Shown here one piece after another: positions 1-64,000 of a stretch of DNA of 64,000 nt (position 1 is its first letter; each line of letters opens with the position of its first letter). The notes under the pieces were generated by a model. That model saw nothing but the letters and a program-made list of their open reading frames with translations, was not told where the DNA came from and ran no database searches. The stretch is from Thermoanaerobaculum sp. (GTDB lineage: Bacteria > Acidobacteriota > Thermoanaerobaculia > Multivoradales > UBA5704). The translations under genes were made by a program, and so were the position numbers. The stretch is taken from positions 1-64,000 of the forward strand of contig JAJKHS010000118.1 of the NCBI GenBank assembly GCA_021154885.1, in the 5' to 3' direction.

Positions 1-11
1 CCCGCCCCGAA

Positions 12-209
12 GCCCTCACCCCTGTCCCCTCTCCCGCCCCCTCGCCACCCCCCTCCCCGGGAGAGGGGAACCCGGTTGGAGCGACCTTGCTGGTCTCCCT
101 CGTCCTTAGTGTCCTTGCTGTCCTTGTCGTCCTTTCTTGCTTTTCTCCCTCTTCTCCCGGGGAGGGGGGTGGCGAGGGGGCGGGAGAAGAGGGCCGGGGT
201 GATGAGGGT
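12..209. repeat. Large palindromic intergenic repeat, family A type I
   Basis: Two pyrimidine-rich/purine-rich arms of about 55 bases (roughly 12-67 and 145-209) are imperfect inverted complements, so the transcript could fold into one long hairpin. The loop holds a short run of GTCCTT units at 9-base spacing, like the family B repeats elsewhere in the window. A near copy lies at 22567-22758. No gene is seen in the first 318 bases. Confidence 0.75.
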
Positions 210-318
210 CTTGGGAGGGGGCCCTCGGAGGCCAAAGTTAGCGCCTATGAGGCCGGGGGTGAGGCTTCGAAGGGCAAATCTCACCGACCGGGCAAGGACC
301 TATGAAGAGGGCAGGGGC

Positions 319-3300
319 CTACTTCGTCCGCTTCACCGTCTTAGCCGCCTTCACCACGTCGCCCAGAGTGGCGAGCCGGCGGGCGACGAGGGCGTGGGTG
401 GACATGGCCTCCTGGTCCTTGCTCGCCGCCGGATTCACCCGCTTGTAGTAGTCGCGGGCCACGTCGGGCAGGCCGTAGTGCTCGGCCAGGCGGCCGAAGA
501 CGTACCAGTCGTCGGAGACGGGGGCCTCGTCGTTGCGCGCGGCGAGCGACTGGAGGATGAGCCGGTAGGCCTCCGCCGTCTTGCCCATCTCGGCGTAGAT
601 CGAGGCCAGGGTGTGGAGATGGGACGAGTTGCCGTAGCTCGACAGGGTGGCCGCCCGCTGGCCGTAGTCGACCGTCTTGTCGTCCACGCGGCCGAGCTCC
701 AGGCGCATCCAGGCGAGCTCGTTGAAGTCCTGCGCCTTGGCCTTGCCGCTGTCCACGAGATGGGTGAAGCGCTGCTCGGCGCGGTCGAAGTCCCGGGCGT
801 GGAGAGCCTCCTCGGCCAGGAGATGGAGAGCCCATTCGTCCTCGGGCGCGCGCTGGAGACGGCGTTCGGCGGCGGCGCGGACCTCGTCCCAGCGGTCCAG
901 TTGCAGGAGCGCCCGGGCGTGGAGGTCCTCGGCGCGCTGCGAGCCCGGAGCGGCCTCCAGGAGGCGGCGCGAGACCTTCTCCAGGTCGTCGTACCGGCCG
1001 AGGTTCGCGTCGGCGAGGGCCAGCGCCAGGTCGAGGAGGTTGCGCCGCGCTGGATCAGTGGCTGCAGTCATCGCAGTGCGGCAGGCGAGGAGGAGGCGCA
1101 CCGCCGGCTCGCTCGCGGCCTCCTGGCCCAGCAGGGCCGCGGCGGCGCAACGCATCTCGTCGGCCCCGGCCGGCCCGCCCTTGGCCCACAGCGCCGGGAA
1201 GGGAGCATTGGGCAGGGGATCGCCGCCCGCCCGCTCCGCCCCGTGAGCCCCCTCGGCGGCCCAGTCGAGCCACTGGCGGGCGCCCTTGAGGTCGCCATGG
1301 TCGATCCGGCGCAGGATCTCGGAGGCCAGCAGTTGGGACGCCTGGCTGGTCGCCGCCAGGCGGAGCTCGCCTCCCTCGCGGGCATCGCGCACGACGTACA
1401 CCACGAACTGCTGCGACGCCTCGCCCAGCGACGAGGTGAAGTCGACCCGATAGCCCAGCGCGTCGTCGCCGGTCACCGCGTCGCGCATGGCGGCGAGGCC
1501 TAAGTCGACGGCGGTATCCGCCGGCATGTCCCCCTTCAGACTGTCACGCAGCCGCGAGAAAGCCCGGCGAATCGTCTCCTCCGCGCCCTTCTCCTTTGCC
1601 AGCTCCGCCTGGACGTCGCGCGAGAAGAACGAGGAGAATCTCTTGGCTTCGAGGTCGCCGGTGAACATGGCGAGGAGGAAGCGCTTGAACACCGTCGCGG
1701 GCTGATCCGGCGGGAGCTGCAGCTCCTCGTGACGGCGCGTCCGCTTGACCAGGTCGGCCAGCGACAGGAGGGCGGCGGGGTTGGCCGTCTGGCGGCTGGC
1801 GCGGTCGAAGAGGACGGCGGCGTCGGCGTAGCGCCGCACCAGGAGCAGGTTCTGGCCGGCCTGCTGCAGGGCGTCGGCGCGCGCCTTCTCGTCCGCGAAC
1901 CGGCGCTCGCTCTCCTGCACGGCGGCCTCGGGCCCGGCGGTCGCCGCGGTCGCCACCAGGGCGAGCACCGCGCCGGTCTGCGAGTCCTTGAGCTCGGCGG
2001 CGAGCTTTTTGGCCTCGTCGAAGCGACCCGTCCGCACCAGGGCGACGAGGAGGTTCTCGTCCATGCTGTGGTTGTTGAGGTCCTTGCGCAGCGCGTGGTA
2101 CTCGGCGATGGCGGCGGGGAGGTCGGCCTCCGGGCTGTAGCGCCGGCCCCTGGCGTCGTGCTCCAGGAGAATGGCGAGGTCGGCGCGGGTGACCTCGTCC
2201 CTGGGGTCGAGCTCGCGGGCCTTGCGGTAGGCGGCGAGGGCCCCCGCGCGGTCATAGCCGGGACGCAGGCGCCGGCCGAGGTCGTCGTGCTGGAGGACCC
2301 AGCCGAGGGTGCGCCAGGCGGGGGCGAGCTTCGGCTCGAGCTGAGTGGCGCGCCGCGCCTCCCGCCGCGCCGCCTCGCCCATGCCGCCGGCGAGCAGCGC
2401 CCGGGCGACGCGCGAGCGGGGGAGGGCCTTCTGCGGCGCCAGGGCGGCGAGGCGCTCGAGCTCCTGCAGCGCTTCGCGCACCCGGCCGGCGGCGAGGTGG
2501 GCCTCGCCCACCTGGTCGAACTGGAGCAGCGTCGTCTTCTCCTGCACGGCCTCGCGCACGCCCTGGCGCACCGCCTCGAACTCCTGGGCGGAGATGCGCC
2601 GTTTGCCCGTGTCCAGCCGGAAGCTGGCGGTGACGACGTTGTCGGCTCCCACGGCGTAGGACTCGGTCAGGCTGACCGTGCCGAAGCGCCGCACTCGGGC
2701 GGCGGGCAGCGGCTGCGGGACATAGCCCGCGGGCGGCACCAGCCGGTAGCGCACCTCGAGCTGCATGGGCTCGTGAAAGACGTAGTCGGACTGCCGCGGC
2801 TCGGCCGCAGCCGCTGCCTTGGCGTCGCTCACCAGGTCCGTGGGCAGGCGGGCCAGCAGCGCCGCGGGGTTGATCCCCACGGCCGCGTTGCGGGTGTCGG
2901 TATAGCCACGGCGGGCGTTCTTCAGCTCCATCCGCATGTGCAGCGGCACCGTCAGGTCGGTGGGCCTGGAGTGCTCCAGCGACGCCACGTCCTCGGCGAG
3001 GTAGTAGGCGACGGCGTACTCCTTCAGGGCGCCCTTGACGGTGGCGTCGTCCTGCTGGGCGTAGAAGGCCCGCAGCGCCCGCTCGGGAGCGCCGAAGTAG
3101 TCCGTGGTCTCGACGATGCGCGACGGCCCGAGGTCCGCGAGCAGGAACTCACGGGTCTCCACCTCGCGGTTGTCGGCCGAGGTGGCCTCGGGCGTGCGCG
3201 CCAGGCTGGTGGCCGTGGGGCTGGCGATCAGCGCCAGCCGTCCCTGGTCGGCCAGCGGCAGCTCGCCCGCCCGGGCGTAGGGGTCGGTGGGATCGATCCA

Positions 3301-4545
3301 CAGCGCCGGCGAGCCGGGCACCACGACGATGGCGTGGTTGAAGGTGCCGAAGCCGGGCAGCGACTCCTCGACGTCCGCCTCGTCCTCGCCGGCGTTGAGC
3401 AGCGCCACGTAGGCCGGGATGTCCGAGGCCCGCAGCATCGCGGTCAAGAGCACCGCCTTGTCCTTGCAGTCGCCGAAGCGGCGGCGCAGCGTTTCGGCGG
3501 GCTTCCTGGGGACCATCCCGCCCTCGCCCAGCTCGATGCCCGTGTAGCGCACCTCCTCGCCCAAGCGGGCCAGGTAGCGGTTGATCAGGTCGAGCTGCGA
3601 GGGCGCGGCACCTTTGGCCAGTGTCCCCGACGTCCCCGCCGCCGAGCGCAGGAAGGCCGCGAGATCGGCGCCGCGGATCGTCTGGTCCACGAGGCCGGAG
3701 TAGCGGCGGGCGAGATCGCCCCAGGAGCGGCCGGTGGAGAAGGCGACGTAGGCCGTGCGCGGCGTGTCGGAGGGGAGGCCCGGCTCAGGGTCGTCCGCCG
3801 GTTCGAAATCGCGCACCTCGACCTCCACCCGCCGCCGCCCGCCGGCCACGGTCTCCCGGGACTGCGCGTCCGGGAGCTCACGCAATACCCAGCGCAGGGG
3901 GGTCTCGGCCGGCGCCTCCAGCACCAGCCGGGAGCGGCGCACCGGCACGCCGAGGTCGACGCCGTGGAAGCGCACCACGCCGCCGTCGAAGAAGGGGGTC
4001 TTGTCGCGCACCGTCACCTGCTGCTCCACCACCACTCCCGCCCGGGTGGCCGGCAGCGGCGCGCGCAGCACCCGTCCGTCCTCGAACATGTCGGGCGCGC
4101 TGGAGGCGTTGGCGTTCTCGGTGACGGTCGACGGATCGAGCAGGTGCTCGGCGCCGTCCGGCGTGATCACCCGCGCCCGGACCTCCGGCCGCGCCTGGTG
4201 CCACGGCGCCCACTCCTCCTCGACCGTGGACCAGCTCTCGTGCGCCCCGGCGGCGAGGATCTTGTAGACCAGCCGCTGGCTGTAAGTCTCGCGCCCGGCC
4301 GCGTCGTAGCTGTAGCTCGCCTCGGAGAGCAGCACGACGACGTCGTCCCCCTCCTCGCCCTGGACCCTGGCCGCGGCGCGGGCCACGGCCGCCGCGTCGG
4401 CGGTGAAAGGCGCGCCCTCCCATGGCTCCGCTGCCGCAGATACCGCGGCCGCTGGCGGCTTCGCGCCAACCAGACCCGGCGGCAGCAGGGAGGCGGCCAG
4501 CAACGCGATGACGAGAGGGATCGGAGTGGACTGATTGCGGGACAT
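319..4545 (-). CDS. Exported DUF3857/transglutaminase-like protein with TPR repeats
   Basis: Very large exported protein of 1408 residues. A signal peptide (two basic-polar residues, then a Leu/Ala-rich core ending near GLVGA) opens the chain. A DUF3857-type beta domain occupies about residues 60-320. A transglutaminase-like core follows, with the Cys in the FGDCKDKA motif near residue 358 and a downstream His/Asp segment. From about residue 670 the chain is Ala/Leu-rich helical repeats of TPR type to the end. The family is common in Bacteroidota and Acidobacteriota; its substrate is unknown and it may remodel peptide or envelope polymers. The start was placed at 4545 and not at the longer frame opening at 4698 because an AGGAG ribosome site lies just upstream and the signal peptide begins here. 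It stands alone between repeat elements. Confidence 0.85.
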   Translation of the reverse strand: MSRNQSTPIPLVIALLAASLLPPGLVGAKPPAAAVSAAAEPWEGAPFTADAAAVARAAARVQGEEGDDVVVLLSEASYSYDAAGRETYSQRLVYKILAAGAHESWSTVEEEWAPWHQARPEVRARVITPDGAEHLLDPSTVTENANASSAPDMFEDGRVLRAPLPATRAGVVVEQQVTVRDKTPFFDGGVVRFHGVDLGVPVRRSRLVLEAPAETPLRWVLRELPDAQSRETVAGGRRRVEVEVRDFEPADDPEPGLPSDTPRTAYVAFSTGRSWGDLARRYSGLVDQTIRGADLAAFLRSAAGTSGTLAKGAAPSQLDLINRYLARLGEEVRYTGIELGEGGMVPRKPAETLRRRFGDCKDKAVLLTAMLRASDIPAYVALLNAGEDEADVEESLPGFGTFNHAIVVVPGSPALWIDPTDPYARAGELPLADQGRLALIASPTATSLARTPEATSADNREVETREFLLADLGPSRIVETTDYFGAPERALRAFYAQQDDATVKGALKEYAVAYYLAEDVASLEHSRPTDLTVPLHMRMELKNARRGYTDTRNAAVGINPAALLARLPTDLVSDAKAAAAAEPRQSDYVFHEPMQLEVRYRLVPPAGYVPQPLPAARVRRFGTVSLTESYAVGADNVVTASFRLDTGKRRISAQEFEAVRQGVREAVQEKTTLLQFDQVGEAHLAAGRVREALQELERLAALAPQKALPRSRVARALLAGGMGEAARREARRATQLEPKLAPAWRTLGWVLQHDDLGRRLRPGYDRAGALAAYRKARELDPRDEVTRADLAILLEHDARGRRYSPEADLPAAIAEYHALRKDLNNHSMDENLLVALVRTGRFDEAKKLAAELKDSQTGAVLALVATAATAGPEAAVQESERRFADEKARADALQQAGQNLLLVRRYADAAVLFDRASRQTANPAALLSLADLVKRTRRHEELQLPPDQPATVFKRFLLAMFTGDLEAKRFSSFFSRDVQAELAKEKGAEETIRRAFSRLRDSLKGDMPADTAVDLGLAAMRDAVTGDDALGYRVDFTSSLGEASQQFVVYVVRDAREGGELRLAATSQASQLLASEILRRIDHGDLKGARQWLDWAAEGAHGAERAGGDPLPNAPFPALWAKGGPAGADEMRCAAAALLGQEAASEPAVRLLLACRTAMTAATDPARRNLLDLALALADANLGRYDDLEKVSRRLLEAAPGSQRAEDLHARALLQLDRWDEVRAAAERRLQRAPEDEWALHLLAEEALHARDFDRAEQRFTHLVDSGKAKAQDFNELAWMRLELGRVDDKTVDYGQRAATLSSYGNSSHLHTLASIYAEMGKTAEAYRLILQSLAARNDEAPVSDDWYVFGRLAEHYGLPDVARDYYKRVNPAASKDQEAMSTHALVARRLATLGDVVKAAKTVKRTK

Positions 4546-4688
4546 CACGTCTCCTGGCCAGGCCGTCTGGAACGGCCTGGAGGACCTGGCATGGGATCTT
4601 AGCATGGGCTTTCCGTGGCTCCGGATGCCCCGGAGGACCTCGGAGGAGAATGGCGCGGGGTGGCTGATCCGTTTCGGGCCTGCCAGGA

Positions 4689-4892
4689 CCCTCATCACCC
4701 CGGCCCTCTTCTCCCAGTCTCCCCCCCGTCCGCCGGGAGAAGAGGGAGGGGTTAGTCGAGTTAGTCTAAAGAAAGAAAGGAGAAGCTTTTCTTGGCTTTT
4801 TCAAAGGCTAACCACTCCCCTCTCTCCCGGCCGGCGGGGGGGAGGCTGGGAGAGAGGGGCTGGGGGAGTGAGGGTCCGCCCCGAAGGGGCGG
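4689..4892. repeat. Large palindromic intergenic repeat, family A type II
   Basis: Two arms built from CTCTTCTCCC / GGGAGAAGAGGG on the left and CCCTCTCTCCC / GGGAGAGAGGGG on the right flank an A-rich centre with the GGTTAGTC...CTAACC pair. The element ends in a small GCCCC-GAA-GGGGC hairpin. Near copies are at 11164-11366, 17670-17863 (opposite orientation) and 51434-51612. It fills the gap between the 5' end of the DUF3857 gene and the 3' end of parA, which are both on the minus strand. Confidence 0.8.
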
Positions 4893-4927
4893 CGCATTGA
4901 AGGTCCGCGGCGCGTTGAAGGTCCGTG

Positions 4928-5695
4928 CTAGTCGCTCCGCTTCGCCCGCATCACAAACTCCCCCGCCAGCAACTGATACGCCATCGCCCCCTTGGCCTTG
5001 CGGTCGTACTGGAAGATCGTCTGGCCGGCGGCCGGCGCCTCGGCCAGTCGGGTGTTGACCCGGATCTCGATGGCGAAGACGAGGCTGCCGTGCTCGCTGC
5101 GCAGCTCGTCCACCGTCAGGCGGGTGCTCTTGATGCGGTAGTCCACCAGGGTGAGGAGCAGCCCCAGGGGGCGGACGCGCGAGCCGTGGTCCCAGGCCGT
5201 CCGCTCGGCCGCGGCGATCAGGTTGCACAGGCCGGTGACCGCCAGGAACTGCGGCGCCACCGGCACGACGAAGGCATCCGCGGCGACCACGGCGTTGACC
5301 GGCAGCAGCGACAGCGACGAGGGGCAGTCGAGGAAGACGTAGTCGTAGTCGCGGACGATGGGATCGAGGACCGCCTTGAGGCGCGTCTCCTTGGCCCGGA
5401 ACACCCCCAGCTCGGCCTCGGCGCGGATGAGGTCCACCGAGGCGGTGATCAGGTCCAGACCGGCGACCGACGTCCGCCGCACCGCCTGGGCCGCGGGCAG
5501 ACCGGCGAGCAGCACGTCCGCCGACGAGGGGGCGAGCCGCGCCCGGTCGACCCCCAGCGACAGCGAGGCCGACGCCTGGCTGTCGAGGTCCACCAGCAGC
5601 ACGCGCAGCCCCTGGGCCGCCAAGGCGGCCGCCAGGTTGACGGCGGTCGTGGTCTTACCGACCCCGCCCTTGCGGCTGATCAGCGCCGTAATCAT
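4928..5695 (-). CDS. parA: ParA/Soj-family ATPase, orphan
   Basis: A 255-residue ParA-type P-loop ATPase. The deviant Walker A motif KGGVGKTT is at residues 9-16, including the family's signature Lys9. Walker B FLDCPSS is at 121-127, and the Soj-type NTRLAEAP segment lies near residue 220. ParA proteins form ATP-dependent dimers on nucleoid DNA and position chromosomes, plasmids or large protein assemblies. No ParB gene and no obvious parS-like site lies beside it, so it is either chromosomal with a distant partner or an orphan positioning ATPase. It diverges from the CHAT-hydrolase gene, with 103 bases between the two start codons. Confidence 0.88.
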   Translation of the reverse strand: MITALISRKGGVGKTTTAVNLAAALAAQGLRVLLVDLDSQASASLSLGVDRARLAPSSADVLLAGLPAAQAVRRTSVAGLDLITASVDLIRAEAELGVFRAKETRLKAVLDPIVRDYDYVFLDCPSSLSLLPVNAVVAADAFVVPVAPQFLAVTGLCNLIAAAERTAWDHGSRVRPLGLLLTLVDYRIKSTRLTVDELRSEHGSLVFAIEIRVNTRLAEAPAAGQTIFQYDRKAKGAMAYQLLAGEFVMRAKRSD

Positions 5696-5798
5696 CTATA
5701 GCGGGGAATCTATACCACGGACGCTCGCGGCCGGCGCGCCACCCCGGCACCCGCCATTCCTTTATAATGGAAGAATTACTACATCCAGGAGGCTCTCC

Positions 5799-8700
5799 AT
5801 GCCTGAAGACGCCGGCAGTGTGCGAATCGTCCTTCCCTCCGCGTACGAATTCGTCGCGACACCTGGCCCGGGGCGGCGTGGGGTGGCGATTCCATCCGGT
5901 CCGATCCGCGTCGGCGGCGGTCTATCGGCGGACGAGGAGTCGGCCGTTCTCGCAGGGCTCGAACAGGGGAAGTTCCGCGTCGTGGAGGACCGCGAGGCGG
6001 CACCGCGGCCCGAGGTGGCGGCGCGGCGCGCGATGCGCGGCCCGGTCGACGAGAAGCTGCAGGTGCACGTCGATCTCGCGCCGGACGAGGACGCCGTGCT
6101 CCTCCTCGAGCAGGACGGCGTGTACGCGTGGAAGACCGACTACGTCGAACGGCCTCCGGTCGCGGCGGCGACGGTCCGCCGTGGCGGCGCCAACGTCGCG
6201 GCGTCCCGCACGGTCACGTTCGAGGTCGCCATCGATCCACAGCCGGGGGCCGCGCCGACGCGCTCGTTGAAGTCGTTCCTCTTCGGCGGCATCCGCACCA
6301 TCGTCCTGACGTTCATCGCCCGCCGGGCCGCCGGCGTGATCGCTGATCACCTCGAAGAGGACATCCACCGCGGGCTCGTCCACATGCGCGGCGACAGCGC
6401 CGCCGACTGGGTCGACGTCGCCAGCCTCGGCGACCTCGACGTGGCGACGAAAGCCGCGCCGCGCCTCCTCCTCTTCGTCCACGGCACCTTCAGCAGCACG
6501 CGCGGCAGCTTCGGCGCGCTGGCGGAGTCGCCGTGGGGGAAGACGTTCATGGCGGCGGCGCACGCCCAGTATGACGCCGTCGTCGGCTTCGATCACTCGA
6601 CGCTGCGCGACGACCCGAAGACGAACGCGACGGAGCTGCTGCGCCTGCTGCGCGAGGTGCCGTGGAAGCAGCCGCCGGGCATCGACGTCGTCACCTTCAG
6701 CCGCGGCGGCCTCGCCTACCGCTCGCTCGTCGAGCAGCTCCTCCCCGGCTCCGGCTTCGCGCCGCGGTTCGAGCGCTCGATCTTCGTCGCCGTGCCCAAC
6801 GCCGGGACGCACCTCGCCGATCCGAAGAACTGGCGCGACCTCGTCGACCTCTACACGAACCTCTCCGCCGCGCTCTTCCGCATCCTCGGCGCCTTCCCGC
6901 AGACGAAAGTCGCGTCGACGATCCTCTCCGAGGCGATCAACATCATCGGCGGGTTGGTGAAGGCGCTGACATCGGCGGCGGCGGATGGCGACGCGGTGCC
7001 GGGGCTCGCGGCGATGAATCCCGACGGCCCCTTCATCGCGCAGCTCAACGAAGTCTCGCCCGACGCGCCGACGATCGCCGGCACCTACTACTGCTACGTC
7101 ACGAGCAACTTCGAGGCGGACGCGAAGGCAGCACCGCCGAAGGAGATCCCGCCGAAGCTCTGGCTGCGCCTCGCCGACGGCTTCGTCGACCGGCTGCTCG
7201 ACAGCGCGACGAGCGACCTCGTCGTCGACACGAAGTCGGTGCCGCAGATCGACGTCGCCGCCGGCAGGTACATCAAGGAGTTTTACGAATTCCCGGCGAA
7301 TTCGTACTGCTATCACACCAACTACTTCACGCGGCCGGAGGTCGTCGGCTCGCTGACCACGTGGCTGCGGCTCACGAGGCCCGCGCATGCGGTGCGCGGC
7401 ATCCGGCCCGGCCTCACCACGATCGAGGTGCCACCCGGTTTCGACACCGACATCACGCTTGCGAACGCCAAGGATCGTCCGGAGGAGCTGAAAGCGCGGA
7501 TCGAGCACGAGGCGCCGAGCTACGTGGTCGTGCAGCGCTGGTGGAACGATCAGAAGCTGCACTACGCGTTTCCCGCCGAGGAGGTGCTGCAGCGGATCGA
7601 TGTGCGGCCGGGGGCGACGTCGGTGCTCGACGCGCTCGACCTGCACGAGAGCGATGCGTCGCAGGAAGCGGGACTCGCGGAGGTGACGCGGCCGCGGGTC
7701 GCGACGAGCTCGGCAGAGCGCTCGATTATCTTCACCAGCGGGCACCCGATCGCCGTCAGCGCCGCACCGATCACGATCGACGTCGGCGAGCTCGCGCGGG
7801 TGGCGACGGCGCCGGCGAGCGCGGAGGAGCGGGTCCTGCAGCGCCGGGTGATGCCGACCTTCGCGCCGACGCAGCGTCGCGGGATCGGGCGGGGGGTGCC
7901 GCAACAACAACAACAGCAGCAACAACAGGAACAACAACAGCGGGAGGCTCCACCCCCGCCGGCCGCCGCCCCTCCACCTCCGCCCATCTATCACTTCCTG
8001 GCGCAGATGGACCGCACCGTCGAAGTGAAGAAACCGGTCACGATAGACGTCACGATCTCGCGCGAGCAGGTCGCCGCGGCGGCCGGCAAAGCGGCCGACG
8101 GCGGCGCCGCGCCGCTGGAGCGCGACCGCAAGCTCATCCTCGAGCTGCGGCCGCGGAAGAACTTCGAGGCCGGCGGCGTGTCGCGGCTCGACCTCGACGT
8201 CGCCAGCCTCGGCGAGGAGAGCACGTACTACTTCGACGTCATACCGACGGACGTCGGCGAGGGCGAGGTGCGCGTCGTTGCGCGGCAGGGACAGACACCG
8301 CTGCTGACCATGACGCTGAAGGCGACGATCGTCGAGAAGCTGACGCGGCCGTCGACGCGCACGAGCGCCGAGGGCTCGGCCGGCGAGCCGCCGCCGTCGA
8401 AGCCATTCCACAAGCTGACGATCTGGGAGAACGAGAGGGGCGGCGAGACCGTGCTGACGTTCGAGCTCGAAGCGCCGGAGCTCGGCCTGTTCGACAAGTG
8501 GCTCTCGGCGCCGATCACAGGGGCGCGCGACGTCTACGTCCGCAAGCTCTACAAAGAGCTCGAGAGCTGCTGGGCACAGAACGCCGACGATGCCGACCAG
8601 TTCCTCACGCAGGTGCGCGCTTACGGTATGCGCCTCTTCGACCAGCTCATCCCCGAGGCCCTGCGTAAGACGCTGTGGGAGAAGCGCGACGCGATGAAGA

Positions 8701-9482
8701 GCATCATGATCGTCTCCGAGGAGCCGTTCCTGCCCTGGGAGCTCCTCCACCTGCACGCACCCGACAAGAAGACGCTGCCGGAGGAGGTCCTCTTCCTCGG
8801 CCAGCTCGGCGTCGTCCGGTGGCTGCACGGCAGTTGGCCGCCCGACCGGCTGCGGCTGCGCGACGTGCGGTACGTGATCCCCGACTATCCGGTCTCGACT
8901 TACGTGTTGCCGAATGCCGGCGACGAGCGCAAGTTCCTGGAGCAGGAGCTCGGCGCGAAGCCTGTGACGCCGCAGTTCAAGGACGTGCGCGACCTGCTGG
9001 CGACGCCGGACGGTTTCGATGTCGTGCACTTCGCCTGCCACGGCGACAACGACCCAGAGCAGATCGACGCGCGCCTGATGTTGCAGGGGCGACTGGAGGG
9101 GGAGAATTACTTCCCTTCCCTCCTGCCGGCGACGGTCGTCAGCGCGGTGTCGCGGTTCGCGGAGAACGGTCGGCACCCCATCGTCGTCCTCAACGCCTGC
9201 CAGGTCGGCAGCCAGCGCCTCGGCCTCACGACCCTCGGCGGCTTCGCGCAGGCGTTCCTCGGCGCGGGCGCGGGGGCGTTCGTCGCGCCGCTCTGGTCGG
9301 TCGGCGACCGCGAGGCGACGGTTTTTGCGCGGACGCTCTACGCCGCGCTCAAAGCGGGGAAGAGCATGTCCGAGGCGGCGGTCACCGCGCGCGAGGCGGC
9401 GCGCATGGAGCCGCAGGCGGATGCGTCGTGGCTGGCGTATGCGGTGTACGGGTACCCGCACGCGCAGGTCGAGGGTGCATGA
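5799..9482 (+). CDS. Alpha/beta-hydrolase - CHAT protease fusion protein
   Basis: A 1227-residue multidomain protein. Residues about 225-560 look like an alpha/beta-hydrolase of the lipase/PGAP1-like (DUF7379) sort: VHGT at 227-230 and a TFSRGG nucleophile elbow with Ser301. Residues 702 to about 730 are a poly-Gln then poly-Pro linker encoded by CAA/CAG repeats, followed by a beta-rich domain (about 735-870). The C-terminal CHAT domain (about 930-1227) has the caspase-like dyad, His1081 in FACHGDN and Cys1134 in LNACQVG. CHAT domains are clan CD peptidases used in bacterial immune or cell-death effectors. AGGAGG lies 6 bases before the ATG, and a TATAAT hexamer is at 5763-5768. No signal peptide is seen, so it is probably cytosolic. 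Substrates are unknown. Confidence 0.82.
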   Translation: MPEDAGSVRIVLPSAYEFVATPGPGRRGVAIPSGPIRVGGGLSADEESAVLAGLEQGKFRVVEDREAAPRPEVAARRAMRGPVDEKLQVHVDLAPDEDAVLLLEQDGVYAWKTDYVERPPVAAATVRRGGANVAASRTVTFEVAIDPQPGAAPTRSLKSFLFGGIRTIVLTFIARRAAGVIADHLEEDIHRGLVHMRGDSAADWVDVASLGDLDVATKAAPRLLLFVHGTFSSTRGSFGALAESPWGKTFMAAAHAQYDAVVGFDHSTLRDDPKTNATELLRLLREVPWKQPPGIDVVTFSRGGLAYRSLVEQLLPGSGFAPRFERSIFVAVPNAGTHLADPKNWRDLVDLYTNLSAALFRILGAFPQTKVASTILSEAINIIGGLVKALTSAAADGDAVPGLAAMNPDGPFIAQLNEVSPDAPTIAGTYYCYVTSNFEADAKAAPPKEIPPKLWLRLADGFVDRLLDSATSDLVVDTKSVPQIDVAAGRYIKEFYEFPANSYCYHTNYFTRPEVVGSLTTWLRLTRPAHAVRGIRPGLTTIEVPPGFDTDITLANAKDRPEELKARIEHEAPSYVVVQRWWNDQKLHYAFPAEEVLQRIDVRPGATSVLDALDLHESDASQEAGLAEVTRPRVATSSAERSIIFTSGHPIAVSAAPITIDVGELARVATAPASAEERVLQRRVMPTFAPTQRRGIGRGVPQQQQQQQQQEQQQREAPPPPAAAPPPPPIYHFLAQMDRTVEVKKPVTIDVTISREQVAAAAGKAADGGAAPLERDRKLILELRPRKNFEAGGVSRLDLDVASLGEESTYYFDVIPTDVGEGEVRVVARQGQTPLLTMTLKATIVEKLTRPSTRTSAEGSAGEPPPSKPFHKLTIWENERGGETVLTFELEAPELGLFDKWLSAPITGARDVYVRKLYKELESCWAQNADDADQFLTQVRAYGMRLFDQLIPEALRKTLWEKRDAMKSIMIVSEEPFLPWELLHLHAPDKKTLPEEVLFLGQLGVVRWLHGSWPPDRLRLRDVRYVIPDYPVSTYVLPNAGDERKFLEQELGAKPVTPQFKDVRDLLATPDGFDVVHFACHGDNDPEQIDARLMLQGRLEGENYFPSLLPATVVSAVSRFAENGRHPIVVLNACQVGSQRLGLTTLGGFAQAFLGAGAGAFVAPLWSVGDREATVFARTLYAALKAGKSMSEAAVTAREAARMEPQADASWLAYAVYGYPHAQVEGA

Positions 9483-9513
9483 ACGCGCCGCCGTCGATGC
9501 CGCTCACGGCCGC

Positions 9514-10263
9514 TCACGCCCGCGGCCGGCCGGCGCGCATCATGACCGGCCAGCGCACCGTCCGCACCTGCGCCGGATCGCCCCAGGCGCGCGCGAGGTC
9601 GTCGCGGACGAGGTCCACGGGATCCTGGCCGGTGGCCTGGCGATAGCGGGCCGTGGCGGACCACGTGCTGAAGTAGGGGGCGAAGCGGTCGAAGGCCCAC
9701 TCCTCCTCGATCCACAGCGCCGGCACCGCCACCTCGGCGAACGGGAAGGGGAGCGTGCGGTACTCCTCGTCTACCCAGCGCCGCTCCGGCGGCCAGTAGG
9801 GGCCCACGATCTGGCGCGCCAGCCGGTCGATTTGCACGTCCACCTCCGGGCTGACGCGGGCGAGGTTGTAGGCCCACGCCACCAGCGCCCCGCCCGGCGC
9901 GAGCACCCGTTCCACCTCGGCGTAGAAGCGGTCGAAGTCGAACCAGTGGAGAGCGGTCGCCACCGTCACCACGTCCACCGCGCCGCTCGCGAGACCCGAC
10001 TGCTCCGCCAGCGCCTGCCGGTACTCGACCCTGGGGTGGGGCACGGCGTGGCTGAGCTGCTCGGCGGAGGCGTCCGTCGCGATCACGCGCGCGAAGCGCG
10101 CCGCGAGGTCGACCGCCGCCTGGCCGTTGCCCGTGGCGCAGTCCCAGACCAGGGTGTGCCGGGGGGCGAGCGCGGCCACGAAATCGAACAGCGCCGGCGG
10201 ATAGCTGGGCCGGAACGAGGCGTAGACCGCGGCGTGGCCGGAGAAGTGGTCCTTGAAGCTCAC
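9514..10263 (-). CDS. Class I SAM-dependent methyltransferase
   Basis: A 249-residue Rossmann-fold methyltransferase of the UbiE/methyltransf_11 sort. The SAM-binding motif I appears as VWDCATGNGQAA near residue 40, followed by an acidic motif (ATDAS) and a motif-IV-like ALHWFDFDRF segment near residue 105. The GTG start at 10263 overlaps the stop of the upstream hydrolase by four bases (GTGA), so translation is probably coupled. The yeast Crg1/Tmt1-like group of small-molecule methyltransferases starts in the same way (FSGHAAVYASFRPSYP). The substrate cannot be told from sequence. Confidence 0.85.
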   Translation of the reverse strand: MSFKDHFSGHAAVYASFRPSYPPALFDFVAALAPRHTLVWDCATGNGQAAVDLAARFARVIATDASAEQLSHAVPHPRVEYRQALAEQSGLASGAVDVVTVATALHWFDFDRFYAEVERVLAPGGALVAWAYNLARVSPEVDVQIDRLARQIVGPYWPPERRWVDEEYRTLPFPFAEVAVPALWIEEEWAFDRFAPYFSTWSATARYRQATGQDPVDLVRDDLARAWGDPAQVRTVRWPVMMRAGRPRA

Positions 10264-11096
10264 CCGTGGGTCCTCACGTTGGTCCCCACGTTTGTCCCCA
10301 CGAAAGCGAGCGTGCGGGCGAGGATCTCGCGGCTGCGCTCGTCCGCGTCGAGGACGTCGAAGCCGTGCCGGCCCCGCGGATGATTCAGCACGTCGAGCGG
10401 AGCGTTGGCCGCCAGCGCCCGGGCCACGAAAGCGTCGATCGTGTCGTTGATCCACGGCTGATCGAGCCCGGCGCGGGCGATGAGCAGGGGCGGCCCCTCG
10501 TAACTCGTATCCGGGAGGACGGCCACGGGAGAGAACCGCGCCGCGAGCTCCTCGTCCATGCCCCCGGTGACGCGCTCCCGAATCGGCCGCAGGTCCAGCA
10601 AGGTGTAATAGGCCACGAGGCAGCGGACGCCAGGAACCTCCCGGCGCAGGAAGGGGGCGAGGTGGGGGCCGCCACCCGAGAACGCCCAGATGGCGAGCCG
10701 GTCCGGATCGAGAGCGAACCCCTCCGCTCCCTCGCGCAGGAACGAGAGCGCCGCCGCGATGTCCGCCGCCGGCTCCTCGATCTCCCGCAGCCGGAGGAAG
10801 CGATGATTGAACGTCGCCGCCACGAATCCCGACGCCGCGAGCAGCCGGCCGTACGAAGTGAAGATCCCCCAGCCCTTGACCTGGGTCCACATCTCTTCGG
10901 GGACCGGTCCGCCATGGACGAACACCACACCCGGCCGGCGCTCGCCCGCCGCCAGCCCAGGCGGCTGATAGACGTCCATCGTCCTCTCCGTGCCGTCCGC
11001 CAGCCGGCGGTACACGAGATCGCGCCGCACCTCCACCGCCTCCATGCCGGGCACGGAGTGGACCACGGGCAGGGTGAGCAGGTCGGTGTCGGGCAT
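10260..11096 (-). CDS. Alpha/beta-hydrolase, dienelactone hydrolase/esterase-like
   Basis: A 278-residue alpha/beta-hydrolase. VVFVHGGPVPEE is the oxyanion-hole region, WAFSGGGPH is the nucleophile elbow with Ser, and a HGFD segment near the C-terminus carries the likely catalytic His. The last residues come from a short tandem DNA repeat (GTN/GTNVRT). No Shine-Dalgarno is seen before the chosen ATG; a TATCTT hexamer 8 bases upstream raises the possibility of a leaderless mRNA. Earlier in-frame ATGs exist at 11114 and 11141. It is the first gene of a two-gene unit with the methyltransferase. The substrate is unknown. Confidence 0.78.
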   Translation of the reverse strand: MPDTDLLTLPVVHSVPGMEAVEVRRDLVYRRLADGTERTMDVYQPPGLAAGERRPGVVFVHGGPVPEEMWTQVKGWGIFTSYGRLLAASGFVAATFNHRFLRLREIEEPAADIAAALSFLREGAEGFALDPDRLAIWAFSGGGPHLAPFLRREVPGVRCLVAYYTLLDLRPIRERVTGGMDEELAARFSPVAVLPDTSYEGPPLLIARAGLDQPWINDTIDAFVARALAANAPLDVLNHPRGRHGFDVLDADERSREILARTLAFVGTNVGTNVRTHG

Positions 11097-11163
11097 GGTC
11101 GGGCAAGATATCATTCGTCGCGACGGCGCGGTGATTTGCAAGATTGCCTTCCCGAGCCGTTGG

Positions 11164-11366
11164 CCCTCATCACCCCGGCCCTCTTCTCCCAGCCTCCCCC
11201 CCGGCCGCCGGGAGAAGAGGGAGGGGTTAGTCGAGTTAATCTAAGAAAAGAAGAAGAAGATTTTTCTTGGCTTGTTCAAAGACTAGCCACTCCCCTCTCT
11301 CCCGGCGGTCGGGGGGGAGGCTGGGAGAGAGGGGCTGGGGGAGTGAGGGTCCGCCCCGAAGGGGCG
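11164..11366. repeat. Large palindromic intergenic repeat, family A type II
   Basis: Almost the same sequence as 4689-4892, including the A-rich centre and the terminal GCCCC-GAA-GGGGC hairpin. The MATE gene on the minus strand reads into this element and takes its last residues from it. Confidence 0.8.
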
Positions 11367-12719
11367 CTGGTGAAGGCCCACCCGCCCAATCTCCCCCCGG
11401 AACCGCACCGCGATCCGCGCCACGAACAGGCTCGCCACTGCCGCGAGGCCGATCGTCAATCCCCACCACAGCCCGCGCGGACCCAGGCCCCCCGGAAACG
11501 CCAGGGCCCAGCCCGCGGGCAGGCCCACCAGCCAGAAACCGACCAGCGCGATGCCCGCCGGGAACGTCGTATCCGCCGCGCCGCGGAGCACGCCGGCCGC
11601 CACGACCTGCGTCCCGTCGAAAACCTGGAACACGGCGGCGATGGGGAGGAGGGCCGCGGCCATGGCGATCACCGCCGGATCCCGCGTGTAGAGCCGCGCC
11701 AGAGGCTCCGGGAAGGCGGCGAAGAGGGCCGCGAAGAACAGCATCACGCCACCGCCCAGCAGCAGCGACGCGGCGGCGGACCGGCGGGCGCCCGGCATGT
11801 CGCCGCGGCCGATGGCGTTGCCCACCCGCGTGACGGCGGCGCCGGCGATCCCCAGCGGCACCATGAACGACAGGCTCGCCAGATTGAGGGCGATCTGGTT
11901 GCCGGCCAGCTCCCGCACTCCCATCCGTCCCATCAACAGGGCCACCGCTGTGAACACCAGCAGCTCCACGGAATTGTGGAGGCCGATCGGCAGGCCGAGG
12001 CGCAGCATGAGCAGGTGCCCGCGGAGCGCCACCGCCTCGCGGGTGAAGCCCCGCCAATACCCCGCGAGCGAGCGCCGCGAGGCCGCGAGCAGATAGAGGA
12101 ACATCACCCAGCGCGCGATCGAAGTCGAGTACGCCGATCCCGCCACGCCCAGCGCAGGCGATCCGAAGTGGCCGAAGATCAGAATGTAGTTGCCCACCGC
12201 GTTGACCACGTTACCGACCACGATGGCCATCATCGCCGGGCGCACGACGCTCATGGCCTGGAGCGTCTGGCGGAGCGCGACGAACAGGAAGTAGGGGAGG
12301 ATCCCCCAGCCGATGGCCCGCGCAAAGGCCGCCGCGGCGGGGATCACCGCCTCCGACTGGCCCAGCAGCCGGAAGAGCCCTCCCATGTCCGACAACGCGA
12401 GGCAGAACGGTATCGTCAGCACCGTCGCCATTACCAGGCCGCGTTGCAGGGAATCGCCCACCGCCCGCGGATCGCGGGCGCCGTGCGCCTGGGAGACCAG
12501 CGGATCGAGCGCCGACAGGATGCCTTGGCCCAGCACCAGCAGGGAGAAGGTGACGATGTGCCCCAGCGCCCCCGCCGCCAGCGCCTCGGCGGAGAGATGC
12601 CCGAGCATCATGGTGTCCACGACGCCCATCAGCATCATCCCGAGCTGCACCGCCGCCACCGGCACCGCCAGGCGGAAGGCTGCCGCAAGCTCGGCGCGGA
12701 GTCGGTCGAAGCGGTTCAT
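11283..12719 (-). CDS. MATE-family multidrug/metabolite exporter
   Basis: A 478-residue inner-membrane protein with about 12 hydrophobic segments, the usual MATE length and architecture. The N-terminal helix carries the family's typical GVVDTMMLGHL stretch, and the second half repeats a related pattern (VFQVFDGTQVVAAGVLRGAADT). MATE proteins export cationic drugs or metabolites in exchange for Na+ or H+. The last 35 or so residues (Pro/Ser-rich, from about HQRPFG onward) are encoded inside the family A repeat, so the original stop was probably overwritten when the repeat arrived. It has no operon partner. Confidence 0.9.
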   Translation of the reverse strand: MNRFDRLRAELAAAFRLAVPVAAVQLGMMLMGVVDTMMLGHLSAEALAAGALGHIVTFSLLVLGQGILSALDPLVSQAHGARDPRAVGDSLQRGLVMATVLTIPFCLALSDMGGLFRLLGQSEAVIPAAAAFARAIGWGILPYFLFVALRQTLQAMSVVRPAMMAIVVGNVVNAVGNYILIFGHFGSPALGVAGSAYSTSIARWVMFLYLLAASRRSLAGYWRGFTREAVALRGHLLMLRLGLPIGLHNSVELLVFTAVALLMGRMGVRELAGNQIALNLASLSFMVPLGIAGAAVTRVGNAIGRGDMPGARRSAAASLLLGGGVMLFFAALFAAFPEPLARLYTRDPAVIAMAAALLPIAAVFQVFDGTQVVAAGVLRGAADTTFPAGIALVGFWLVGLPAGWALAFPGGLGPRGLWWGLTIGLAAVASLFVARIAVRFRGEIGRVGLHQRPFGADPHSPSPSLPASPPTAGREGSG

Positions 12720-12821
12720 GGCGAGGGGCTCCCCACCGGGGATTCCGACGGTGGGGCGGCTACTATAGCGAACCTGGCCGGCAGCCCCGCACACCGCGCG
12801 ATCCAAAACTTTGGATTTCCG

Positions 12822-13181
12822 GCTGGAATTTCGTTGCGTACGCTGCGCAACGGTTGCGGAGCTTAAAATTTCACTGCGCAATCCAACGCAATGGATTTTC
12901 AAGTTAAATTTTGTCTGCGCCTCCAGCGCAACGGATGTGCAGGCTAACTCAGTGCCGCGCAACCCAGCGCAATGGATTTTCAAGCTAAATTTTCGTTGCG
13001 CAGCTTCCGCAACCGTTGCGCTGGCTAAATTTTCGTTCGGAACCTCCGCAGCCGTTGCAGAGGCTAAATTTCGCCTGCCGAGGCTCCGCAACGATTGCGG
13101 AGGCTAAAACTTGCCTGCGGAGCCTCCGCACGGGATTTTCTGGCTGCGCAGGCGATACGGAGCTTCCGCAGCCGACGAGCT
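12822..13181. repeat. Array of about nine degenerate 40-bp tandem repeats
   Basis: Units of 39-42 bases follow one another, each opening with CTAAATTTTCGTTGCG-like sequence and holding a short dyad such as CTCCGCAA-CGA-TTGCGGAG. The period is not a multiple of three, so it is not a coding repeat, although long open frames cross it. The units differ at many positions. No direct repeats with unique spacers are seen, so it is not a CRISPR. It lies in the 909-base gap upstream of the ACT-like/ATPase genes. Confidence 0.75.
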
Positions 13182-13297
13182 CGTGACGCGGCGGTTTTTC
13201 AAGTCGCGGACAGAGCGCGGAAGCGCCGTCGGTCCGGCGCGGCCTGTGCTCCCCCAAGGCTCGCTCCTCCGTGTCTTGAGACTCTGTGGCGAGTCTC

Positions 13298-13513
13298 ATG
13301 GAATATGAGGACCTCGTCATTCAGATCCTTCCCGGCCAGGATGGGGCTATGGCGTCGTGGTCAGTCCCCGGCGGGGCGCGGGGAAGCGGCATTTCGAGAT
13401 CCCCTCCGCCCTCGGCTCCGCGGCTCGGGGACGCTCGCGCTCGGGGCCCCGGGCCGCGACGCGGAGGCGACGACTTGGTCCGGCTTCCATCGAGGCAACA
13501 CTTCTTGCTTGAT
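13298..13513 (+). pseudogene. Broken N-terminus of a CHAT-type protein (tentative)
   Basis: An ATG at 13298 opens a short frame reading MEYEDLVIQILPGQDG. One base is then missing in the GGGG run near 13345; in the next frame the reading continues YGVVVSPRRGAGKRHFEIPS and ends at a TGA about 13513. From memory, CHAT proteins in related bacteria begin in this way (MxYEDL, then a short beta domain ending in an xxFxxPF segment). The rest of such a gene is absent. I see it as a decayed 5' fragment, but the match is short and the call is uncertain. The rest of 13181-13628 shows nothing else recognisable. Confidence 0.35.
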
Positions 13514-13628
13514 TTGCTGTAGAATTGTTCATCCGATAGCCATGAACTTATGGCCGAATGCGTTTTTTCTATGGCTGCCGCCGGTTCTTGACCAGTAAAT
13601 TTAGGGAGCGGCGCGCGGGGGGTGATTC

Positions 13629-14249
13629 ATGAAGGCAGTTGGAGATTTCCAGATCCTGCAAAAGGAAGAGACGGGGCTTCGTCTCAATGTTTCCTTCGCT
13701 ACAGCCCTCAGCATCCGTGAAGGCGTCGTCTTGTATGGAGTAGCATTGATGCCCGAGTCCTTGGCGGGAGTCTCGGCCTCGGAGGGTGCAGATACCGAAA
13801 ACCGATTGATGACCCTGATCGTCACCCCGTTTCCCCAAGCGTCCTGGGCACGGATGATCCGCATGTCGGTCACGATCGATCCCAGGCCTGGTTCTCTGTT
13901 TGGCTTGATCCAGGCCCTCAATCGACTTCAGATTTTTCCCCGCCATGTCGAGGACGTAACCGGTACCAGCTTTGCCAATGAGATGGCCTCCGCAAGCGGC
14001 ATATTTCAAGGACTCGGCGGAGAAATCGACGAGGATGACCCCATCGTGCCAAGCGCAACGTTGGTTTTGGAACTCCCTCAGCCTGGAGGAGCGAGCGGGC
14101 AGGTGGCCGAGCTGCATGAAAACCTCCACAAAATCACGGAGGACGGGAGGTCAAGTGCCGCTGCCATCCCGAAGCTCGAAGCTGCATTGGCAGGCGAGTT
14201 CGACCGAAAGGTCACTGTGCAACGCCCATGGCTACGCTCAAGAAACTGA
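13629..14249 (+). CDS. Hypothetical protein with ACT-like domain, partner of ATPase
   Basis: A 206-residue soluble protein I cannot assign to a named family. Residues about 76-115 (MSVTIDPRPGSLFGLIQALN and on) resemble the first strand and helix of an ACT domain, a small-ligand sensing fold with the DxPGxL turn. No catalytic motif or membrane segment is visible. A purine-rich GGGGGGTGA stretch before the ATG could serve as ribosome site. The last 22 bases overlap the next gene, so the two are made together. Base composition is clearly more AT-rich than in the neighbours, suggesting transfer. Possible role: ligand sensor or regulator of the ATPase. Confidence 0.6.
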   Translation: MKAVGDFQILQKEETGLRLNVSFATALSIREGVVLYGVALMPESLAGVSASEGADTENRLMTLIVTPFPQASWARMIRMSVTIDPRPGSLFGLIQALNRLQIFPRHVEDVTGTSFANEMASASGIFQGLGGEIDEDDPIVPSATLVLELPQPGGASGQVAELHENLHKITEDGRSSAAAIPKLEAALAGEFDRKVTVQRPWLRSRN

Positions 14250-16252
14250 GCAAGAGATCCCTGCAAGTGGAAAAGATCCGGATCGGCAAGTCACCTAAGG
14301 GAGACAACCTTGAAGTCAGCCTGCAAACATGGCGACGAAAGTTGTGGCGTCCGAGTTCGCGTGTCCCATCCAGCGAGTCACTGAGCGGTAATGACGGGAT
14401 CATCCTCGCAATGGCTTCCTGGGATTCCGATGAGAAGATAATCGCGTGGTATTTTTATCAATATGCTGATCGTGTCGTGGTGCAGTTCGAGATGACAGTC
14501 CCAGCCCTCGGTCTCGAGCACCTCTGGTGGGAGTACATATATGATTGCTTGCGAATCGCCCGGGGAACCGTGCTTGGCAGCGCGAGCTCGGCGCGCATCG
14601 ACGGTCGCTGGGGAGTACTCCAGTGCACCGCGATGTTTCCCCTGAAAGACTCTCCCGACCAGGAAGTCGAGAACATTCGGAGAATAGTTCATTGCTTCCG
14701 GAAGTTACAAGGAGATGCTAGCTCGACGGCCGAGTTCGAGGAGTTCAAGCAACGCTTGGCTCGTGAGCAGGAACTGGTCGGGCCCAGGATATTGTCGGAA
14801 AAAGCAGAAGAAAATTGGAAGAAAAAGAGCTTGAATTACTCGAGTCAGCTTGAGAGGTTGATGGTACGGGACCCTTTCGAGAACTCTCCGGCGCCGCGTT
14901 TCTCTCATCTGTTCGCGGAAAACCCGTTTAGCTTCACCCACCCTCTGGGACTAAAGAAATACAAGCAATTGTACGGGGAGCTGGAAGCGGCGCGAACGCA
15001 GCGCACGCGGCGTCGCCTAGCGGAGAGTATTATAGAGAAGTTATTGCAGGCGTCAGGAGACAACATCGCGATCGTGGGCGCTCATCGCGCGGGGAAGACT
15101 ACCGTTCTCAGCCTGATTTACGATCTGCTGGTCGAACGCCTCAAGGAGGAAACCGATGATGTCACCCTCATCCCGATTCGAATCAACGCGTCGGTGACTC
15201 CTCCTTATATGCTATTTGCCGCTATCCTGGAGGAGATGTCCCTCCTGAAAAAAGGAACGGAAAAGCTGGCAGGCTCGTTGCGCGGATTTTTCACAAAGCT
15301 CTCCAATTTTTCGCAGGCCGTTCTTTCGGGTGTCGAGTTCAAACTGGGGCCGATGATGGTGAAGCCTGGCGACATTTTGGAGGTTGCACACCTCCCTTCG
15401 CCAGAAGGGACGAGCCACATCGACGAGAGACTCCGCAGGGTTTTGGTTCGGGTTGAGAAGGAAAAAGAAATTATGCCGGAGCTTCTCAGGGTTTCCCTTC
15501 TCTCGCTGAGTGATGCACTAAGCGCGGATAAAGCAGATAAGTTTCATTTGGTGGTTGTGATGGATGAATTTTCAGACTCGACTGCATGGGGTGACGCGAG
15601 GATACTTCCTGTCTGGCGCCATGCCATCGAGTTCGACGAAATTTCGCGCATTAAGTGGCTATTTTCGACCACGCGACCCGTGAGCGAAGCCGCCGGTTAC
15701 TCTCCGATTACCAACATATTTCTCGAAATCAACGTTGGCTCTCTTCGTAAAGAGGAGAGTCAAGGGCTGATCGACGCTTTTTCGGTCACGGCCTGGAAAG
15801 ATGATCGGCAGGGAACCAAGCCGCTCCAGCCGGTGATAACTCACCCGGCAAGAACATTTCTCATCAGTGTTACGAGCAGCCTGCCGTATCTCCTTCAGGT
15901 GTCCTGTTACCACATCTACGATCGAGCTACCCGCACCAGTTTCCCTTTGATCAACAAGGAGCTTTGCAGAAAAACTATTCTGGTCAAGGTTTTGCCTGAG
16001 ATGGCGGACTATCTCGAGCGTCAATGGAGCAAGATCCCGGAGAGCGCGCAGCGGTTTATTGTGGAATCTTTGCCGACCGCCCTAAGCCCAGATGAATTCC
16101 TGAGATTTTTCGACGATCGATGGATAGTGGATTTGGATCGGATGCCGCCGGGTTCTCTCAAGGCCCTGGACCGATCTGGATTGCGGGGTGAAGACGGTCG
16201 ATGCGTAGCGCCGCTGGTGGCTGCCTGGCTGCTGTCGCGCCAGATGCAATGA
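14228..16252 (+). CDS. STAND/AAA-type P-loop ATPase with unknown N-terminal domain
   Basis: A 674-residue protein. Residues 50-165 form an alpha/beta N-terminal domain of unknown kind, followed by a charged helix (about 165-215). The P-loop GAHRAGKTT is at 284-292 with Lys290; Walker B VVVMDEFSD has Asp446-Glu447; a sensor-1-like WLFSTTRP follows; and the LPYLLQVSCYHIYDRA segment near residue 560 matches the helical part of STAND NTPases. The last 80 residues could be a winged helix. STAND ATPases act as oligomerising switches in signalling and phage defence. The gene overlaps the ACT-like gene by 22 bases and has the same AT-rich composition. No nuclease or protease effector is fused, so the effector, if any, is unknown. 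Confidence 0.68.
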   Translation: MATLKKLSKRSLQVEKIRIGKSPKGDNLEVSLQTWRRKLWRPSSRVPSSESLSGNDGIILAMASWDSDEKIIAWYFYQYADRVVVQFEMTVPALGLEHLWWEYIYDCLRIARGTVLGSASSARIDGRWGVLQCTAMFPLKDSPDQEVENIRRIVHCFRKLQGDASSTAEFEEFKQRLAREQELVGPRILSEKAEENWKKKSLNYSSQLERLMVRDPFENSPAPRFSHLFAENPFSFTHPLGLKKYKQLYGELEAARTQRTRRRLAESIIEKLLQASGDNIAIVGAHRAGKTTVLSLIYDLLVERLKEETDDVTLIPIRINASVTPPYMLFAAILEEMSLLKKGTEKLAGSLRGFFTKLSNFSQAVLSGVEFKLGPMMVKPGDILEVAHLPSPEGTSHIDERLRRVLVRVEKEKEIMPELLRVSLLSLSDALSADKADKFHLVVVMDEFSDSTAWGDARILPVWRHAIEFDEISRIKWLFSTTRPVSEAAGYSPITNIFLEINVGSLRKEESQGLIDAFSVTAWKDDRQGTKPLQPVITHPARTFLISVTSSLPYLLQVSCYHIYDRATRTSFPLINKELCRKTILVKVLPEMADYLERQWSKIPESAQRFIVESLPTALSPDEFLRFFDDRWIVDLDRMPPGSLKALDRSGLRGEDGRCVAPLVAAWLLSRQMQ

Positions 16253-16475
16253 TCAGACCAACGACGCATTCTACAGTGTTTCTTTGTTGTCCGTGACCCA
16301 GCGCATCCGATCTCGGCGACCATCCGCCGGCCCTCTGCTTCATCGGCAGACGGTGGAGCTGTCGCCTCTATAGAAGATAAAAATCGTCATCGAGAGATGA
16401 AGAGCACGGTACCTCACATCAGACTAAACTTTCGGGGGGCTGTCAACGCAGATCTTCAGGCCTGAAGGGCCGTTC

Positions 16476-16621
16476 TCCCTCAGCCTGGGGCGCAGCCCCA
16501 GGAAGAGAGTCCCCCAAATCTCAAAGCCCTGAAAGGGCGAGATAACGGCCGGATCGCGCCCCGTTGGGCTTTCGGAATGTTTTAGATTTCGTTTCCTGGG
16601 GCTGTGCCCCAGGCTGAGGGA
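16476..16621. repeat. Inverted pair of 29-bp palindromic repeats, family D
   Basis: The sequence at 16476-16504 and its inverse at 16593-16621 match at 28 of 29 positions, each arm being itself a CCTGGGGC/GCCCCAGG hairpin. Between them are further small palindromes such as GCCCTGAAAGGGC. It fills most of the 407-base gap between the ATPase gene and the dehydratase; no gene is seen there. Similar CCTGGGGCnnnGCCCCAGG elements are known in Planctomycetota and other environmental genomes. Confidence 0.8.
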
Positions 16622-16659
16622 GGTCGACCCTTCGGGCCTCAAGGCTTGCCAAACACCCT

Positions 16660-17631
16660 CTACGCCTGCGCCAGCGTTTCCCGCACCCGCTCCATCCCCG
16701 TGTTGCTGCCGCTCAAGAGGACTCCGACGCGTTGGCCGCGGAAGCGCTCGTCCGCCAGGACTCCGGCCAGGGCGGCGGCGCCGGCGGGCTCGACAATCAC
16801 TTTCAGGTGACGGACGATCAGGCCCATGGCGGCGAGGATCGCCTCGTCGGAGACGGTGAAGACGTCCGTGGCCCAGCGCCGGATCAGCTCGAAGTTGCGC
16901 ACGCCTGGCTTCGGCGCCGTGAGGCCGTCGGCCACGGTCTGCACCCGCTCGGGCGGCGTGGGCGCTCCGGCGGCGAGCGAGCGCACGATGCCGTCCGCGC
17001 CGGTGGGCTGGATGCCGTAGACCCGCGCGGCCGGCGCGAGACCGCGGGCCGCCAGCAGGGCGCCGGAGAGGAGGCCGCCGCCCGAGGCGGGGGCCGCGAG
17101 GGCGTCGAGGTCGGGCACGTCCTCCAGCAACTCCCAGGTGGCCGTGCCGGCGCCGGCGATGACGAACGGATCGTCGAAGGGGTGGACGAGCGTGTAGCCG
17201 TGCTCCTCGCGCAGCCGCGCCAGTCGCTCGAAGGCCAGGGTGGCGTTGGTGACCCCCTCCTTGTCGATCCTGGCTCCCATCGCGGCCACGGCCGCGAGCT
17301 TCTCCGGCACCGCGTTCTCCGGCATGACGACCACCAGCCGGGCACCCACGGCACGGGCCGCCCAGGCCGCTCCGAGCGCGGCGTTGCCCGCGCTCACCGT
17401 GATCAGCCCCGGCGCCAGCTCCTCGGGAGTGAACGACCGCACCCGGTTGAAGGCCCCGCGGACCTTGAAGGAGCCGGTGACCTGCAGCCCTTCGGCCTTG
17501 AAGAACAGCCGCGCATGGGCGAGCTCGTCCAGCGCGTCCGCGCGCAGCACCGGGGTGCGCACGACGATCCCCGCCAGCGCGCGGCGGGCGGCCAGGAGGT
17601 CCGGCAGGTCGGGGAGAGAAAGGTCGGTCAT
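16660..17631 (-). CDS. PLP-dependent threonine/serine dehydratase family
   Basis: A 323-residue fold-type II PLP enzyme. The Schiff-base Lys is Lys56 in TGSFKVRGAF, the substrate loop is SAGNAALG (the usual SxGNHxQG is altered), the glycine-rich phosphate cup is SGGGL near 177, and SGSNTG near 310 is the ring-nitrogen site. It lacks the C-terminal ACT domains of biosynthetic IlvA, so it is of the short catabolic or racemase-like type: deamination of L-threonine/L-serine, serine racemase or a related reaction. It is a single gene. A TAGAAT hexamer lies 15 bases before the ATG. Confidence 0.85.
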   Translation of the reverse strand: MTDLSLPDLPDLLAARRALAGIVVRTPVLRADALDELAHARLFFKAEGLQVTGSFKVRGAFNRVRSFTPEELAPGLITVSAGNAALGAAWAARAVGARLVVVMPENAVPEKLAAVAAMGARIDKEGVTNATLAFERLARLREEHGYTLVHPFDDPFVIAGAGTATWELLEDVPDLDALAAPASGGGLLSGALLAARGLAPAARVYGIQPTGADGIVRSLAAGAPTPPERVQTVADGLTAPKPGVRNFELIRRWATDVFTVSDEAILAAMGLIVRHLKVIVEPAGAAALAGVLADERFRGQRVGVLLSGSNTGMERVRETLAQA

Positions 17632-17669
17632 GGTTTTGCGCGTGCGATTCTATCTGAAGATTGGCGCCG

Positions 17670-17863
17670 GCGCCCCTTCGGGGCGGGCCCTCACTCCCCG
17701 GCCCCTCTCTCCCAGCCTCCCCCCCACCGGCCGGGAGAGAGGGGAGAGGTAAGTCTTTGAAAAAGCCAAAAAGCCACTTCTCCTTCTTCAGACTAACTTG
17801 ACTAACCCCTCCCTCTTCTCCCGGGATGAGGCTGGGAGAAGAGGGCCGGGGTGATGAGGGCCC
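17670..17863. repeat. Large palindromic intergenic repeat, family A type II, inverted
   Basis: Reverse-oriented copy of the element at 4689-4892, starting with the GCCCC-TTC-GGGGC hairpin and ending in GATGAGGGCCC. It lies between the divergent dehydratase and pseudouridine synthase genes, close to both promoters. Confidence 0.8.
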
Positions 17864-17893
17864 AACGGTACGGCTCTGCAATACACTGCCGCG

Positions 17894-18853
17894 ATGGCTG
17901 AAGAGTCCTTCACCGTCTCCGAGGCGCAGGCTGGCGCCACGCTCGCCGCCGTCGTCCGCGAAATGATTCCCGGCACCTCGTGGAGCCAGGCGAAGGAGAT
18001 GTGCTCCGGGGGGCGGGTCCGGGTGGATGGCGTGCCGGCCGCCGATCCGGCGCGGCGGATGAGCGCGGGGGAGCGGGTCGAGATCCGGCTTGCGGGGGCT
18101 GCCCGCCGCGAGCCGGCGGTCACGGACCTGGTGGTCCATCTCGACGGCGAGGTGGCGGTGGTGCGCAAGCCGGCGGGTATCCTCACCGTGCCCTTCGAGC
18201 GCGACGACCGCGACACCCTGGTGGCTCTCGCCCGGGTGGCCGTGCGCCGCATCGACGCGGCCCGCGGCCGGGAGACGAGCCCCACGCTGCGCACTGTGCA
18301 GCGGCTGGACAAGGAGACCTCGGGGCTGGTGGTCTTCGCCCGCAGCGTCCCGGCTCAGCGCCATCTCCAGCGACAACTCGCCGAGCACACGGTGCTCCGC
18401 CGCTATCTCGCCATCGCCCACGGCGCGGCCGAGGACGCGGTCTACGAGACGATGTTCGTGCCCGACCGCGGCGACGGTCTGCGCGGCTCCTGGGGCGTGT
18501 TCCGTCCGGGCCGCGGCGAGGCGCCGGCGGAGGCCCGCGAGGCCATCACCCGCGTCCAGGTCCTGGAGCGGCTGCCGGGGGCGACGCTGCTGGCCTGCGA
18601 GCTGGAGACGGGGCGCCAGCACCAGATCCGCATCCATCTCGCCGAGGCGGGCCATCCGCTGGTGGGGGAGACGGTCTACATCAGAGACTGGCGAGGCCAG
18701 CTCCTACCCGCTCCCCGGCCCATGCTCCACGCCGCCGTCCTCGGCTTCGTCCATCCGCGGACGGAGAAGGTCGTCCGCTTCGAGGAACCGCCACCGGACG
18801 ACTTCACGGCCGTCCTCAAGCGGCTCCGTGCCGGGAAGTCGCGCCAGCGTTGA
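17894..18853 (+). CDS. RluA-family pseudouridine synthase
   Basis: A 319-residue enzyme converting specific uridines in RNA to pseudouridine. An S4-like RNA-binding domain spans about residues 8-65. The catalytic domain has the family motif QRLDKETSGL with catalytic Asp139, and the GRQHQIRIHLAEAGHPLVG motif near 245-265. The exact target (23S rRNA or tRNA) cannot be told; the first motif has Gln in place of the usual His. A TACACT hexamer 6 bases upstream of the ATG and the lack of a ribosome site suggest a leaderless transcript. The downstream gene starts on its stop codon. Confidence 0.88.
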   Translation: MAEESFTVSEAQAGATLAAVVREMIPGTSWSQAKEMCSGGRVRVDGVPAADPARRMSAGERVEIRLAGAARREPAVTDLVVHLDGEVAVVRKPAGILTVPFERDDRDTLVALARVAVRRIDAARGRETSPTLRTVQRLDKETSGLVVFARSVPAQRHLQRQLAEHTVLRRYLAIAHGAAEDAVYETMFVPDRGDGLRGSWGVFRPGRGEAPAEAREAITRVQVLERLPGATLLACELETGRQHQIRIHLAEAGHPLVGETVYIRDWRGQLLPAPRPMLHAAVLGFVHPRTEKVVRFEEPPPDDFTAVLKRLRAGKSRQR

Positions 18854-19569
18854 AATCCGTTGCCATCAATTCCGAGCCAGGCAAGCCGGGCTGGCAGGCC
18901 GTGGCCCTGGCCCTCGCGTGGCGTTACGCCTGCCATGCCGCCATGCTCCTCCTGTCTCTCCTCGCCGAGGGACGGCCCGCGCCCACGCTGCCGGACACCG
19001 TCCTGGACCGGCTGCCGCGGGTGGAGTGGATCGCGGACCGCAACTACTGGCTCTGGCTGCTGTGCTACGTCCCGGTGGCCCTGGTCCTCTGGCGGCGGGA
19101 CCGGCCGGCCTTCCTCCACTTCCTGTACCTGGGTGGGATCGTGAGCCTCGCCCGGGGGCTCTGCGTGGGACTGACCGGCCTGGGACCGGTCGCCGGTCCG
19201 GACGTCAACGCCGGCCTCCACGGAGCGGCGATCCTCCGCGCCTGGCTCATCCTCATCAATCCCTTCTCGACCCTCTTTGGCAACGCCGCCCAGGTGTACC
19301 TGACGAAGGACCTCTTCTTCTCGGGCCACGTCTCCTCGACCTTCCTCCTCTGGCTCTACTGCCGCCGGGAGGGACCCTGGCTGCGCCGCGCTGCCGCCCT
19401 CGGCCACTGGGGAACGGTGGCGGTGGTGCTCCTCTCCCGCCTCCACTACACGATCGACGTGGTGGGGGCCTGGGCGGTGACGTACAGCCTGTTCGCGCTG
19501 TGGGGGCCGGGGCGGTTACCGGTCCGGGAAGCAAGGACAGCAGGGACAGCAAGGACTTCAAGGACATGA
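18850..19569 (+). CDS. Sphingomyelin-synthase-like PAP2 membrane protein
   Basis: A 239-residue protein with about six membrane helices. The C-terminal half matches the PAP2_C (sphingomyelin synthase-like) pattern: FFSGHVSST and SRLHYTIDVVGAW provide the His-His-Asp triad of lipid phosphatase/phosphotransferases. In eukaryotes this family moves phosphocholine between lipids; bacterial members are mostly uncharacterised and may transfer or remove lipid head groups. The start is taken as TTG at 18850, overlapping the stop of the previous gene (TTGA), because no in-frame ATG occurs before the first helix; a GTG at 18901 is the alternative. The last dozen residues (AGTARTSRT) come from the family B repeat. 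Confidence 0.72.
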   Translation: MKSVAINSEPGKPGWQAVALALAWRYACHAAMLLLSLLAEGRPAPTLPDTVLDRLPRVEWIADRNYWLWLLCYVPVALVLWRRDRPAFLHFLYLGGIVSLARGLCVGLTGLGPVAGPDVNAGLHGAAILRAWLILINPFSTLFGNAAQVYLTKDLFFSGHVSSTFLLWLYCRREGPWLRRAAALGHWGTVAVVLLSRLHYTIDVVGAWAVTYSLFALWGPGRLPVREARTAGTARTSRT

Positions 19570-19633
19570 AAGTTACCGCAGGGACGGGGTTTTCCCTCGT
19601 CCTTGAGGTCCCTGGTGTCCCTGAAGTCCTTGT
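19532..19633. repeat. 9-bp-period inverted repeat, family B
   Basis: Left arm of AAGGACAGC/AGGGACAGC-type units and right arm of GTCCCTGAA/GTCCTTGAG-type units can pair as a hairpin of about 33 bp around a 30-base loop. It lies at the meeting point of the convergent PAP2 and amidohydrolase genes and overlaps the PAP2 3' end. It may act as a bidirectional terminator. Confidence 0.7.
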
Positions 19634-19685
19634 TTCAGCTTCGGTAGGAGGGGGCCGTCTCCGGCCCCCTCGCCCTTCAATCCCC

Positions 19686-20986
19686 TCACGGCTTCCTGTA
19701 CGCCGGCGGCAGGGCCCCCCCGAGATCCTTGTAGCGATCCCGCAGCTCGGTCTGCCGGCTCTTCATCGGCATCTCGCGGCCGCGGATGAAGACCGCGTCG
19801 GCGAAGGTCGAGAGCTCCAGGGGGTCGCCGTCCCAGATCACCACGTCGGCGTCCTTGCCCGGCTCCAGGGTGCCGTAGTGGTCGGCGATCCCCCAGATGC
19901 GGGCCGGGGCGGCGGTGATGGCCTCCAGGGCGGCGTCCCAGGGGAGGCCGTTGGCCACGGCGTTGCCGGCCGCCTGCTTCAGGTTGCGGGCGTTGTGGGC
20001 GTCGGCGGTCATGAAGGCGAGGACCACTCCGGCCTTGTGAAGGCGCGCCGCGTTCTCCAGGGTCGAGCCCAGGCTCTCGAAGCTGTCGGGCCGGTCTTCC
20101 ATCGGATTGACGAGGACCGGCACCCTGGCCGCGGCGATCTGGTCCGCCACTTTCCACCCCTCGTTGACGCTGGACAGGATCAGCTTGAGCTTCCACTCCC
20201 GGGCGAAACGCAAAGTAGTCTCGATGTCGCTCGCCCGGTCGACGGCGACGACCAGGGGGAGCTGCCCCCTCACCACGGGCAGCAGGGCCTCCAGGTCGAG
20301 CCGCGAGAGGGCGTAGGGGCGCCGGTCGCCGGCGTCGAAGGCTTTGCGGTTGGCGGCGTAGTCGAGGGCGTCCTGGAAGGCCTCCTTGAGGCGGAGCAGG
20401 GCGGCGGCCCGCGAGCCGCCCGCGAGGTGGGAGCCCGACTCGCCGAGGACCGCGAACATGGCCGCCGGCGAGCGCACCAGGAAATCGCCGGGTCCCCCGA
20501 GGGTGCCAATGAGGGTGATGACGGCGCCCTGGCCGGCGATGAGGCTCTTGCCGGGACCGGGCGCCACCACGGCGCGGGTCAGCCCCTCGATGCGGTTGAC
20601 CGGGATGAGGACCGAGCGCGGGTTGAGCGCGTCGGCGACGGTGAAGGCGGCGGTGATGCGGTCGTCCTGCACGGTGGCGTCCCGGGTGCCCTCCACGGCG
20701 CCGACTTCGACGACGCCGAGCCGCGAGAGGGAGTCGAAGAGGCCGGGGGTGACGACCTTGCCGCGGGCGTCGATCCGCCGGGCGCCGGCGGGCACGGGGA
20801 CGGCCGGACCGCCCACGGCGCGGATGCGGCCGTTCTCGATCAGCAGCGTGCCGTTCTGGATCGTCCCCTGGGGACCGACGGTGTGGATCGTGGCACCGGT
20901 GATCGCGATGATCGCGGGGGGCTCGGCGGCGACCGGAGCCGCGAGGGAGCTCAGGGCGAGAAGGATGGAGCAGAGCAGGCGGCGCA

Positions 20987-20987
<1 letters not shown>
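19686..20987 (-). CDS. Exported amidohydrolase-like protein lacking metal ligands
   Basis: A 433-residue protein with a signal peptide (MRRLLCSILLALSSLAAPVAA). The amidohydrolase fold is clear: the N-terminal beta sandwich ITGATIHT..., the VTPGLFD turn, and the closing GTLEPGKDADVVIWDGDPL segment. However, the HxH metal site after the turn is replaced (DSLSRLG), and other His positions are also lost, so it may not hydrolyse anything. Its ATG overlaps the stop of the upstream active-looking paralogue by one base (TGATG), and a GGGAGGTG ribosome site precedes it. It is probably a partner subunit or a substrate-binding pseudoenzyme in the periplasm. Confidence 0.82.
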
Positions 20988-22483
<1,496 letters not shown>

Positions 22484-22566
22484 GGGCCTCCTCGATGAGG
22501 GAGAAAAAACCGGCGGAGATCCTAGCATCATCGTTGGTGACACTCCTCGCCTTTCCCCCGCCCGGG

Positions 22567-22758
22567 CCCTCACCCCTGTCCCCTCTCCCGCCCCCTCGCC
22601 ACCCCCCTCCCCGGGAGAGGGGAACCCGGTTGGAGCGGTCTTGCTGGTCTCCCTCGTCCTTTTTGTCCTTGCTGTCCTTGTCGTCCTTTCTTTTCTCCCT
22701 CTTCTCCCGGGGAGGGGGGTGGGAGGGGGCGGGAGAAGAGGGCCGGGGTGATGAGGGT
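22567..22758. repeat. Large palindromic intergenic repeat, family A type I
   Basis: Near copy of 12-209: arms around 22567-22623 and 22696-22758 enclosing the GTCCTTGCTGTCCTTGTCGTCC run. It lies between the divergent amidohydrolase and aldolase genes. The remaining bases of this 391-base gap show no gene. Confidence 0.75.
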
Positions 22759-22874
22759 TCGACGGCGCGGTCTGCGAGGGGACTGCACTACCGCGGCACC
22801 GGGCTGATACCATACCCCGCGCGCGCCTGCTGTGGCGTGCCCGAATTTCAAGAGATCCAGGGAGGGATGACCCT

Positions 22875-23960
22875 ATGGCCATCGTGGAGCGTACCGGCAG
22901 CAGCACCATCGACCGCATCGTCGAGTACCTCGGCAACGACGCGGACAACCTTCTCTCCTTCACGTGCAAGGGGATCCCCAAGGAGCAGCTCATGCTGCCC
23001 GGCCCCGACCACGTGGAGCAGGCCTGGAGCCTGTCCGACCGCAAGGCGCCCGTGCTGGTGAACCTGCAGCGCCTCTACGGCACGGGGCGGCTGGCGAACA
23101 CAGGCTACCTGTCCATCCTGCCCGTGGACCAGGGAGTGGAGCACTCGGCCGCGGCCTCCTTCGCTCCCAACCCGGCGTACTTCGACCCGGAGAACATCGT
23201 CCGCCTGGCCATCGAGGCGCAGTGCAATGCCGTGGCCTCCACCGTCGGGGTGCTGGGCTCGCTCGCCCGCAAGTACGCGCACAAGATCCCGTTCATCGCC
23301 AAGATCAATCACAACGAGCTGCTGACCTATCCCAACAAATTCCAGCAGATCCTCTTCGGCAACGTCGAGCAGGCGTGGGAGATGGGCGCCGCGGCCGTGG
23401 GCGCCACGATCTATTTCGGCAGCGACGACGCCGACCGCGAGATCGTGGAGATCTCCGAGGCCTTCTACCACGCCCACGAGTTGGGTCTGGCGACGGTGCT
23501 CTGGGCCTACACCCGCAACAACGCCTTCAAGAAGGACGACGTCGACTACCACACGTCGGCCGACCTGACGGGCCAGGCCAACCACTTGGCGGTGACCATC
23601 CAGGCGGACATCGTCAAGCAGAAGCAGGCGACCGTCAACGGCGGCTACAAGGCCCTCAACTTCGGCAAGACCAGCCCCAAGGTCTATGGCGAGCTGGTCG
23701 CCGATCATCCCATCGACTGGAACCGCTGGCAGGTGGTGAACTGCTACTCGGGCCGCGCCAGTCTGATCAACTCCGGCGGCGAGTCCAAGGGGGCGAACGA
23801 CTTCGCGGACGCCGCGCACACGGCGGTGATCAACAAGCGGGCCGGCGGCTCCGGGCTGATCTCCGGCCGCAAGGCCTTCCAGCGCCCGATGAAGGAGGGC
23901 GTCGAGCTGTTCCGCATCATCCAGGACGTCTTCCTCTGTCCCGAGGTGACTGTGGCATAA
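22875..23960 (+). CDS. fbaB: Class I fructose-bisphosphate aldolase (FbaB/DhnA type)
   Basis: A 361-residue protein of the archaeal-type/bacterial class I aldolase family, which uses a Schiff-base Lys instead of a metal. Recognised from overall sequence: [43 protein letters not shown] and the C-terminal [13 protein letters not shown] phosphate-binding loop. It cleaves fructose 1,6-bisphosphate to glyceraldehyde 3-phosphate and dihydroxyacetone phosphate, in glycolysis or gluconeogenesis. GGGAGGGATG precedes the start. It is monocistronic, ending in a strong hairpin. Confidence 0.93.
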
Positions 23961-23966
23961 GAGTCG

Positions 23967-23992
23967 GAGCCCCGGGGGGCTGCCCGGGGCTC
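23967..23992. terminator. Bidirectional hairpin terminator
   Basis: Perfect 10-bp stem GAGCCCCGGG/CCCGGGGCTC with a 6-base loop, 6 bases after the aldolase stop and just beyond the 3' end of the convergent Cys-rich peptide gene. No T-run follows on the plus strand. Confidence 0.75.
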
Positions 23993-24004
23993 GCTGGGTT
24001 CATT

Positions 24005-24201
24005 CTACGGGCAGGAGCTGCCGCCGCGGCAGGTCCCGATGGCGCCGCAGTTCGAAGGTCTGAAGCCGTCATCTTGCAGCTCATCCCGCACGAGCTGTTG
24101 CAGGTACAGATGTCATCGCAGGTGACGATGATGGCCCGGCTGGGCGCTGACGCGGCGCACAGCAGGAAGAGCACGGCGGCGATCCGGCGTATCGCTTTCA
24201 T
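24005..24201 (-). pseudogene. Secreted Cys-rich peptide gene with a one-base frameshift
   Basis: AGGAGATCGAG precedes an ATG at 24201 that opens a signal peptide (MKAIRRIAAVLFLLCAASA) and then a Cys-rich segment (TCDDICTCNSSCGMSCK). As written, the frame then drifts into Ala/Pro-rich sequence and overlaps the terminator. Shifting one base at about 24141 instead gives DDGFRPSNCGAIGTCRGGS and a final SCP, with a stop at 24005-24007. This restores the Cys spacing, so one base was probably lost. The length and Cys pattern resemble the intact secreted peptide at 32181-32516. Its function is unknown; it could be a small disulfide-rich or metal-binding exported peptide. Confidence 0.6.
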
Positions 24202-24258
24202 CTCGATCTCCTTTCGGTCCAGGCTCGCTGGCCTGGGATTGGGACGTCGCGAAGGACT

Positions 24259-25521
24259 CTAAGGGTCCAGCGGGAGAGGGTCAAGGCCGGCCCAGTCCGC
24301 GATCTCCTCGGCCGTCGGGAGCTCCGCCGGCCCCGGAACCCCCTCCATCAGGGCCCGCACGTCGTCCAGCCGTGCCTCGGCGTCCGCCTCGCCGATCTCC
24401 AGGACACGCTGCAGGTAGTCCGGCTGGAACATCAGGAAGCTCAGGAAGTCCGAGCTGTCCGTATCCCTGGTTCCCAGGCTGCGGGTGAGGTAGCGGAAGC
24501 CCATGGGGAGGCGTGGCTCATAGGCTTCGGCGAGCGCGCCCAGGCTCTGCGAGGGGCGGATGGTCCGGATTCCCACCTCGCGCAGGCCGCCCCACGCCGT
24601 GGTCGGCAGCCTGGCCAGCAGGCGGTTGATCCCCTCCAGACGGCGGACGTCCTCATCCACGACGTCGAGGAAGATGGCATCCATGAGGTGGCTGAGGATC
24701 TGAGCGGGCGGCGGATACCCTTCGTGCTTCGGCCGGTCCACCTCGTCCAGTCCGGGCTCGCGGTGGGGCGAGATGGCCAGGATGCGCGTGGCTCCCAGCC
24801 GGAGGGCAGGGGCCAGCGGCGTCGAGAGCCGGATGCCGCCGTCGCCATACCAGTCGTTTCCCAGGCGGATGGCGGGGAAGAACAGCGGCAGGGCGGAGGA
24901 GGCCATGACGTGCTCGACCGTGATGCGGGCGGGGAGGCTCCGGTGGCGCGGCTGGTGCCAGGGGTGGAAGTGGCGGGCCTGCACCCAGGTGACCGTCTGC
25001 TCGGTGGCATAGTTGAGCGCGGTCAGGGCGAGGGCCTTGAGCGTCCCCCGCTCCAGGTTGCGCTGAATGCCGATGAGCTCGCCGTCGACGGTGGCGGAGG
25101 AGCGCTGGATGGTGGCGTGGAGCGGCCGGGTGTCCACCAGGCCGTGCGCGTCGACGGTCAGGCTCATGCCGCCGGAGACCAGGCGGGCGGCCCAGCGCGT
25201 GAAGTGGCGGGCGAGGGAGACGGTGTCGACCCGGAAGATGTCTTCCACCTGCAGACGGTGCCAGATCTCGCACAGCTCCTGGGTGGCCTCGGCCAGCGTG
25301 CCGGGATGGGCGGCGATGAAGCTGGCGTTGATGGCGCCGGCGGAGACGCCCGCGACGATGGGGAAGCGCAGGTCGGGGAGCCGTTTGGCGAGCCCGCGCA
25401 GAACCCCCGCCTGGTAGGCGCCGCGGGCGGTGCCACCGGTGAGGACCAGAGCGAGGTCGCCCCTGGCTGGCTGGCCGGCTGCCGTGAGATGATCGCCCTC
25501 CAATCGCGCGTTGGACACCAC
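24259..25521 (-). CDS. Patatin-like phospholipase
   Basis: A protein of about 420 residues with a patatin domain. The oxyanion loop is TGGTARGAYQAG near residue 30, the nucleophile elbow is GVSAGAIN with Ser, and the catalytic Asp lies in WYGDGGIRLSTPL, giving the Ser-Asp dyad of cytosolic phospholipase A. A C-terminal extension of 130 residues is of unknown role. The start is uncertain: tandem GTG codons at 25521 and 25518, a TTG at 25503, and no ribosome site; a TAGAGT hexamer just upstream would fit a leaderless message. It diverges from the cytochrome gene 28 bases away. Confidence 0.84.
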   Translation of the reverse strand: MVSNARLEGDHLTAAGQPARGDLALVLTGGTARGAYQAGVLRGLAKRLPDLRFPIVAGVSAGAINASFIAAHPGTLAEATQELCEIWHRLQVEDIFRVDTVSLARHFTRWAARLVSGGMSLTVDAHGLVDTRPLHATIQRSSATVDGELIGIQRNLERGTLKALALTALNYATEQTVTWVQARHFHPWHQPRHRSLPARITVEHVMASSALPLFFPAIRLGNDWYGDGGIRLSTPLAPALRLGATRILAISPHREPGLDEVDRPKHEGYPPPAQILSHLMDAIFLDVVDEDVRRLEGINRLLARLPTTAWGGLREVGIRTIRPSQSLGALAEAYEPRLPMGFRYLTRSLGTRDTDSSDFLSFLMFQPDYLQRVLEIGEADAEARLDDVRALMEGVPGPAELPTAEEIADWAGLDPLPLDP

Positions 25522-25548
25522 GCCTACTCTATGTGAGGACGAGCGGAA

Positions 25549-26139
25549 ATGAAAACGATTCGCATTCTGGTGGTCGTGCTGGTGCTCCTGGTCCTGGCGG
25601 GCGTCGCCTTCATGTACTCGGGGTTGTACGACGTGGCCGCCAGCACTCCCGACAATGGGCTCCTCAAGACCATCCTGGAGACCACCCGGGACCGCTCCGT
25701 CGCGCACCGGCTGGAGGGGATCACGCCGCCGAACCTCGACGATCCGCAGAGGATCCAGACGGGGCTCGCCCACTACCACGAGATGTGCGCCACCTGCCAC
25801 GGCGCGCCGGGAGTGAAGATCTCCGAGATCGGCCAGGGCCTCAACCCCTATCCCCCGGAGCTGGCCGCCCGCCGCGGGGCCGGCGATCCGCGGGAGAGTT
25901 TCTGGATCGTCAAGAACGGTCTCAAAATGACCGGCATGCCCTCCTTCGGCGTCACCCACAGCGACGAGGAGATCTGGGCCATCGTCGCCTTCCTGCGGCG
26001 GATGCCGAAGCTCAAGCCCGAGGAGTACAAGGCCATGGTGAAGCAGGCCGGCCTCGGGGCCCCGGGCGAGGAGAACGAGGCGCACGAGCACGGCGCGCCG
26101 GCAAACCAGGCCCGGCCCGTGGACCCGCATCACGACTGA
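25549..26139 (+). CDS. Membrane-anchored monohaem cytochrome c
   Basis: A 196-residue protein with an N-terminal membrane anchor (residues 6-24) and one c-type haem domain: CATCH at residues 80-84 and a probable axial Met in KMTGMPSFG (Met127 or Met130). The tail after 165 is acidic and His-rich (HEHGAP...DPHHD) and might bind metal. It is probably an electron carrier on the outer face of the inner membrane. No oxidase gene is adjacent. Confidence 0.88.
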   Translation: MKTIRILVVVLVLLVLAGVAFMYSGLYDVAASTPDNGLLKTILETTRDRSVAHRLEGITPPNLDDPQRIQTGLAHYHEMCATCHGAPGVKISEIGQGLNPYPPELAARRGAGDPRESFWIVKNGLKMTGMPSFGVTHSDEEIWAIVAFLRRMPKLKPEEYKAMVKQAGLGAPGEENEAHEHGAPANQARPVDPHHD

Positions 26140-26147
26140 ATGCTTTT

Positions 26148-26174
26148 CCCTGGGAGCGCCGGCGTCCCGCCGGC
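26148..26174. repeat. Palindromic repeat, family C (single arm)
   Basis: CCCTGGGAGCGCCGGCGTCCC followed by GCCGGC, the same sequence (one change) as the arms of the inverted pair at 62999-63092. It sits between cytochrome c and the MBL gene. Confidence 0.7.
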
Positions 26175-26232
26175 CACTTCCTTCGTCTTCTTCCCCTCGC
26201 ACCCCCTTGACCCATCGGATACACTCTGCCCC

Positions 26233-27108
26233 GTGATGGAGCTGGGGGATCTCACGCTGACCCGGGTCAGCGACGGCGAATTCCGTCTGGACGGGGGGGC
26301 CATGTTCGGCGTGGTGCCGCGCGTGATGTGGGAGAAGCCGTGCCCGCCGGACGTCCGCAACCGCATCCGCATGGGCACCAACTGCCTGCTGGTGGCCCGC
26401 GGCAGCGACCTCCTGCTCGTCGACACCGGCATCGGCGACAAGCACGACGCCCGCTTCCTGGAGACGTACGGCACCGACCCGCGCGCCGTGCGCCTGCCGG
26501 AGGCCATCCGCCGGGCGGGCTACGAGCTCGGGGACGTCACCCACGTCCTCCTCTCCCACCTCCACTTCGACCACTGTGGCTGGAACACCCGCGAGCAGGG
26601 GGGCAGGATCGTCCCCACCTTTCCCAAGGCGCGCTACTGGCTGCAGCGGGGGGAGGTGGAGCACGCCCGCCGGCCCAACGAGCGCGACCGGGCGAGCTAC
26701 TTCCCGGAGAACTGGGAGCCGCTGTTCGAGGCCGGGGTGGCCGAGCTGTTCGGCGACGAGGCCGAGCCCATCCCCGGGGTGAAGGCGGTGCGCACGCCGG
26801 GCCACAACGCCGACATGTGCATCGTCCTGCTCGACGGGGCCAAAGGGAGCCATGGAGCGAAAGGGGTCTTCTGGGCCGACCTGGTGCCCATGACCCCGCA
26901 CGTCGCCTACCCCTGGATCATGAGCTACGACCTGTACCCGCTGACGACGCTCGACAACAAGAAGCTCTGGCTGCCCCGGGCGGTCGAGGGGGACTGGCTC
27001 TGCGTCTTCGAGCACGACCCCGACGTTCCCTTCGGCCGGCTGATGGAGGAGAAACCCGGCCGTTATCGGGCGCAGCCGGTCGAAGCCCCGGCGACCGTCC
27101 GCACCTGA
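26233..27108 (+). CDS. MBL-fold metallohydrolase
   Basis: A protein of about 290 residues with a metallo-beta-lactamase fold. SHLHFDHCGW near residues 108-117 gives the HxHxDH zinc site, and the later TPGHNADM and AWADLVPM-like (WADLV) segments supply the remaining ligands. Related to quorum-quenching lactonase/SoxH-like hydrolases, but substrate unknown. The start is GTG 26233 or ATG 26236. No ribosome site exists, and a TACACT hexamer ends 7 bases before the GTG, fitting a leaderless mRNA. Confidence 0.85.
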   Translation: MMELGDLTLTRVSDGEFRLDGGAMFGVVPRVMWEKPCPPDVRNRIRMGTNCLLVARGSDLLLVDTGIGDKHDARFLETYGTDPRAVRLPEAIRRAGYELGDVTHVLLSHLHFDHCGWNTREQGGRIVPTFPKARYWLQRGEVEHARRPNERDRASYFPENWEPLFEAGVAELFGDEAEPIPGVKAVRTPGHNADMCIVLLDGAKGSHGAKGVFWADLVPMTPHVAYPWIMSYDLYPLTTLDNKKLWLPRAVEGDWLCVFEHDPDVPFGRLMEEKPGRYRAQPVEAPATVRT

Positions 27109-27171
27109 GCTCCGGCCGCCTCCGTTCTCAATCCAAAATCTAAAATCCAAAATCAAAAATACGGAGATCTG

Positions 27172-28566
27172 ATGGCGCGAGAAGAGTTCGACCTGATCAT
27201 CATCGGCAGCGGCCCGGGCGGCTACGTCGCCGGCATCCGGGCGGGGCAGCTCGGGATGAAGGTGGCCGTCGTCGAGAAGGACCCCAAGGTCGGCGGCACC
27301 TGCACGCTGCGCGGTTGCATCCCCACCAAGGCGCTGCTGCACACGGCGGAGGTGCTGGACGAGATCCGCGACGCCGAGGCCCTGGGCATCCAGGTCGCCG
27401 CTCCGACGCTCGACATTGGTAAAGCCCAGGACCGCAAGCAGAAAGTGGTCGACGCCAACTCCCGCGGGATCGATTTCCTGTTCAAGAAGAACAAGGTGAC
27501 GACCCTGCGCGGCTTCGGCCGCCTCACCAGTCCACACGAGGTGGAGGTCGAGGGCGCAGACGGGAAGGCGATTTACGGCGCGAAAAACGTGATCATTGCC
27601 ACGGGCTCGGTACCGCGGGACATCCCCATCGCCCCGGCGGATGGCGAGCGCATCCTCAACTCGGACCACATCCTGGAGCTGCGCAAGGTGCCGGCCTCGC
27701 TGGCTGTGCTGGGGGCCGGCGCCGTGGGCACCGAGTTCGCCTCCCTCTACGCCTCCTTCGGGACTCAGGTGACGCTGATCGAGATGCTCCCCCGCATCCT
27801 CCCCATCGAGGACGAGGAGTCCTCGGCCGAGCTGCAGCGGGCGCTGCGCAAGCGGAAGATCGAAGTGATGGCAGGCACGAGGATGTCCAGCGTCGAGCGC
27901 ACCGACACCGGCGTGCGCCTGCATCTGGAGGGGGGGAAGAAGGACACCGTCGAGGCCGAGCTGCTGCTGTCGGCCATCGGCCGCCGGCCGGTCACCGAGA
28001 ACATCGGCCTGGAGGCGCTGGGCATCGAGACGGAGCGCGGCTACGTCAAGGTCAACCCCCTCATGCAGACCAACGTGCCAAACGTCTACGCCATCGGCGA
28101 CGTGGTCAACACTCCGTGGCTGGCGCACGTCGCCTCGGCCGAGGGCATCCTGGCCGTCGAGCACATGGCCGGCCTGCCGGTGAAGCCGCTCAACTACGAT
28201 CGCGTCCCCTCCTGCACCTATTGCGACCCGGAAGTGGCCAGCGTCGGCCTCACCGAGGCCAAGGCCCGCGAGCGCGGCTACGACGTGGTGGTGGGCAAGT
28301 TCCCCTTTTCGGCCCTGGGCAAGGCGCGCATCGTGGGCAAGACCGAAGGGTTCGTGAAGGTGGTGCGCGAGAAGAAATACGACGAGGTCCTCGGCGTCCA
28401 CATCGTCGGCGTCCACGCCACCGACCTCATCGCCGAGGCCTGCGTGGCCCTGCAGATGGAGGGGACGGACGAGGAGCTGCTGCGCACCATGCACGCCCAT
28501 CCGACGCTGTCCGAAGCGGTGATGGAAGCCGCCCACGCGGCGCACGGCGCGGCGATTCACATCTAG
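27172..28566 (+). CDS. lpdA: Dihydrolipoyl dehydrogenase (E3)
   Basis: A 464-residue flavoprotein disulfide reductase that reoxidises dihydrolipoamide with NAD+. The FAD site is GSGPGG at residues 12-17, the redox-active pair is Cys44/Cys49 in TCTLRGCIPTK, the NAD site is GAGAVGTEFAS near 185, and the C-terminal HAHPTLSEA contains the catalytic His. It is first in an E3-E1 alpha-E1 beta-E2 operon. The stop codon region is a 14-15 base tandem duplication (28552-28581). An A-rich leader of repeated AATCCAAAATC units precedes a GGAG ribosome site. Confidence 0.95.
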   Translation: MAREEFDLIIIGSGPGGYVAGIRAGQLGMKVAVVEKDPKVGGTCTLRGCIPTKALLHTAEVLDEIRDAEALGIQVAAPTLDIGKAQDRKQKVVDANSRGIDFLFKKNKVTTLRGFGRLTSPHEVEVEGADGKAIYGAKNVIIATGSVPRDIPIAPADGERILNSDHILELRKVPASLAVLGAGAVGTEFASLYASFGTQVTLIEMLPRILPIEDEESSAELQRALRKRKIEVMAGTRMSSVERTDTGVRLHLEGGKKDTVEAELLLSAIGRRPVTENIGLEALGIETERGYVKVNPLMQTNVPNVYAIGDVVNTPWLAHVASAEGILAVEHMAGLPVKPLNYDRVPSCTYCDPEVASVGLTEAKARERGYDVVVGKFPFSALGKARIVGKTEGFVKVVREKKYDEVLGVHIVGVHATDLIAEACVALQMEGTDEELLRTMHAHPTLSEAVMEAAHAAHGAAIHI

Positions 28567-28589
28567 CGATTCACATCTAGAGAGAACCC

Positions 28590-29654
28590 ATGGCGAAACT
28601 GGGCAAGGACTGGGGTCCCCTCCACCCTCCCGTGGCAGCGGCGGAGGCGACCGACAAGCTGGCGAAGACCGACCTCTCTCGGGAGCGCCAGCTCGAGCTC
28701 TACTCCTATATGAAGCTGAACCGCATGGTGGAGGAGCGCCTCGGCAACCTCTACCGGCAGGGCAAGGTGGTGGGCGGGCTCTACTCCAGCCGCGGCCAGG
28801 AGGCCACCTCGGTGGGGAGTGCCTACGCCCTGGCGCCGCAGGACGTGATGGGTCCGCTCATCCGTAACCTGGGCGCCATGCTGGTGCGGGGCGTCAAGCC
28901 GCGGGAGGTCATGATGCAGTACATGGCCAAGAGCGACAGCCCCACCGGCGGCAAGGACGGCAACACCCACTTCGGCGACCTGAAGCGCGGCCTCGTGGCG
29001 CCCATCTCCATGCTCGGGGCCCTCATCCCGGTAATGGCCGGCGTGGCGCTCGCCGGCCGCATGCAGGGCCGGGACCTCGTGGCCCTCACCTACATCGGCG
29101 ACGGCGGCACCTCGACGGGCGACTTCCACGAGGGGCTGAACCTCGCCGCGGTGCTCCACGTCCCCTTCGTCCTCATCGCCGAGAACAACGGCTGGGCCTA
29201 CTCGACGCCCACCTCGCGGCAGATGCGGATCAAGAACATCGCCATCCGCGCGGCGGCCTACGGCATCCCCGGCGAGATCGTGGACGGCAACGACGTGCTG
29301 GCCGTCTACGAGACCACGAAGCGGGCGGTCGAGCGGGCGCGCTCCGGGGGCGGCCCCACCCTGATCGAGGCCAAGACCTTCCGCATGAAGGGGCACGCCG
29401 AGCACGACGACGCGGGCTACGTGCCCAAGGAGCAGTTCGAGGAGTGGCGGACGAAGGACCCGATCGACCGTTTCGAGCGCCATCTGCTGGGCAAGGGCTT
29501 GGCTTCAGAGGAGGAGCTGCGGGCGATCGTGGCGAAGATCGACGCTCAGCTCAACGAGGAGGTGGACTTCGCCCTGGCCTCGCCCATGCCACCGCCCGAG
29601 CGGGCGCTCGAAGGGGTGTACGAGCCGTCAGAGCCATGGGAGGTCTCTTCCTGA
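28590..29654 (+). CDS. pdhA: 2-oxoacid dehydrogenase E1 alpha (pyruvate dehydrogenase type)
   Basis: A 354-residue TPP-binding subunit. The TPP motif runs from GDGGTSTGDF (170 on) to AENN (197-200), and the mobile-loop region KTFRMKGHAEHDD is near 260. It decarboxylates a 2-oxoacid with E1 beta and passes the acyl group to lipoyl-E2. Whether the substrate is pyruvate, a branched-chain oxoacid or acetoin is not certain from sequence. It follows lpdA by 23 bases and overlaps the E1 beta start by one base. Confidence 0.88.
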   Translation: MAKLGKDWGPLHPPVAAAEATDKLAKTDLSRERQLELYSYMKLNRMVEERLGNLYRQGKVVGGLYSSRGQEATSVGSAYALAPQDVMGPLIRNLGAMLVRGVKPREVMMQYMAKSDSPTGGKDGNTHFGDLKRGLVAPISMLGALIPVMAGVALAGRMQGRDLVALTYIGDGGTSTGDFHEGLNLAAVLHVPFVLIAENNGWAYSTPTSRQMRIKNIAIRAAAYGIPGEIVDGNDVLAVYETTKRAVERARSGGGPTLIEAKTFRMKGHAEHDDAGYVPKEQFEEWRTKDPIDRFERHLLGKGLASEEELRAIVAKIDAQLNEEVDFALASPMPPPERALEGVYEPSEPWEVSS

Positions 29655-30637
29655 TGGCCACCTTCACCTACCTCGAAGCCGTCCGCCAGGCGCTGTGGGA
29701 CGAGATGGAGAACGACGAGCGGGTGTTCATGCTCGGCCAGGACATCGGCACCTACGGCGGCGCCTTCCGCGTCACCGCCGGATTCCTCGACCGGTTTGGA
29801 CCGGGGCGGATCGTCGACACGCCGATCAGCGAATCCGCCATGGTGGGGTGTGCCATTGGCGCCGCCATGATGGGGATGCGGCCGGTGGTGGAGATGCAGT
29901 TCATCGACTTCATCTCGTGCGCCTTCAACCAGATCGTGAATTTCGCGGCGCCCAACCACTACCGCTGGGGGCAGCAGGTGCCGCTGGTGGTGCGCGGGCC
30001 GGCGGGGGGGAACGTCCACGGCTCGGTCTACCACAGCCAGAATCCGGAGTCGTACTTCCACCACACTCCAGGATTGAAGATCGTGGCGCCGGGCACGGTG
30101 GCCGACGCCTACGGCCTGCTCAAGGCGGCCATCCGCGATCCCAACCCGGTGCTCTACTTCGAGCACAAATACCTCTACCGGCGGCTCAAGGACGAGCTGC
30201 CCGCCACCGGGACGAGCGAAGGGCTGGTGCCGCTCGGCAAGGCGCGGCTGGCGCGGGCGGGCCGCGACCTGTCGGTCATCACCTGGGGTGCTATGCTGCA
30301 CGTGGCGCTGGAGGCCGCCGGGCGCCTGGAGGCGGAGGGGATCGACCTCGAAGTCCTCGATCTCCGGACCTTGAAGCCCCTCGATCAGGAGGCGATCCTC
30401 GCCACCGTCCGCAAGACCAGCCGGGTGATCGTCCTCAGCGAGGAGCAGGTCACCGGCTCTGTGGCAGGGGAGGTCGCGGCGCGGATCTCGCAAGACGCTT
30501 TCGCATGGCTGGACGGGCCGGTCCATCGGCTCTGCTGTCCGGACACCCCGGTCCCCTACAGCCCGACGCTCGAAGAAGCCTATCTGCCGAACGTGGACAA
30601 GCTGGTCGCCAAGGTGCGCGAGCTGTCCGCCTACTGA
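29654..30637 (+). CDS. pdhB: 2-oxoacid dehydrogenase E1 beta
   Basis: A 327-residue transketolase-like beta subunit: VFMLGQDIGTYGGAF, TPISESAMVG and the C-terminal transketolase_C region (SRVIVLSEEQVTGSVAGEV). It pairs with E1 alpha as an alpha2beta2 heterotetramer. ATG 29654 overlaps the E1 alpha stop (TGATG), with GGGAGG ten bases upstream. Confidence 0.9.
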   Translation: MATFTYLEAVRQALWDEMENDERVFMLGQDIGTYGGAFRVTAGFLDRFGPGRIVDTPISESAMVGCAIGAAMMGMRPVVEMQFIDFISCAFNQIVNFAAPNHYRWGQQVPLVVRGPAGGNVHGSVYHSQNPESYFHHTPGLKIVAPGTVADAYGLLKAAIRDPNPVLYFEHKYLYRRLKDELPATGTSEGLVPLGKARLARAGRDLSVITWGAMLHVALEAAGRLEAEGIDLEVLDLRTLKPLDQEAILATVRKTSRVIVLSEEQVTGSVAGEVAARISQDAFAWLDGPVHRLCCPDTPVPYSPTLEEAYLPNVDKLVAKVRELSAY

Positions 30638-30674
30638 CCGGAACCGGAGACGGAAGAGAGATACGGGAGAGCTT

Positions 30675-32138
30675 ATGGCAACGGAAGTCGTGATGCCCCA
30701 GATGGGGGAGTCGATCGCCGAAGGCACCATCACCCGCTGGCTGGTGAAGGTGGGGGACAAAGTGGAGCGCGATCAGCCGCTGTTCGAGATCTCGACCGAC
30801 AAGGTCGACGCCGAGATTCCCAGCCCCGCCTCGGGCACGCTGCTGGAGATCCGCAACAAGGAAGGGGAGACCGTCCCCGTCAACCAGGTGGTGGCGACGA
30901 TCGGCGAGGCCGGCGCGCAGCCCGCGGCGGCCCCGGCTCCGGCGGCTCCGGCGGCACCCCCGGCAGAAGCCGCACCGGCCGTTCCGGCGGCGACGCCCGG
31001 AGCAGAGCCGGCGCCGACGACCACGGAGGCGAAGCGCGAGGAGACGGCCCGCGAGGCACCGCCTCCGGCCGCGGCTCCGGCGCCGCAGGTGGCTTCGCCC
31101 GAGCCGGAGCCGGCTCCCAAAGACGAAGAGGACCGGCTGCGCAAGTTCTCCAGCCCGCTGGTGCGCAACATCGCGGCCAAGGAGGGTGTCAACCTCGAGG
31201 AGGTTCCCGGCACCGGCGCCCAAGGCCGTGTGACCAAGGATGACATCCTCGGCTACCTGGAGCAGCGCAAGGCGGCTCCGGCGGCAGCTCCTGCTCCTGC
31301 GCCCACGCCGGCTCCTGCGCCGGCGCCCCCCACTCCGGCTCCTGCCGCGGCAGCCCCGGCTCCTGCCGCCGCGCGCCCGACCGGCGGCTTCTCGGTGCCG
31401 GCCTACGGGGCGGGGGAGAACGTCGAGATCGAGCCGATGACGAAGATCCGGCAGATCACGGCGGCCCACATGGTCTACTCGAAGGCCACCTCGGCCCACG
31501 TGACGACCGTGTTCCACATCGACTTCTCGAAGGTCGCCCGCGCCCGCGCCCGCTCCAAGGACGGCTTCGCCCGCAAGGAGGGCACCAAGCTCAGCTTCAT
31601 GCCCTTCATCTTCAAGGCGGTGGCCACGGCCCTCAAGGCGCACAAGTCGCTCAACGCCGCCATCGACGGCACCAACATCGTCTACAAGAAAGACATCAAC
31701 CTCGGCATGGCGGTCGACATGGCGGGCCGCGGGCTGATCGTACCGGTGCTCCGGAACGCCGATCAGCTCAGCCTCGTGGGCCTCGCGAAGACGGCCAACG
31801 ACCTCGCCGACCGGGCGCGGAGCAAGAAGCTCAAGCCCGAGGAGACTCAAGGGGGCACCTTCACCATCACCAACCCGGGCGTCTTCGGCAGCCTTTTCGG
31901 CACTCCGATCATCAACCAGCCGCAGGTGGCCATCCTGGGCGTCGGCACCATCGAGAAGCGGCCGATCGTCGTCGAGGACGAGGACGGCAACGACTCGATC
32001 GTCATCAAGACCATGTCCTATCTCGCCATCACCTACGACCACCGGCTGGTGGACGGCGCCGACGCCGACCGTTTCATGATCGACGTCAAGAAGGTGATCG
32101 AGCAGGATACCTGGACCGAGCTCGAAGCGTACGTGTAG
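30675..32138 (+). CDS. pdhC: 2-oxoacid dehydrogenase E2, dihydrolipoamide acyltransferase
   Basis: A 487-residue E2 core subunit. An N-terminal lipoyl domain has the modified Lys43 in EISTDKVDAEIPS. A long Ala/Pro linker follows, then the peripheral subunit-binding domain (about 158-193), a second Ala/Pro linker, and the catalytic domain with YDHRLVDG, His456 and Asp460. One lipoyl domain only. It receives the acyl group from E1 and makes acyl-CoA. Lipoylation would be done by LipB and LipA, both encoded within 13 kb downstream. Confidence 0.93.
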   Translation: MATEVVMPQMGESIAEGTITRWLVKVGDKVERDQPLFEISTDKVDAEIPSPASGTLLEIRNKEGETVPVNQVVATIGEAGAQPAAAPAPAAPAAPPAEAAPAVPAATPGAEPAPTTTEAKREETAREAPPPAAAPAPQVASPEPEPAPKDEEDRLRKFSSPLVRNIAAKEGVNLEEVPGTGAQGRVTKDDILGYLEQRKAAPAAAPAPAPTPAPAPAPPTPAPAAAAPAPAAARPTGGFSVPAYGAGENVEIEPMTKIRQITAAHMVYSKATSAHVTTVFHIDFSKVARARARSKDGFARKEGTKLSFMPFIFKAVATALKAHKSLNAAIDGTNIVYKKDINLGMAVDMAGRGLIVPVLRNADQLSLVGLAKTANDLADRARSKKLKPEETQGGTFTITNPGVFGSLFGTPIINQPQVAILGVGTIEKRPIVVEDEDGNDSIVIKTMSYLAITYDHRLVDGADADRFMIDVKKVIEQDTWTELEAYV

Positions 32139-32180
32139 GTCCGGGAGGCGTCCACACTTCAAGAAGAAGGAGGAAAGACG

Positions 32181-32516
32181 ATGAAGCGGACCCCGAAACG
32201 AATCCTGACCCTCGCGATCCTGGTCCTCGGCGGGCTCGCCCTGCAGGCTGGAGCCGCCTTGGCGTGCACCGATGCCTGCGTGCGAGTCGACGACCCCAAC
32301 CACCCCTTCTGCCGGCAGTGCCAGGATACCGGCACCTACACCGGAGCCACCTGCCAGAACATCGGCAACTGCGGCTGCGCCTACACCCACAACACCTGCG
32401 GCCTCTCGGCGTCCGGCATCAAGGCGGACGTCCAGCAGGCGGACCTCGCTTTCCTTCAGCAGGCGGGCGACGGCGCGGTCTGCCCGGCGGCTGCGAGCGG
32501 CGGCGTCGCGCGGTAG
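32181..32516 (+). CDS. Secreted Cys-rich small protein
   Basis: A 111-residue protein with a signal peptide (MKRTPKRILTLAILVLGGLA, cleaved near AALA) and nine Cys in the mature part in closely spaced pairs (ACTDAC, FCRQCQ, NCGC). A strong GGAGGAAAG ribosome site precedes it, and a hairpin terminator follows. Not a family I can name. It resembles the frameshifted peptide at 24005-24201 in size, signal peptide and Cys density. It is probably disulfide-bonded in the periplasm or outside. Confidence 0.75.
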   Translation: MKRTPKRILTLAILVLGGLALQAGAALACTDACVRVDDPNHPFCRQCQDTGTYTGATCQNIGNCGCAYTHNTCGLSASGIKADVQQADLAFLQQAGDGAVCPAAASGGVAR

Positions 32517-32538
32517 GCGTTTGCGATCGGTTATGCGA

Positions 32539-32567
32539 CGAGCCCCGGCAGGGATCGCCGGGGCTCG
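32539..32567 (+). terminator. Hairpin terminator after Cys-rich peptide gene
   Basis: Perfect 11-bp stem CGAGCCCCGGC/GCCGGGGCTCG with a 7-base loop, then GTTG. The stem core is the same as in the 23967-23992 terminator, which also ends a Cys-rich peptide gene. Confidence 0.75.
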
Positions 32568-32641
32568 TTGCGTCTCGACAGTACCAATTCTGTTGACCGA
32601 TGCCAGGGAGTCGGAGTAAACTCTCGATGAGGATAACCGAG

Positions 32642-33202
32642 ATGGCGCTGCTGAAGGACTACAAAGACCTCTGGATGACGGGCGAGGAGCTCTTCCGCCG
32701 CCCCGATCTCAATCCCTGCGAGTTGGTGAACGGAAGGGTCGTGCCGACGATGCCGACGGGCGGTAAACATGGGGAGATAGAGCTCGAGCTGGGGGCGAGG
32801 CTGCGTTCCTATGGCAAGGAATTGAAGCGCGGTCGGGCTTTGGGCGGCGAGGTCGGGATCTACATTCGCCGTGATCCGGACACGGTGCGCGCGGCCGACC
32901 TTCTGTATATCTCCGAAGAACGCTTTGCCCGGCTCCGTTCGCCTGGCTATCTCGAGATTGCACCTGAGCTCGTGGTTGAGATCCTCTCCCCCGATGATCG
33001 TTGGAGCGAGGTGATGGAGAAGGTCTCCGACTACTTCGAGGCTGGGGTGGTGCGAGTCTGGGTCCTGGATCCCAAACCGCGTCGGGTCTTCGTATACCGC
33101 TCGCCAGCGGAGTTCGTGCAACTCGAGGCGGCGCAGATTCTGACCGATGAGGAGATTCTGCCGGGCTTCAGCGTTCTGGTCGCGGAGCTGTTTCCGAAAT
33201 AG
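32642..33202 (+). CDS. Uma2-family PD-(D/E)XK nuclease-like protein, copy 1
   Basis: A 186-residue Uma2 (DUF820) protein. The restriction-endonuclease-like core shows ADLLYIS, PELVVEILSPDDR, and the Lys in VMEKVSDYF, ending in VRVWVLDP. Members are abundant in cyanobacteria and other environmental bacteria; their function is poorly known and they may be transposon-associated nucleases. It is followed after 15 bases by a paralogue whose first 40 and last 80 residues are nearly identical. The ATG matches the paralogue's; an earlier ATG at 32627 is less likely. Confidence 0.85.
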   Translation: MALLKDYKDLWMTGEELFRRPDLNPCELVNGRVVPTMPTGGKHGEIELELGARLRSYGKELKRGRALGGEVGIYIRRDPDTVRAADLLYISEERFARLRSPGYLEIAPELVVEILSPDDRWSEVMEKVSDYFEAGVVRVWVLDPKPRRVFVYRSPAEFVQLEAAQILTDEEILPGFSVLVAELFPK

Positions 33203-33217
33203 GCGGGGGAACCTGAG

Positions 33218-33787
33218 ATGGCGCTGCTGAAGGACTACAAAGACCTTTGGATGACGGGCGAGGAGCTCTTCCGCCGCCCCGATCTCAATCCCTGCGAGCT
33301 GGTGAACGGAAGGGTCGTGCCGACGATGCCGACGGGTCCTGGTCACGGTGCCATCGAAGCCAAGCTCACTACACGCCTCACGATCTGGGTGGAGGCGACT
33401 GGAAAGGGGGAGGTGGAGGTAGGAGAGGTCGGCATTTTCATTCGGCGCGATCCGGATACGGTGCGCGCTGCTGACATCCTCTTCATCTCCCATGAGCGCC
33501 TGGCCCGGCGTGCGTCCAGCGGTTATCTCGACATCGCTCCTGAGCTCGTGGTCGAGATTCTCTCTCCCGACGATCGTTGGAGCGAGGTGATGGAGAAAGT
33601 CTCCGACTACTTCGAGGCTGGGGTGGTGCGAGTCTGGGTCCTGGATCCCAAATCGCGTCGGGTCTTCGTGTACCGCTCGCCGGCGGAGGCCGTGCAGCTC
33701 GATGCAGGGCAGGTTCTGACTGATGAGGAGATTCTGCCGGGCTTCAGTGTTCTGGTCGCGGAGCTTTTCCCAAATAGTGCTCGGTAG
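33218..33787 (+). CDS. Uma2-family PD-(D/E)XK nuclease-like protein, copy 2
   Basis: A 189-residue tandem paralogue of the preceding gene. The first 120 or so bases differ from copy 1 at only about two positions, and the last third is also nearly identical, but the middle (residues 41-65) is unrelated in detail. The catalytic residues are kept. This pattern suggests duplication with gene conversion at the ends, or replacement of the middle. Confidence 0.85.
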   Translation: MALLKDYKDLWMTGEELFRRPDLNPCELVNGRVVPTMPTGPGHGAIEAKLTTRLTIWVEATGKGEVEVGEVGIFIRRDPDTVRAADILFISHERLARRASSGYLDIAPELVVEILSPDDRWSEVMEKVSDYFEAGVVRVWVLDPKSRRVFVYRSPAEAVQLDAGQVLTDEEILPGFSVLVAELFPNSAR

Positions 33788-33799
33788 GAATTAACCCTC

Positions 33800-33830
33800 T
33801 TGACAGCGATACAGGTTACCTGGATAGTAT
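33800..33830 (+). promoter_or_regulatory. vapBC promoter with palindromic operator
   Basis: TTGACA at 33800-33805 and a TAGTAT-like -10 at 33825-33830. Between them lies a perfect palindrome CAGGT-T-ACCTG (33812-33822). Position and symmetry fit autoregulation by the VapBC complex. The -10 ends only 4 bases before the ATG, so the mRNA may be leaderless. Confidence 0.55.
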
Positions 33831-33834
33831 CTCT

Positions 33835-34095
33835 ATGGAGACTACCTTGACGCTCGATCCCGACGTGGCCCAGCGAGTCGAGCAGGAAGCCCGGCAGCAG
33901 GGCAAGACTCCAAGCGCAGTGGTGAACGAGACTCTGAGGGCAGGTCTGGGCCTGCTCGGAGGGACTCGTGACGCCGAACCGTTTGGTGTCGAGCCTCATA
34001 GTTTCGGTTTCAGACCAGACATCGATCTCGACAGGATGAATCAGCTCGTCGATGAGCTGGAGGCTTCCGAGGTGCTGAGGAAATTCAGAAAGTGA
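33835..34095 (+). CDS. vapB: VapB-type antitoxin
   Basis: An 86-residue protein whose N-terminus (TTLTLDPDVAQRVEQEARQQ) has the ribbon-helix-helix pattern of CopG/VapB DNA-binding antitoxins. The acidic C-terminal tail (about 60-86) would wrap the toxin. Its TGA overlaps the GTG start of the PIN-domain toxin (GTGA). Confidence 0.82.
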   Translation: METTLTLDPDVAQRVEQEARQQGKTPSAVVNETLRAGLGLLGGTRDAEPFGVEPHSFGFRPDIDLDRMNQLVDELEASEVLRKFRK

Positions 34096-34532
34096 TCCTT
34101 CCCGACGTCAATCTTCTGCTTCACGCCTACAATCTAGATTCTCCTATCCACGCCGTGGCACGGTTGTGGTGGGAGGATTGTCTGACGAGTAATCGTCCTG
34201 TTCGCTTGCCGTGGGTCGTCGTTCTCGGGTTCTTGCGCCTTTCTACACATCGAACGATCGCCACTGACCCGTTGCCGATCGACGCAGCCTGCCGGGCGGT
34301 CGACTCCTGGCTGACGAGACCACAGGTTCTGTTGCTCCATCCCGGTCGGCGACACGCCGAGATTTTGTTCGATCTGTTACGTGGCGTCGGCACGGGAGGG
34401 AATCTCACGACAGATGCTCATCTCGCAGCCCTCGCGATTGAGTATGACGTAGAGTTGAACTCGACGGATTCAGACTTCGGCCGCTTCCCCGGTCTCCGCT
34501 GGAGCAATCCTCTGTCCTTCAAGCAGTCCTGA
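34092..34532 (+). CDS. vapC: VapC-type PIN-domain toxin
   Basis: A 146-residue PIN-domain RNase. Acidic residues fit the metal site: Asp in LPDVNLLLHAYN, Glu in the RRHAEILF region, and Asp residues in LTTDAHLAALA and NSTDSDFGRF. VapC toxins cleave tRNA or rRNA when released from antitoxin. The start is GTG 34092, coupled to vapB by a 4-base overlap. Confidence 0.85.
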   Translation: MILPDVNLLLHAYNLDSPIHAVARLWWEDCLTSNRPVRLPWVVVLGFLRLSTHRTIATDPLPIDAACRAVDSWLTRPQVLLLHPGRRHAEILFDLLRGVGTGGNLTTDAHLAALAIEYDVELNSTDSDFGRFPGLRWSNPLSFKQS

Positions 34533-34533
34533 C

Positions 34534-34665
34534 TCACCCCACGAGCTCCAGATACTCCTTGCCCTGCATGGCCGGCACTGCCGAAGGTTCACAAAGAGAT
34601 CTGGGTCATCTGGATTCTTGAGGATGTAAGGAGACAACGGAGGTGTCGACGATGAGCCAGCTCAC
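34534..34665 (-). pseudogene. Decayed VapC remnant ending in a copied glgA 3' end
   Basis: A GTG at 34665 overlaps the stop of the vapB remnant and opens SWLIVDTSVVS, the classic VapC N-terminus. An extra T at about 34628 breaks the frame; in the next frame it continues YILKNPDDPDLF. The rest of the PIN domain is missing. Bases 34534-34566 instead encode QGKEYLEL-VG and a stop, matching the real glgA end (QGKEYVELYGRMVG) at 21 of 24 bases plus the final GTGGGGTGA, with a 12-base deletion. It is a truncated toxin joined to a glgA fragment. Confidence 0.6.
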
Positions 34666-34890
34666 TCTTCATCCCAGGACGATGTCCGGCGCCAGCGTTC
34701 CAGAGCCTCCTCGAAGCCGTCGTTGATCTCGTCTTCGGGCCAAGCCTCCGAGCAGATCTTCGAGGCGTTCCACTGGGCGGACTCCTTGCTGCCGTGCGAG
34801 ATCTTCGAAGGAGGTGTGCTGCCAGAACTCGTTGGCTCGCAGCTCGATCTCGTCAAGTCGGGTAGTGTCTTTCGGGTTTGGCACAGGCAT
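34662..34890 (-). pseudogene. Frameshifted VapB-like antitoxin
   Basis: A GGAGGTG ribosome site precedes ATG 34890 and the frame MPVPNPKDTTRLDEIELRA, continuing to ERLEDLLG. One extra base near 34758 breaks it. The next frame continues AWPEDEINDGFEEALERWRR to a TGA at 34662-34664, a typical acidic VapB tail. The stop overlaps the start of the VapC remnant, as expected of a TA operon. Both halves of this TA module carry one-base lesions. Confidence 0.6.
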
Positions 34891-34934
34891 GGAGCACCTC
34901 CTATCGTCTTGAATCCATTGGGGTTCCCTTTGGA

Positions 34935-35030
34935 ACAAGGACATCAAGGACGACAAGGACCTCAAGGACATAAACATTAACGCAGGGCTTCCGTGTCCTT
35001 GTCGTCCCTGATGTCCTTGATGTCCCTGCT
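34935..35030. repeat. 9-bp-period inverted repeat, family B
   Basis: Units of AAGGACATC/AAGGACGAC type on the left and GTCCTTGTC/GTCCCTGAT type on the right, able to pair around a short loop. It lies directly after the glgA stop and before the decayed antitoxin gene. Confidence 0.7.
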
Positions 35031-35042
35031 TCGTCTTCTTCC

Positions 35043-36497
35043 TCACCCCACCATCCGCCCGTAGAGCTCCACGTACTCCTTCCCCTGCTTGTCCCAGGAG
35101 AAGTCCTGCGCCATGCCGTTGGCCATCAGCTTCTCCCAGGTGGAGCGGTGGAGATAGGTGTCGAGCGCGTAGTCCAGGGCCCAGCGCAGCCCCACGGGGA
35201 CGAAGTGGTCGAAGACGAAGCCGGTGCCTTGACCGGTCGCGGAGTCGAAGAGCTCGACCGTGTCGGCGAGGCCTCCCGTCTTGTGGACGATGGGCGGCGT
35301 GCCATATTTCAGGCTGTACATCTGATTCAATCCGCAGGGCTCGAATTTCGAAGGCATGAGGAAGAGGTCGGCTCCCGCTTCGATGCGGTGCGCCAGCTCG
35401 TTGTTGAACCCCTTGAAGAACCAGGCCTTGCCGGGGAATCGCTCCTGCAGTCCCTGGAAAAAGTCCTCGTAGACCTTCTCGCCGCTGCCCAGGGCTACCA
35501 GCCGCAGGTCCCGCCGGGCGAGGAGCTCCGGCAGCACCTCGAAGCAGAGGTCGAACCCTTTCTGCGGCGTGAGACGCGAGACGACGCCGATCAGCGGCGC
35601 GGCCGTGCGCTCGTCGAGGCCCGTCTCCCGCAGCAGGTTGCGCTTGCAGCTCCACTTGCCGGCGGGCTCACGGGCTGAGTAGTGATAGAAGAGGTGGGGG
35701 TCCGTCTCCGGGTCCCACTCGCCGTAGTCGACACCGTTGACGATCCCCACCAGCCGGTCGCCCCGGGCCCGCAGCAGGGGGTCCAGTCCGAAGCCGTCCT
35801 CCGGGGTCTGGATCTCCCGGGCGAAGGTGCGGCTGACGGCGGTGAGGAAGTCGGCGTGGAGGATGCCGGTCTTCAGGAAGTTGAAACGGCCCGTCGCGAG
35901 GTCGGCGGCGTCCAGCCAGTGGACGTGGCTTCCCAGGCCGAGGTCGCTCACCACGCTGGCGGGGACGTAGCCCTGGTACGCCAGGTTGTGGATCGTCAGC
36001 ACCGAGCGGGTGTGATCGAAGAGCCGGTCCCAGCCGTAGAGGGCTTTGAGGAGGATGGGGGCGAGAGCCGTGTGCCAGTCGTGGCAGTGGACCACGTCCG
36101 GCCCCCAGCCCATGCGCTGGCAGGACTCGAAGGCCGCCCGGGTGAGCACGGCGAAACGCAGCCAGTCGAGCCAGTCGCCGTGATAGAGCCCGTCGTGGGC
36201 GAAGAGCTCCGGGCAATCCACGAAATAGACCGGGACGTCGCTGCCGGGGAGCGGCGTGGTGAGCAGCGAGAAGGTGTAGTGCCGGGGGCCGATCGCCACC
36301 GGCACGTCGCGGACGAAGTCCACCGGCATGAATGGCTCGGCGCGTCGGGCGATCTGCGCATAGAAGGGGAGGAAGATCCGCACGTCGTGGCCATCGCGAG
36401 CCAGGAAGCCGGAGAGGCCGGAGACGACGTCGCCGAGGCCCCCGGTCTTGGCGAAGGGGGTGACCTCGGCCGCGAGTTGGCAGACCTGGTAGGGCAT
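35043..36497 (-). CDS. glgA: Glycogen synthase (ADP-glucose)
   Basis: A 484-residue GT5 glycosyltransferase, the family's normal length. The ADP-glucose-binding KTGGLGDV is at residues 17-24, the HCHDWHTAL segment near 125, and the C-terminal KFEPCGLNQMYSLKYGTPPIV motif near 385. It adds glucose from ADP-glucose to alpha-1,4-glucan. ATG 36497 lies 5 bases after the glgC stop. The longer reading frame that runs up into glgC is not used. A partial copy of its last codons occurs at 34534-34566. Confidence 0.94.
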   Translation of the reverse strand: MPYQVCQLAAEVTPFAKTGGLGDVVSGLSGFLARDGHDVRIFLPFYAQIARRAEPFMPVDFVRDVPVAIGPRHYTFSLLTTPLPGSDVPVYFVDCPELFAHDGLYHGDWLDWLRFAVLTRAAFESCQRMGWGPDVVHCHDWHTALAPILLKALYGWDRLFDHTRSVLTIHNLAYQGYVPASVVSDLGLGSHVHWLDAADLATGRFNFLKTGILHADFLTAVSRTFAREIQTPEDGFGLDPLLRARGDRLVGIVNGVDYGEWDPETDPHLFYHYSAREPAGKWSCKRNLLRETGLDERTAAPLIGVVSRLTPQKGFDLCFEVLPELLARRDLRLVALGSGEKVYEDFFQGLQERFPGKAWFFKGFNNELAHRIEAGADLFLMPSKFEPCGLNQMYSLKYGTPPIVHKTGGLADTVELFDSATGQGTGFVFDHFVPVGLRWALDYALDTYLHRSTWEKLMANGMAQDFSWDKQGKEYVELYGRMVG

Positions 36498-36502
36498 CGC
36501 GA

Positions 36503-37762
36503 TCAGATCACCGTGCCCGGCGGAATGACGGCGTTTTTGGGTACGACGATGATCCCTTCGCGGATGCAGTAGTTGTCCGCGTCGGCTTCCTGGATCCCCC
36601 CGGCGTTGATCAGTTTGCTGCCGTCGCCGATGCGCGAGTCGAAGTCGACGATGGCGTTGCGGATGTGGCAGTCGCGGCCGATGCCGATGGCGACCTCCGA
36701 CGTGCCGTCGTTCTCCCAGAAGCTCGCGCCCATGATCACCGAGCGCTCGACGATGGAGCCGGCCCGCACCGCGGCGCGGATGCCGATGATGGAGTCGGTG
36801 ACGCGGGACCCGGACAGGATGCTCCCCTCGCTCAGGATCGAGCACTGGACGAAGCACTCGGTAACCTTGGTGCCCGGCAGGAAGCGCGGGTGGGTGTAGA
36901 TCCGGAACTCCGGATCGTAGAGGTTGAGCGGCGGCAGCGGCAGCGTCAGGTCGAGGTTGGCCTGGTGGAAGCTGGGGATGGTGCCGATGTCGGCCCAGTA
37001 TTTGTTGTGGGGGAAGGCGTAGACCTTGTAGCTGCTCAGCGCCTGGGGGATGACCTCACGGCCGAAGTCGACGGTGGTGCTGCCGATGAGCAGCTCCTTC
37101 AAGACCTCGGGCCGGAAGACGTAGATGCCCATGCTGGCGAGATACGAGCCCGGCGGCGCCGGGAAGCCGAGGGCGGCCTGGGTCTGCTCGTCGAGGGCCA
37201 GGGCGTCGAGCTGCTCGGCCTCCTTCGGCTTCTCGACGAAATTCACCACGCGGCCGGAAGGGTCGAGGTGGAGGATGCCCAAGCCCGGCGCCTCTTCTCG
37301 GGAGACGGGCTTGACGGCGATCGTCAGGTCGGCGCCGCGCTGGCGGTGGGTTTTCACGAACTCGGTGATGTCCATCAGGTAGAGCTGGTCGCCGGAGAGG
37401 ATCAGCACCTCTGGCGGGTTCGCTTCGATCAGGCGGGGGAGGGTGTGGCGCACGGCGTCGGCCGTCCCCTGAAACCAGTCCTGGCGTTCTGTCGTCAGCT
37501 CGGCGGCGAGGATGTTGACGAAGCCGCTGGAGAACGCGTCGAAGCGGTAGGTCTGCGCGATGTGCCGGTGCAGGCTGGTGCTGTTGAACTGGGTGATGAC
37601 GTAGATGCGGTCGATCCCGGCGAACAGGCTGTTGCTGATGGGGATGTCGATGAGACGGAACTTGCCCCCCACCGGCACCGCCGGTTTGGCCCGGTCCCGC
37701 GTCAGGGGCCACAGCCGGCTCCCCTGCCCACCGCCCAGGATTGCTGTGACGACTTTCTCCAT
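36503..37762 (-). CDS. glgC: Glucose-1-phosphate adenylyltransferase
   Basis: A 419-residue nucleotidyltransferase: GGGQGSRLWPLT (residues 10-21), the glucose-1-phosphate region VEKPKEA, and a C-terminal left-handed beta-helix with hexapeptide repeats (IGIRAAVRAGSIVERSVIMG). It makes ADP-glucose from ATP and glucose 1-phosphate, the committed step of glycogen synthesis. GGGAGGCGGCC ribosome site before the ATG. It forms an operon with glgA. Confidence 0.95.
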   Translation of the reverse strand: MEKVVTAILGGGQGSRLWPLTRDRAKPAVPVGGKFRLIDIPISNSLFAGIDRIYVITQFNSTSLHRHIAQTYRFDAFSSGFVNILAAELTTERQDWFQGTADAVRHTLPRLIEANPPEVLILSGDQLYLMDITEFVKTHRQRGADLTIAVKPVSREEAPGLGILHLDPSGRVVNFVEKPKEAEQLDALALDEQTQAALGFPAPPGSYLASMGIYVFRPEVLKELLIGSTTVDFGREVIPQALSSYKVYAFPHNKYWADIGTIPSFHQANLDLTLPLPPLNLYDPEFRIYTHPRFLPGTKVTECFVQCSILSEGSILSGSRVTDSIIGIRAAVRAGSIVERSVIMGASFWENDGTSEVAIGIGRDCHIRNAIVDFDSRIGDGSKLINAGGIQEADADNYCIREGIIVVPKNAVIPPGTVI

Positions 37763-37886
37763 GGCCGCCTCCCCTCGCTGGCGGTTTGGATCTTACAGCA
37801 GCGGCTGGGATTTACGCGTACAGAGATTCGTGCCCATCGGTACGGCATGCCCTTCAAGGGCAAGCCGCAACAACCGGCAAAGGACC

Positions 37887-37914
37887 TTTGCACCCCCGCC
37901 GCCTCCGCTACAAT
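37887..37914 (+). promoter_or_regulatory. Probable lipB promoter, leaderless
   Basis: TTTGCA at 37887-37892, a 16-base spacer and TACAAT at 37909-37914. The ATG of lipB begins 7 bases after the -10 hexamer, so transcription should start at or next to the start codon. No ribosome site is seen. Confidence 0.5.
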
Positions 37915-37921
37915 CAAGGAC

Positions 37922-38662
37922 ATGTCCGCCCCCCGCCGCCCTCTCCACTGGGATTTCCTCGGCCGCGTCCCCTACGCCGAGGCGCTCGCTCTCCAACTCG
38001 CCGCCCGCGCCGCCCTCAAGAGCGGCGAGGGACCGGAGCACCTTCTGCTGCTGGAGCACCCCCACGTCTACACCCTGGGGCGCAATGCCAGCGGCGCGGA
38101 CGTGTTGGCGGGTCCGGAGTGGCTCGCCGCCCGTGGCGTCGAGGTGGTGGAGTGCGATCGCGGCGGCCAGGTCACCTATCACGGCCCGGGGCAACTCGTG
38201 GGCTATCCGATCGTCAACCTCAGCCCTGACCGGCGGGATATTCGCCGCTATGTCCGCGATCTCCAGGAGGTGCTCATCCGCACCCTGGCCGGCTATGGCA
38301 TCGCCGCCGAGCCGCGGGACGGCCAGGAGCTCATCGGCGTCTGGGTGGGGGAGGAGAAGATCGCCTCGATCGGCGTTCACCTGTCGCGCTGGATCACCAC
38401 CCACGGCTTCGCCCTGAACGTCGCGACCGACCTCTCCTACTTCGCGGACATCATCCCCTGTGGCCTGCATCAGGTGCGGATGACCTCGATCGAGCGGCTC
38501 ACGGGCCGGGCGCCGTCGCTTTCCGAGCTCGCCGAGACGGCTGCCCGGCACTTCGGCGAGATCTTCGACCGCGAGCTGGTGGCGGAAACCCCGGCCGTCG
38601 CCTCTCTCCCCCTCTCCCGGGGAGGGGGGTGGGAGGGGGCGGGAGAGGGGGCCGGGGGGTGA
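37922..38662 (+). CDS. lipB: Lipoyl(octanoyl) transferase
   Basis: A 246-residue LipB. Signature RGGQVTYHGPGQLVGYP at 80-96, catalytic Lys146 in EEKIASIG and Cys180 in DIIPCGL. It moves octanoate from acyl carrier protein to the lipoyl domains of E2 and GcvH-like proteins, ahead of LipA. The last 20 or so residues (SLPLSRGGGW and on) are encoded by a family A repeat fragment, so the natural C-terminus was probably shorter. Confidence 0.93.
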   Translation: MSAPRRPLHWDFLGRVPYAEALALQLAARAALKSGEGPEHLLLLEHPHVYTLGRNASGADVLAGPEWLAARGVEVVECDRGGQVTYHGPGQLVGYPIVNLSPDRRDIRRYVRDLQEVLIRTLAGYGIAAEPRDGQELIGVWVGEEKIASIGVHLSRWITTHGFALNVATDLSYFADIIPCGLHQVRMTSIERLTGRAPSLSELAETAARHFGEIFDRELVAETPAVASLPLSRGGGWEGAGEGAGG

Positions 38663-38667
38663 GGGCC
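38601..38667. repeat. Half copy of a family A repeat
   Basis: One arm only (CTCCCGGGGAGGGGGGTGGG and following), matching the right arm of the element at 22567-22758. It forms the 3' end of the lipB reading frame. Confidence 0.7.
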
Positions 38668-38680
38668 CTGGCTCTGAGAA

Positions 38681-39655
38681 ATGCCTGACGCCGCCATCGG
38701 CCTCAACGCGGTGATCGTGGCCGTGACGGAGGAGGTGCCGCGCATCCTCACCGTCCGTCGCGAGCTTGCCGCCGGCGGGCCGGCCGAGGACGCCCTGCCC
38801 TTCGGCCCCCTGGAGCCCGAGACCGACCGCACCCTCGACCGCGGCCTGCGCCGCTGGGTGCGCGAGCAGACCGGCCTCGACCTGGGCTACGTCGAGCAGC
38901 TCTACACCTTCGGCGACCGCAACCGCGACCCAAGGGAGAGCCATGGCGGTCCGCGGCTCGTGTCCGTCGCCTACCTGGCCCTGGTGCGCGAGGTCTCCGT
39001 GAGCGGCGAGGCCCGCTGGCGGGACTGGTATGAGTTCTTCCCCTGGGAGGACTGGCGGGACGGCCATCCCGCCATCCTCGATCGCCTTGCTCCGGCCCTC
39101 GACAGCTGGGTCGCCGCGGCACCCAATCCGCGCAGCCGGCAGGAGCGGCGAGAGCGCGCGGAGATCGTCTTCGGCCTTGGCGGGGTGGCCTGGGACGGCG
39201 AGCGCGTTCTCGAACGCTACGAGCTCCTCTACGAGGCCGGCCTGGTGCCCGAGGCCCGGCGCGACCGGATCGAGCGGGGCGAGGCCGATCGGCTCCCCCC
39301 CGAGGACGCCGAGCCCCTGCCGGCCCGCGCCATGGCGCTCGATCACCGGCGCATCCTGGCCACGGCCCTGGGGCGCCTGCGGGGGAAGCTCAAGTACCGA
39401 CCGGTCGTCTTCGAGCTGCTGCCGCCGACCTTCACTCTGCTGCAGCTCCAGCGGGTGGTGGAGGCCCTGGCCGGCGTGCGCCTCCACAAGCAGAACTTCC
39501 GCCGCCTGGTGGAGACCGGCGGCCTTGTCGAGGGCACCGGCCGCCAGGACGCGCAGACCGGCGGCCGTCCCGCCGAGCTGTTCGTCTTCCGCCGCGAGGT
39601 CCTGCGCGAGCGGCCGGCGCCGGGCGTCGGGCTGCCGGGACTGCGGCGTCCCTAA
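38681..39655 (+). CDS. nrtR: Nudix/winged-helix regulator of NAD synthesis, NrtR type
   Basis: A 324-residue protein. The N-terminal 150 residues have a Nudix-like fold without an intact Nudix box (GLRRWVREQTGLDLGYVEQLYTFGD), as in NrtR regulators, which bind ADP-ribose or NAD derivatives instead of hydrolysing them. Residues about 245-295 (FTLLQLQRVVEALAGVRLHK and on) match the NrtR winged helix. It stands 105 bases upstream of nadABC with palindromes between. It is longer than typical NrtR (about 230 residues) because of a central Arg/Glu-rich insertion (about 150-210). Expected role: repressor of nadABC. Confidence 0.8.
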   Translation: MPDAAIGLNAVIVAVTEEVPRILTVRRELAAGGPAEDALPFGPLEPETDRTLDRGLRRWVREQTGLDLGYVEQLYTFGDRNRDPRESHGGPRLVSVAYLALVREVSVSGEARWRDWYEFFPWEDWRDGHPAILDRLAPALDSWVAAAPNPRSRQERRERAEIVFGLGGVAWDGERVLERYELLYEAGLVPEARRDRIERGEADRLPPEDAEPLPARAMALDHRRILATALGRLRGKLKYRPVVFELLPPTFTLLQLQRVVEALAGVRLHKQNFRRLVETGGLVEGTGRQDAQTGGRPAELFVFRREVLRERPAPGVGLPGLRRP

Positions 39656-39658
39656 CCC

Positions 39659-39689
39659 TTGACAACTCCATATACTCAGGTCTAGTATA
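39659..39689 (+). promoter_or_regulatory. nadABC promoter overlapped by upstream NrtR-like operator
   Basis: TTGACA (39659-39664), 18-base spacer and TAGTAT (39683-39688). The 19-bp imperfect palindrome TATACTCA-GGT-CTAGTATA (39671-39689) covers the spacer and -10, an ideal repressor position. It has the same arm length and 3-base centre as the perfect palindrome at 39731-39749. Confidence 0.65.
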
Positions 39690-39696
39690 ACCCTCA

Positions 39697-39720
39697 GGCC
39701 GGCGGTGCCGGCCCTTCTTT
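39697..39720 (+). terminator. Hairpin with pyrimidine tail in nadA leader
   Basis: Perfect 7-bp stem GGCCGGC/GCCGGCC with a GGT loop followed by CTTCTTT. It could end the nrtR transcript, or act as an attenuator or 5' stabiliser on nadABC mRNA, since the upstream promoter starts transcription right at its base. Confidence 0.5.
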
Positions 39721-39730
39721 ATGACCTCGA

Positions 39731-39749
39731 TATGCTCAAGATGAGCATA
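39731..39749 (+). promoter_or_regulatory. Second NrtR-like operator, perfect palindrome
   Basis: TATGCTCA-AGA-TGAGCATA, perfect 8-bp arms with a 3-base centre, directly upstream of the GGAG ribosome site of nadA. Its centre (39740) is exactly 60 bases from that of the first operator (39680), close to six helical turns. Confidence 0.7.
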
Positions 39750-39760
39750 GGAGATAGACG

Positions 39761-40798
39761 ATGAACCTCGAAGCTCCACGGCCGTACGCCTCGCTCGACT
39801 ACACGCCCGCGGTGGCCCGCGCGACCGCGCCCATCCACGCACGGGTGCGCTCGGTGATCCCGGACCTGGAGTGGCCGGTCTTCGCGCCGTACATCGCCGC
39901 CATCAACGAGCTGAAGCGGCAGAGGAATGCCGTCGTCCTGGCCCACAACTACCAGACGCCGGAGATCTTTCATGGCGTCGCCGACTTCGTGGGCGACTCC
40001 CTGGCCCTGGCGCAACAGGGGGCCAAGACCGATGCTCAGGTGATCGTTCTGGCCGGCGTCCACTTCATGGCCGAGACGGCGAAGATCCTCTCGCCGGAGA
40101 AGACGGTGCTGATCCCCGATCTGCTGGCCGGCTGCTCGCTGGCGGCCTCGATCACGGCCGCGGACGTCCGCCTGTTGCGGCAGCGCTACCCGGGCGTGCC
40201 GGTGGTGACCTACGTCAACACCTCGGCGGCGGTGAAGGCCGAGTCGGACGTCTGCTGCACTTCGGCCAATGCCGTGGCGGTGGTGGAGTCGCTGGGAGTG
40301 GACCGCGTGATCTTCCTCCCGGACGAGTACCTGGGCAAGTACGTGGCCTCGCAGACCGACGTCCAGATCATCCTCTGGAAGGGCCATTGCGAGGTGCACG
40401 AGCGCTTCAGCGGCGCCGAGCTGCGGGCCTACCGCCAGGCGCAGGGAGGCGACGTCCAGATCCTGGCCCACCCCGAGTGCGCGCCGGAGGTGCTGGCCGA
40501 GGCGGACTTCGTGGGCTCCACGGCGGCGATGTCGCGCTGGGTCGGCGAGCAGCGGCCGCGGCGGGTGGTGATGATCACCGAGTGCTCGATGAGCGACAAC
40601 GTGGCCGTCGACTATCCCGACGTCGAGTTCGTCCGTCCGTGTAATCTTTGCCCGCATATGAAGCGGATCACGCTGCCGAAGATCCTGCGCTCGCTGGAGA
40701 CGATGGAGACGAAGGTGGAGGTGGAGCCCGAGGTGGCCGGCCGCGCCCGCCGGGCGGTGGAGCGCATGCTGGCGGTCGGGAGGAGGGAGGGGCAATGA
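39761..40798 (+). CDS. nadA: Quinolinate synthase
   Basis: A 345-residue [4Fe-4S] enzyme that condenses iminoaspartate with dihydroxyacetone phosphate to quinolinate. The three cluster Cys lie in [19 protein letters not shown] and CNLCPHMKR; other conserved stretches are AHNYQTPEI and [19 protein letters not shown] ribosome site. Its stop overlaps the nadB ATG (ATGA). First gene of nadABC. Confidence 0.95.
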
Positions 40799-42417
40799 AC
40801 AGGCTGACGGCGATCGACGGGATTTCGCGGTCCGAGGTACTGGTCCTGGGAAGCGGCACGGCGGGCCTCACGGCCGCGCTGGGCTGCGCTCCCCTGCGGG
40901 TGACGGTGCTCACCAAGGTGCGCGAGGGCTCCGGCGGCTCGAGCCCCTGGGCCCAGGGCGGCATCGCCGCCGCGGTGGGGAAGGACGACGCTCCGGCCCT
41001 CCATGCGGCGGACACTCTGGCCGCCGGCGCGGGGCTGAACGACCCCCGGGCGGTGGAGCTGCTGACCGCCGAGGGGCCGCAGCGGGTGAAGGCTCTCCTC
41101 GCCCTCGGCGCCCATTTCGATCTCGACGACTCCGGCGCGCTGGCTCTCGGCCGGGAGGCCGCCCACAGCCGCCGCCGCATCCTGCACTCGCGAGATGCCA
41201 CGGGGGCGGAGATCGTGCGCACCCTGGTGGCGGCCGTGCACCACGCCCCAGAGGTGCGGAGGGTCGACGGCGCCTTCGCGATCGATCTGGTCCTGGATGG
41301 GGGCCAAGTGGTCGGCGCCGTGGCCGTCCACGCCGGCGGCCGGCGGGTGCTCCATCTCGCTCCGGCCGTGGTGCTGGCGACCGGCGGCCTGGGCCATCTC
41401 TATCTCCACACCACCAATCCGCCCGAGGCCACGGGCGACGGCCTGGCCATGGCGGCGCGGGCCGGGGCCCGGCTGGTGGACCTGGAGTTCGTCCAGTTCC
41501 ATCCCACGGCTCTGGCCGCCGGCGCTGATCCCATGCCGCTCTTGACCGAGGCCTTGAGGGGGGAGGGCGCCCTGTTGATCGACGACACGGGCCGCCGCTT
41601 CATGACGACGGAGCACCGGGATGCGGAGCTCGCGCCGCGCGACGTCGTGGCGCGGGCCCTCTGGAGCCGGCTGATGGCCGGTCACCGGGCCTTCCTCGAT
41701 TCGCGCGCGGCGGTGGGGGAGGAGTTCCCGGAGCATTTTCCGACCGTCTTCCGGCTTTGCCAGGAGCACGGGCTCGACCCGCGGACCGAGCCGATTCCGG
41801 TCGCCCCGGCCGCCCACTACCACATGGGCGGCATCGCCGTGGACGATCGCGGCCGGACCTCTCTGGCCGGGCTCTGGGCCTGTGGCGAGGTCACCGCGAC
41901 CGGCGTCCACGGCGCCAACCGGCTGGCCAGCAACTCGCTGCTTGAAGCCCTGGTGTTCGGCGCCCGGGTGGCTGAGGACCTGCGCGCCGGCCTGCCCGCG
42001 GCTCGCGCGCCGCGCAGTCTGCGCACGGCCGGCGGCCCGGCGGCAGATGTGGCCGCTGCCGGCGACGCCGAGCTGATCGCGGCCGTCCGCCGGCTGATGT
42101 GGGAGAAGGTCGGGGTGGTGCGCGACGGGGCCGGCCTCACCGCCGCCCTGTCCGAGCTCGACCGCCTGGCCGCCCGCCATCCGCAGGCGTCAGGCGAGGC
42201 CCGCAACCTCCTCGGGGTGGGCCGGCTGGTGGCGGCCGCGGCCCTGGCTCGCCGCGAGAGCCGCGGCGGCCATTACCGCTCCGACTACCCGGCGCCGGAC
42301 CCCGCCTGGCAGCACCGGCTGTTCCTCACCGCCGCGCCGGACGGCTCGCCGCGGTTCGAAGACGCCGCCGCTGAGACTACGCCGAGCCTTGCCGTCTCCG
42401 GGAGCCGCGGCCGGTGA
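40795..42417 (+). CDS. nadB: L-aspartate oxidase
   Basis: A 540-residue FAD enzyme oxidising L-aspartate to iminoaspartate. The FAD motif is [12 protein letters not shown], followed by the [13 protein letters not shown] substrate region, [23 protein letters not shown] and the [16 protein letters not shown] signature. A C-terminal helical domain follows. It is related to succinate dehydrogenase flavoproteins, but the NAD operon context settles the assignment. It overlaps nadC by 4 bases (GTGA). Confidence 0.94.
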
Positions 42418-43280
42418 GCGGCGGGCCGAGCGTTCGTCCAGTCCCTCTGTATCCGATCCTTTACGAGCCCCTGATCCGCCGGGCGCTCGAAGAGGATCTG
42501 GGCCGGGCCGGCGACCTGACGAGCGACGCCGTCCTGCCGCCGGATCTGAAGGGTGAGGCGAGAATCGTAGCCCGCGCCGCCGGCCGGCTGGCGGGGCTGC
42601 CGGCGTCCCTCTCCGCTTTCCGCCTCCTCGATCCCGAGATCGAGATTGAAACCCACGCCGCCGACGGCGAGGACATGGCAGCCGGCGCCGTCCTGGCGAT
42701 CGTGCGGGGACCGGCCCGCACCCTCCTCTCCGCCGAGCGCACGTCCCTCAACCTGCTGGGACGGCTGTGCGGCATCGCCACGGCGACGCGGGACCTGGTG
42801 CGCCGGGTGGAGCCCCACGGCGCGCGCATCGTCTGCACCCGCAAGACAACGCCGGGCCTGCGTGCCCTGGAGAAGTACGCCGTCCGCTGCGGCGGCGGCC
42901 ACAATCACCGTTTCGGATTGGACGATGCCGTGCTCATCAAGGACAACCACATCGCTCTGGCCGGTGGCCTGCGCACGGCCGTCGAGCGCGCCCGCCGTGC
43001 GGTGGGTCACCTGGTGAAGATCGAGGTCGAGGTGGACTCTCTGGAGATGCTGCGCGAGGCGCTCGATCTCGGGGCGGACGTGGTGCTGCTGGACAACATG
43101 TCCGTCGAGACCCTGCGCGAAGCCGTGGCGCTGGCCCGCGGCCGGGCGATCACCGAGGCCTCTGGAGGGATCACGCCCGAGACAGCCGCCGCCATCGCGG
43201 CCACCGGGGTCGATTTGCTCTCCCTGGGCTGGCTCACCCACAGCGCGCCGGCGTTGGACGTGGCGATGGATATTGGGTAA
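42414..43280 (+). CDS. nadC: Nicotinate-nucleotide pyrophosphorylase (carboxylating)
   Basis: A 288-residue quinolinate phosphoribosyltransferase forming nicotinate mononucleotide. Motifs: EDLGRAGDLTSDA, ERTSLNLLGRLCGIATAT, RKTTPGLRALEKYAVRCGGG and VLLDNMS. GTG start coupled to nadB. Last gene of the operon; a family B repeat follows. Confidence 0.95.
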   Translation: MSGGPSVRPVPLYPILYEPLIRRALEEDLGRAGDLTSDAVLPPDLKGEARIVARAAGRLAGLPASLSAFRLLDPEIEIETHAADGEDMAAGAVLAIVRGPARTLLSAERTSLNLLGRLCGIATATRDLVRRVEPHGARIVCTRKTTPGLRALEKYAVRCGGGHNHRFGLDDAVLIKDNHIALAGGLRTAVERARRAVGHLVKIEVEVDSLEMLREALDLGADVVLLDNMSVETLREAVALARGRAITEASGGITPETAAAIAATGVDLLSLGWLTHSAPALDVAMDIG

Positions 43281-43291
43281 GTCGCCGAGGA

Positions 43292-43393
43292 GCCAGGGAC
43301 AACAGGGACTTCAGAGACACCAGGGACAAAGAGACCTGCGCCGAAACCAGGATTTCCTCGTCCCTGCTGTCCCTGAAGTCCCTGTTGTCCCTC
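43292..43393. repeat. 9-bp-period inverted repeat, family B
   Basis: CAGGGACAA/CAGGGACTT/CAGAGACAC/CAGGGACAA units face GTCCCTGCT/GTCCCTGAA/GTCCCTGTT/GTCCCTCTC units across a loop of about 30 bases. It lies between the convergent nadC and secreted-protein genes. Confidence 0.75.
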
Positions 43394-43407
43394 TCCTGCT
43401 TCAACCC

Positions 43408-44652
43408 CTACCGCCCGAAGTTGCACAAATCGTCCACCCGCACCGCCTCGTGGCCGGTGCCGAACCTTCCGCCGGCGGTCATCAGCAGGCCGACCCAGCC
43501 CTGGGCGTGGGTGCCGTCCTGGTGCCAGAGGTCGAGGGCCAGAAAGCCGAAGGGCTGGGCCACGGGCAGGCTCGGACCCCCGACGTGCACCTTCTGAGTG
43601 GCGAGGGGGAAGGCGTTGCTCTGAGCCATCGACTGCGCGTTCTCCTCCTCGTCGAAGACCACGAGCTGCTGCTCGCCGAGCGGCGCCCAATTGGGCTTGC
43701 CGCCACAGTCGTGCAGGCTCACGTCGGCCCGGCGGTTGTCCCGCCAGACCACCAGGTCCGTGCCGCCGGAGAAGGTACCGCCATCCGCGTAGCGGACGTA
43801 GTAGAGGCTGGAGAGGGGCACGCGGTTGTCGCGCGAATCGAAGCCCACGTAGCGGCCGTAGAACGTGTAGTCTCCGGAGTGGAAGAAATCGGGATCGGCC
43901 ACGATGGCGATCGCCGCCTGGCTGCTCGCCGTGTTCTGGTCCGAGTTGACGTAGTAGTAGTCCCCCCAGAGCACGTTGGAGTCGCTCGCCAGGCCGGTGC
44001 CGCGGGCCGCGAAGTAGGATGCATCCGCCGGGGTGTTGGCCACGGTTCCCATCGTCCGCGGCGAGCAGCGGTTCACGGCGTCGATGGTGACGTACCCGGT
44101 GACCAGATTGGGATCGGCGCCGGCACTGCCCGCGCACTGGGCTTGAGTCCCCTTGGTGACCGAGCGGCCGGTGTGGGCGGCCCGCAGATACGTGAAGTCG
44201 ACGTCAGGAGCGGGCGCCGCCAGACCCGCCGCTCCGCTGGCAGTGGCACTGCCGCCGCAGCCGGCGAAGGTGACCCCCGAGGTCGAGGCCGGCCCGACGG
44301 GGCTCGTGTCCGGCCCGGTCGTCGGCAGCTTCCCCGTGAAGAGGTCGCGCAGGTTGAGGGTCTGGACGTCGTAGCCGGTCAGGTAGACGTCGAAGGCCAG
44401 CGTCGGCACGCCCCAGTCGGTCCACAGCACCACCCGGGCGAGAGCCGGCTTGGCCGAGGCGTTGTTCACCGACAAGAGGGTGGTGGCGCCCCCGGATTTG
44501 CCCAGGTCCACCTCGAAGTAGGGGACGAGGAGAGTGGCCGCCGGCTGATTGCCAACGCGACAATTGCCGGAGAGGACGCCGGCGGTTGAGGTGCCGGTCG
44601 TCAAAAAGGCAAAACTTGTCCCAAGGGCGAACAGGCCCTGTTTCCAGTTCAT
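43408..44652 (-). CDS. Exported protein of unknown function
   Basis: A 414-residue protein with a signal peptide (MNWKQGLFALGTSFAFLTTG, cleaved near TAG/VLS) and a beta-rich mature chain. It opens with the sequence QPAATLLVPYFEVDLGKSGG and contains LLSVNNASAKPALARVVLWTD and YLTGYDVQTLNLRDLF. I recall similar proteins in Acidobacteriota but no assigned function. Scattered single Cys pairs (CGGS, CAGS) may form disulfides. The start was chosen at 44652 because the signal peptide begins there; the frame extends 32 codons further up. Possibly a surface or secreted protein. Confidence 0.75.
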   Translation of the reverse strand: MNWKQGLFALGTSFAFLTTGTSTAGVLSGNCRVGNQPAATLLVPYFEVDLGKSGGATTLLSVNNASAKPALARVVLWTDWGVPTLAFDVYLTGYDVQTLNLRDLFTGKLPTTGPDTSPVGPASTSGVTFAGCGGSATASGAAGLAAPAPDVDFTYLRAAHTGRSVTKGTQAQCAGSAGADPNLVTGYVTIDAVNRCSPRTMGTVANTPADASYFAARGTGLASDSNVLWGDYYYVNSDQNTASSQAAIAIVADPDFFHSGDYTFYGRYVGFDSRDNRVPLSSLYYVRYADGGTFSGGTDLVVWRDNRRADVSLHDCGGKPNWAPLGEQQLVVFDEEENAQSMAQSNAFPLATQKVHVGGPSLPVAQPFGFLALDLWHQDGTHAQGWVGLLMTAGGRFGTGHEAVRVDDLCNFGR

Positions 44653-44791
44653 GACAGCGCTCCCGTGGATTTTTTTGAGCCCGCCTTGCTGGCTGGCTCC
44701 CGGATCAAAGGCCTTCGATCCGATGCGACCCTTCTCTGCGGCTTTCATGCCACCCTCTCTTCCGCCTCGTCTACGGTTACACTAGGGCCTT

Positions 44792-45724
44792 ATGAGCGAG
44801 ACTCTGATCCAGATCGGCCGCCAGCAGAGCGCCGCCCCGGCTCCCGGTCGCCGGGAGGGGCGCCCGGAGTGGCTGCGCATCCGGCTGGCGACGCCCGCGT
44901 CCTACCATCGGGTGCGCGGCCTGGTGGAGCGGCTGAGCCTCCATACCGTCTGCCAGGAAGCCCGCTGCCCCAACATCTACGAATGCTGGGGCGAGCACGG
45001 CACCGCCACCTTCATGATCCTGGGCGACGTCTGCACCCGCCGCTGCGGCTTCTGCGCCGTCACCTCCGGCCGGCCGCAGGCGGGCGCCGATCCGCTCGAG
45101 CCCGAGCACGTGGCGGAGGCCGTCGCCGTCATGGGCCTGCGCCACGCCGTCATCACCTCCGTGGACCGCGACGACCTGCCCGACGGCGGCGCCCGCCACT
45201 TCGCCCGGGTCATCGCCGCTATCCATCAGCACAACCCCGGGACCGCTGTCGAGGTCCTGACCCCCGATTTCCGCGGCGTGCCGGACGCTCTCGACGTCGT
45301 CCTCGGCGCTCGTCCCGAGGTGTTCTCCCACAACATGGAGACCGTCCCCCGCCTCTATAGGCAGGCGCGGCCGGGCAGTCGTTACGATCGCAGCCTGGGC
45401 CTCCTCGCCGCGGCCTCCGGCCGGCGCGATGCGGGAGCTGCCGGAGATTACCAGGGGAGGATCAAGACCGGCCTCATGCTCGGCCTGGGCGAGACCGCCG
45501 GGGAGATCGCCTCGACCCTCGCCGACATCCGCGACGCCGGGGTCGAGATCCTCACCCTCGGCCAATACCTGCAGCCCACCCCGAGGCACCTGCCGGTCGA
45601 CCGCTGGGTGCACCCCGACGAGTTTGCGGCCCACCGCGACTTCGCCCTCTCCCTGGGCTTCGCCCACTGCGAGGCGGGCCCGCTGGTGCGCAGCAGCTAC
45701 CACGCGCACGAGCACGTGAGGTAA
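44792..45724 (+). CDS. lipA: Lipoyl synthase
   Basis: A 310-residue radical-SAM enzyme inserting two sulfurs into protein-bound octanoate. Auxiliary cluster Cys lie in VCQEARCPNIYECW (C-x4-C-x5-C), the radical-SAM cluster in CTRRCGFC, and the C-terminal RSSYHA carries the auxiliary cluster Ser ligand. It finishes the pathway begun by LipB and serves the E2 encoded at 30.7 kb. TACACT 8 bases before the ATG and no ribosome site: perhaps leaderless. Confidence 0.95.
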   Translation: MSETLIQIGRQQSAAPAPGRREGRPEWLRIRLATPASYHRVRGLVERLSLHTVCQEARCPNIYECWGEHGTATFMILGDVCTRRCGFCAVTSGRPQAGADPLEPEHVAEAVAVMGLRHAVITSVDRDDLPDGGARHFARVIAAIHQHNPGTAVEVLTPDFRGVPDALDVVLGARPEVFSHNMETVPRLYRQARPGSRYDRSLGLLAAASGRRDAGAAGDYQGRIKTGLMLGLGETAGEIASTLADIRDAGVEILTLGQYLQPTPRHLPVDRWVHPDEFAAHRDFALSLGFAHCEAGPLVRSSYHAHEHVR

Positions 45725-45727
45725 AAA

Positions 45728-45840
45728 ACCAGGGACTTCAGGGACAGCAGGGACTTCAGAGACAACAGGGACCAAGCCGGAGACCGGGCCCTCCTCGTCC
45801 TGAAGTCCCTGATGTCCCTGAAGTCCCTCTTGTCCCTGGT
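45728..45840. repeat. 9-bp-period inverted repeat, family B
   Basis: CAGGGACTT/CAGGGACAG/CAGGGACTT units on the left, GTCCCTGAT/GTCCCTGAA/GTCCCTCTT on the right, starting 4 bases after the lipA stop and ending at the stop of the convergent transporter gene. Confidence 0.75.
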
Positions 45841-46697
45841 TAGGAGAGAGAAGCCGGCGCCGTCACCGTCACCCGCCAGAGGCCGGCGAGGATCAGCGCG
45901 AAGCCCGCCCCCTCCGCCCAGCCGAACCGCTCGCCCAGGAAGGCCGCGCCCAGCGTCGCCGCCACCAGCGGCTGCAGCGTGGTGTAGGCCGCCACCAGGG
46001 CGGGGGAGGAGCGGCGCACCGCCCAGGTGCTGGCGGCGTAGGCGAACACCGTGGGGAGGGCGACGATGTAGAGCAGGCAGAGCCAGGTGGCGGCGGGGAG
46101 CCGCGAGGGCTCGAAGGCCGCCAGCGCCGGCGCGGCCACCACGAGCACCCCGAAGCCGCCGAAGAGGAACGACCAGGCGATCACCGTCCGCCACGGCAGG
46201 CGGGCCAGCACCGGCCGCTGGAGCACCAGGAACAGGGCGTAGCAGAATCCGTTGCAGAGGATCAGCAGGTTGCCCACGGCGGCGTGCGGGTCAGTGGAGA
46301 AGCGCAGGGGATTCACCAGCACCAGGGCGCCGGCGATCGACAGGGCGATCCCCACCAGGCGTCCCGCGCTCACCCGCTCGATCCGCAGGACCGCGGCCGC
46401 CCCTGCCGCAAACACCGGGATGGACAGCATGAGGATCGCGGCGTTGGTGGCCGTCGTGTACTTGAGGCCGGTGATGAACAGCACCTGGTTGGCGAACACG
46501 CCCAGGCCGCCCAGCAGGGCGAGGGCGGGGAGGTCGCGCCGCGCCGGCACCAGCCGGTCCCGCCGCCACGCCAGCCAGACCAGGATGGGCGCACCCACGC
46601 CCACCCGGATCGCCGCCAGCACCATCGGCTCCAGATGACCGAGCGCCGCCTTGGCCACCACGTGGAAGCCGCCGAAGGAGAGTTGCACCAGGAACAT
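45840..46697 (-). CDS. EamA/DMT-family transporter
   Basis: A protein of about 285 residues with ten hydrophobic helices arranged as two EamA repeats (FGGFHVVAKAALGH at the start; ALVAAYTTLQPLVAATLGAAFLGE in helix 9). Family members move amino acids, nucleosides or other metabolites, mostly outward. The start is uncertain: ATG 46697 begins right at helix 1; the open frame extends to 46889 but that would overlap the GNAT start and adds a Pro-rich stretch with no homologous look. Confidence 0.82.
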   Translation of the reverse strand: MFLVQLSFGGFHVVAKAALGHLEPMVLAAIRVGVGAPILVWLAWRRDRLVPARRDLPALALLGGLGVFANQVLFITGLKYTTATNAAILMLSIPVFAAGAAAVLRIERVSAGRLVGIALSIAGALVLVNPLRFSTDPHAAVGNLLILCNGFCYALFLVLQRPVLARLPWRTVIAWSFLFGGFGVLVVAAPALAAFEPSRLPAATWLCLLYIVALPTVFAYAASTWAVRRSSPALVAAYTTLQPLVAATLGAAFLGERFGWAEGAGFALILAGLWRVTVTAPASLS

Positions 46698-46891
46698 CGT
46701 CAGATGGACGCGCGCGGCCGTCGCCGGTGCCGGAGCAGGGGGCGAGTCGGTCGGCGGGCCGGGCCACGGGGTCGAGCATGGGGGCAGAGGATAGGCGATT
46801 TCGCACTGCGCTTCTGCTAGAATCCGCGCTTGTGACGGACCGCACAAGGGGCGCGTCCTTTCCATCCCAGGCCAGAACCGAGTCGACAACC

Positions 46892-47359
46892 ATGACCGAG
46901 ACCGCCGCCGGCATCCGTATCCGTCCGCTCGACGAGCTGGACATCAGCGCCATCGTCGCCATCGACGAGGCCATCAGCGGCCGCTACCGGCCGGAAGTTT
47001 GGGAGCGCCGGATCAGTTATTACCTACGGCGGGCCCCCGAAGCCTCGCTGGTGGCCGAGGTGGATGGCAAGGTCTCCGGCTTCATGCTCGGCGAGGTGCG
47101 CTCCGGCGAGTTCGGCCTGGAAGAGCCCACCGGCTGGATCGAGGTCCTGGGGGTCGACCCCGCACAACGCGGCAAGGCGCTGGGCCGGAAGATGGCGGAA
47201 GGCATGCTGGAGCACTTCCGCAGCCACGGCGCCCACAGCGTGCGCACCCTGGTGGACGAGGAGCGGGAGGACATCCTGACCTTCTTCAGCTCCCTGGGCT
47301 TCGAGCCCGCGGGCCTGCGGCCGTTCGTGAAGCATCTGGAGGACAGGAGACCGGGATGA
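46892..47359 (+). CDS. GNAT-family N-acetyltransferase
   Basis: A 155-residue GNAT protein: acetyl-CoA-binding motif VDPAQRGKALGRKM near residues 90-104 (Q/RxxGxG/A pattern) and GFEPAGLRPFVKH at the end. The acceptor is unknown. Its stop overlaps the ATG of the BoxB-like gene (ATGA), so the two are translated together; it may acetylate that protein or a related metabolite. Confidence 0.85.
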   Translation: MTETAAGIRIRPLDELDISAIVAIDEAISGRYRPEVWERRISYYLRRAPEASLVAEVDGKVSGFMLGEVRSGEFGLEEPTGWIEVLGVDPAQRGKALGRKMAEGMLEHFRSHGAHSVRTLVDEEREDILTFFSSLGFEPAGLRPFVKHLEDRRPG

Positions 47360-48711
47360 ACGTGAAGACCAGCACCCTGCCGAAGCGGTACCACGAGGCC
47401 GTCCTGCGCTGGAAGGACGTGTTCCTGCCGGACTACGACTTCCTCCTGGAGAACTGGGACAAGCACTTCCCCAACGACCCCGAGTTCCAGCTCTGCGCCT
47501 ACCGCGAGCTGGGCATGTGCTCGGAGATCGAGTGCGGCGACCTGAAGGGAAAGCCGAAAGCTCAGAAGGCCGGCGACCTGCTTCCCGAGCAGGCCCATCA
47601 CCTCTTCGGCGCCATCCGCGCCCAGGCCTCCACCGAGTTCGGCTCCATCCAGCAGCATCGCCTGACGCTCGCCCGCGCCCAGGAGGAGGAGGAGCAGTTC
47701 TGGATCCTCCGCATGATGGCCGAGGAGCTGCGCCACGGTTACCAGATGCTCCACCTGCTGGTGGAGGACGACTGGAGCTCGGTCTCCAAGGAGTCCGCCT
47801 CCGACCTCATCGAGGACGTGCTGTCGATGAACACCGGCTCCCATCTGCTGGGCGCCTTCAACATCGACTTCGACTCCTTCGTCGACAACGTCGTCTTCTG
47901 CGCCCTCATCGACCGGGTGGGCAAGTACCAGCTCGCCATGCAGAAGATCTCGGCCTACAAGCCGATGGCCGAGAGCATGCCCCAGATGCTGCGCGAGGAG
48001 GCCTTCCACCTGGCCGCCGGTGTGGTGCCCATGCGGCGCTGGGTCACCGCCGCCGCGCGCGGCGAGACCTTCGTCACCATGGAGGTCCTGCAGAAGGCGA
48101 TCAACAAATGGCTGCCCCGCGGCCTCGAGATGTTCGGCGACGAGCGCGGCGGCGGCACCAACGTGCGCTTCGGCTTGAAGCCGATGAAGAACTCCGAGGC
48201 GCAGGCGCAGTTCTACCAGGAGGTCGAGAAGCTGGTGCGCGACCTGAACCTGCGCTACCTGCGCGCCCGCATCGCGGACCTCACCCACGCCGGCTCCGAG
48301 ACCGCGCTCGACCGCGTCCTGGCCGGCGAGACGGTCGAGGGGATCCGCTGCGAGGACCTCCTCTACGTTCCGGCCATGGAGTTCTTCCGCCGCCGCGGCG
48401 TCCCCTCCTTCCGCCTGGCGGGCGCCCAGGGCGAGACCTTCGCCACCGTCCCGGAATACCTCCAGCACCTGGTCCGCACCCTGCCCGAGGCCTATCGCGC
48501 CAGCCGCGACTTCAAGGACTACGTGGAGGCGCTGACCGCGGTCCAGGAGGGGCGCATGACCGCCGAGCAGGCGGCGGGCCGGATGCCGGCCCTGCGCCGC
48601 GTCGCCGGCGCCTGCCCGTGCTCCAAGTCGGTGCGCTGGATGGTCGACGATCCCGTCGTGGTGTCCGCGCCGCAGCTCGCGCGGCCTGTGACCGGCCAGC
48701 CCGTCGCCTGA
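47356..48711 (+). CDS. BoxB/PaaA-like diiron oxygenase
   Basis: A 451-residue ferritin-like protein related to benzoyl-CoA 2,3-epoxidase subunit BoxB and phenylacetyl-CoA epoxidase PaaA. Diiron ligands fit EEEEQFWILRMMAEELRHG (about 115-135) and REEAFHLAAG (about 215). No BoxA-like reductase, BoxC hydrolase or PaaB-E gene is nearby, so an aromatic-CoA degradation role is not supported by context. It lies between a GNAT gene and proline dehydrogenase. The near-C-terminal GACPCSK segment is unusual. Confidence 0.78.
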   Translation: MNVKTSTLPKRYHEAVLRWKDVFLPDYDFLLENWDKHFPNDPEFQLCAYRELGMCSEIECGDLKGKPKAQKAGDLLPEQAHHLFGAIRAQASTEFGSIQQHRLTLARAQEEEEQFWILRMMAEELRHGYQMLHLLVEDDWSSVSKESASDLIEDVLSMNTGSHLLGAFNIDFDSFVDNVVFCALIDRVGKYQLAMQKISAYKPMAESMPQMLREEAFHLAAGVVPMRRWVTAAARGETFVTMEVLQKAINKWLPRGLEMFGDERGGGTNVRFGLKPMKNSEAQAQFYQEVEKLVRDLNLRYLRARIADLTHAGSETALDRVLAGETVEGIRCEDLLYVPAMEFFRRRGVPSFRLAGAQGETFATVPEYLQHLVRTLPEAYRASRDFKDYVEALTAVQEGRMTAEQAAGRMPALRRVAGACPCSKSVRWMVDDPVVVSAPQLARPVTGQPVA

Positions 48712-48758
48712 GACCCGAGATCCCGGTTCCCGAAAGGTCACCCGAGGAGAGGGGCGAG

Positions 48759-49658
48759 ATGAGTGCGTTCAACCGCCTGCTGGTCACCACCCTGCCCCTG
48801 GTGCCCAAGCCGATCGTCCGCCGGGTGGCCTCCCGCTACGTCGCGGGCGAGACCCTCGAAGACGCCGTCCGCGTCATCCGCACCCTCAACCGGGAGGGGG
48901 CCATGGCCACCGTCGACGTCCTGGGCGAGGAGGTCAGCGAGCGCGAGAAAGCCCTCGCCGCCATGGAGGAGAACCTCCGCGTCTACGAGACGATCGCGCG
49001 CGAGAAGCTCGACGCCAACGTCTCCGTCAAGCCCACCCTGCTGGGGCTGAAGATCGACGAGGACTTCTGCCGCGACAACATCGGCCGCATCGCCGAGACG
49101 GCCAAGGAGCACGGCAACTTCCTCCGCATCGACATGGAGGACAAGTCGACCACCGATGCCACGCTGCGCATCTACCGCGACCTGCAGGCGCGCCACGGCA
49201 ACGTCGGCTGCGTCCTCCAGGCCTACATGCGCCGCACCCTGGGGGACGTCGACGACCTGCCGGCGCAAGGCGCCTCGGTGCGCCTCTGCAAGGGGATCTA
49301 CATCGAGCCGCGCCAGGTGGCCTGGAAGGGCTACGAGACGGTGCGGGCCAATTACGTCAACGCCCTGGAGAAGCTCATCCTGCGCGGCGTCTACGTCGGC
49401 ATCGCCACCCACGACGAATACCTGGCCTGCGCCGCCTCGGCGCTCATTGACAAACACGGCCTGAAGCGCGACCAGTACGAGTTCCAGATGCTGCTGGGAG
49501 TGGACGACGAGCTGCGCCGCATCCTCCTCGCCGCCGGCCACCGGCTGCGCGTCTACGTCCCCTACGGGCGGGACTGGTATCCGTACTCCATGCGCCGGCT
49601 GCGCGAGAACCCCGAGGTCGCCCGGCATGTGCTGCGGGCTTTCTTGGCGGGGAAGTAG
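48759..49658 (+). CDS. Proline dehydrogenase (monofunctional)
   Basis: A 299-residue FAD-dependent TIM-barrel enzyme oxidising L-proline to pyrroline-5-carboxylate. Conserved stretches: VSVKPTLLGL, RIDMEDKSTTD, VRLCKGIYIEP, GIATHDEYL, EFQMLLGV and YVPYGRDWYPYSMRRLREN. A GAGGAGAGG ribosome site precedes the ATG. The second enzyme, P5C dehydrogenase, is not in the window. Confidence 0.92.
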   Translation: MSAFNRLLVTTLPLVPKPIVRRVASRYVAGETLEDAVRVIRTLNREGAMATVDVLGEEVSEREKALAAMEENLRVYETIAREKLDANVSVKPTLLGLKIDEDFCRDNIGRIAETAKEHGNFLRIDMEDKSTTDATLRIYRDLQARHGNVGCVLQAYMRRTLGDVDDLPAQGASVRLCKGIYIEPRQVAWKGYETVRANYVNALEKLILRGVYVGIATHDEYLACAASALIDKHGLKRDQYEFQMLLGVDDELRRILLAAGHRLRVYVPYGRDWYPYSMRRLRENPEVARHVLRAFLAGK

Positions 49659-49667
49659 GGGCCTCGC

Positions 49668-49694
49668 TACCACAGCTCTCTACTGTGGTATTAT
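49668..49694 (+). promoter_or_regulatory. Operator and -10 of the toxin-antitoxin pair
   Basis: Perfect inverted repeat TACCACAG-N7-CTGTGGTA (49668-49690) overlapping a TATTAT -10 hexamer at 49689-49694. This fits autorepression by the XRE antitoxin encoded downstream. An ATG at 49693 inside the -10 is therefore unlikely to be the toxin start. Confidence 0.6.
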
Positions 49695-49719
49695 GATTCC
49701 ACACGGAGGCGCTCGACCC

Positions 49720-49962
49720 TTGCGAATCGAAGCGATCCTCTGGGACCCTGACGACGTTCCCGATGGCAATGTGCAGCACTGTGCCGACCACGGCGTCACG
49801 CTAGAAGAGGTCGAAGAAGTGCTGGAAAATGCGGTGGATGCTGACATCAGCCGCTCTTCCGGCCGGCCCGTGGTGTTTGGGGACACCGGCATGGGGCGCC
49901 ATCTAATGGTCGTGTACAAGAGCATCGATGCCACCACTGTTTTACCCGGTAACGGCCTATGA
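49720..49962 (+). CDS. BrnT/RelE-like toxin, 3' end frameshifted
   Basis: About 80 residues starting at TTG 49720 (GGAGG ten bases upstream): LRIEAILWDPDDVPDGNVQH, then HGVTLEEVEEVLENA and GRPVVFGDTGMGRHLMVVY, the pattern of small BrnT-like (DUF4258-type) toxins. The written frame ends VLPGNGL. Removing one T from the TTTT run at 49940-49943 instead gives VYPVTAYEVPRRYRR, the family's usual ending, with a stop at 49985-49987 that overlaps the ATG of the antitoxin gene (ATGA). So the gene probably carries a one-base insertion and may encode an inactive toxin. Confidence 0.65.
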   Translation: MRIEAILWDPDDVPDGNVQHCADHGVTLEEVEEVLENAVDADISRSSGRPVVFGDTGMGRHLMVVYKSIDATTVLPGNGL

Positions 49963-49983
49963 AGTCCCTAGGAGGTACCGACG

Positions 49984-50328
49984 ATGAGCCTTCGGCGTAT
50001 CATCCGCGATAGTCGCCTCTCTCCTGAAGAAGCCGCGGAAAATCGCGAGATCCGGGAACAGGTTGCAGAAGAGCTGCCCGAGCTGATCGCGCGGCATGAG
50101 GAGCGCATGGCAGCCCTTGACCAGTTGACAGACTTGGTCCACCAACTGAAGTCCGCCCGAGAGGAAAAAGGATTGAGCCTCTCGGATTTGACTCGACTGA
50201 CGGGCATGGATCGCTCAGCTCTCTCGAAACTTGAAACCGGGCAACGCCTCAACCCCACCATCGAGACCCTCGTGCGCTACGCCGACGCCGTGGGCAAACG
50301 CTTGGTAGTCGCTCTGGCAAACGTCTGA
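49984..50328 (+). CDS. XRE-family antitoxin
   Basis: A 114-residue protein with a helix-turn-helix of the XRE/Cro type in the C-terminal half (GLSLSDLTRLTGMDRSALSK, about 72-91) after a long charged helix (15-60) that could bind the toxin. AGGAGG ribosome site 8 bases upstream. It probably neutralises the upstream toxin and represses the promoter at 49668-49694. The helix-turn-helix is intact, so repression may persist although the toxin is damaged. Confidence 0.82.
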   Translation: MSLRRIIRDSRLSPEEAAENREIREQVAEELPELIARHEERMAALDQLTDLVHQLKSAREEKGLSLSDLTRLTGMDRSALSKLETGQRLNPTIETLVRYADAVGKRLVVALANV

Positions 50329-50417
50329 CTCCAGCCCGCCTCCCATCGTTTGACGCCCCGGCGTGTGGGGTGCTAGGCTTTTCTCCCGTCTTTACGGCCT
50401 CTGCGGACCCCACTCGC

Positions 50418-51416
50418 ATGGACGAACGCCACCGCTCGGACTCCCGCAACGTCCTCTCCCGAGGGGGGGACTCCGACACCGACGACATCGACCTGTCGCC
50501 GCTCCACGAGAGCGGCGCGACGCAGACCTTCGAGGGCAGCAGCCGGGGTAGCGGCGGCAGCGGCCCGGTGCACGTGGAAGCCGAGGCCGACGTCATCCTC
50601 ATCGCCCACCCGGAGGGCCAGCGCCTGGGCTCCCGCTTCCGCCTTTCTCCAGGCACCACCCTGGAGATCGGCCGCTCGGCGGCCGTGGGGGTCAGCCTCC
50701 CCGAGGTGATGTCCATCTCCCGCAAGCACGCCCGGCTGCGCTACATCGGGCCGGTGGTGACCGTCGAGGACCTGGGCAGCACCAACGGCACCTACGTCAA
50801 CGGCCAGCCCATCCACGGCCGCACCGTGCTGCGCAGCGGCGACCGCTTCCAGACCGCGGCCGTCCACTTCAAGTTCCTTCATGAGGCCGACGTCGAGAGC
50901 GCCTACCACCTCGCCATTTACGAGCTGGTGGCCAGGGACGGCCTCACCGAGATCTTCAACAAGCGCAAGTTCGACGAGGAGCTGCAGCGCGAGGTCGCCC
51001 GCGCCCAGCGTCACCAGCGGCCGCTGTCGCTCGTCGTCTTCGACCTCGACGAGTTCAAGACCATCAACGACACCTACGGCCACCTCTGCGGCGACTTCAT
51101 CCTCAAGCAGGTGGCGGCCATCGCCCGCGACCTCGTGCGCCCTGAGCAGATGCTGGCCCGCGTGGGCGGCGACGAGTTCGTCATCCTCGCCCCCGAGACC
51201 AGCGCCGAGGGCGCCGAGGCCCTGGCCAGCAAGCTGCGCGACAAGGTGGCCAGCTTCGACCATCGCTACGGCGACATCGAGATCGCCGTGAGCTGCTCCT
51301 TCGGCGTCGCCGAGCTGCGCAGGGAGATGACCGCCCCCCAGGACCTCTTCCAGGCCGCCGACGACGCCCTGCTGCTCTCCAAGCGCAGCGGGCGCAACCG
51401 GGTGGCGGTACAGTAG
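50418..51416 (+). CDS. FHA-GGDEF diguanylate cyclase
   Basis: A 332-residue protein. A Ser/Gly-rich acidic N-terminus (1-55) is followed by an FHA domain (about 60-145: GRSAAVGVSLPEVMSISRKH and LGSTNGTYVNGQPI) that binds phosphothreonine, then a GGDEF domain (about 165-330) with intact ARVGGDEFVIL active site. It makes c-di-GMP, probably controlled by Ser/Thr kinase signalling through the FHA domain. The RxxD inhibitory site is not conserved (RPEQ). No EAL domain. Confidence 0.92.
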   Translation: MDERHRSDSRNVLSRGGDSDTDDIDLSPLHESGATQTFEGSSRGSGGSGPVHVEAEADVILIAHPEGQRLGSRFRLSPGTTLEIGRSAAVGVSLPEVMSISRKHARLRYIGPVVTVEDLGSTNGTYVNGQPIHGRTVLRSGDRFQTAAVHFKFLHEADVESAYHLAIYELVARDGLTEIFNKRKFDEELQREVARAQRHQRPLSLVVFDLDEFKTINDTYGHLCGDFILKQVAAIARDLVRPEQMLARVGGDEFVILAPETSAEGAEALASKLRDKVASFDHRYGDIEIAVSCSFGVAELRREMTAPQDLFQAADDALLLSKRSGRNRVAVQ

Positions 51417-51433
51417 GGGAGCCCCCACCCAAG

Positions 51434-51612
51434 ACCCTCATCACCCCGGCCCTCTTCTCCCAGCCTCCCCCCCACCCGCCGGGAGAAGAGGGAGTGGTTA
51501 GTCTGAAGAAAGACAAGAAGAGGAACGGTCTTAGCCCTCTCTCTCCCGGCGGGTGGGGGGGAGGCTGGGAGAGAGAGGGTTGGGAGAGTGAGGGTCCGCC
51601 CCGAAGGGGCGC
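51434..51612. repeat. Large palindromic intergenic repeat, family A type II
   Basis: Copy of the element at 4689-4892 with paired changes in the arms (CACCCGCCGGGAG / CTCCCGGCGGGTG). It lies between the convergent GGDEF and hypB genes. Confidence 0.8.
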
Positions 51613-51625
51613 TGAGGAGGTAGGG

Positions 51626-52285
51626 CTAAGAAATCGCTCGACTCCTCGCGAGCTTCTCCAGCCAACCCTCCATCCCCAACCCGCTGCGGGCCGAGGTCTC
51701 CAGCACTTCCAGCCCTGGGCGCACCTCCTGGATATTGTGGAGCGCCTCGTCGCGATCGAACCCCACGGCCTCGGCGAGGTCCATCTTGGTGAGGATGGCG
51801 AGGTCCGCGCCGCTGAAGATCGTCGGGTACTTGAGCGGCTTGTCCTCGCCTTCGGTCACCGAGAGGAGGACGACGCGCAGGTTTTCCCCCAGGTCGTAGC
51901 TCGCCGGACAGACGAGGTTGCCGACGTTCTCGATGAAGAGGAAATCGAGCGCCGCGAGGTCCCAGTCCGCGAGCGCCGATCCCACCATCTCGGCTTCGAG
52001 ATGGCAGACCGTGCCGGTGACGATCTGCCGCACGGGCGCTCCGGACTGCTTCAGGCGCTCGGCGTCGCGTTCGGTCGCCAGGTCTCCCACCAGCGCGGCG
52101 ACGCGGCAGCGAGCGCGTAACGATGTAAGGGTCGCTTGTAAGAAGGTCGTCTTTCCCGCTCCCGGGCTGGACACCAGGTTGACGACGAAGAGGTCCGCGG
52201 CCGCGAACCGCTGCCGCAGGTCGCGGGCGAGCAGGTCGTTCTTCTTGAGGATCCCCTGCCGGACTTCAACGATCCTGGACTGCAT
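51626..52285 (-). CDS. hypB: Hydrogenase nickel-insertion GTPase HypB
   Basis: A 219-residue G3E GTPase: P-loop SSPGAGKTT at 39-47, the nickel/zinc-site Cys-His pair in TGTVCHLEAEM, FIENVGNLVCPA, and the guanine specificity motif TKMDLAE. It delivers nickel to the large-subunit precursor with HypA. It lacks the N-terminal His-rich nickel store found in some homologues. It overlaps hypA by 20 bases. Confidence 0.95.
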   Translation of the reverse strand: MQSRIVEVRQGILKKNDLLARDLRQRFAAADLFVVNLVSSPGAGKTTFLQATLTSLRARCRVAALVGDLATERDAERLKQSGAPVRQIVTGTVCHLEAEMVGSALADWDLAALDFLFIENVGNLVCPASYDLGENLRVVLLSVTEGEDKPLKYPTIFSGADLAILTKMDLAEAVGFDRDEALHNIQEVRPGLEVLETSARSGLGMEGWLEKLARSRAIS

Positions 52286-52640
52286 TCTCTGGGATCTCCG
52301 AAACCTCTAGGGCGGTGAGCTCGAGCTCCCGGCCGCGCACCACGTCGGGCGCCGGCGTGTCGCACACCGGACAGCGGAAGTGCTGGAGGCTCGGCAGCTC
52401 TCGCTCCTCGCCGCAACGGGGACACAGCACCGCGACGGGGATCTCTTCGATCTGCAGCCGGGCGCCCTCGATCGCCGTACCCGCGGCGGCGAGGTCGAAC
52501 GAGAACTCGAGCGCCTCCCGCACGACGCCGGAGAGCGCGCCGAGCCGCAGGTGAAGGGCCTCGACACGCACGTCGCCCAGCCGCGAGACCTCCTCGCACG
52601 CCGCCTCGATCAGGCTCATGGCAATCGACAGCTCATGCAT
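52266..52640 (-). CDS. hypA: Hydrogenase nickel metallochaperone HypA
   Basis: A 124-residue protein beginning MHELSIA, with His2 and Glu3 of the nickel site, and a zinc site made by CPRCG and CPVCD (about residues 75-95). It works with HypB. It is divergent from the structural genes, with a 111-base shared control region. The start MHEL is fixed by the need for His2. Confidence 0.93.
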   Translation of the reverse strand: MHELSIAMSLIEAACEEVSRLGDVRVEALHLRLGALSGVVREALEFSFDLAAAGTAIEGARLQIEEIPVAVLCPRCGEERELPSLQHFRCPVCDTPAPDVVRGRELELTALEVSEIPENAVQDR

Positions 52641-52688
52641 CGCACACGCCACTCCGGTTCGAGGATACCTCACCAGCCGGCCCGCTTT

Positions 52689-52707
52689 TCGGCAAGATTT
52701 TTGCTTG
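52689..52707 (+). promoter_or_regulatory. Sigma-54-type promoter upstream of hhyS
   Basis: TTCGGCAAGATTTTTGCTT matches the sigma-54 pattern YTGGCACGrNNNTTGCW at nearly all key positions, with GG (52691-52692) and GC (52703-52704) separated by exactly 10 bases. It ends 45 bases before the hhyS ATG. Transcription would then need an enhancer-binding activator encoded elsewhere. Confidence 0.6.
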
Positions 52708-52751
52708 TGTGAATCGGCTGATCAGACCGGCCGACTTTGAAAGGGGCATCC

Positions 52752-53810
52752 ATGGCACCGACCCCAGATCCCTCCACGGCACCCGAACCGGTAGTGCACA
52801 TCCTCTGGATCAACGCGGGCCTGAGCTGCGACGGCGACTCGGTCGCCCTCACGGCGGCGACGCAGCCGAGCATCGAGGAGATCGCCCTGGGGGCCCTGCC
52901 CGGGCTGCCCAAGATCGCGGTGCACTGGCCGCTCATCGATTTCGAGTGCGGACCGGTGGGCGGTGCCGACAACTTCATCGAATGGTTCCACAAAGCCGAC
53001 CGCGGCGAGCTCGAGCCCTTCGTGCTGGTGATCGAGGGGTCCATCCCTAACGAGGCCATCAAGAAGGAAGGCTACTGGTGCGGCTTCGGCAACAACCCGG
53101 CGACGGGCCAGCCGATGACCACCAGCGAGTGGCTCGACCGCTTGGCGCCCAAGGCGCTGGTGGTCCTGGCGGTGGGCACCTGCGCCACCTACGGCGGCAT
53201 CCACGCCATGGCGGGCAACCCGACCGGCGCGATGGGTGTGCCCGACTACCTGGGCTGGAACTGGAAGTCGAAGGCCGGCATCCCGATCGTCTGCGTGCCC
53301 GGCTGCCCGATCCAGCCCGACAACCTCTCCGAGACCATCCTCTATCTGCTCTACCAGGCGACCGGCCAGGCGCCGATGATCCCCCTCGACGAGGAGCTGC
53401 GCCCCACGTGGCTCTTCGGCCATACGGTGCACGAGGGGTGCGACCGCGCCGGCTATTACGAGCAGGGCGACTTCGCCCACGAGTACGGCTCGCCCAAGTG
53501 CATCGTGAAGCTCGGCTGCTGGGGTCCGGTGGTCAAGTGCAACGTGCCCAAGCGGGGGTGGATCAACGGCGTGGGCGGCTGCCCCAACGTGGGCGGCATC
53601 TGCATCGGCTGCACCATGCCGGGCTTCCCCGACAAGTTCATGCCGTTCATGGACGAGCCGCCCGGCGCCACGGTGTCGACCGTCGCGAGCGGCCTCTACG
53701 GCAGCGTGATCCGGGGCTTGAGGGGCATCACGGCGAAGACCGTGGACAAGGAACCGAAGTGGCGTCACCGCGGCGAGGATCTGACGACGGGATATGACAA
53801 GACCTGGTGA
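52752..53810 (+). CDS. hhyS: Group 1h [NiFe]-hydrogenase small subunit
   Basis: A 352-residue small subunit of the high-affinity (actinobacterial/acidobacterial) hydrogenase. Its N-terminus HILWINAGLSCDGDSVAL has Cys26 and Asp29, so the usual second Cys of the proximal cluster is Asp, as in other group 1h enzymes (3Cys-1Asp cluster). Later Cys (GTCATYGG, VPGCPIQPD, KLGCWG, GGCPNVGGICIGC) complete three FeS clusters. No Tat signal and no C-terminal membrane helix, unlike respiratory group 1 enzymes. AAAGGGG ribosome site. These enzymes oxidise trace H2 to feed aerobic respiration. Confidence 0.93.
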   Translation: MAPTPDPSTAPEPVVHILWINAGLSCDGDSVALTAATQPSIEEIALGALPGLPKIAVHWPLIDFECGPVGGADNFIEWFHKADRGELEPFVLVIEGSIPNEAIKKEGYWCGFGNNPATGQPMTTSEWLDRLAPKALVVLAVGTCATYGGIHAMAGNPTGAMGVPDYLGWNWKSKAGIPIVCVPGCPIQPDNLSETILYLLYQATGQAPMIPLDEELRPTWLFGHTVHEGCDRAGYYEQGDFAHEYGSPKCIVKLGCWGPVVKCNVPKRGWINGVGGCPNVGGICIGCTMPGFPDKFMPFMDEPPGATVSTVASGLYGSVIRGLRGITAKTVDKEPKWRHRGEDLTTGYDKTW

Positions 53811-53828
53811 GCCGGGAAGGAGGATGAC

Positions 53829-54047
53829 ATGGCGCACGATCCACACGACAGCGTCACCCATCACGAGAAGGGTGGCCCGGAGAACGTCGGCAAGAGCACG
53901 ACCCGGCGCGGAGAGGACGTGGTGAAGCGCGAGGGCAAGGAGCCGGGCCGCTACGAGACCAAAGAGAAGGGGGAGAGCGGGCGTCCCGCCGGCAAATCCA
54001 CGATGCGGGACCAGACCGGGGTCAATCCCGTGAAAACCAAGAGCTGA
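53829..54047 (+). CDS. Small charged protein between hhyS and hhyL
   Basis: A 72-residue, very hydrophilic, Lys/Glu/Gly-rich protein with no Cys and no membrane segment, probably disordered. It follows hhyS by 18 bases with a GGAAGGAGG ribosome site and precedes hhyL, so it is likely to be made in similar amounts to the enzyme. Family not recognised. It may be an assembly factor or a small extra subunit. Confidence 0.7.
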   Translation: MAHDPHDSVTHHEKGGPENVGKSTTRRGEDVVKREGKEPGRYETKEKGESGRPAGKSTMRDQTGVNPVKTKS

Positions 54048-54074
54048 TCGTTGCAAAAGGAAGGGGGATCGAAG

Positions 54075-55895
54075 ATGGCGACCGCGACCGAGGCCACTCC
54101 GTCGACTCAGGCGGCTCCGTCGACTCAGGGGAGCAACAAGAACCTCGTCGAGATGCATTGGGATCCGATCACGAGAATCGTCGGCAGCCTGGGGATTTAC
54201 ACGAAAATTGACTTCGGTCAGAAAAAGGTTGCGGAGTGCCACAGCACCTCCTCAATCTTCCGCGGCTACAGCATCTTCATGAAGGGTAAGGATCCCCGCG
54301 ACGCCCACTTCATCACCAGCCGCATCTGCGGCATCTGCGGCGACAATCACTGCACCTGCTCCTGCTACGCGCAGCAGATGGCCTACGGCGTCCAGCCTCC
54401 CCATCTGGGCGAGTGGATGGTCAACCTCGGCGAGGCCGCGGAGTACATGTTCGATCACAACATTTTCCAGGAGAACCTGGTCGGAGTGGACTTCTGCGAG
54501 AAGATGGTGCGCGAGACCAACCCCGGAGTCTGGGAGAAGGCCGCGGCCACCGAGGCGCCGCACGCGGGCGCCCACGGCTACCGCACCATCGGCGACATCA
54601 TGAAGTCGCTCAACCCGTTCGAGGGCGAGTTCTACCGCGAAGCGCTGCAGATGAGCCGCATGACGCGGGAGATGTTCTGCCTGATGGAGGGGCGCCACGT
54701 CCACCCCTCGACCCTCTACCCGGGCGGCGTGGGCTCGGTGGCGACGATCCAGCTCTTCACCGACTATCTCACCCGCCTGATGCGCTACGTCGAGTTCATG
54801 AAGCGGGTCGTCCCCATGCATGACGACCTCTTCGATTTCTTCTATCAGGCGCTGCCCGGTTACGAGCAGGTGGGGAACCGCCGCATCCTGCTCGGCTGCT
54901 GGGGGAGCTTCCAGGACCCCGAGGTCTGCAACTTCGACTACAAGGACATGACCGACTGGGGCCGCAAGATGTTCGTCACCCCGGGCGTCGTGGTCGACGG
55001 CAAGCTGGTCACCACCGACCTGGTGAAGATCAACCTCGGCATCCGCATCCTGCTGGGCAGCTCCTACTACGAGGACTGGAAGGGTCACGAGATCTTCGTC
55101 AAGAACGATCCGCTGGGCAACCCGGTGGACGAGCTCCACCCGTGGAACCAGCACACGATCCCCAAGCCGCAGAAGCGCGACTTCGACGGCAACTACAGTT
55201 GGGTGATGTCGCCGCGCTGGTACGACGGCAAGGACCACCTGGCGCTCGACACCGGCGGCGGTCCGCTGGCGCGCCTGTGGTCCACGGCGCTCGCCGGCCT
55301 GGTGGACATCGGCTATGTCAAGGCGACCGGCCACAGCGTCGTGTTCAACCTGCCGAAGACGGTGACCAAGCCGCCCGTCACCTTCGAGTGGAAGGTGCCG
55401 CAGTGGAGCAACACCATCGAGCGCAACCGCGCGCGCACCTACTTCCAGGCCTACGCCGCCTGCGCCGCCCTGCACTTCATGGACCAGGCGCTCAAGGAGG
55501 TGCGGGCCGGCCACACCAAGACCTGGGAGACGTTCAAGGTCCCCAAGGATGCCATTGGCTGCGGCTTCACCGAAGCGGTGCGCGGCGTGCTGTCGCACCA
55601 TCTCGTGATCCGCGACGGCAAGATCGCCAACTACCACCCCTACCCGCCGACGCCCTGGAACGCCAATCCGCGCGACGTCTACGGCACGCCGGGACCCTAC
55701 GAGGACGCGGTCCAGGGTTGCCCCATCTTCGAGGAGAACCGGGGGGACAAGTTCAAGGGCATCGACATCATGCGCACGGTGCGCAGCTTCGATCCGTGCC
55801 TGCCCTGCGGCGTGCACATGACACTCCCCAACGGCCGGGTGATCGAGGAGCGGCATTCGCCGGCGACTCTGAACCTGTTGGCCCCGGGTAAGTAG
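54075..55895 (+). CDS. hhyL: Group 1h [NiFe]-hydrogenase large subunit
   Basis: A 606-residue catalytic subunit. NiFe ligands: Cys85/Cys88 in RICGICGDNHC and Cys575/Cys578 in DPCLPCGVH. The 25 residues after His581 form the extension normally cut off by the maturation protease, here encoded at 59081. Further group 1h-like features are HWDPITRIVGSLG and an N-terminal Thr/Ala/Gln-rich stretch. ATG 54075 is chosen for its GGAAGGGGGA ribosome site; a TTG at 54051 is also open. The stop abuts the next gene. Confidence 0.94.
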   Translation: MATATEATPSTQAAPSTQGSNKNLVEMHWDPITRIVGSLGIYTKIDFGQKKVAECHSTSSIFRGYSIFMKGKDPRDAHFITSRICGICGDNHCTCSCYAQQMAYGVQPPHLGEWMVNLGEAAEYMFDHNIFQENLVGVDFCEKMVRETNPGVWEKAAATEAPHAGAHGYRTIGDIMKSLNPFEGEFYREALQMSRMTREMFCLMEGRHVHPSTLYPGGVGSVATIQLFTDYLTRLMRYVEFMKRVVPMHDDLFDFFYQALPGYEQVGNRRILLGCWGSFQDPEVCNFDYKDMTDWGRKMFVTPGVVVDGKLVTTDLVKINLGIRILLGSSYYEDWKGHEIFVKNDPLGNPVDELHPWNQHTIPKPQKRDFDGNYSWVMSPRWYDGKDHLALDTGGGPLARLWSTALAGLVDIGYVKATGHSVVFNLPKTVTKPPVTFEWKVPQWSNTIERNRARTYFQAYAACAALHFMDQALKEVRAGHTKTWETFKVPKDAIGCGFTEAVRGVLSHHLVIRDGKIANYHPYPPTPWNANPRDVYGTPGPYEDAVQGCPIFEENRGDKFKGIDIMRTVRSFDPCLPCGVHMTLPNGRVIEERHSPATLNLLAPGK

Positions 55896-56489
55896 ATGCC
55901 CGGCACGTCTCAGGACAACGAGCTGCGGGCCGCCGGCGACCGCATCGAGACCCTCATGGGCGAGCTCGCCGCCGCCGGCCCCGCGGTCCGGGGCAGGGCC
56001 GAGGAGCTGGTCCGGCTGCTGATGCGGCTCTACGGCGCCGGGCTCGAGCGCATCCTCACCGCCGTCGACGACGCCGGTCAGGCGGCCACTCCGATCTTCG
56101 CCCGCCTGGCGGCTGACGACCTGGTCGCGAGCCTCCTGGTCCTCCATGATCTGCACCCGCTCGACCTGGAGACCCGGGTCGGGCGGGCCCTCGACCACGT
56201 GCGTCCCTACCTCGGCTCGCACGGCGGCGACGTCAAGCTCCTGGGCATCGAGGAGGGCGTGGTGCGGTTGCGCCTGGAAGGGAGCTGCCACGGCTGCCCG
56301 TCCTCGACCGTCACCATGAAGCTGGCGGTCGAGAAAGCCATCGAGGAGGCCGCCCCGGAGATCGTGCGCATCGCGGTCGAAGGGGCCGGTGATCGGACCG
56401 ATCCGGCGGCTCCGTCCGATCGGTCGGATCTCTCCTGCCCGACCGATCTGGTGCAGATCGGGGGTGGCCTGAGTGGGGGCGCCCCTTGA
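55896..56489 (+). CDS. NifU-like FeS protein of the hydrogenase operon
   Basis: A 197-residue protein whose C-terminal domain (about 85-165) is NifU/Nfu-like, with Cys131 and Cys134 in GSCHGCPSS, the usual site for a transient FeS cluster. The N-terminal helical part (1-85) is not in ordinary Nfu proteins. Such a gene regularly follows hhyL in group 1h clusters. Likely role: cluster delivery or electron transfer for the hydrogenase. Its stop is overlapped by the next start (TTGA). Confidence 0.85.
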   Translation: MPGTSQDNELRAAGDRIETLMGELAAAGPAVRGRAEELVRLLMRLYGAGLERILTAVDDAGQAATPIFARLAADDLVASLLVLHDLHPLDLETRVGRALDHVRPYLGSHGGDVKLLGIEEGVVRLRLEGSCHGCPSSTVTMKLAVEKAIEEAAPEIVRIAVEGAGDRTDPAAPSDRSDLSCPTDLVQIGGGLSGGAP

Positions 56490-57133
56490 CCGGCGACTCC
56501 CCCTCGATCAGCCGTCTGCGAGAGCTTCTGAAACCCAGTCCCCGCAGGGCCCGCGAGGAGCGTTGCGAGCTCTGCGGCGCGCTCATCCCCCCTGAGCATC
56601 GCCACCTGGTCAACCTGGAGACCCGCGGCCTGCTCTGCGCCTGCCGGCCCTGCGGCCTGCTCTTCGTCAGCGGCGGAGCGGCGGGCGGCAAGTATCGCAC
56701 CGTACCCGAGCGCTACCTCTTCGCCCGCGACCTCGTGCTCACCGCGGCGCAGTGGGAGAGCCTGCAGATCCCGGTCAGCATCGCGTTTTTCTTTTACAAC
56801 AGTGCCCTCGGCCACAGCACGGCTTTCTATCCCAGCCCGGCCGGCGCCACCGAGTCGCTCCTGCCGCTCGCGACCTGGGAAGAGCTGACCGCGAAGAACC
56901 CGGTGCTCGCCGGCATGGAGCCGGACGTCGAGGCGTTGCTCGTCTACAAACGGTCCGACGGCTTTGAATGTTACGTCGTGCCGATCGACGCCTGCTATGA
57001 GCTGGTGGGTCGCATCCGTCTGCGTTGGAAAGGTTTTCAGGGCGGCGAGGAGGCGTGGAGCGAGATCGACGCCTTCTTCGCCGGCCTCCGCGGGAAAAGT
57101 GGCGAAAAAAGCGGCGGGGTATGGCCGACCTGA
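56486..57133 (+). CDS. DUF5947 hydrogenase-associated protein
   Basis: A 215-residue protein with a Cys-rich N-terminal module: Cys27/Cys30 (CELCGA) and Cys51/Cys53/Cys56 (LLCACRPCG), likely a zinc ribbon or rubredoxin-like site. The rest (YRTVPERYLF, LGHSTAFYPSPAGATES) is typical of DUF5947, a family seen almost only in high-affinity hydrogenase clusters. Function unknown; electron transfer or metal handling is possible. TTG start. Its 3' end overlaps the next gene by 13 bases. Confidence 0.82.
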   Translation: MTGDSPSISRLRELLKPSPRRAREERCELCGALIPPEHRHLVNLETRGLLCACRPCGLLFVSGGAAGGKYRTVPERYLFARDLVLTAAQWESLQIPVSIAFFFYNSALGHSTAFYPSPAGATESLLPLATWEELTAKNPVLAGMEPDVEALLVYKRSDGFECYVVPIDACYELVGRIRLRWKGFQGGEEAWSEIDAFFAGLRGKSGEKSGGVWPT

Positions 57134-57768
57134 AATTCCAGGTCGTCGGCGCTCGCGCCGAGCCCTATGCGGCGGTGCCGACCCTCGTCTTCACGCTGCG
57201 CATCGAGGAGGCGAGCGGCCAGCCCATCCATGCCATCGCGCTGCGCTGCCAGGTGCAGATCGAGCCGAACCGGCGCTCCCACTCGCCGGCCGAGCAGGCG
57301 AGGCTGCTGGAGATGTTCGGCGTGCCCGGGCGCTGGGGCGAGACCGTGAAGCCGCTGCTCTGGACCCACCTTTCCGTGATGGTCCCCCGTTTTCAGGGCG
57401 CCGTCACGGTGGACCTGCCGATGACCTGCACCTACGACTTCGAGGTCACCGCCGCCAAGTACTTCGAGGGTCTCGACGACGGCGAGATCCCGCTCCTCTT
57501 CCTGTTCAGCGGCTCGGTGTTCACCCCGGGCGCGTCCGGCTTCATGGTCGAGCGCGTGCCCTGGGTAAAGGAGGCGGCCTTCCGCCTGCCGGTGCGCGTG
57601 TGGCGGGAAGTGATGGACCTCTACTTCCCCAACAGCGCCTGGATCCGTCTGCAGCGAGAGAGCCTCGACGCCCTGCAGCGCTTCAAGGCCGAGCGCGCCC
57701 TGCCGACCTGGGACGACGCGGTGGCGGCGCTGCTCGCTTGCGTCCCACTCGGCGAGGCGCCGTCGTGA
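57121..57768 (+). CDS. DUF6084 hydrogenase-associated protein
   Basis: A 215-residue soluble beta-rich protein of the DUF6084 type (VPTLVFTLRIEEASGQPIHA and the Trp/Tyr-rich DLYFPNSAWIRL ending). No metal-binding motif. Known only by co-occurrence with group 1h hydrogenases. It overlaps its neighbours on both sides, so it is tightly co-translated. Confidence 0.8.
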   Translation: MADLKFQVVGARAEPYAAVPTLVFTLRIEEASGQPIHAIALRCQVQIEPNRRSHSPAEQARLLEMFGVPGRWGETVKPLLWTHLSVMVPRFQGAVTVDLPMTCTYDFEVTAAKYFEGLDDGEIPLLFLFSGSVFTPGASGFMVERVPWVKEAAFRLPVRVWREVMDLYFPNSAWIRLQRESLDALQRFKAERALPTWDDAVAALLACVPLGEAPS

Positions 57769-59084
57769 GCTTCGAGCTGGCCCGGAAGGTGGCGGACGCC
57801 GTGCTCTACGAGGGCTACGTGCTCTACCCCTATCGCGCCTCGTCGGCGAAGAACCAGGTGCGTTTCCAGTGGGGCGTCGTCGCGCCGCGCGACTACTCCG
57901 AAGCGGACGGGTCCGAGCCCTGGGAGATGCAGACGGAATGCCTCGTCGCGCCGGGCGCCAATCCACGGGTCGACCTCAAGATCCGCGGCCTCCAGCTTCA
58001 GGCGCGCACCCTGGAGGAAGCGACCCCCTCCGGCGAATTCCGATCGGTCGAGTTTCTTGACGTCGAAGGGGAATTGCTGATCGCCTGGGATGAAGGGGTA
58101 GAGCGTGAGCTGGACGTGACCGACGTCGATCTGCGGGGCCTGGAGCGGGATGGCGAGCGCGAGATTCCGTTCGAGCTCCCCGGCGGCCGCGAGACTGAAG
58201 AGCTGGGGTTGGAGGACCGGATCGTTCGGCAACGCTGGCCGGTCTCGGCGGTCGTGAAACTGTCAGCCCAACCGGTGGCGGACTGGCTCCGCCTGCGGGT
58301 CCGCATCGAAAACCGCACCGCCGTGCCGGAGGGGTTGCAGCGGGACGAGGCGCTGCGCCGCTCCCTGGTCTCCGCCCATACGCTGCTCGCAGTTCGAGAT
58401 GGGCGCTTTCTCTCGCTCCTCGATCCGCCGGCGGCGGCGTCGCAGGCGGCGGCCGGCTGCGCCAACCTGCGCACCTGGCCCGTGCTCGTCGGTCCCGAGG
58501 GGAGCGGCGACGTCGCGCTCTCGTCGCCCATCATCCTCTACGACTATCCGGCGATCGCGCCCGAGAGCCCGGGCGACCTCTGCGACGCCACCGAGATCGA
58601 CGAGATCCTCACCTTGCGGATCATGACCTTGACGGACGAGGAGAAGCGCCAGGCGCGGGGCACCGACCCCCGGTCACGGCGCATCATCGAGCGCGCCGAC
58701 AGCATTCCGGACGAGATCCTGGAGCGGCTGCACGGCGCCGTGCGCTCGCTGCGCCCCGTCGCGCCTGAGATCGCGGGCTGGGAGGAGTTCCTCAATCCGC
58801 CGGGCGAAGTCCCACCAGAGGAGGCCTCGCTGACCATCGCGGACGTCCGGGTCGCGAGGGGCTCGCGGGTGCGCCTGCGGCCGTCGCGGCGCGCCGACTC
58901 CATGGACTTCTTCCTCGCCGGCCGCGACGCCCGGGTCGAGGGCGTCTTCCGCGACGTGGAGGATGAGGCCTACGTCGCGGTGACGCTGATGGACGACGAT
59001 CCGGCGGGCGATCTGCACGCCGCGACCGGGCGGTTCTTCTATTTCTATCCTGACGAGATCGAGCCGCTGGAGCAGAGAGGATGA
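57765..59084 (+). CDS. Hydrogenase-operon protein of unknown function
   Basis: A 439-residue soluble protein, GTG start overlapping the DUF6084 stop. The N-terminal 300 residues look like a beta-rich domain (LYEGYVLYPYRASSAKNQVR, then FQWGVVAPRDY). The C-terminal part (about 330-439) is separate: an acidic DDDP segment and a FFYFYPDEIEPL ending. No Cys motif. A gene of this kind sits at this place in other group 1h clusters; function not known to me. Because it is co-translated with the maturation protease, an assembly role is a reasonable guess. Confidence 0.72.
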   Translation: MSFELARKVADAVLYEGYVLYPYRASSAKNQVRFQWGVVAPRDYSEADGSEPWEMQTECLVAPGANPRVDLKIRGLQLQARTLEEATPSGEFRSVEFLDVEGELLIAWDEGVERELDVTDVDLRGLERDGEREIPFELPGGRETEELGLEDRIVRQRWPVSAVVKLSAQPVADWLRLRVRIENRTAVPEGLQRDEALRRSLVSAHTLLAVRDGRFLSLLDPPAAASQAAAGCANLRTWPVLVGPEGSGDVALSSPIILYDYPAIAPESPGDLCDATEIDEILTLRIMTLTDEEKRQARGTDPRSRRIIERADSIPDEILERLHGAVRSLRPVAPEIAGWEEFLNPPGEVPPEEASLTIADVRVARGSRVRLRPSRRADSMDFFLAGRDARVEGVFRDVEDEAYVAVTLMDDDPAGDLHAATGRFFYFYPDEIEPLEQRG

Positions 59085-59596
59085 GCCCCGGCGTCCTGGT
59101 GGCCGGCATCGGCAACATCTTCCTCGGCGACGACGGCTTCGGCGTCGAAGTCGTGCGGCGACTGGCTGCGCGGCCGCTGCCGGCGGGAGTACGGGTCGCC
59201 GACTTCGGCATCCGCGGCCTCCATCTCGCTTTCGAGCTGCTGGAGCACCCGGAGGACACGACGATCCTGGTCGACGTCACGCCCCGCGCGGGCGAGCCCG
59301 GCACGGTGTATCTGATCGAGCCCGACCTCGAAACGCTGGCCGCTCCGCCGGCCGGCCCGACGGATGCGCACGACATGACGCCCGCCGCGGTCTTCGGGCT
59401 GCTGCGCTCGCTCGGCGGCACGCCCGGGCGCGTCCTCATCGTCGGCTGCGAGCCGCTGTCGACGGAGGAGGAGATGGGACTGAGCCCGCCGGTCGAAGGG
59501 GCGGTGGACGAGGCTGTCGCGCTGATCCTCGACGTCCTGGCACGAGAGGGTGTTGCCGGCAATCCGGCCGAAATTTTGCAAGAGGGAGGTCCATGA
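59081..59596 (+). CDS. Hydrogenase maturation endopeptidase (HyaD/HybD type)
   Basis: A 171-residue protease that removes the C-terminal extension of the large subunit after nickel insertion. The signature GIGNIFLGDDGFGVEV at 9-24 contains a nickel-binding acidic residue, VDVTPRAGEPGT a further one, and a conserved His lies in DAHDMTP. Overlaps both neighbours by 4 bases. Confidence 0.92.
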   Translation: MSPGVLVAGIGNIFLGDDGFGVEVVRRLAARPLPAGVRVADFGIRGLHLAFELLEHPEDTTILVDVTPRAGEPGTVYLIEPDLETLAAPPAGPTDAHDMTPAAVFGLLRSLGGTPGRVLIVGCEPLSTEEEMGLSPPVEGAVDEAVALILDVLAREGVAGNPAEILQEGGP

Positions 59597-59706
59597 AAAT
59601 GAATGGGTGGAACTGGCTGTTGATCGTCATCGCCGCCGTCGTGGTCGCGCTGTTCGCCATCCAGGCGCCGGAGATCGCCCGCTACATGAAGATCAAGCGG
59701 ATGTGA
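59593..59706 (+). CDS. 37-residue single-helix membrane peptide (DUF6893-like)
   Basis: A 37-residue ORF, start overlapping the protease stop (ATGA) with GGGAGG upstream. One membrane helix (NWLLIVIAAVVVALFAI) and a basic end YMKIKRM. Similar tiny proteins (DUF6893) occur in the same place in other high-affinity hydrogenase clusters. It could anchor the otherwise membrane-free enzyme or its partner to the inner membrane. Confidence 0.75.
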   Translation: MKMNGWNWLLIVIAAVVVALFAIQAPEIARYMKIKRM

Positions 59707-59798
59707 GCTTGGCCGAAGCCGCGGGAAGCACCGGTACCGGACTTCGCCCTCGAAGTCTCCGCGCCGCTCGTGTAGGCTGACAGGGGAGGCACGAAGCC

Positions 59799-60500
59799 AT
59801 GACGACGATGTCGCTGCTGTTTCTGGGTCTGCTGCTGGGGCTGCGCCACGCCCTGGAGGCCGACCACCTGGCGGCGGTCGCCAGCCTTGCCACGCGCAGC
59901 CGGAGCCTGCGCTCCACCGTCCTCCAGGGAGTGGCCTGGGGGTTCGGCCATACCCTCACGCTGCTCGCCGTGGGCGGCCTCTGCCTGCTGCTGCGTGCGA
60001 CCATTCCGGACCGCCTCGCCGGGGCCCTGGAGGGGGCGGTCGGCGTGATGCTCCTGCTCCTCGGCGCGGATGTGCTGTGGCGCCTGCGCCGCGGCCGGGT
60101 TCACGTCCACCCGCACCGCCATGCCGACGGCACCCTGCATTTACACGCTCATAGTCATGCTCACAGCCACGCGCCGGGGGAGGCGCACGACCCGCACCGC
60201 CACGAGCACGCGCATGGGCTGTCCCGCCGCGCCCTGCTCGTCGGGCTGGTGCACGGCCTCGCCGGCTCCGCGGCGCTGCTCCTGGTCACCGTGGCGACCA
60301 TCTCCTCCCTCTGGCTCGGGCTCGCCTACATCGCCGTCTTCGGCATCGGCTCCATCCTGGGCATGGCCACGCTCTCCGTGGTCATCGCCCTTCCTCTGCA
60401 AGGTCCGTCGAGGCTGGCGGGATGGTCGCAGGGACTCGAGGCCGTCATCGGGGTGAGCACGATCCTGATCGGCGCCTGGGTGCTCTACAAGGTATTTTGA
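59799..60500 (+). CDS. Nickel/cobalt transporter of NicO/NiCoT-like family
   Basis: A 233-residue membrane protein with about six helices. The first helix holds LRHALEADHLAAV, the HX4DH nickel signature, and the central cytosolic loop is a His-rich stretch (HVHPHRHADG, HSHAHSHAPGEAHDPHRHEH) that likely binds nickel. GFGHTLTLL and LVHGLAGSAAL are further conserved helices. It supplies nickel for HypAB. It starts 92 bases after the small peptide; nothing else is seen in that gap. Confidence 0.88.
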   Translation: MTTMSLLFLGLLLGLRHALEADHLAAVASLATRSRSLRSTVLQGVAWGFGHTLTLLAVGGLCLLLRATIPDRLAGALEGAVGVMLLLLGADVLWRLRRGRVHVHPHRHADGTLHLHAHSHAHSHAPGEAHDPHRHEHAHGLSRRALLVGLVHGLAGSAALLLVTVATISSLWLGLAYIAVFGIGSILGMATLSVVIALPLQGPSRLAGWSQGLEAVIGVSTILIGAWVLYKVF

Positions 60501-60515
60501 TCAAGGAGGTTTTCC

Positions 60516-60797
60516 ATGTGCCTGGCGATCCCCGGAAAAGTGATCGATTTCGTGGCGGAGACGCCGCAGTTGGCGGTGGTCGAGGTGTCGGGCGTCAAGC
60601 GTCAGGTCAACGTCGACCTGCTGCGCGACGAGCCGCTCGGCCCCGGCGACTGGGTGCTGATCCACGTCGGCTTCGCGATGAGCAGGATCAGCGCGGCTGC
60701 GGCCGAAGAGCAGATGCGCATGCTGTCGATGATGGGCGAGGACCTGCAGGCCATGGAGGAGATCGAGGGCTACCAGTTCGGCCAGGATCCGTCCTGA
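60516..60797 (+). CDS. hypC: Hydrogenase assembly chaperone HypC
   Basis: A 93-residue HypC: MCLAIPGKV with the essential Cys2, then the beta-barrel VEVSGVKRQVNVDLL and GDWVLIHVGFAMSRI. It carries the Fe(CN)2CO precursor with HypD and chaperones the large subunit. AAGGAGG ribosome site. Confidence 0.95.
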   Translation: MCLAIPGKVIDFVAETPQLAVVEVSGVKRQVNVDLLRDEPLGPGDWVLIHVGFAMSRISAAAAEEQMRMLSMMGEDLQAMEEIEGYQFGQDPS

Positions 60798-60811
60798 AGG
60801 AGGCGCCGCGC

Positions 60812-61933
60812 ATGAAGTACGTCGACGAGTTCCGCGATCCCAGGCTCATCCGCCAGGCGGCCGACGAGGTCCGCCGGCTGGCGCGGCCCGACCGCCACTA
60901 CCGCATCATGGAGGTGTGCGGCGGCCACACCCACGCCATCTACCGCTTCGGTCTCGAGGGGCTGCTGCCCGGCAACGTCGAGCTCATCCATGGCCCGGGC
61001 TGCCCGGTGTGCGTGCTGCCCATGGGCCGCACCGACGACGGCCTGGCGCTCGCCGAACTGCCGGGTGTGGTCTTCACCGCCTTCGGCGACGTCATGCGGG
61101 TGCCGGGGACCAAGGGGAGCCCGCTGGAGCACAAGGCGCGGGGCGCCGAGATCCGCATGGTCTACTCGCCGCTCGACGCCCTCAAGCTGGCGCAAGGCCA
61201 TCCCGGCAAGCACGTCGTCTTCTTCGCCATCGGCTTCGAGACCACGGCGCCCTCGACGGCGCTGACCCTCCTCAAGGCGCGGCAGCTCGGGCTCGGCAAT
61301 TTCTCCGTGTTCTGCAACCACGTGACCATCATCCCCGCCATCCGCGCCATCCTGGACTCGCCGGACATGCGGCTGGACGCCTTCGTGGGCCCCGGCCACG
61401 TCTCGACCGTCATCGGCTGCCGCCCCTACGAGTTCATCGCCCAAGACTACGGCAAGCCGATCGTGGTCTCGGGCTTCGAGCCGCTCGACGTCCTGCAGTC
61501 GCTGGTGATGATCCTGCGCCAGCTCGCGGACGGCCGGTCGGAGGTCGAGAACCAGTACGCGCGGGTGGTGCCCTGGGAGGGGAACCTGCCGGCGCTGCGC
61601 GCGCTGGAGGAGGTGTTCGAGCTGCGACCGTACTTCGAGTGGCGTGGGCTCGGCTTCATCTCCCAGTCGGCGCTCAAGCTGCGCGACGAGTTTGCGGAAT
61701 GGGACTCCGAGCGGCGCTTCGACGTCCCCGGCATCCGGGTGACCGATCCCAAGGCGGCGCAGTGTGGCGAGGTGCTCAAGGGCGTGCTCAAGCCGCCGCA
61801 GTGCAAGCTCTTTGGCACCGAGTGCACGCCCGAGCGGCCGGTGGGCGCGCTCATGGTCTCCTCCGAGGGAGCGTGCGCCGCCTACTATCACTACGTGCAC
61901 CGCATGGCAGCGGCTGGGAGCCTCGAAGGATGA
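60812..61933 (+). CDS. hypD: Hydrogenase assembly protein HypD
   Basis: A 373-residue FeS protein that assembles the Fe(CN)2CO group. Conserved segments: MEVCGGHTHAIYR, HGPGCPVCVLP, FAIGFETTAPSTA, FCNHVTIIPAIRA, GPGHVSTVIG and the C-terminal Cys cluster (QCGEVLKG, KLFGTECTPE). Stop overlaps hypE. Confidence 0.96.
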   Translation: MKYVDEFRDPRLIRQAADEVRRLARPDRHYRIMEVCGGHTHAIYRFGLEGLLPGNVELIHGPGCPVCVLPMGRTDDGLALAELPGVVFTAFGDVMRVPGTKGSPLEHKARGAEIRMVYSPLDALKLAQGHPGKHVVFFAIGFETTAPSTALTLLKARQLGLGNFSVFCNHVTIIPAIRAILDSPDMRLDAFVGPGHVSTVIGCRPYEFIAQDYGKPIVVSGFEPLDVLQSLVMILRQLADGRSEVENQYARVVPWEGNLPALRALEEVFELRPYFEWRGLGFISQSALKLRDEFAEWDSERRFDVPGIRVTDPKAAQCGEVLKGVLKPPQCKLFGTECTPERPVGALMVSSEGACAAYYHYVHRMAAAGSLEG

Positions 61934-62997
61934 AGATTGCGGAGGCCCCCGTGGACAATGCGCCCGCTCTCCCCCGGGTCCGCTTCCGCGATGCCCGCAT
62001 CGAGATGTCCCACGGCGCCGGGGGCAAGGCCAGCCGGCGGCTGATCGAAGGATTGATCGCGCCGCTCCTTGGCGGCCCGCTCCTGGCGCCCCTCGCCGAC
62101 GCCGCCTTCCTGGAGGTGGACGGCGCCCGCCTCGCCCTGACCGCCGACAGCTTCGTGGTGCGCCCGCTGCGTTTCCCCGGCGGCTCGATCGGCGAGCTGG
62201 CGGTCAACGGCACGGTGAACGACCTCGCGGTCTCGGCGGCGCAGCCGCTCGCCCTGCTCCTCACCTTCGTGATCGAGGAGGGGATCGCCACCGAGACGCT
62301 GGAAGCCGAGCTGCGGGCGATCGCCGAAGCCGCGCGACGGGCCGGGGTCGAGATCGTGGGCGGCGACACCAAGGTCGTCGAGCACGGCAAGGCGGACGGT
62401 CTGTACGTAACCACCGCCGGTCTCGGCCGCGCGGACCTGCGGGCTCGGCTGTCGCCGCGCAGCGTGCGCCCGGGCGATCAGGTGCTCCTCTCCGGTCCCA
62501 TCGGCGACCACGGCATCACCATCCTCCTCGCCCGCGGCGAGATCGACCTCGAAGCCGATCTGCGCTCGGACACGCGCTCGGTCTATCCCTTCGTGGAGGC
62601 GATCCTCGGCGTCGCCGCCTCCGGTCTACGCTGGATGCGCGATCCCACGCGCGGCGGCGTCGCCACCGCTCTCAACGAGCTGGCGCGGGACAGCGGTCTT
62701 GGCATCGTGCTGCACGAGGAGGAGATCCCCGTGCGCGAGGCCGTGCGCGGCGCCTGCGAGCTGCTGGGCCTCGACCCGCTGCACATCGCCAACGAGGGGC
62801 AGTTCCTGGCCGTGGTGGCGCCCGAGCTGGCCGAGGCGGCTCTGGCCGCCGTGCGCGCGGTCCCCGGCGGCGGCGAGGCCGTGATCATCGGCGAGGTGCG
62901 CGAGCAGCCGGCGCGCACGGTGCTCGCCGCGGCTTCCTACGGGGGTACGCGGGTGGTGGACATGCTGGTGGGGGACCCGTTGCCGCGGATCTGCTGA
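61930..62997 (+). CDS. hypE: Hydrogenase maturation factor HypE
   Basis: A 355-residue AIRS/ThiL-like ATPase that dehydrates the thiocarboxamide on its C-terminal Cys to a thiocyanate, giving the CN ligands. The last residues PRIC end in that Cys355. Conserved: SHGAGGKASRRLI, ADSFVVRPLRFPGGSIG, VNGTVNDLAVSAA, GGDTKVVEHGKAD and RDPTRGGVATALNE. HypF, which supplies the carbamoyl group, is not in the window. Confidence 0.96.
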   Translation: MKIAEAPVDNAPALPRVRFRDARIEMSHGAGGKASRRLIEGLIAPLLGGPLLAPLADAAFLEVDGARLALTADSFVVRPLRFPGGSIGELAVNGTVNDLAVSAAQPLALLLTFVIEEGIATETLEAELRAIAEAARRAGVEIVGGDTKVVEHGKADGLYVTTAGLGRADLRARLSPRSVRPGDQVLLSGPIGDHGITILLARGEIDLEADLRSDTRSVYPFVEAILGVAASGLRWMRDPTRGGVATALNELARDSGLGIVLHEEEIPVREAVRGACELLGLDPLHIANEGQFLAVVAPELAEAALAAVRAVPGGGEAVIIGEVREQPARTVLAAASYGGTRVVDMLVGDPLPRIC

Positions 62998-62998
62998 T

Positions 62999-63092
62999 CC
63001 CTGGGACCGCCGGCGTCCCGCCGGCAACTTACTTCGTTTCTTCTTTGAAAAAGCGGAGTAAGCAGGCCGGCGGGACGCCGGCGGTCCCAGGG
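62999..63092. repeat. Perfect 27-bp inverted repeat, family C
   Basis: Arms at 62999-63025 and 63066-63092 are perfect complements (CCCTGGGACCGCCGGCGTCC then CGCCGGC) around a 40-base loop. A single arm with one change is at 26148-26174. It lies between hypE and the SIS gene and could serve as a transcription terminator or mRNA-stability hairpin. Confidence 0.85.
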
Positions 63093-63111
63093 GGGTGATA
63101 ATTTAGCCTTG

Positions 63112-64000
63112 ATGCCGACTGCCACCCAGGCCGCCTTCGTCGCGCAGCGCCTGCTCGAACGCAACCGCGTCTCGGCCACGTTCTTCCCGGCCGAGAGCGA
63201 GCGCCTGGCACGGGCCTGCCAGGGCATGGCCGAGCGCTTCCTGCGCGGCGGGCGGCTGCTGGCCTTCGGCCGCGGCCACTATGCGACCGATGCCCAGCAC
63301 GTCTCCGTCGAGTTCGTCCACCCGGTCATCGTGGGCAAGCGCGCGCTGCCGGCCCTCGACCTGTCACTGCTCTTCCGCGACTGGCTCGCCGCCCTCGTGC
63401 TGCCCGACGACATGGTGATGGGCTTCGGACCACCGGAGGGAGATCCCGAGGTGGCGGAGGCTCTGCGCCTCGCCGGGGCTCGCGGCGCCCAGACCTTCGC
63501 GTTCAGCTCGCCGTCTCCCGATCCCTACATCCATCAGGAGCTGATCGAGATCGTCTACCACACGCTGTGGGAGACGGTGCACGTCTTCTTCGAGCACGGC
63601 GCGCTGGGGCACGAGGTGGGGAAGTCGAGCTTTCTCTACCCCTACCTCGGCAAACAGAAGCAGGACACGGGGAGCCTGATCGCCGAGGTCGCGGCCTCCA
63701 TCCAGATGAAGGCGCGGGACGACGAGCGGCTGCGCGAAGAGGTCGCCCGCGATCAGGCGGAGAGGATCGCCGGCGCCGTCGCCGCGATCCGCCAGCGCGT
63801 CGCCAAAGGCGGCAAGCTCATCCTCTTCGGCAACGGCGGCTCGGCCACGGACGCCAACGACTGGGCGCTCGACTGCGTGGCGCCGCTCAAGGGGTTCCGC
63901 CCCATCCCGGCCGTCTCGCTCGCCATGGAGCCGGCCATCGTGAGCGCGCTCGCCAACGACCTCGGCTCCGAGGCGGTCTTCCTGCGCCAGCTCATCGCTC
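63112..64000 (+). CDS. Double-SIS-domain protein, GmhA-like (partial, runs off the window)
   Basis: At least 296 residues, open at the window end. The first SIS domain (about 35-130) has LLAFGRGHYATDAQH, and the second (about 220 on) LILFGNGGSATDANDWALDC, the phosphosugar-binding motif of sedoheptulose-7-phosphate isomerase. Between them are charged helices. SIS/GmhA-like genes are repeatedly found beside group 1h hydrogenase genes. The catalytic role is uncertain: sugar isomerase, or a carbamoyl-phosphate or metabolite sensor. A long repeat hairpin separates it from hypE. Confidence 0.78.
   Translation, partial: MPTATQAAFVAQRLLERNRVSATFFPAESERLARACQGMAERFLRGGRLLAFGRGHYATDAQHVSVEFVHPVIVGKRALPALDLSLLFRDWLAALVLPDDMVMGFGPPEGDPEVAEALRLAGARGAQTFAFSSPSPDPYIHQELIEIVYHTLWETVHVFFEHGALGHEVGKSSFLYPYLGKQKQDTGSLIAEVAASIQMKARDDERLREEVARDQAERIAGAVAAIRQRVAKGGKLILFGNGGSATDANDWALDCVAPLKGFRPIPAVSLAMEPAIVSALANDLGSEAVFLRQLIA

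What the first reader, a model, noticed from the sequence alone, without database searches (positions are those of the whole stretch)
13298..16252. AT-richer two-gene unit: ACT-like protein plus STAND ATPase
Two genes overlapping by 22 bases, with base composition unlike all neighbours, encode a 206-residue protein with an ACT-like segment and a 674-residue STAND/AAA ATPase with a new-looking N-terminal domain. A broken CHAT-like fragment and a tandem repeat array lie just upstream. Sensor plus STAND switch is the layout of several bacterial defence and conflict systems, but I do not know this pair. It lacks a recognisable effector, which may be the unknown N-terminal domain.
Basis: partly seen in the sequence, partly recalled or inferred. 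Interest (0 to 1): 0.7.

Follow-up and report, generated by a model that had tools for sequence, protein, structure and literature searches.

The report
Rare ACT-like plus STAND switch pair
Two overlapping bacterial genes encode what looks like a small sensor domain and a molecular switch ATPase, found so far in only one other genome, where they are fused and sit beside a possible TIR effector, so this is probably a rare, acquired immune-type switch whose function is unproven.

Summary
Genes at 13629-14249 and 14228-16252 (+) overlap by 22 bases and lie in the two most AT-rich kilobases of the window. Gene 1 has a modestly supported ACT-like fold. Gene 2 is a P-loop ATPase of STAND-like layout. 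A CHAT-like N-terminal remnant lies upstream but is supported only weakly. One relative was found, in an Acidobacteriota MAG. There both genes are fused into one 964-residue protein (34% and 33% identity), which ties them functionally. The fusion lies in a two-gene AT-rich island with a TIR-like protein, a plausible effector, among unrelated genes. My reading: a horizontally acquired sensor-plus-STAND switch of the bacterial NLR-like kind, whose effector is a separate neighbouring gene. In the window no intact effector adjoins it, so it may be orphaned, or may work with another of the genome's many CHAT proteins. Defence is inferred from one neighbour, island behaviour and family analogy; no antiphage evidence exists. 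New variant of a known kind; moderate interest.

The parts
13629..14249 (+). gene 1, 206 aa, ACT-like protein
   Evidence: ORF; residues 1-175 are 34% identical to residues 1-177 of the fused relative
13800..14228 (+). ACT-like domain of gene 1 (about residues 58-200)
   Evidence: AlphaFold2 model, ten-residue blocks of the core at mean pLDDT 65-81; VIA Z 5.6 to the GL3 ACT-like domain, 79 aligned, rmsd 3.3, and several ACT-bearing enzymes below, among other rows of similar Z that are not ACT
14228..16252 (+). gene 2, 674 aa, STAND-type ATPase
   Evidence: ORF; residues 60-670 are 33% identical to the fused relative
14228..14249 (+). 22-base overlap of the two genes, in different frames
   Evidence: coordinates
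14375..14737 (+). N-terminal domain of gene 2 (about residues 50-170), conserved in the relative, no known family
   Evidence: alignment; elements beta-beta-alpha-beta-beta-alpha in a model with pLDDT under 50 there; no sequence kinship to the gene 1 domain
15077..15103 (+). Walker A, GAHRAGKTT (residues 284-292)
   Evidence: sequence; one residue differs in the relative
15548..15568 (+). Walker B, ending MDE (residues 441-447)
   Evidence: sequence; D446 and E447 invariant
15872..15901 (+). GxP-like motif TSSLPYLLQV (residues 549-558; TSGLPYLLQV in the relative)
   Evidence: alignment; its PY..Q aligns with PY..Q of an nSTAND1-type protein
13298..13430 (+). probable remnant of a CHAT-protein N-terminus, broken by a frame change
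   Evidence: three-frame reading; similar start in one intact CHAT protein of the same genome

Best explanation
The pair is a sensor-plus-switch module of the STAND (bacterial NLR-like) kind. Gene 1 carries an ACT-like domain, and gene 2 a further small N-terminal domain in front of a STAND ATPase that probably ends in a winged helix (my reading of the C-terminus). Shown or well supported: the two proteins belong together (fused in a relative), gene 2 is a P-loop ATPase with a STAND-like layout and intact Walker residues, and the unit sits as an AT-rich island in unrelated surroundings in both genomes. Inferred: the two proteins form one complex; the ACT-like and N-terminal domains sense a ligand or invader protein; sensing allows nucleotide exchange and oligomerisation; the oligomer then activates a separately encoded effector, a TIR-like (presumed NAD-consuming) protein in the relative and, in the window, either a lost CHAT neighbour or a CHAT protein encoded elsewhere. 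The likely outcome is abortive, immune-type cell death or dormancy.
For: Natural fusion of both halves in G029, 964 aa. Profile-profile match to an alignment holding an nSTAND1 protein over 227 columns, probability 96.2, E 2.2e-9, running through Walker A, Walker B, the SP..N.F.E..VG motif and PY..Q; that nSTAND1 protein (L011), the only one of the three rows tested, scores 32.2 bits against a cut-off of 27.1. The ABC-ATPase control aligned only around the P-loop, 61 columns. ACT-like fold matches. In G029 the fusion and the TIR-like gene have GC 0.458 and 0.462, against 0.60-0.65 for the six neighbours measured. TIR_2 E 0.012 and CAP12/Pycsar TIR E 0.057 for that protein's C-terminal 162 residues. 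Scattered distribution: 1 of 97 other relatives, 0 of 395 others of a phylum sample in which at most two candidates per genome were scored.
Against: Only two genomes hold it, so the TIR-like neighbour is a single case. No match to the PADLOC defence models beyond P-loop stretches. The TIR hits and gene 2's AAA_16 hit are below their gathering cut-offs, and no ACT model is listed. The middle part of the TIR-like protein hits alternative oxidase (E 0.011, 15.9 bits, cut-off 22.7) better than GAF_2 (E 0.094), so 'GAF' is very weak, and the PDB gives that protein nothing sensible. A second group of STAND-like ATPases matched weakly (probability 2.7, E 0.017; the group's Pfam scores are near or below cut-offs), and the ABC control reached probability 95.0 and E 3.9e-8, so neither figure alone separates STAND from other P-loop proteins; the length and the motifs do. 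Immediate neighbours in the window are a MATE transporter and a PLP-dependent enzyme, not defence genes. The CHAT remnant's stretch has GC 0.61-0.66, nearer the host than the pair's 0.50-0.59, against its having arrived with the pair.
Confidence: 0.5

Rival explanations
1. A metabolic or transcriptional regulator: the ACT-like domain senses an amino acid or similar metabolite and the STAND ATPase with its winged helix regulates genes, as in MalT-like regulators (recalled), with no link to phage defence.
For: The fold matches of gene 1 include ACT-bearing amino-acid enzymes (aspartate kinase, phosphoglycerate dehydrogenase). A PLP-dependent enzyme (Pfam PALP; threonine-dehydratase type by my reading) lies next door. 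My reading of the C-terminus is a winged helix.
Against: The pair is rare and island-like in both genomes, with unrelated neighbours in the relative; the PLP enzyme runs on the opposite strand; the gene acquired with it in the relative looks TIR-like, not metabolic.
Confidence: 0.22
2. A decaying, non-functional leftover: the window copy was once a single fused gene, is now split by a frame change and has lost its effector. A base error in the assembly could give the same split.
For: The relative is one continuous gene; the upstream CHAT fragment is broken; there is no evident ribosome-binding site just before the gene 2 ATG (own reading of the sequence printed).
Against: Both ORFs are otherwise open over 880 codons with Walker A, Walker B and many motif residues intact. 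The junction itself shows no significant homology to the fusion (648 of 2000 and 925 of 2000 shuffles score as high), so a simple recent frame change is not shown; overlapping start and stop is also normal translational coupling.
Confidence: 0.2
3. The gene 2 N-terminal domain is itself the effector.
For: It is conserved in the relative and matches no Pfam family, and several known STAND proteins carry their effector N-terminally (own knowledge).
Against: In the fused relative it sits in the middle, between the ACT-like part and the ATPase; I saw no known catalytic signature in it; a separate TIR-like candidate lies next to the fusion.
Confidence: 0.08

Closest known systems
nSTAND1-type STAND NTPases (Pfam PF20703), e.g. 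the TPR-bearing AAA protein in locus L011
   Same: P-loop, Walker B, SP..N.F.E..VG motif and PY..Q align over 227 columns
   Different: gene 2 itself scores for no STAND family in Pfam; it has a different N-terminus, no TPR hit, and an ACT-like partner
Bacterial TRADD-N systems (eLife 2020 e52696, passages read; eLife 2021 e70394, passages and section 8 read)
   Same: small RRM/ACT-related domain linked to variable modules that include STAND NTPases and caspase-like peptidases, mostly in cyanobacteria
   Different: the two proteins here share no Gly/Ser motif in a beta2-beta3 turn; they have about 32 residues there
Avs antiphage STAND proteins (recalled)
   Same: STAND switch architecture
   Different: no repeat region after the ATPase (gene 2 ends about 116 residues after PY..Q) and no recognised N-terminal effector
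CAP12/Pycsar-type TIR effectors (Pfam PF10137; function recalled)
   Same: weak TIR-like score of the neighbour in the relative
   Different: the TIR-like part is a separate protein, below Pfam cut-offs, and the window genome has no relative of it at E 0.001

Membership tests
STAND NTPases | P-loop with Walker A and acidic Walker B | tested here: met
   GAHRAGKTT and MDE in the window; the lysine, threonine and DE are invariant in the pair of sequences
STAND NTPases | Module-long profile relation to a named STAND family | tested here: met
   hhalign to alignment A5, which holds an nSTAND1 protein: 227 columns, probability 96.2, E 2.2e-9; ABC control 61 columns only, though probability 95.0, E 3.9e-8; a second STAND-like group gave probability 2.7
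STAND NTPases | Score over the Pfam cut-off of a STAND or AAA_16 model | tested here: not met
   gene 2: AAA_16 18.4 bits against 32.6, no nSTAND hit listed; the relative: AAA_22 25.6 against 27
STAND NTPases | GxP motif in the helical domain (recalled) | tested here: inconclusive
   GLP in the relative, SLP in the window
STAND NTPases | C-terminal winged helix | not tested
   own reading of residues about 600-670 only; the model there has pLDDT under 50
ACT domain | beta-alpha-beta-beta-alpha-beta fold | tested here: inconclusive
   model core blocks pLDDT 65-81; ACT-bearing chains among the VIA rows at Z 3.2-5.6, best rows Z 7.4 to 6.5 to a large glutamate dehydrogenase, and non-ACT rows (ribosomal protein S6 permutants Z 4.0-5.4, RNA polymerase subunits Z up to 3.8) of similar Z; Z under 8 may be only a common arrangement
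ACT domain | Match to an ACT family model | tested here: not met
   no Pfam family for gene 1 at E up to 10; one PDB profile hit at E 0.15, 2f06, recalled as a tandem-ACT protein
TRADD-N domain | tiny residue plus Ser in the beta2-beta3 turn | tested here: not met
   no such motif shared by the two proteins; about 32 residues instead of a turn; feature taken from PMC8195603
Avs | C-terminal repeat sensor (recalled) | tested here: not met
   no Pfam repeat hit for gene 2; the protein ends about 116 residues after PY..Q
Known antiphage systems (PADLOC) | match to a PADLOC model | tested here: not met
   best E 0.014 (PifA, window) and 0.003 (PDC-S01, relative), P-loop stretch only

The most novel reading that the evidence does not exclude
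An undescribed immune switch in which ACT-like sensor domains gate a STAND ATPase, made as one protein or as an overlapping pair, with exchangeable separate effectors (TIR-like in one genome, CHAT formerly or in trans in another), so that a small-molecule or protein-sensing domain of metabolism guards against infection.
Probability: 0.25. Interest if true: 0.65.

Novelty: new variant of a known kind. Interest (0 to 1): 0.42.

Why it matters
STAND proteins are the bacterial relatives of NLR immune receptors. A version with an ACT-like domain in the sensing position would suggest a metabolite or a new protein surface as the trigger, and the fused and split forms give two ready test constructs. 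In the held library the words 'STAND NTPase' and 'ACT domain' occur together in one paper only, which mentions ACT as a structural relative of TRADD-N.

Tried and rejected
Single-protein scans of genome and viral contigs with P0002 gave no relative; the alignment scan of genome contigs gave only the relative's own record, with just two peptide patterns, so it is not exhaustive; viral scans with A2 and A3 gave none. Plasmids: none for P0002, P0003, P0004. Phages: none for P0002, P0004. Genome searches, own genome counted: 2 of 98 relatives; 1 of 396 of the phylum sample, the own one, with at most two candidates scored per genome; 2 full-length of 72 in the order plus one weak STAND hit; 2 full-length of 148 in the class at E 0.1, with at most five candidates scored per genome, plus weak hits in 17 further genomes, of which I looked at nine loci: three STAND-like, the others ABC, KAP-like and other P-loop proteins by my reading; 0 of 41 in another class, which the tool says shows nothing by itself; the ACT part alone, 2 of 148 plus 2 weak; the TIR-like protein, 1 of 148, its own genome.

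The whole-length model of the fusion failed (mean pLDDT 34.6) and was not used for fold search. The idea that gene 2's N-terminal domain is a second ACT domain rests on its strand/helix order only: hhalign against the gene 1 domain scored 12.3, and 51 of 200 column shuffles scored as high. The idea that gene 1 and gene 2 are one gene split by a single frame change: junction homology not significant. Empty site: the relatives of the PLP enzyme in 10 genomes are 45% identical at best, so I named no syntenic site. The tandem array as part of the system: rejected as specific, since similar arrays lie on three other contigs of the genome, one just before a gene with a CHAT domain and a TIR-like start (my reading), two between other genes. 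Two weak DNA matches of the CHAT remnant that I looked at (L023, L026) showed no CHAT protein start. Foldseek alone gave no match at E 0.001 or better for gene 1; no TRADD-N or acylphosphatase row is among the 50 shown by VIA, which excludes nothing. Paper searches were seen as listings only.

Full report
Observation. The window holds two open frames on the + strand, 13629-14249 (206 aa) and 14228-16252 (674 aa), overlapping by 22 bases. They lie in the two most AT-rich of 64 one-kilobase windows (0.550 and 0.525), with GC3 0.64 and 0.63. In my list of 44 selected ORFs of the window these are the lowest two GC3 values, but that list admitted other ORFs only if GC3 exceeded GC2 by 0.25, so it is biased. 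Flanks are a MATE transporter on the left and a PLP-dependent enzyme on the right, both on the - strand.

The relative. A search of 98 related genomes (own included) found one other, G029, which is the Acidobacteriota MAG OFTM328, contig JAJCXR010000028.1. There a single 964-residue gene carries both parts in the same order: gene 1 residues 1-175 match residues 1-177 at 34% identity, E 1e-24, and gene 2 matches from residue 299 on at 33%, E 3e-101 (two-sequence E-values). A phylum sample of 396 genomes, own included, gave only the own genome, with at most two candidates scored per genome. A profile search of 148 genomes of the class gave the same two full-length cases. So the family is rare in what could be searched, and the scans of larger collections were limited by their peptide patterns.

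Island. In G029 the fusion and the gene before it on the same strand (446 residues from the first possible start, 246 bases between the ORFs) have GC 0.458 and 0.462 and GC3 0.43-0.45; the six neighbours measured have GC 0.60-0.65 and GC3 0.73-0.82. They are a YtoQ protein (Pfam), and by my reading of the sequences a PKD-like protein, two ABC transporter parts, a sigma-54-type regulator and a protein kinase. The 446-residue protein has TIR_2 (E 0.012) and CAP12/Pycsar-TIR (E 0.057) hits in its C-terminal 162 residues; its middle part hits alternative oxidase (E 0.011) and GAF_2 (E 0.094); all are below Pfam's cut-offs. It also meets an uncharacterised phage family, phrog_3634, at E 0.0005. PDB sequence searches gave nothing or only chance-level RNA polymerase hits. 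I read it as a TIR-like effector candidate, perhaps with a GAF domain; this is one instance.

What the proteins are. Gene 1: no Pfam, NCBIfam, PADLOC or PHROG family. A model from two sequences has mean pLDDT 58.9, with ten-residue blocks of the core at 65-81. VIA-align puts a large glutamate dehydrogenase first (Z 7.4, rmsd 3.3, 95 aligned), then the plant GL3 and maize R ACT-like domains (Z 5.6 and 5.2), with ribosomal protein S6 permutants in between (Z 5.4 and lower), aspartate kinase regions (Z about 4), RNA polymerase subunits (Z up to 3.8) and phosphoglycerate dehydrogenase (Z 3.5). Foldseek alone has no significant hit. A sequence profile's only PDB hit is 2f06 at E 0.15, which I recall as a tandem-ACT protein. 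I call this ACT-like with fair, not full, confidence. Gene 2: residues about 232-600 are a P-loop ATPase. The profile of the window and G029 copies aligns to a three-row alignment holding an nSTAND1 protein (32.2 bits, cut-off 27.1) over 227 columns through all landmarks. An ABC-ATPase control aligns only around the P-loop, though with probability 95.0 and E 3.9e-8, and a second group of STAND-like ATPases is weak, probability 2.7 (its two members tested score nSTAND1 at 21.9 bits or not at all). Hence STAND rests on the extent and motifs of the alignment. The N-terminal domain of gene 2 remains unassigned; its sequence shows no relation to the gene 1 domain.

Upstream matters. The CHAT-like remnant begins at 13298; the genome holds 38 CHAT-domain matches, one of them inside this window (8628-9452) in a protein with Pfam TCAD7, DUF7379, DUF7363 and DUF7362 domains. 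The remnant's composition is nearer to the host than to the pair, so it may be a host gene damaged at the insertion place rather than the pair's lost partner. The 40-base array has relatives on three other contigs.

Mechanism and status. Best reading: a STAND switch whose ACT-like and N-terminal domains sense or adapt, and whose output goes to a separate effector. The fusion, the ATPase and the island are shown; the complex, ligand, oligomer, effector link and the defence role are inferred. The main rival is a metabolic regulator; the window copy may also be a decaying one. Literature: the two eLife papers on bacterial conflict systems were read in passages and one section. In the held library, 'STAND NTPase' and 'ACT domain' occur together in one paper, and the passages read do not describe a pair like this; this does not show that the pair is absent from print elsewhere.

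Noticed in passing
window 5358-9482 (+): Large intact CHAT protein with TCAD7, DUF7379, DUF7363 and DUF7362 domains, which looks like a conflict-system gene, 4 kb upstream of the pair; its start is uncertain.
   Followed up: partly
whole own genome: 38 CHAT-domain matches in one 8.2 Mb genome, several in clusters, e.g. three on the window's own contig at 88.6-99.8 kb.
   Followed up: no
window 16458-16502 (-): Acido-Lenti-1 RNA (Rfam RF01687, 40.2 bits) at the right edge of the AT-rich island, within a stretch holding a CTGGGGCGCAGCCCCAGG palindrome and a near copy of it at 16595.
   Followed up: partly
window 12826-13146: Array of about 40-base units with partly palindromic sequence; related arrays on contigs C101, C32 and C55 of the own genome, the last just before a CHAT-domain gene with a TIR-like start.
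   Followed up: partly
window 32600-33787: Two adjacent genes with nearly the same N-terminal sequence that look like Uma2-type nucleases (own reading), in the second AT-rich dip.
   Followed up: no
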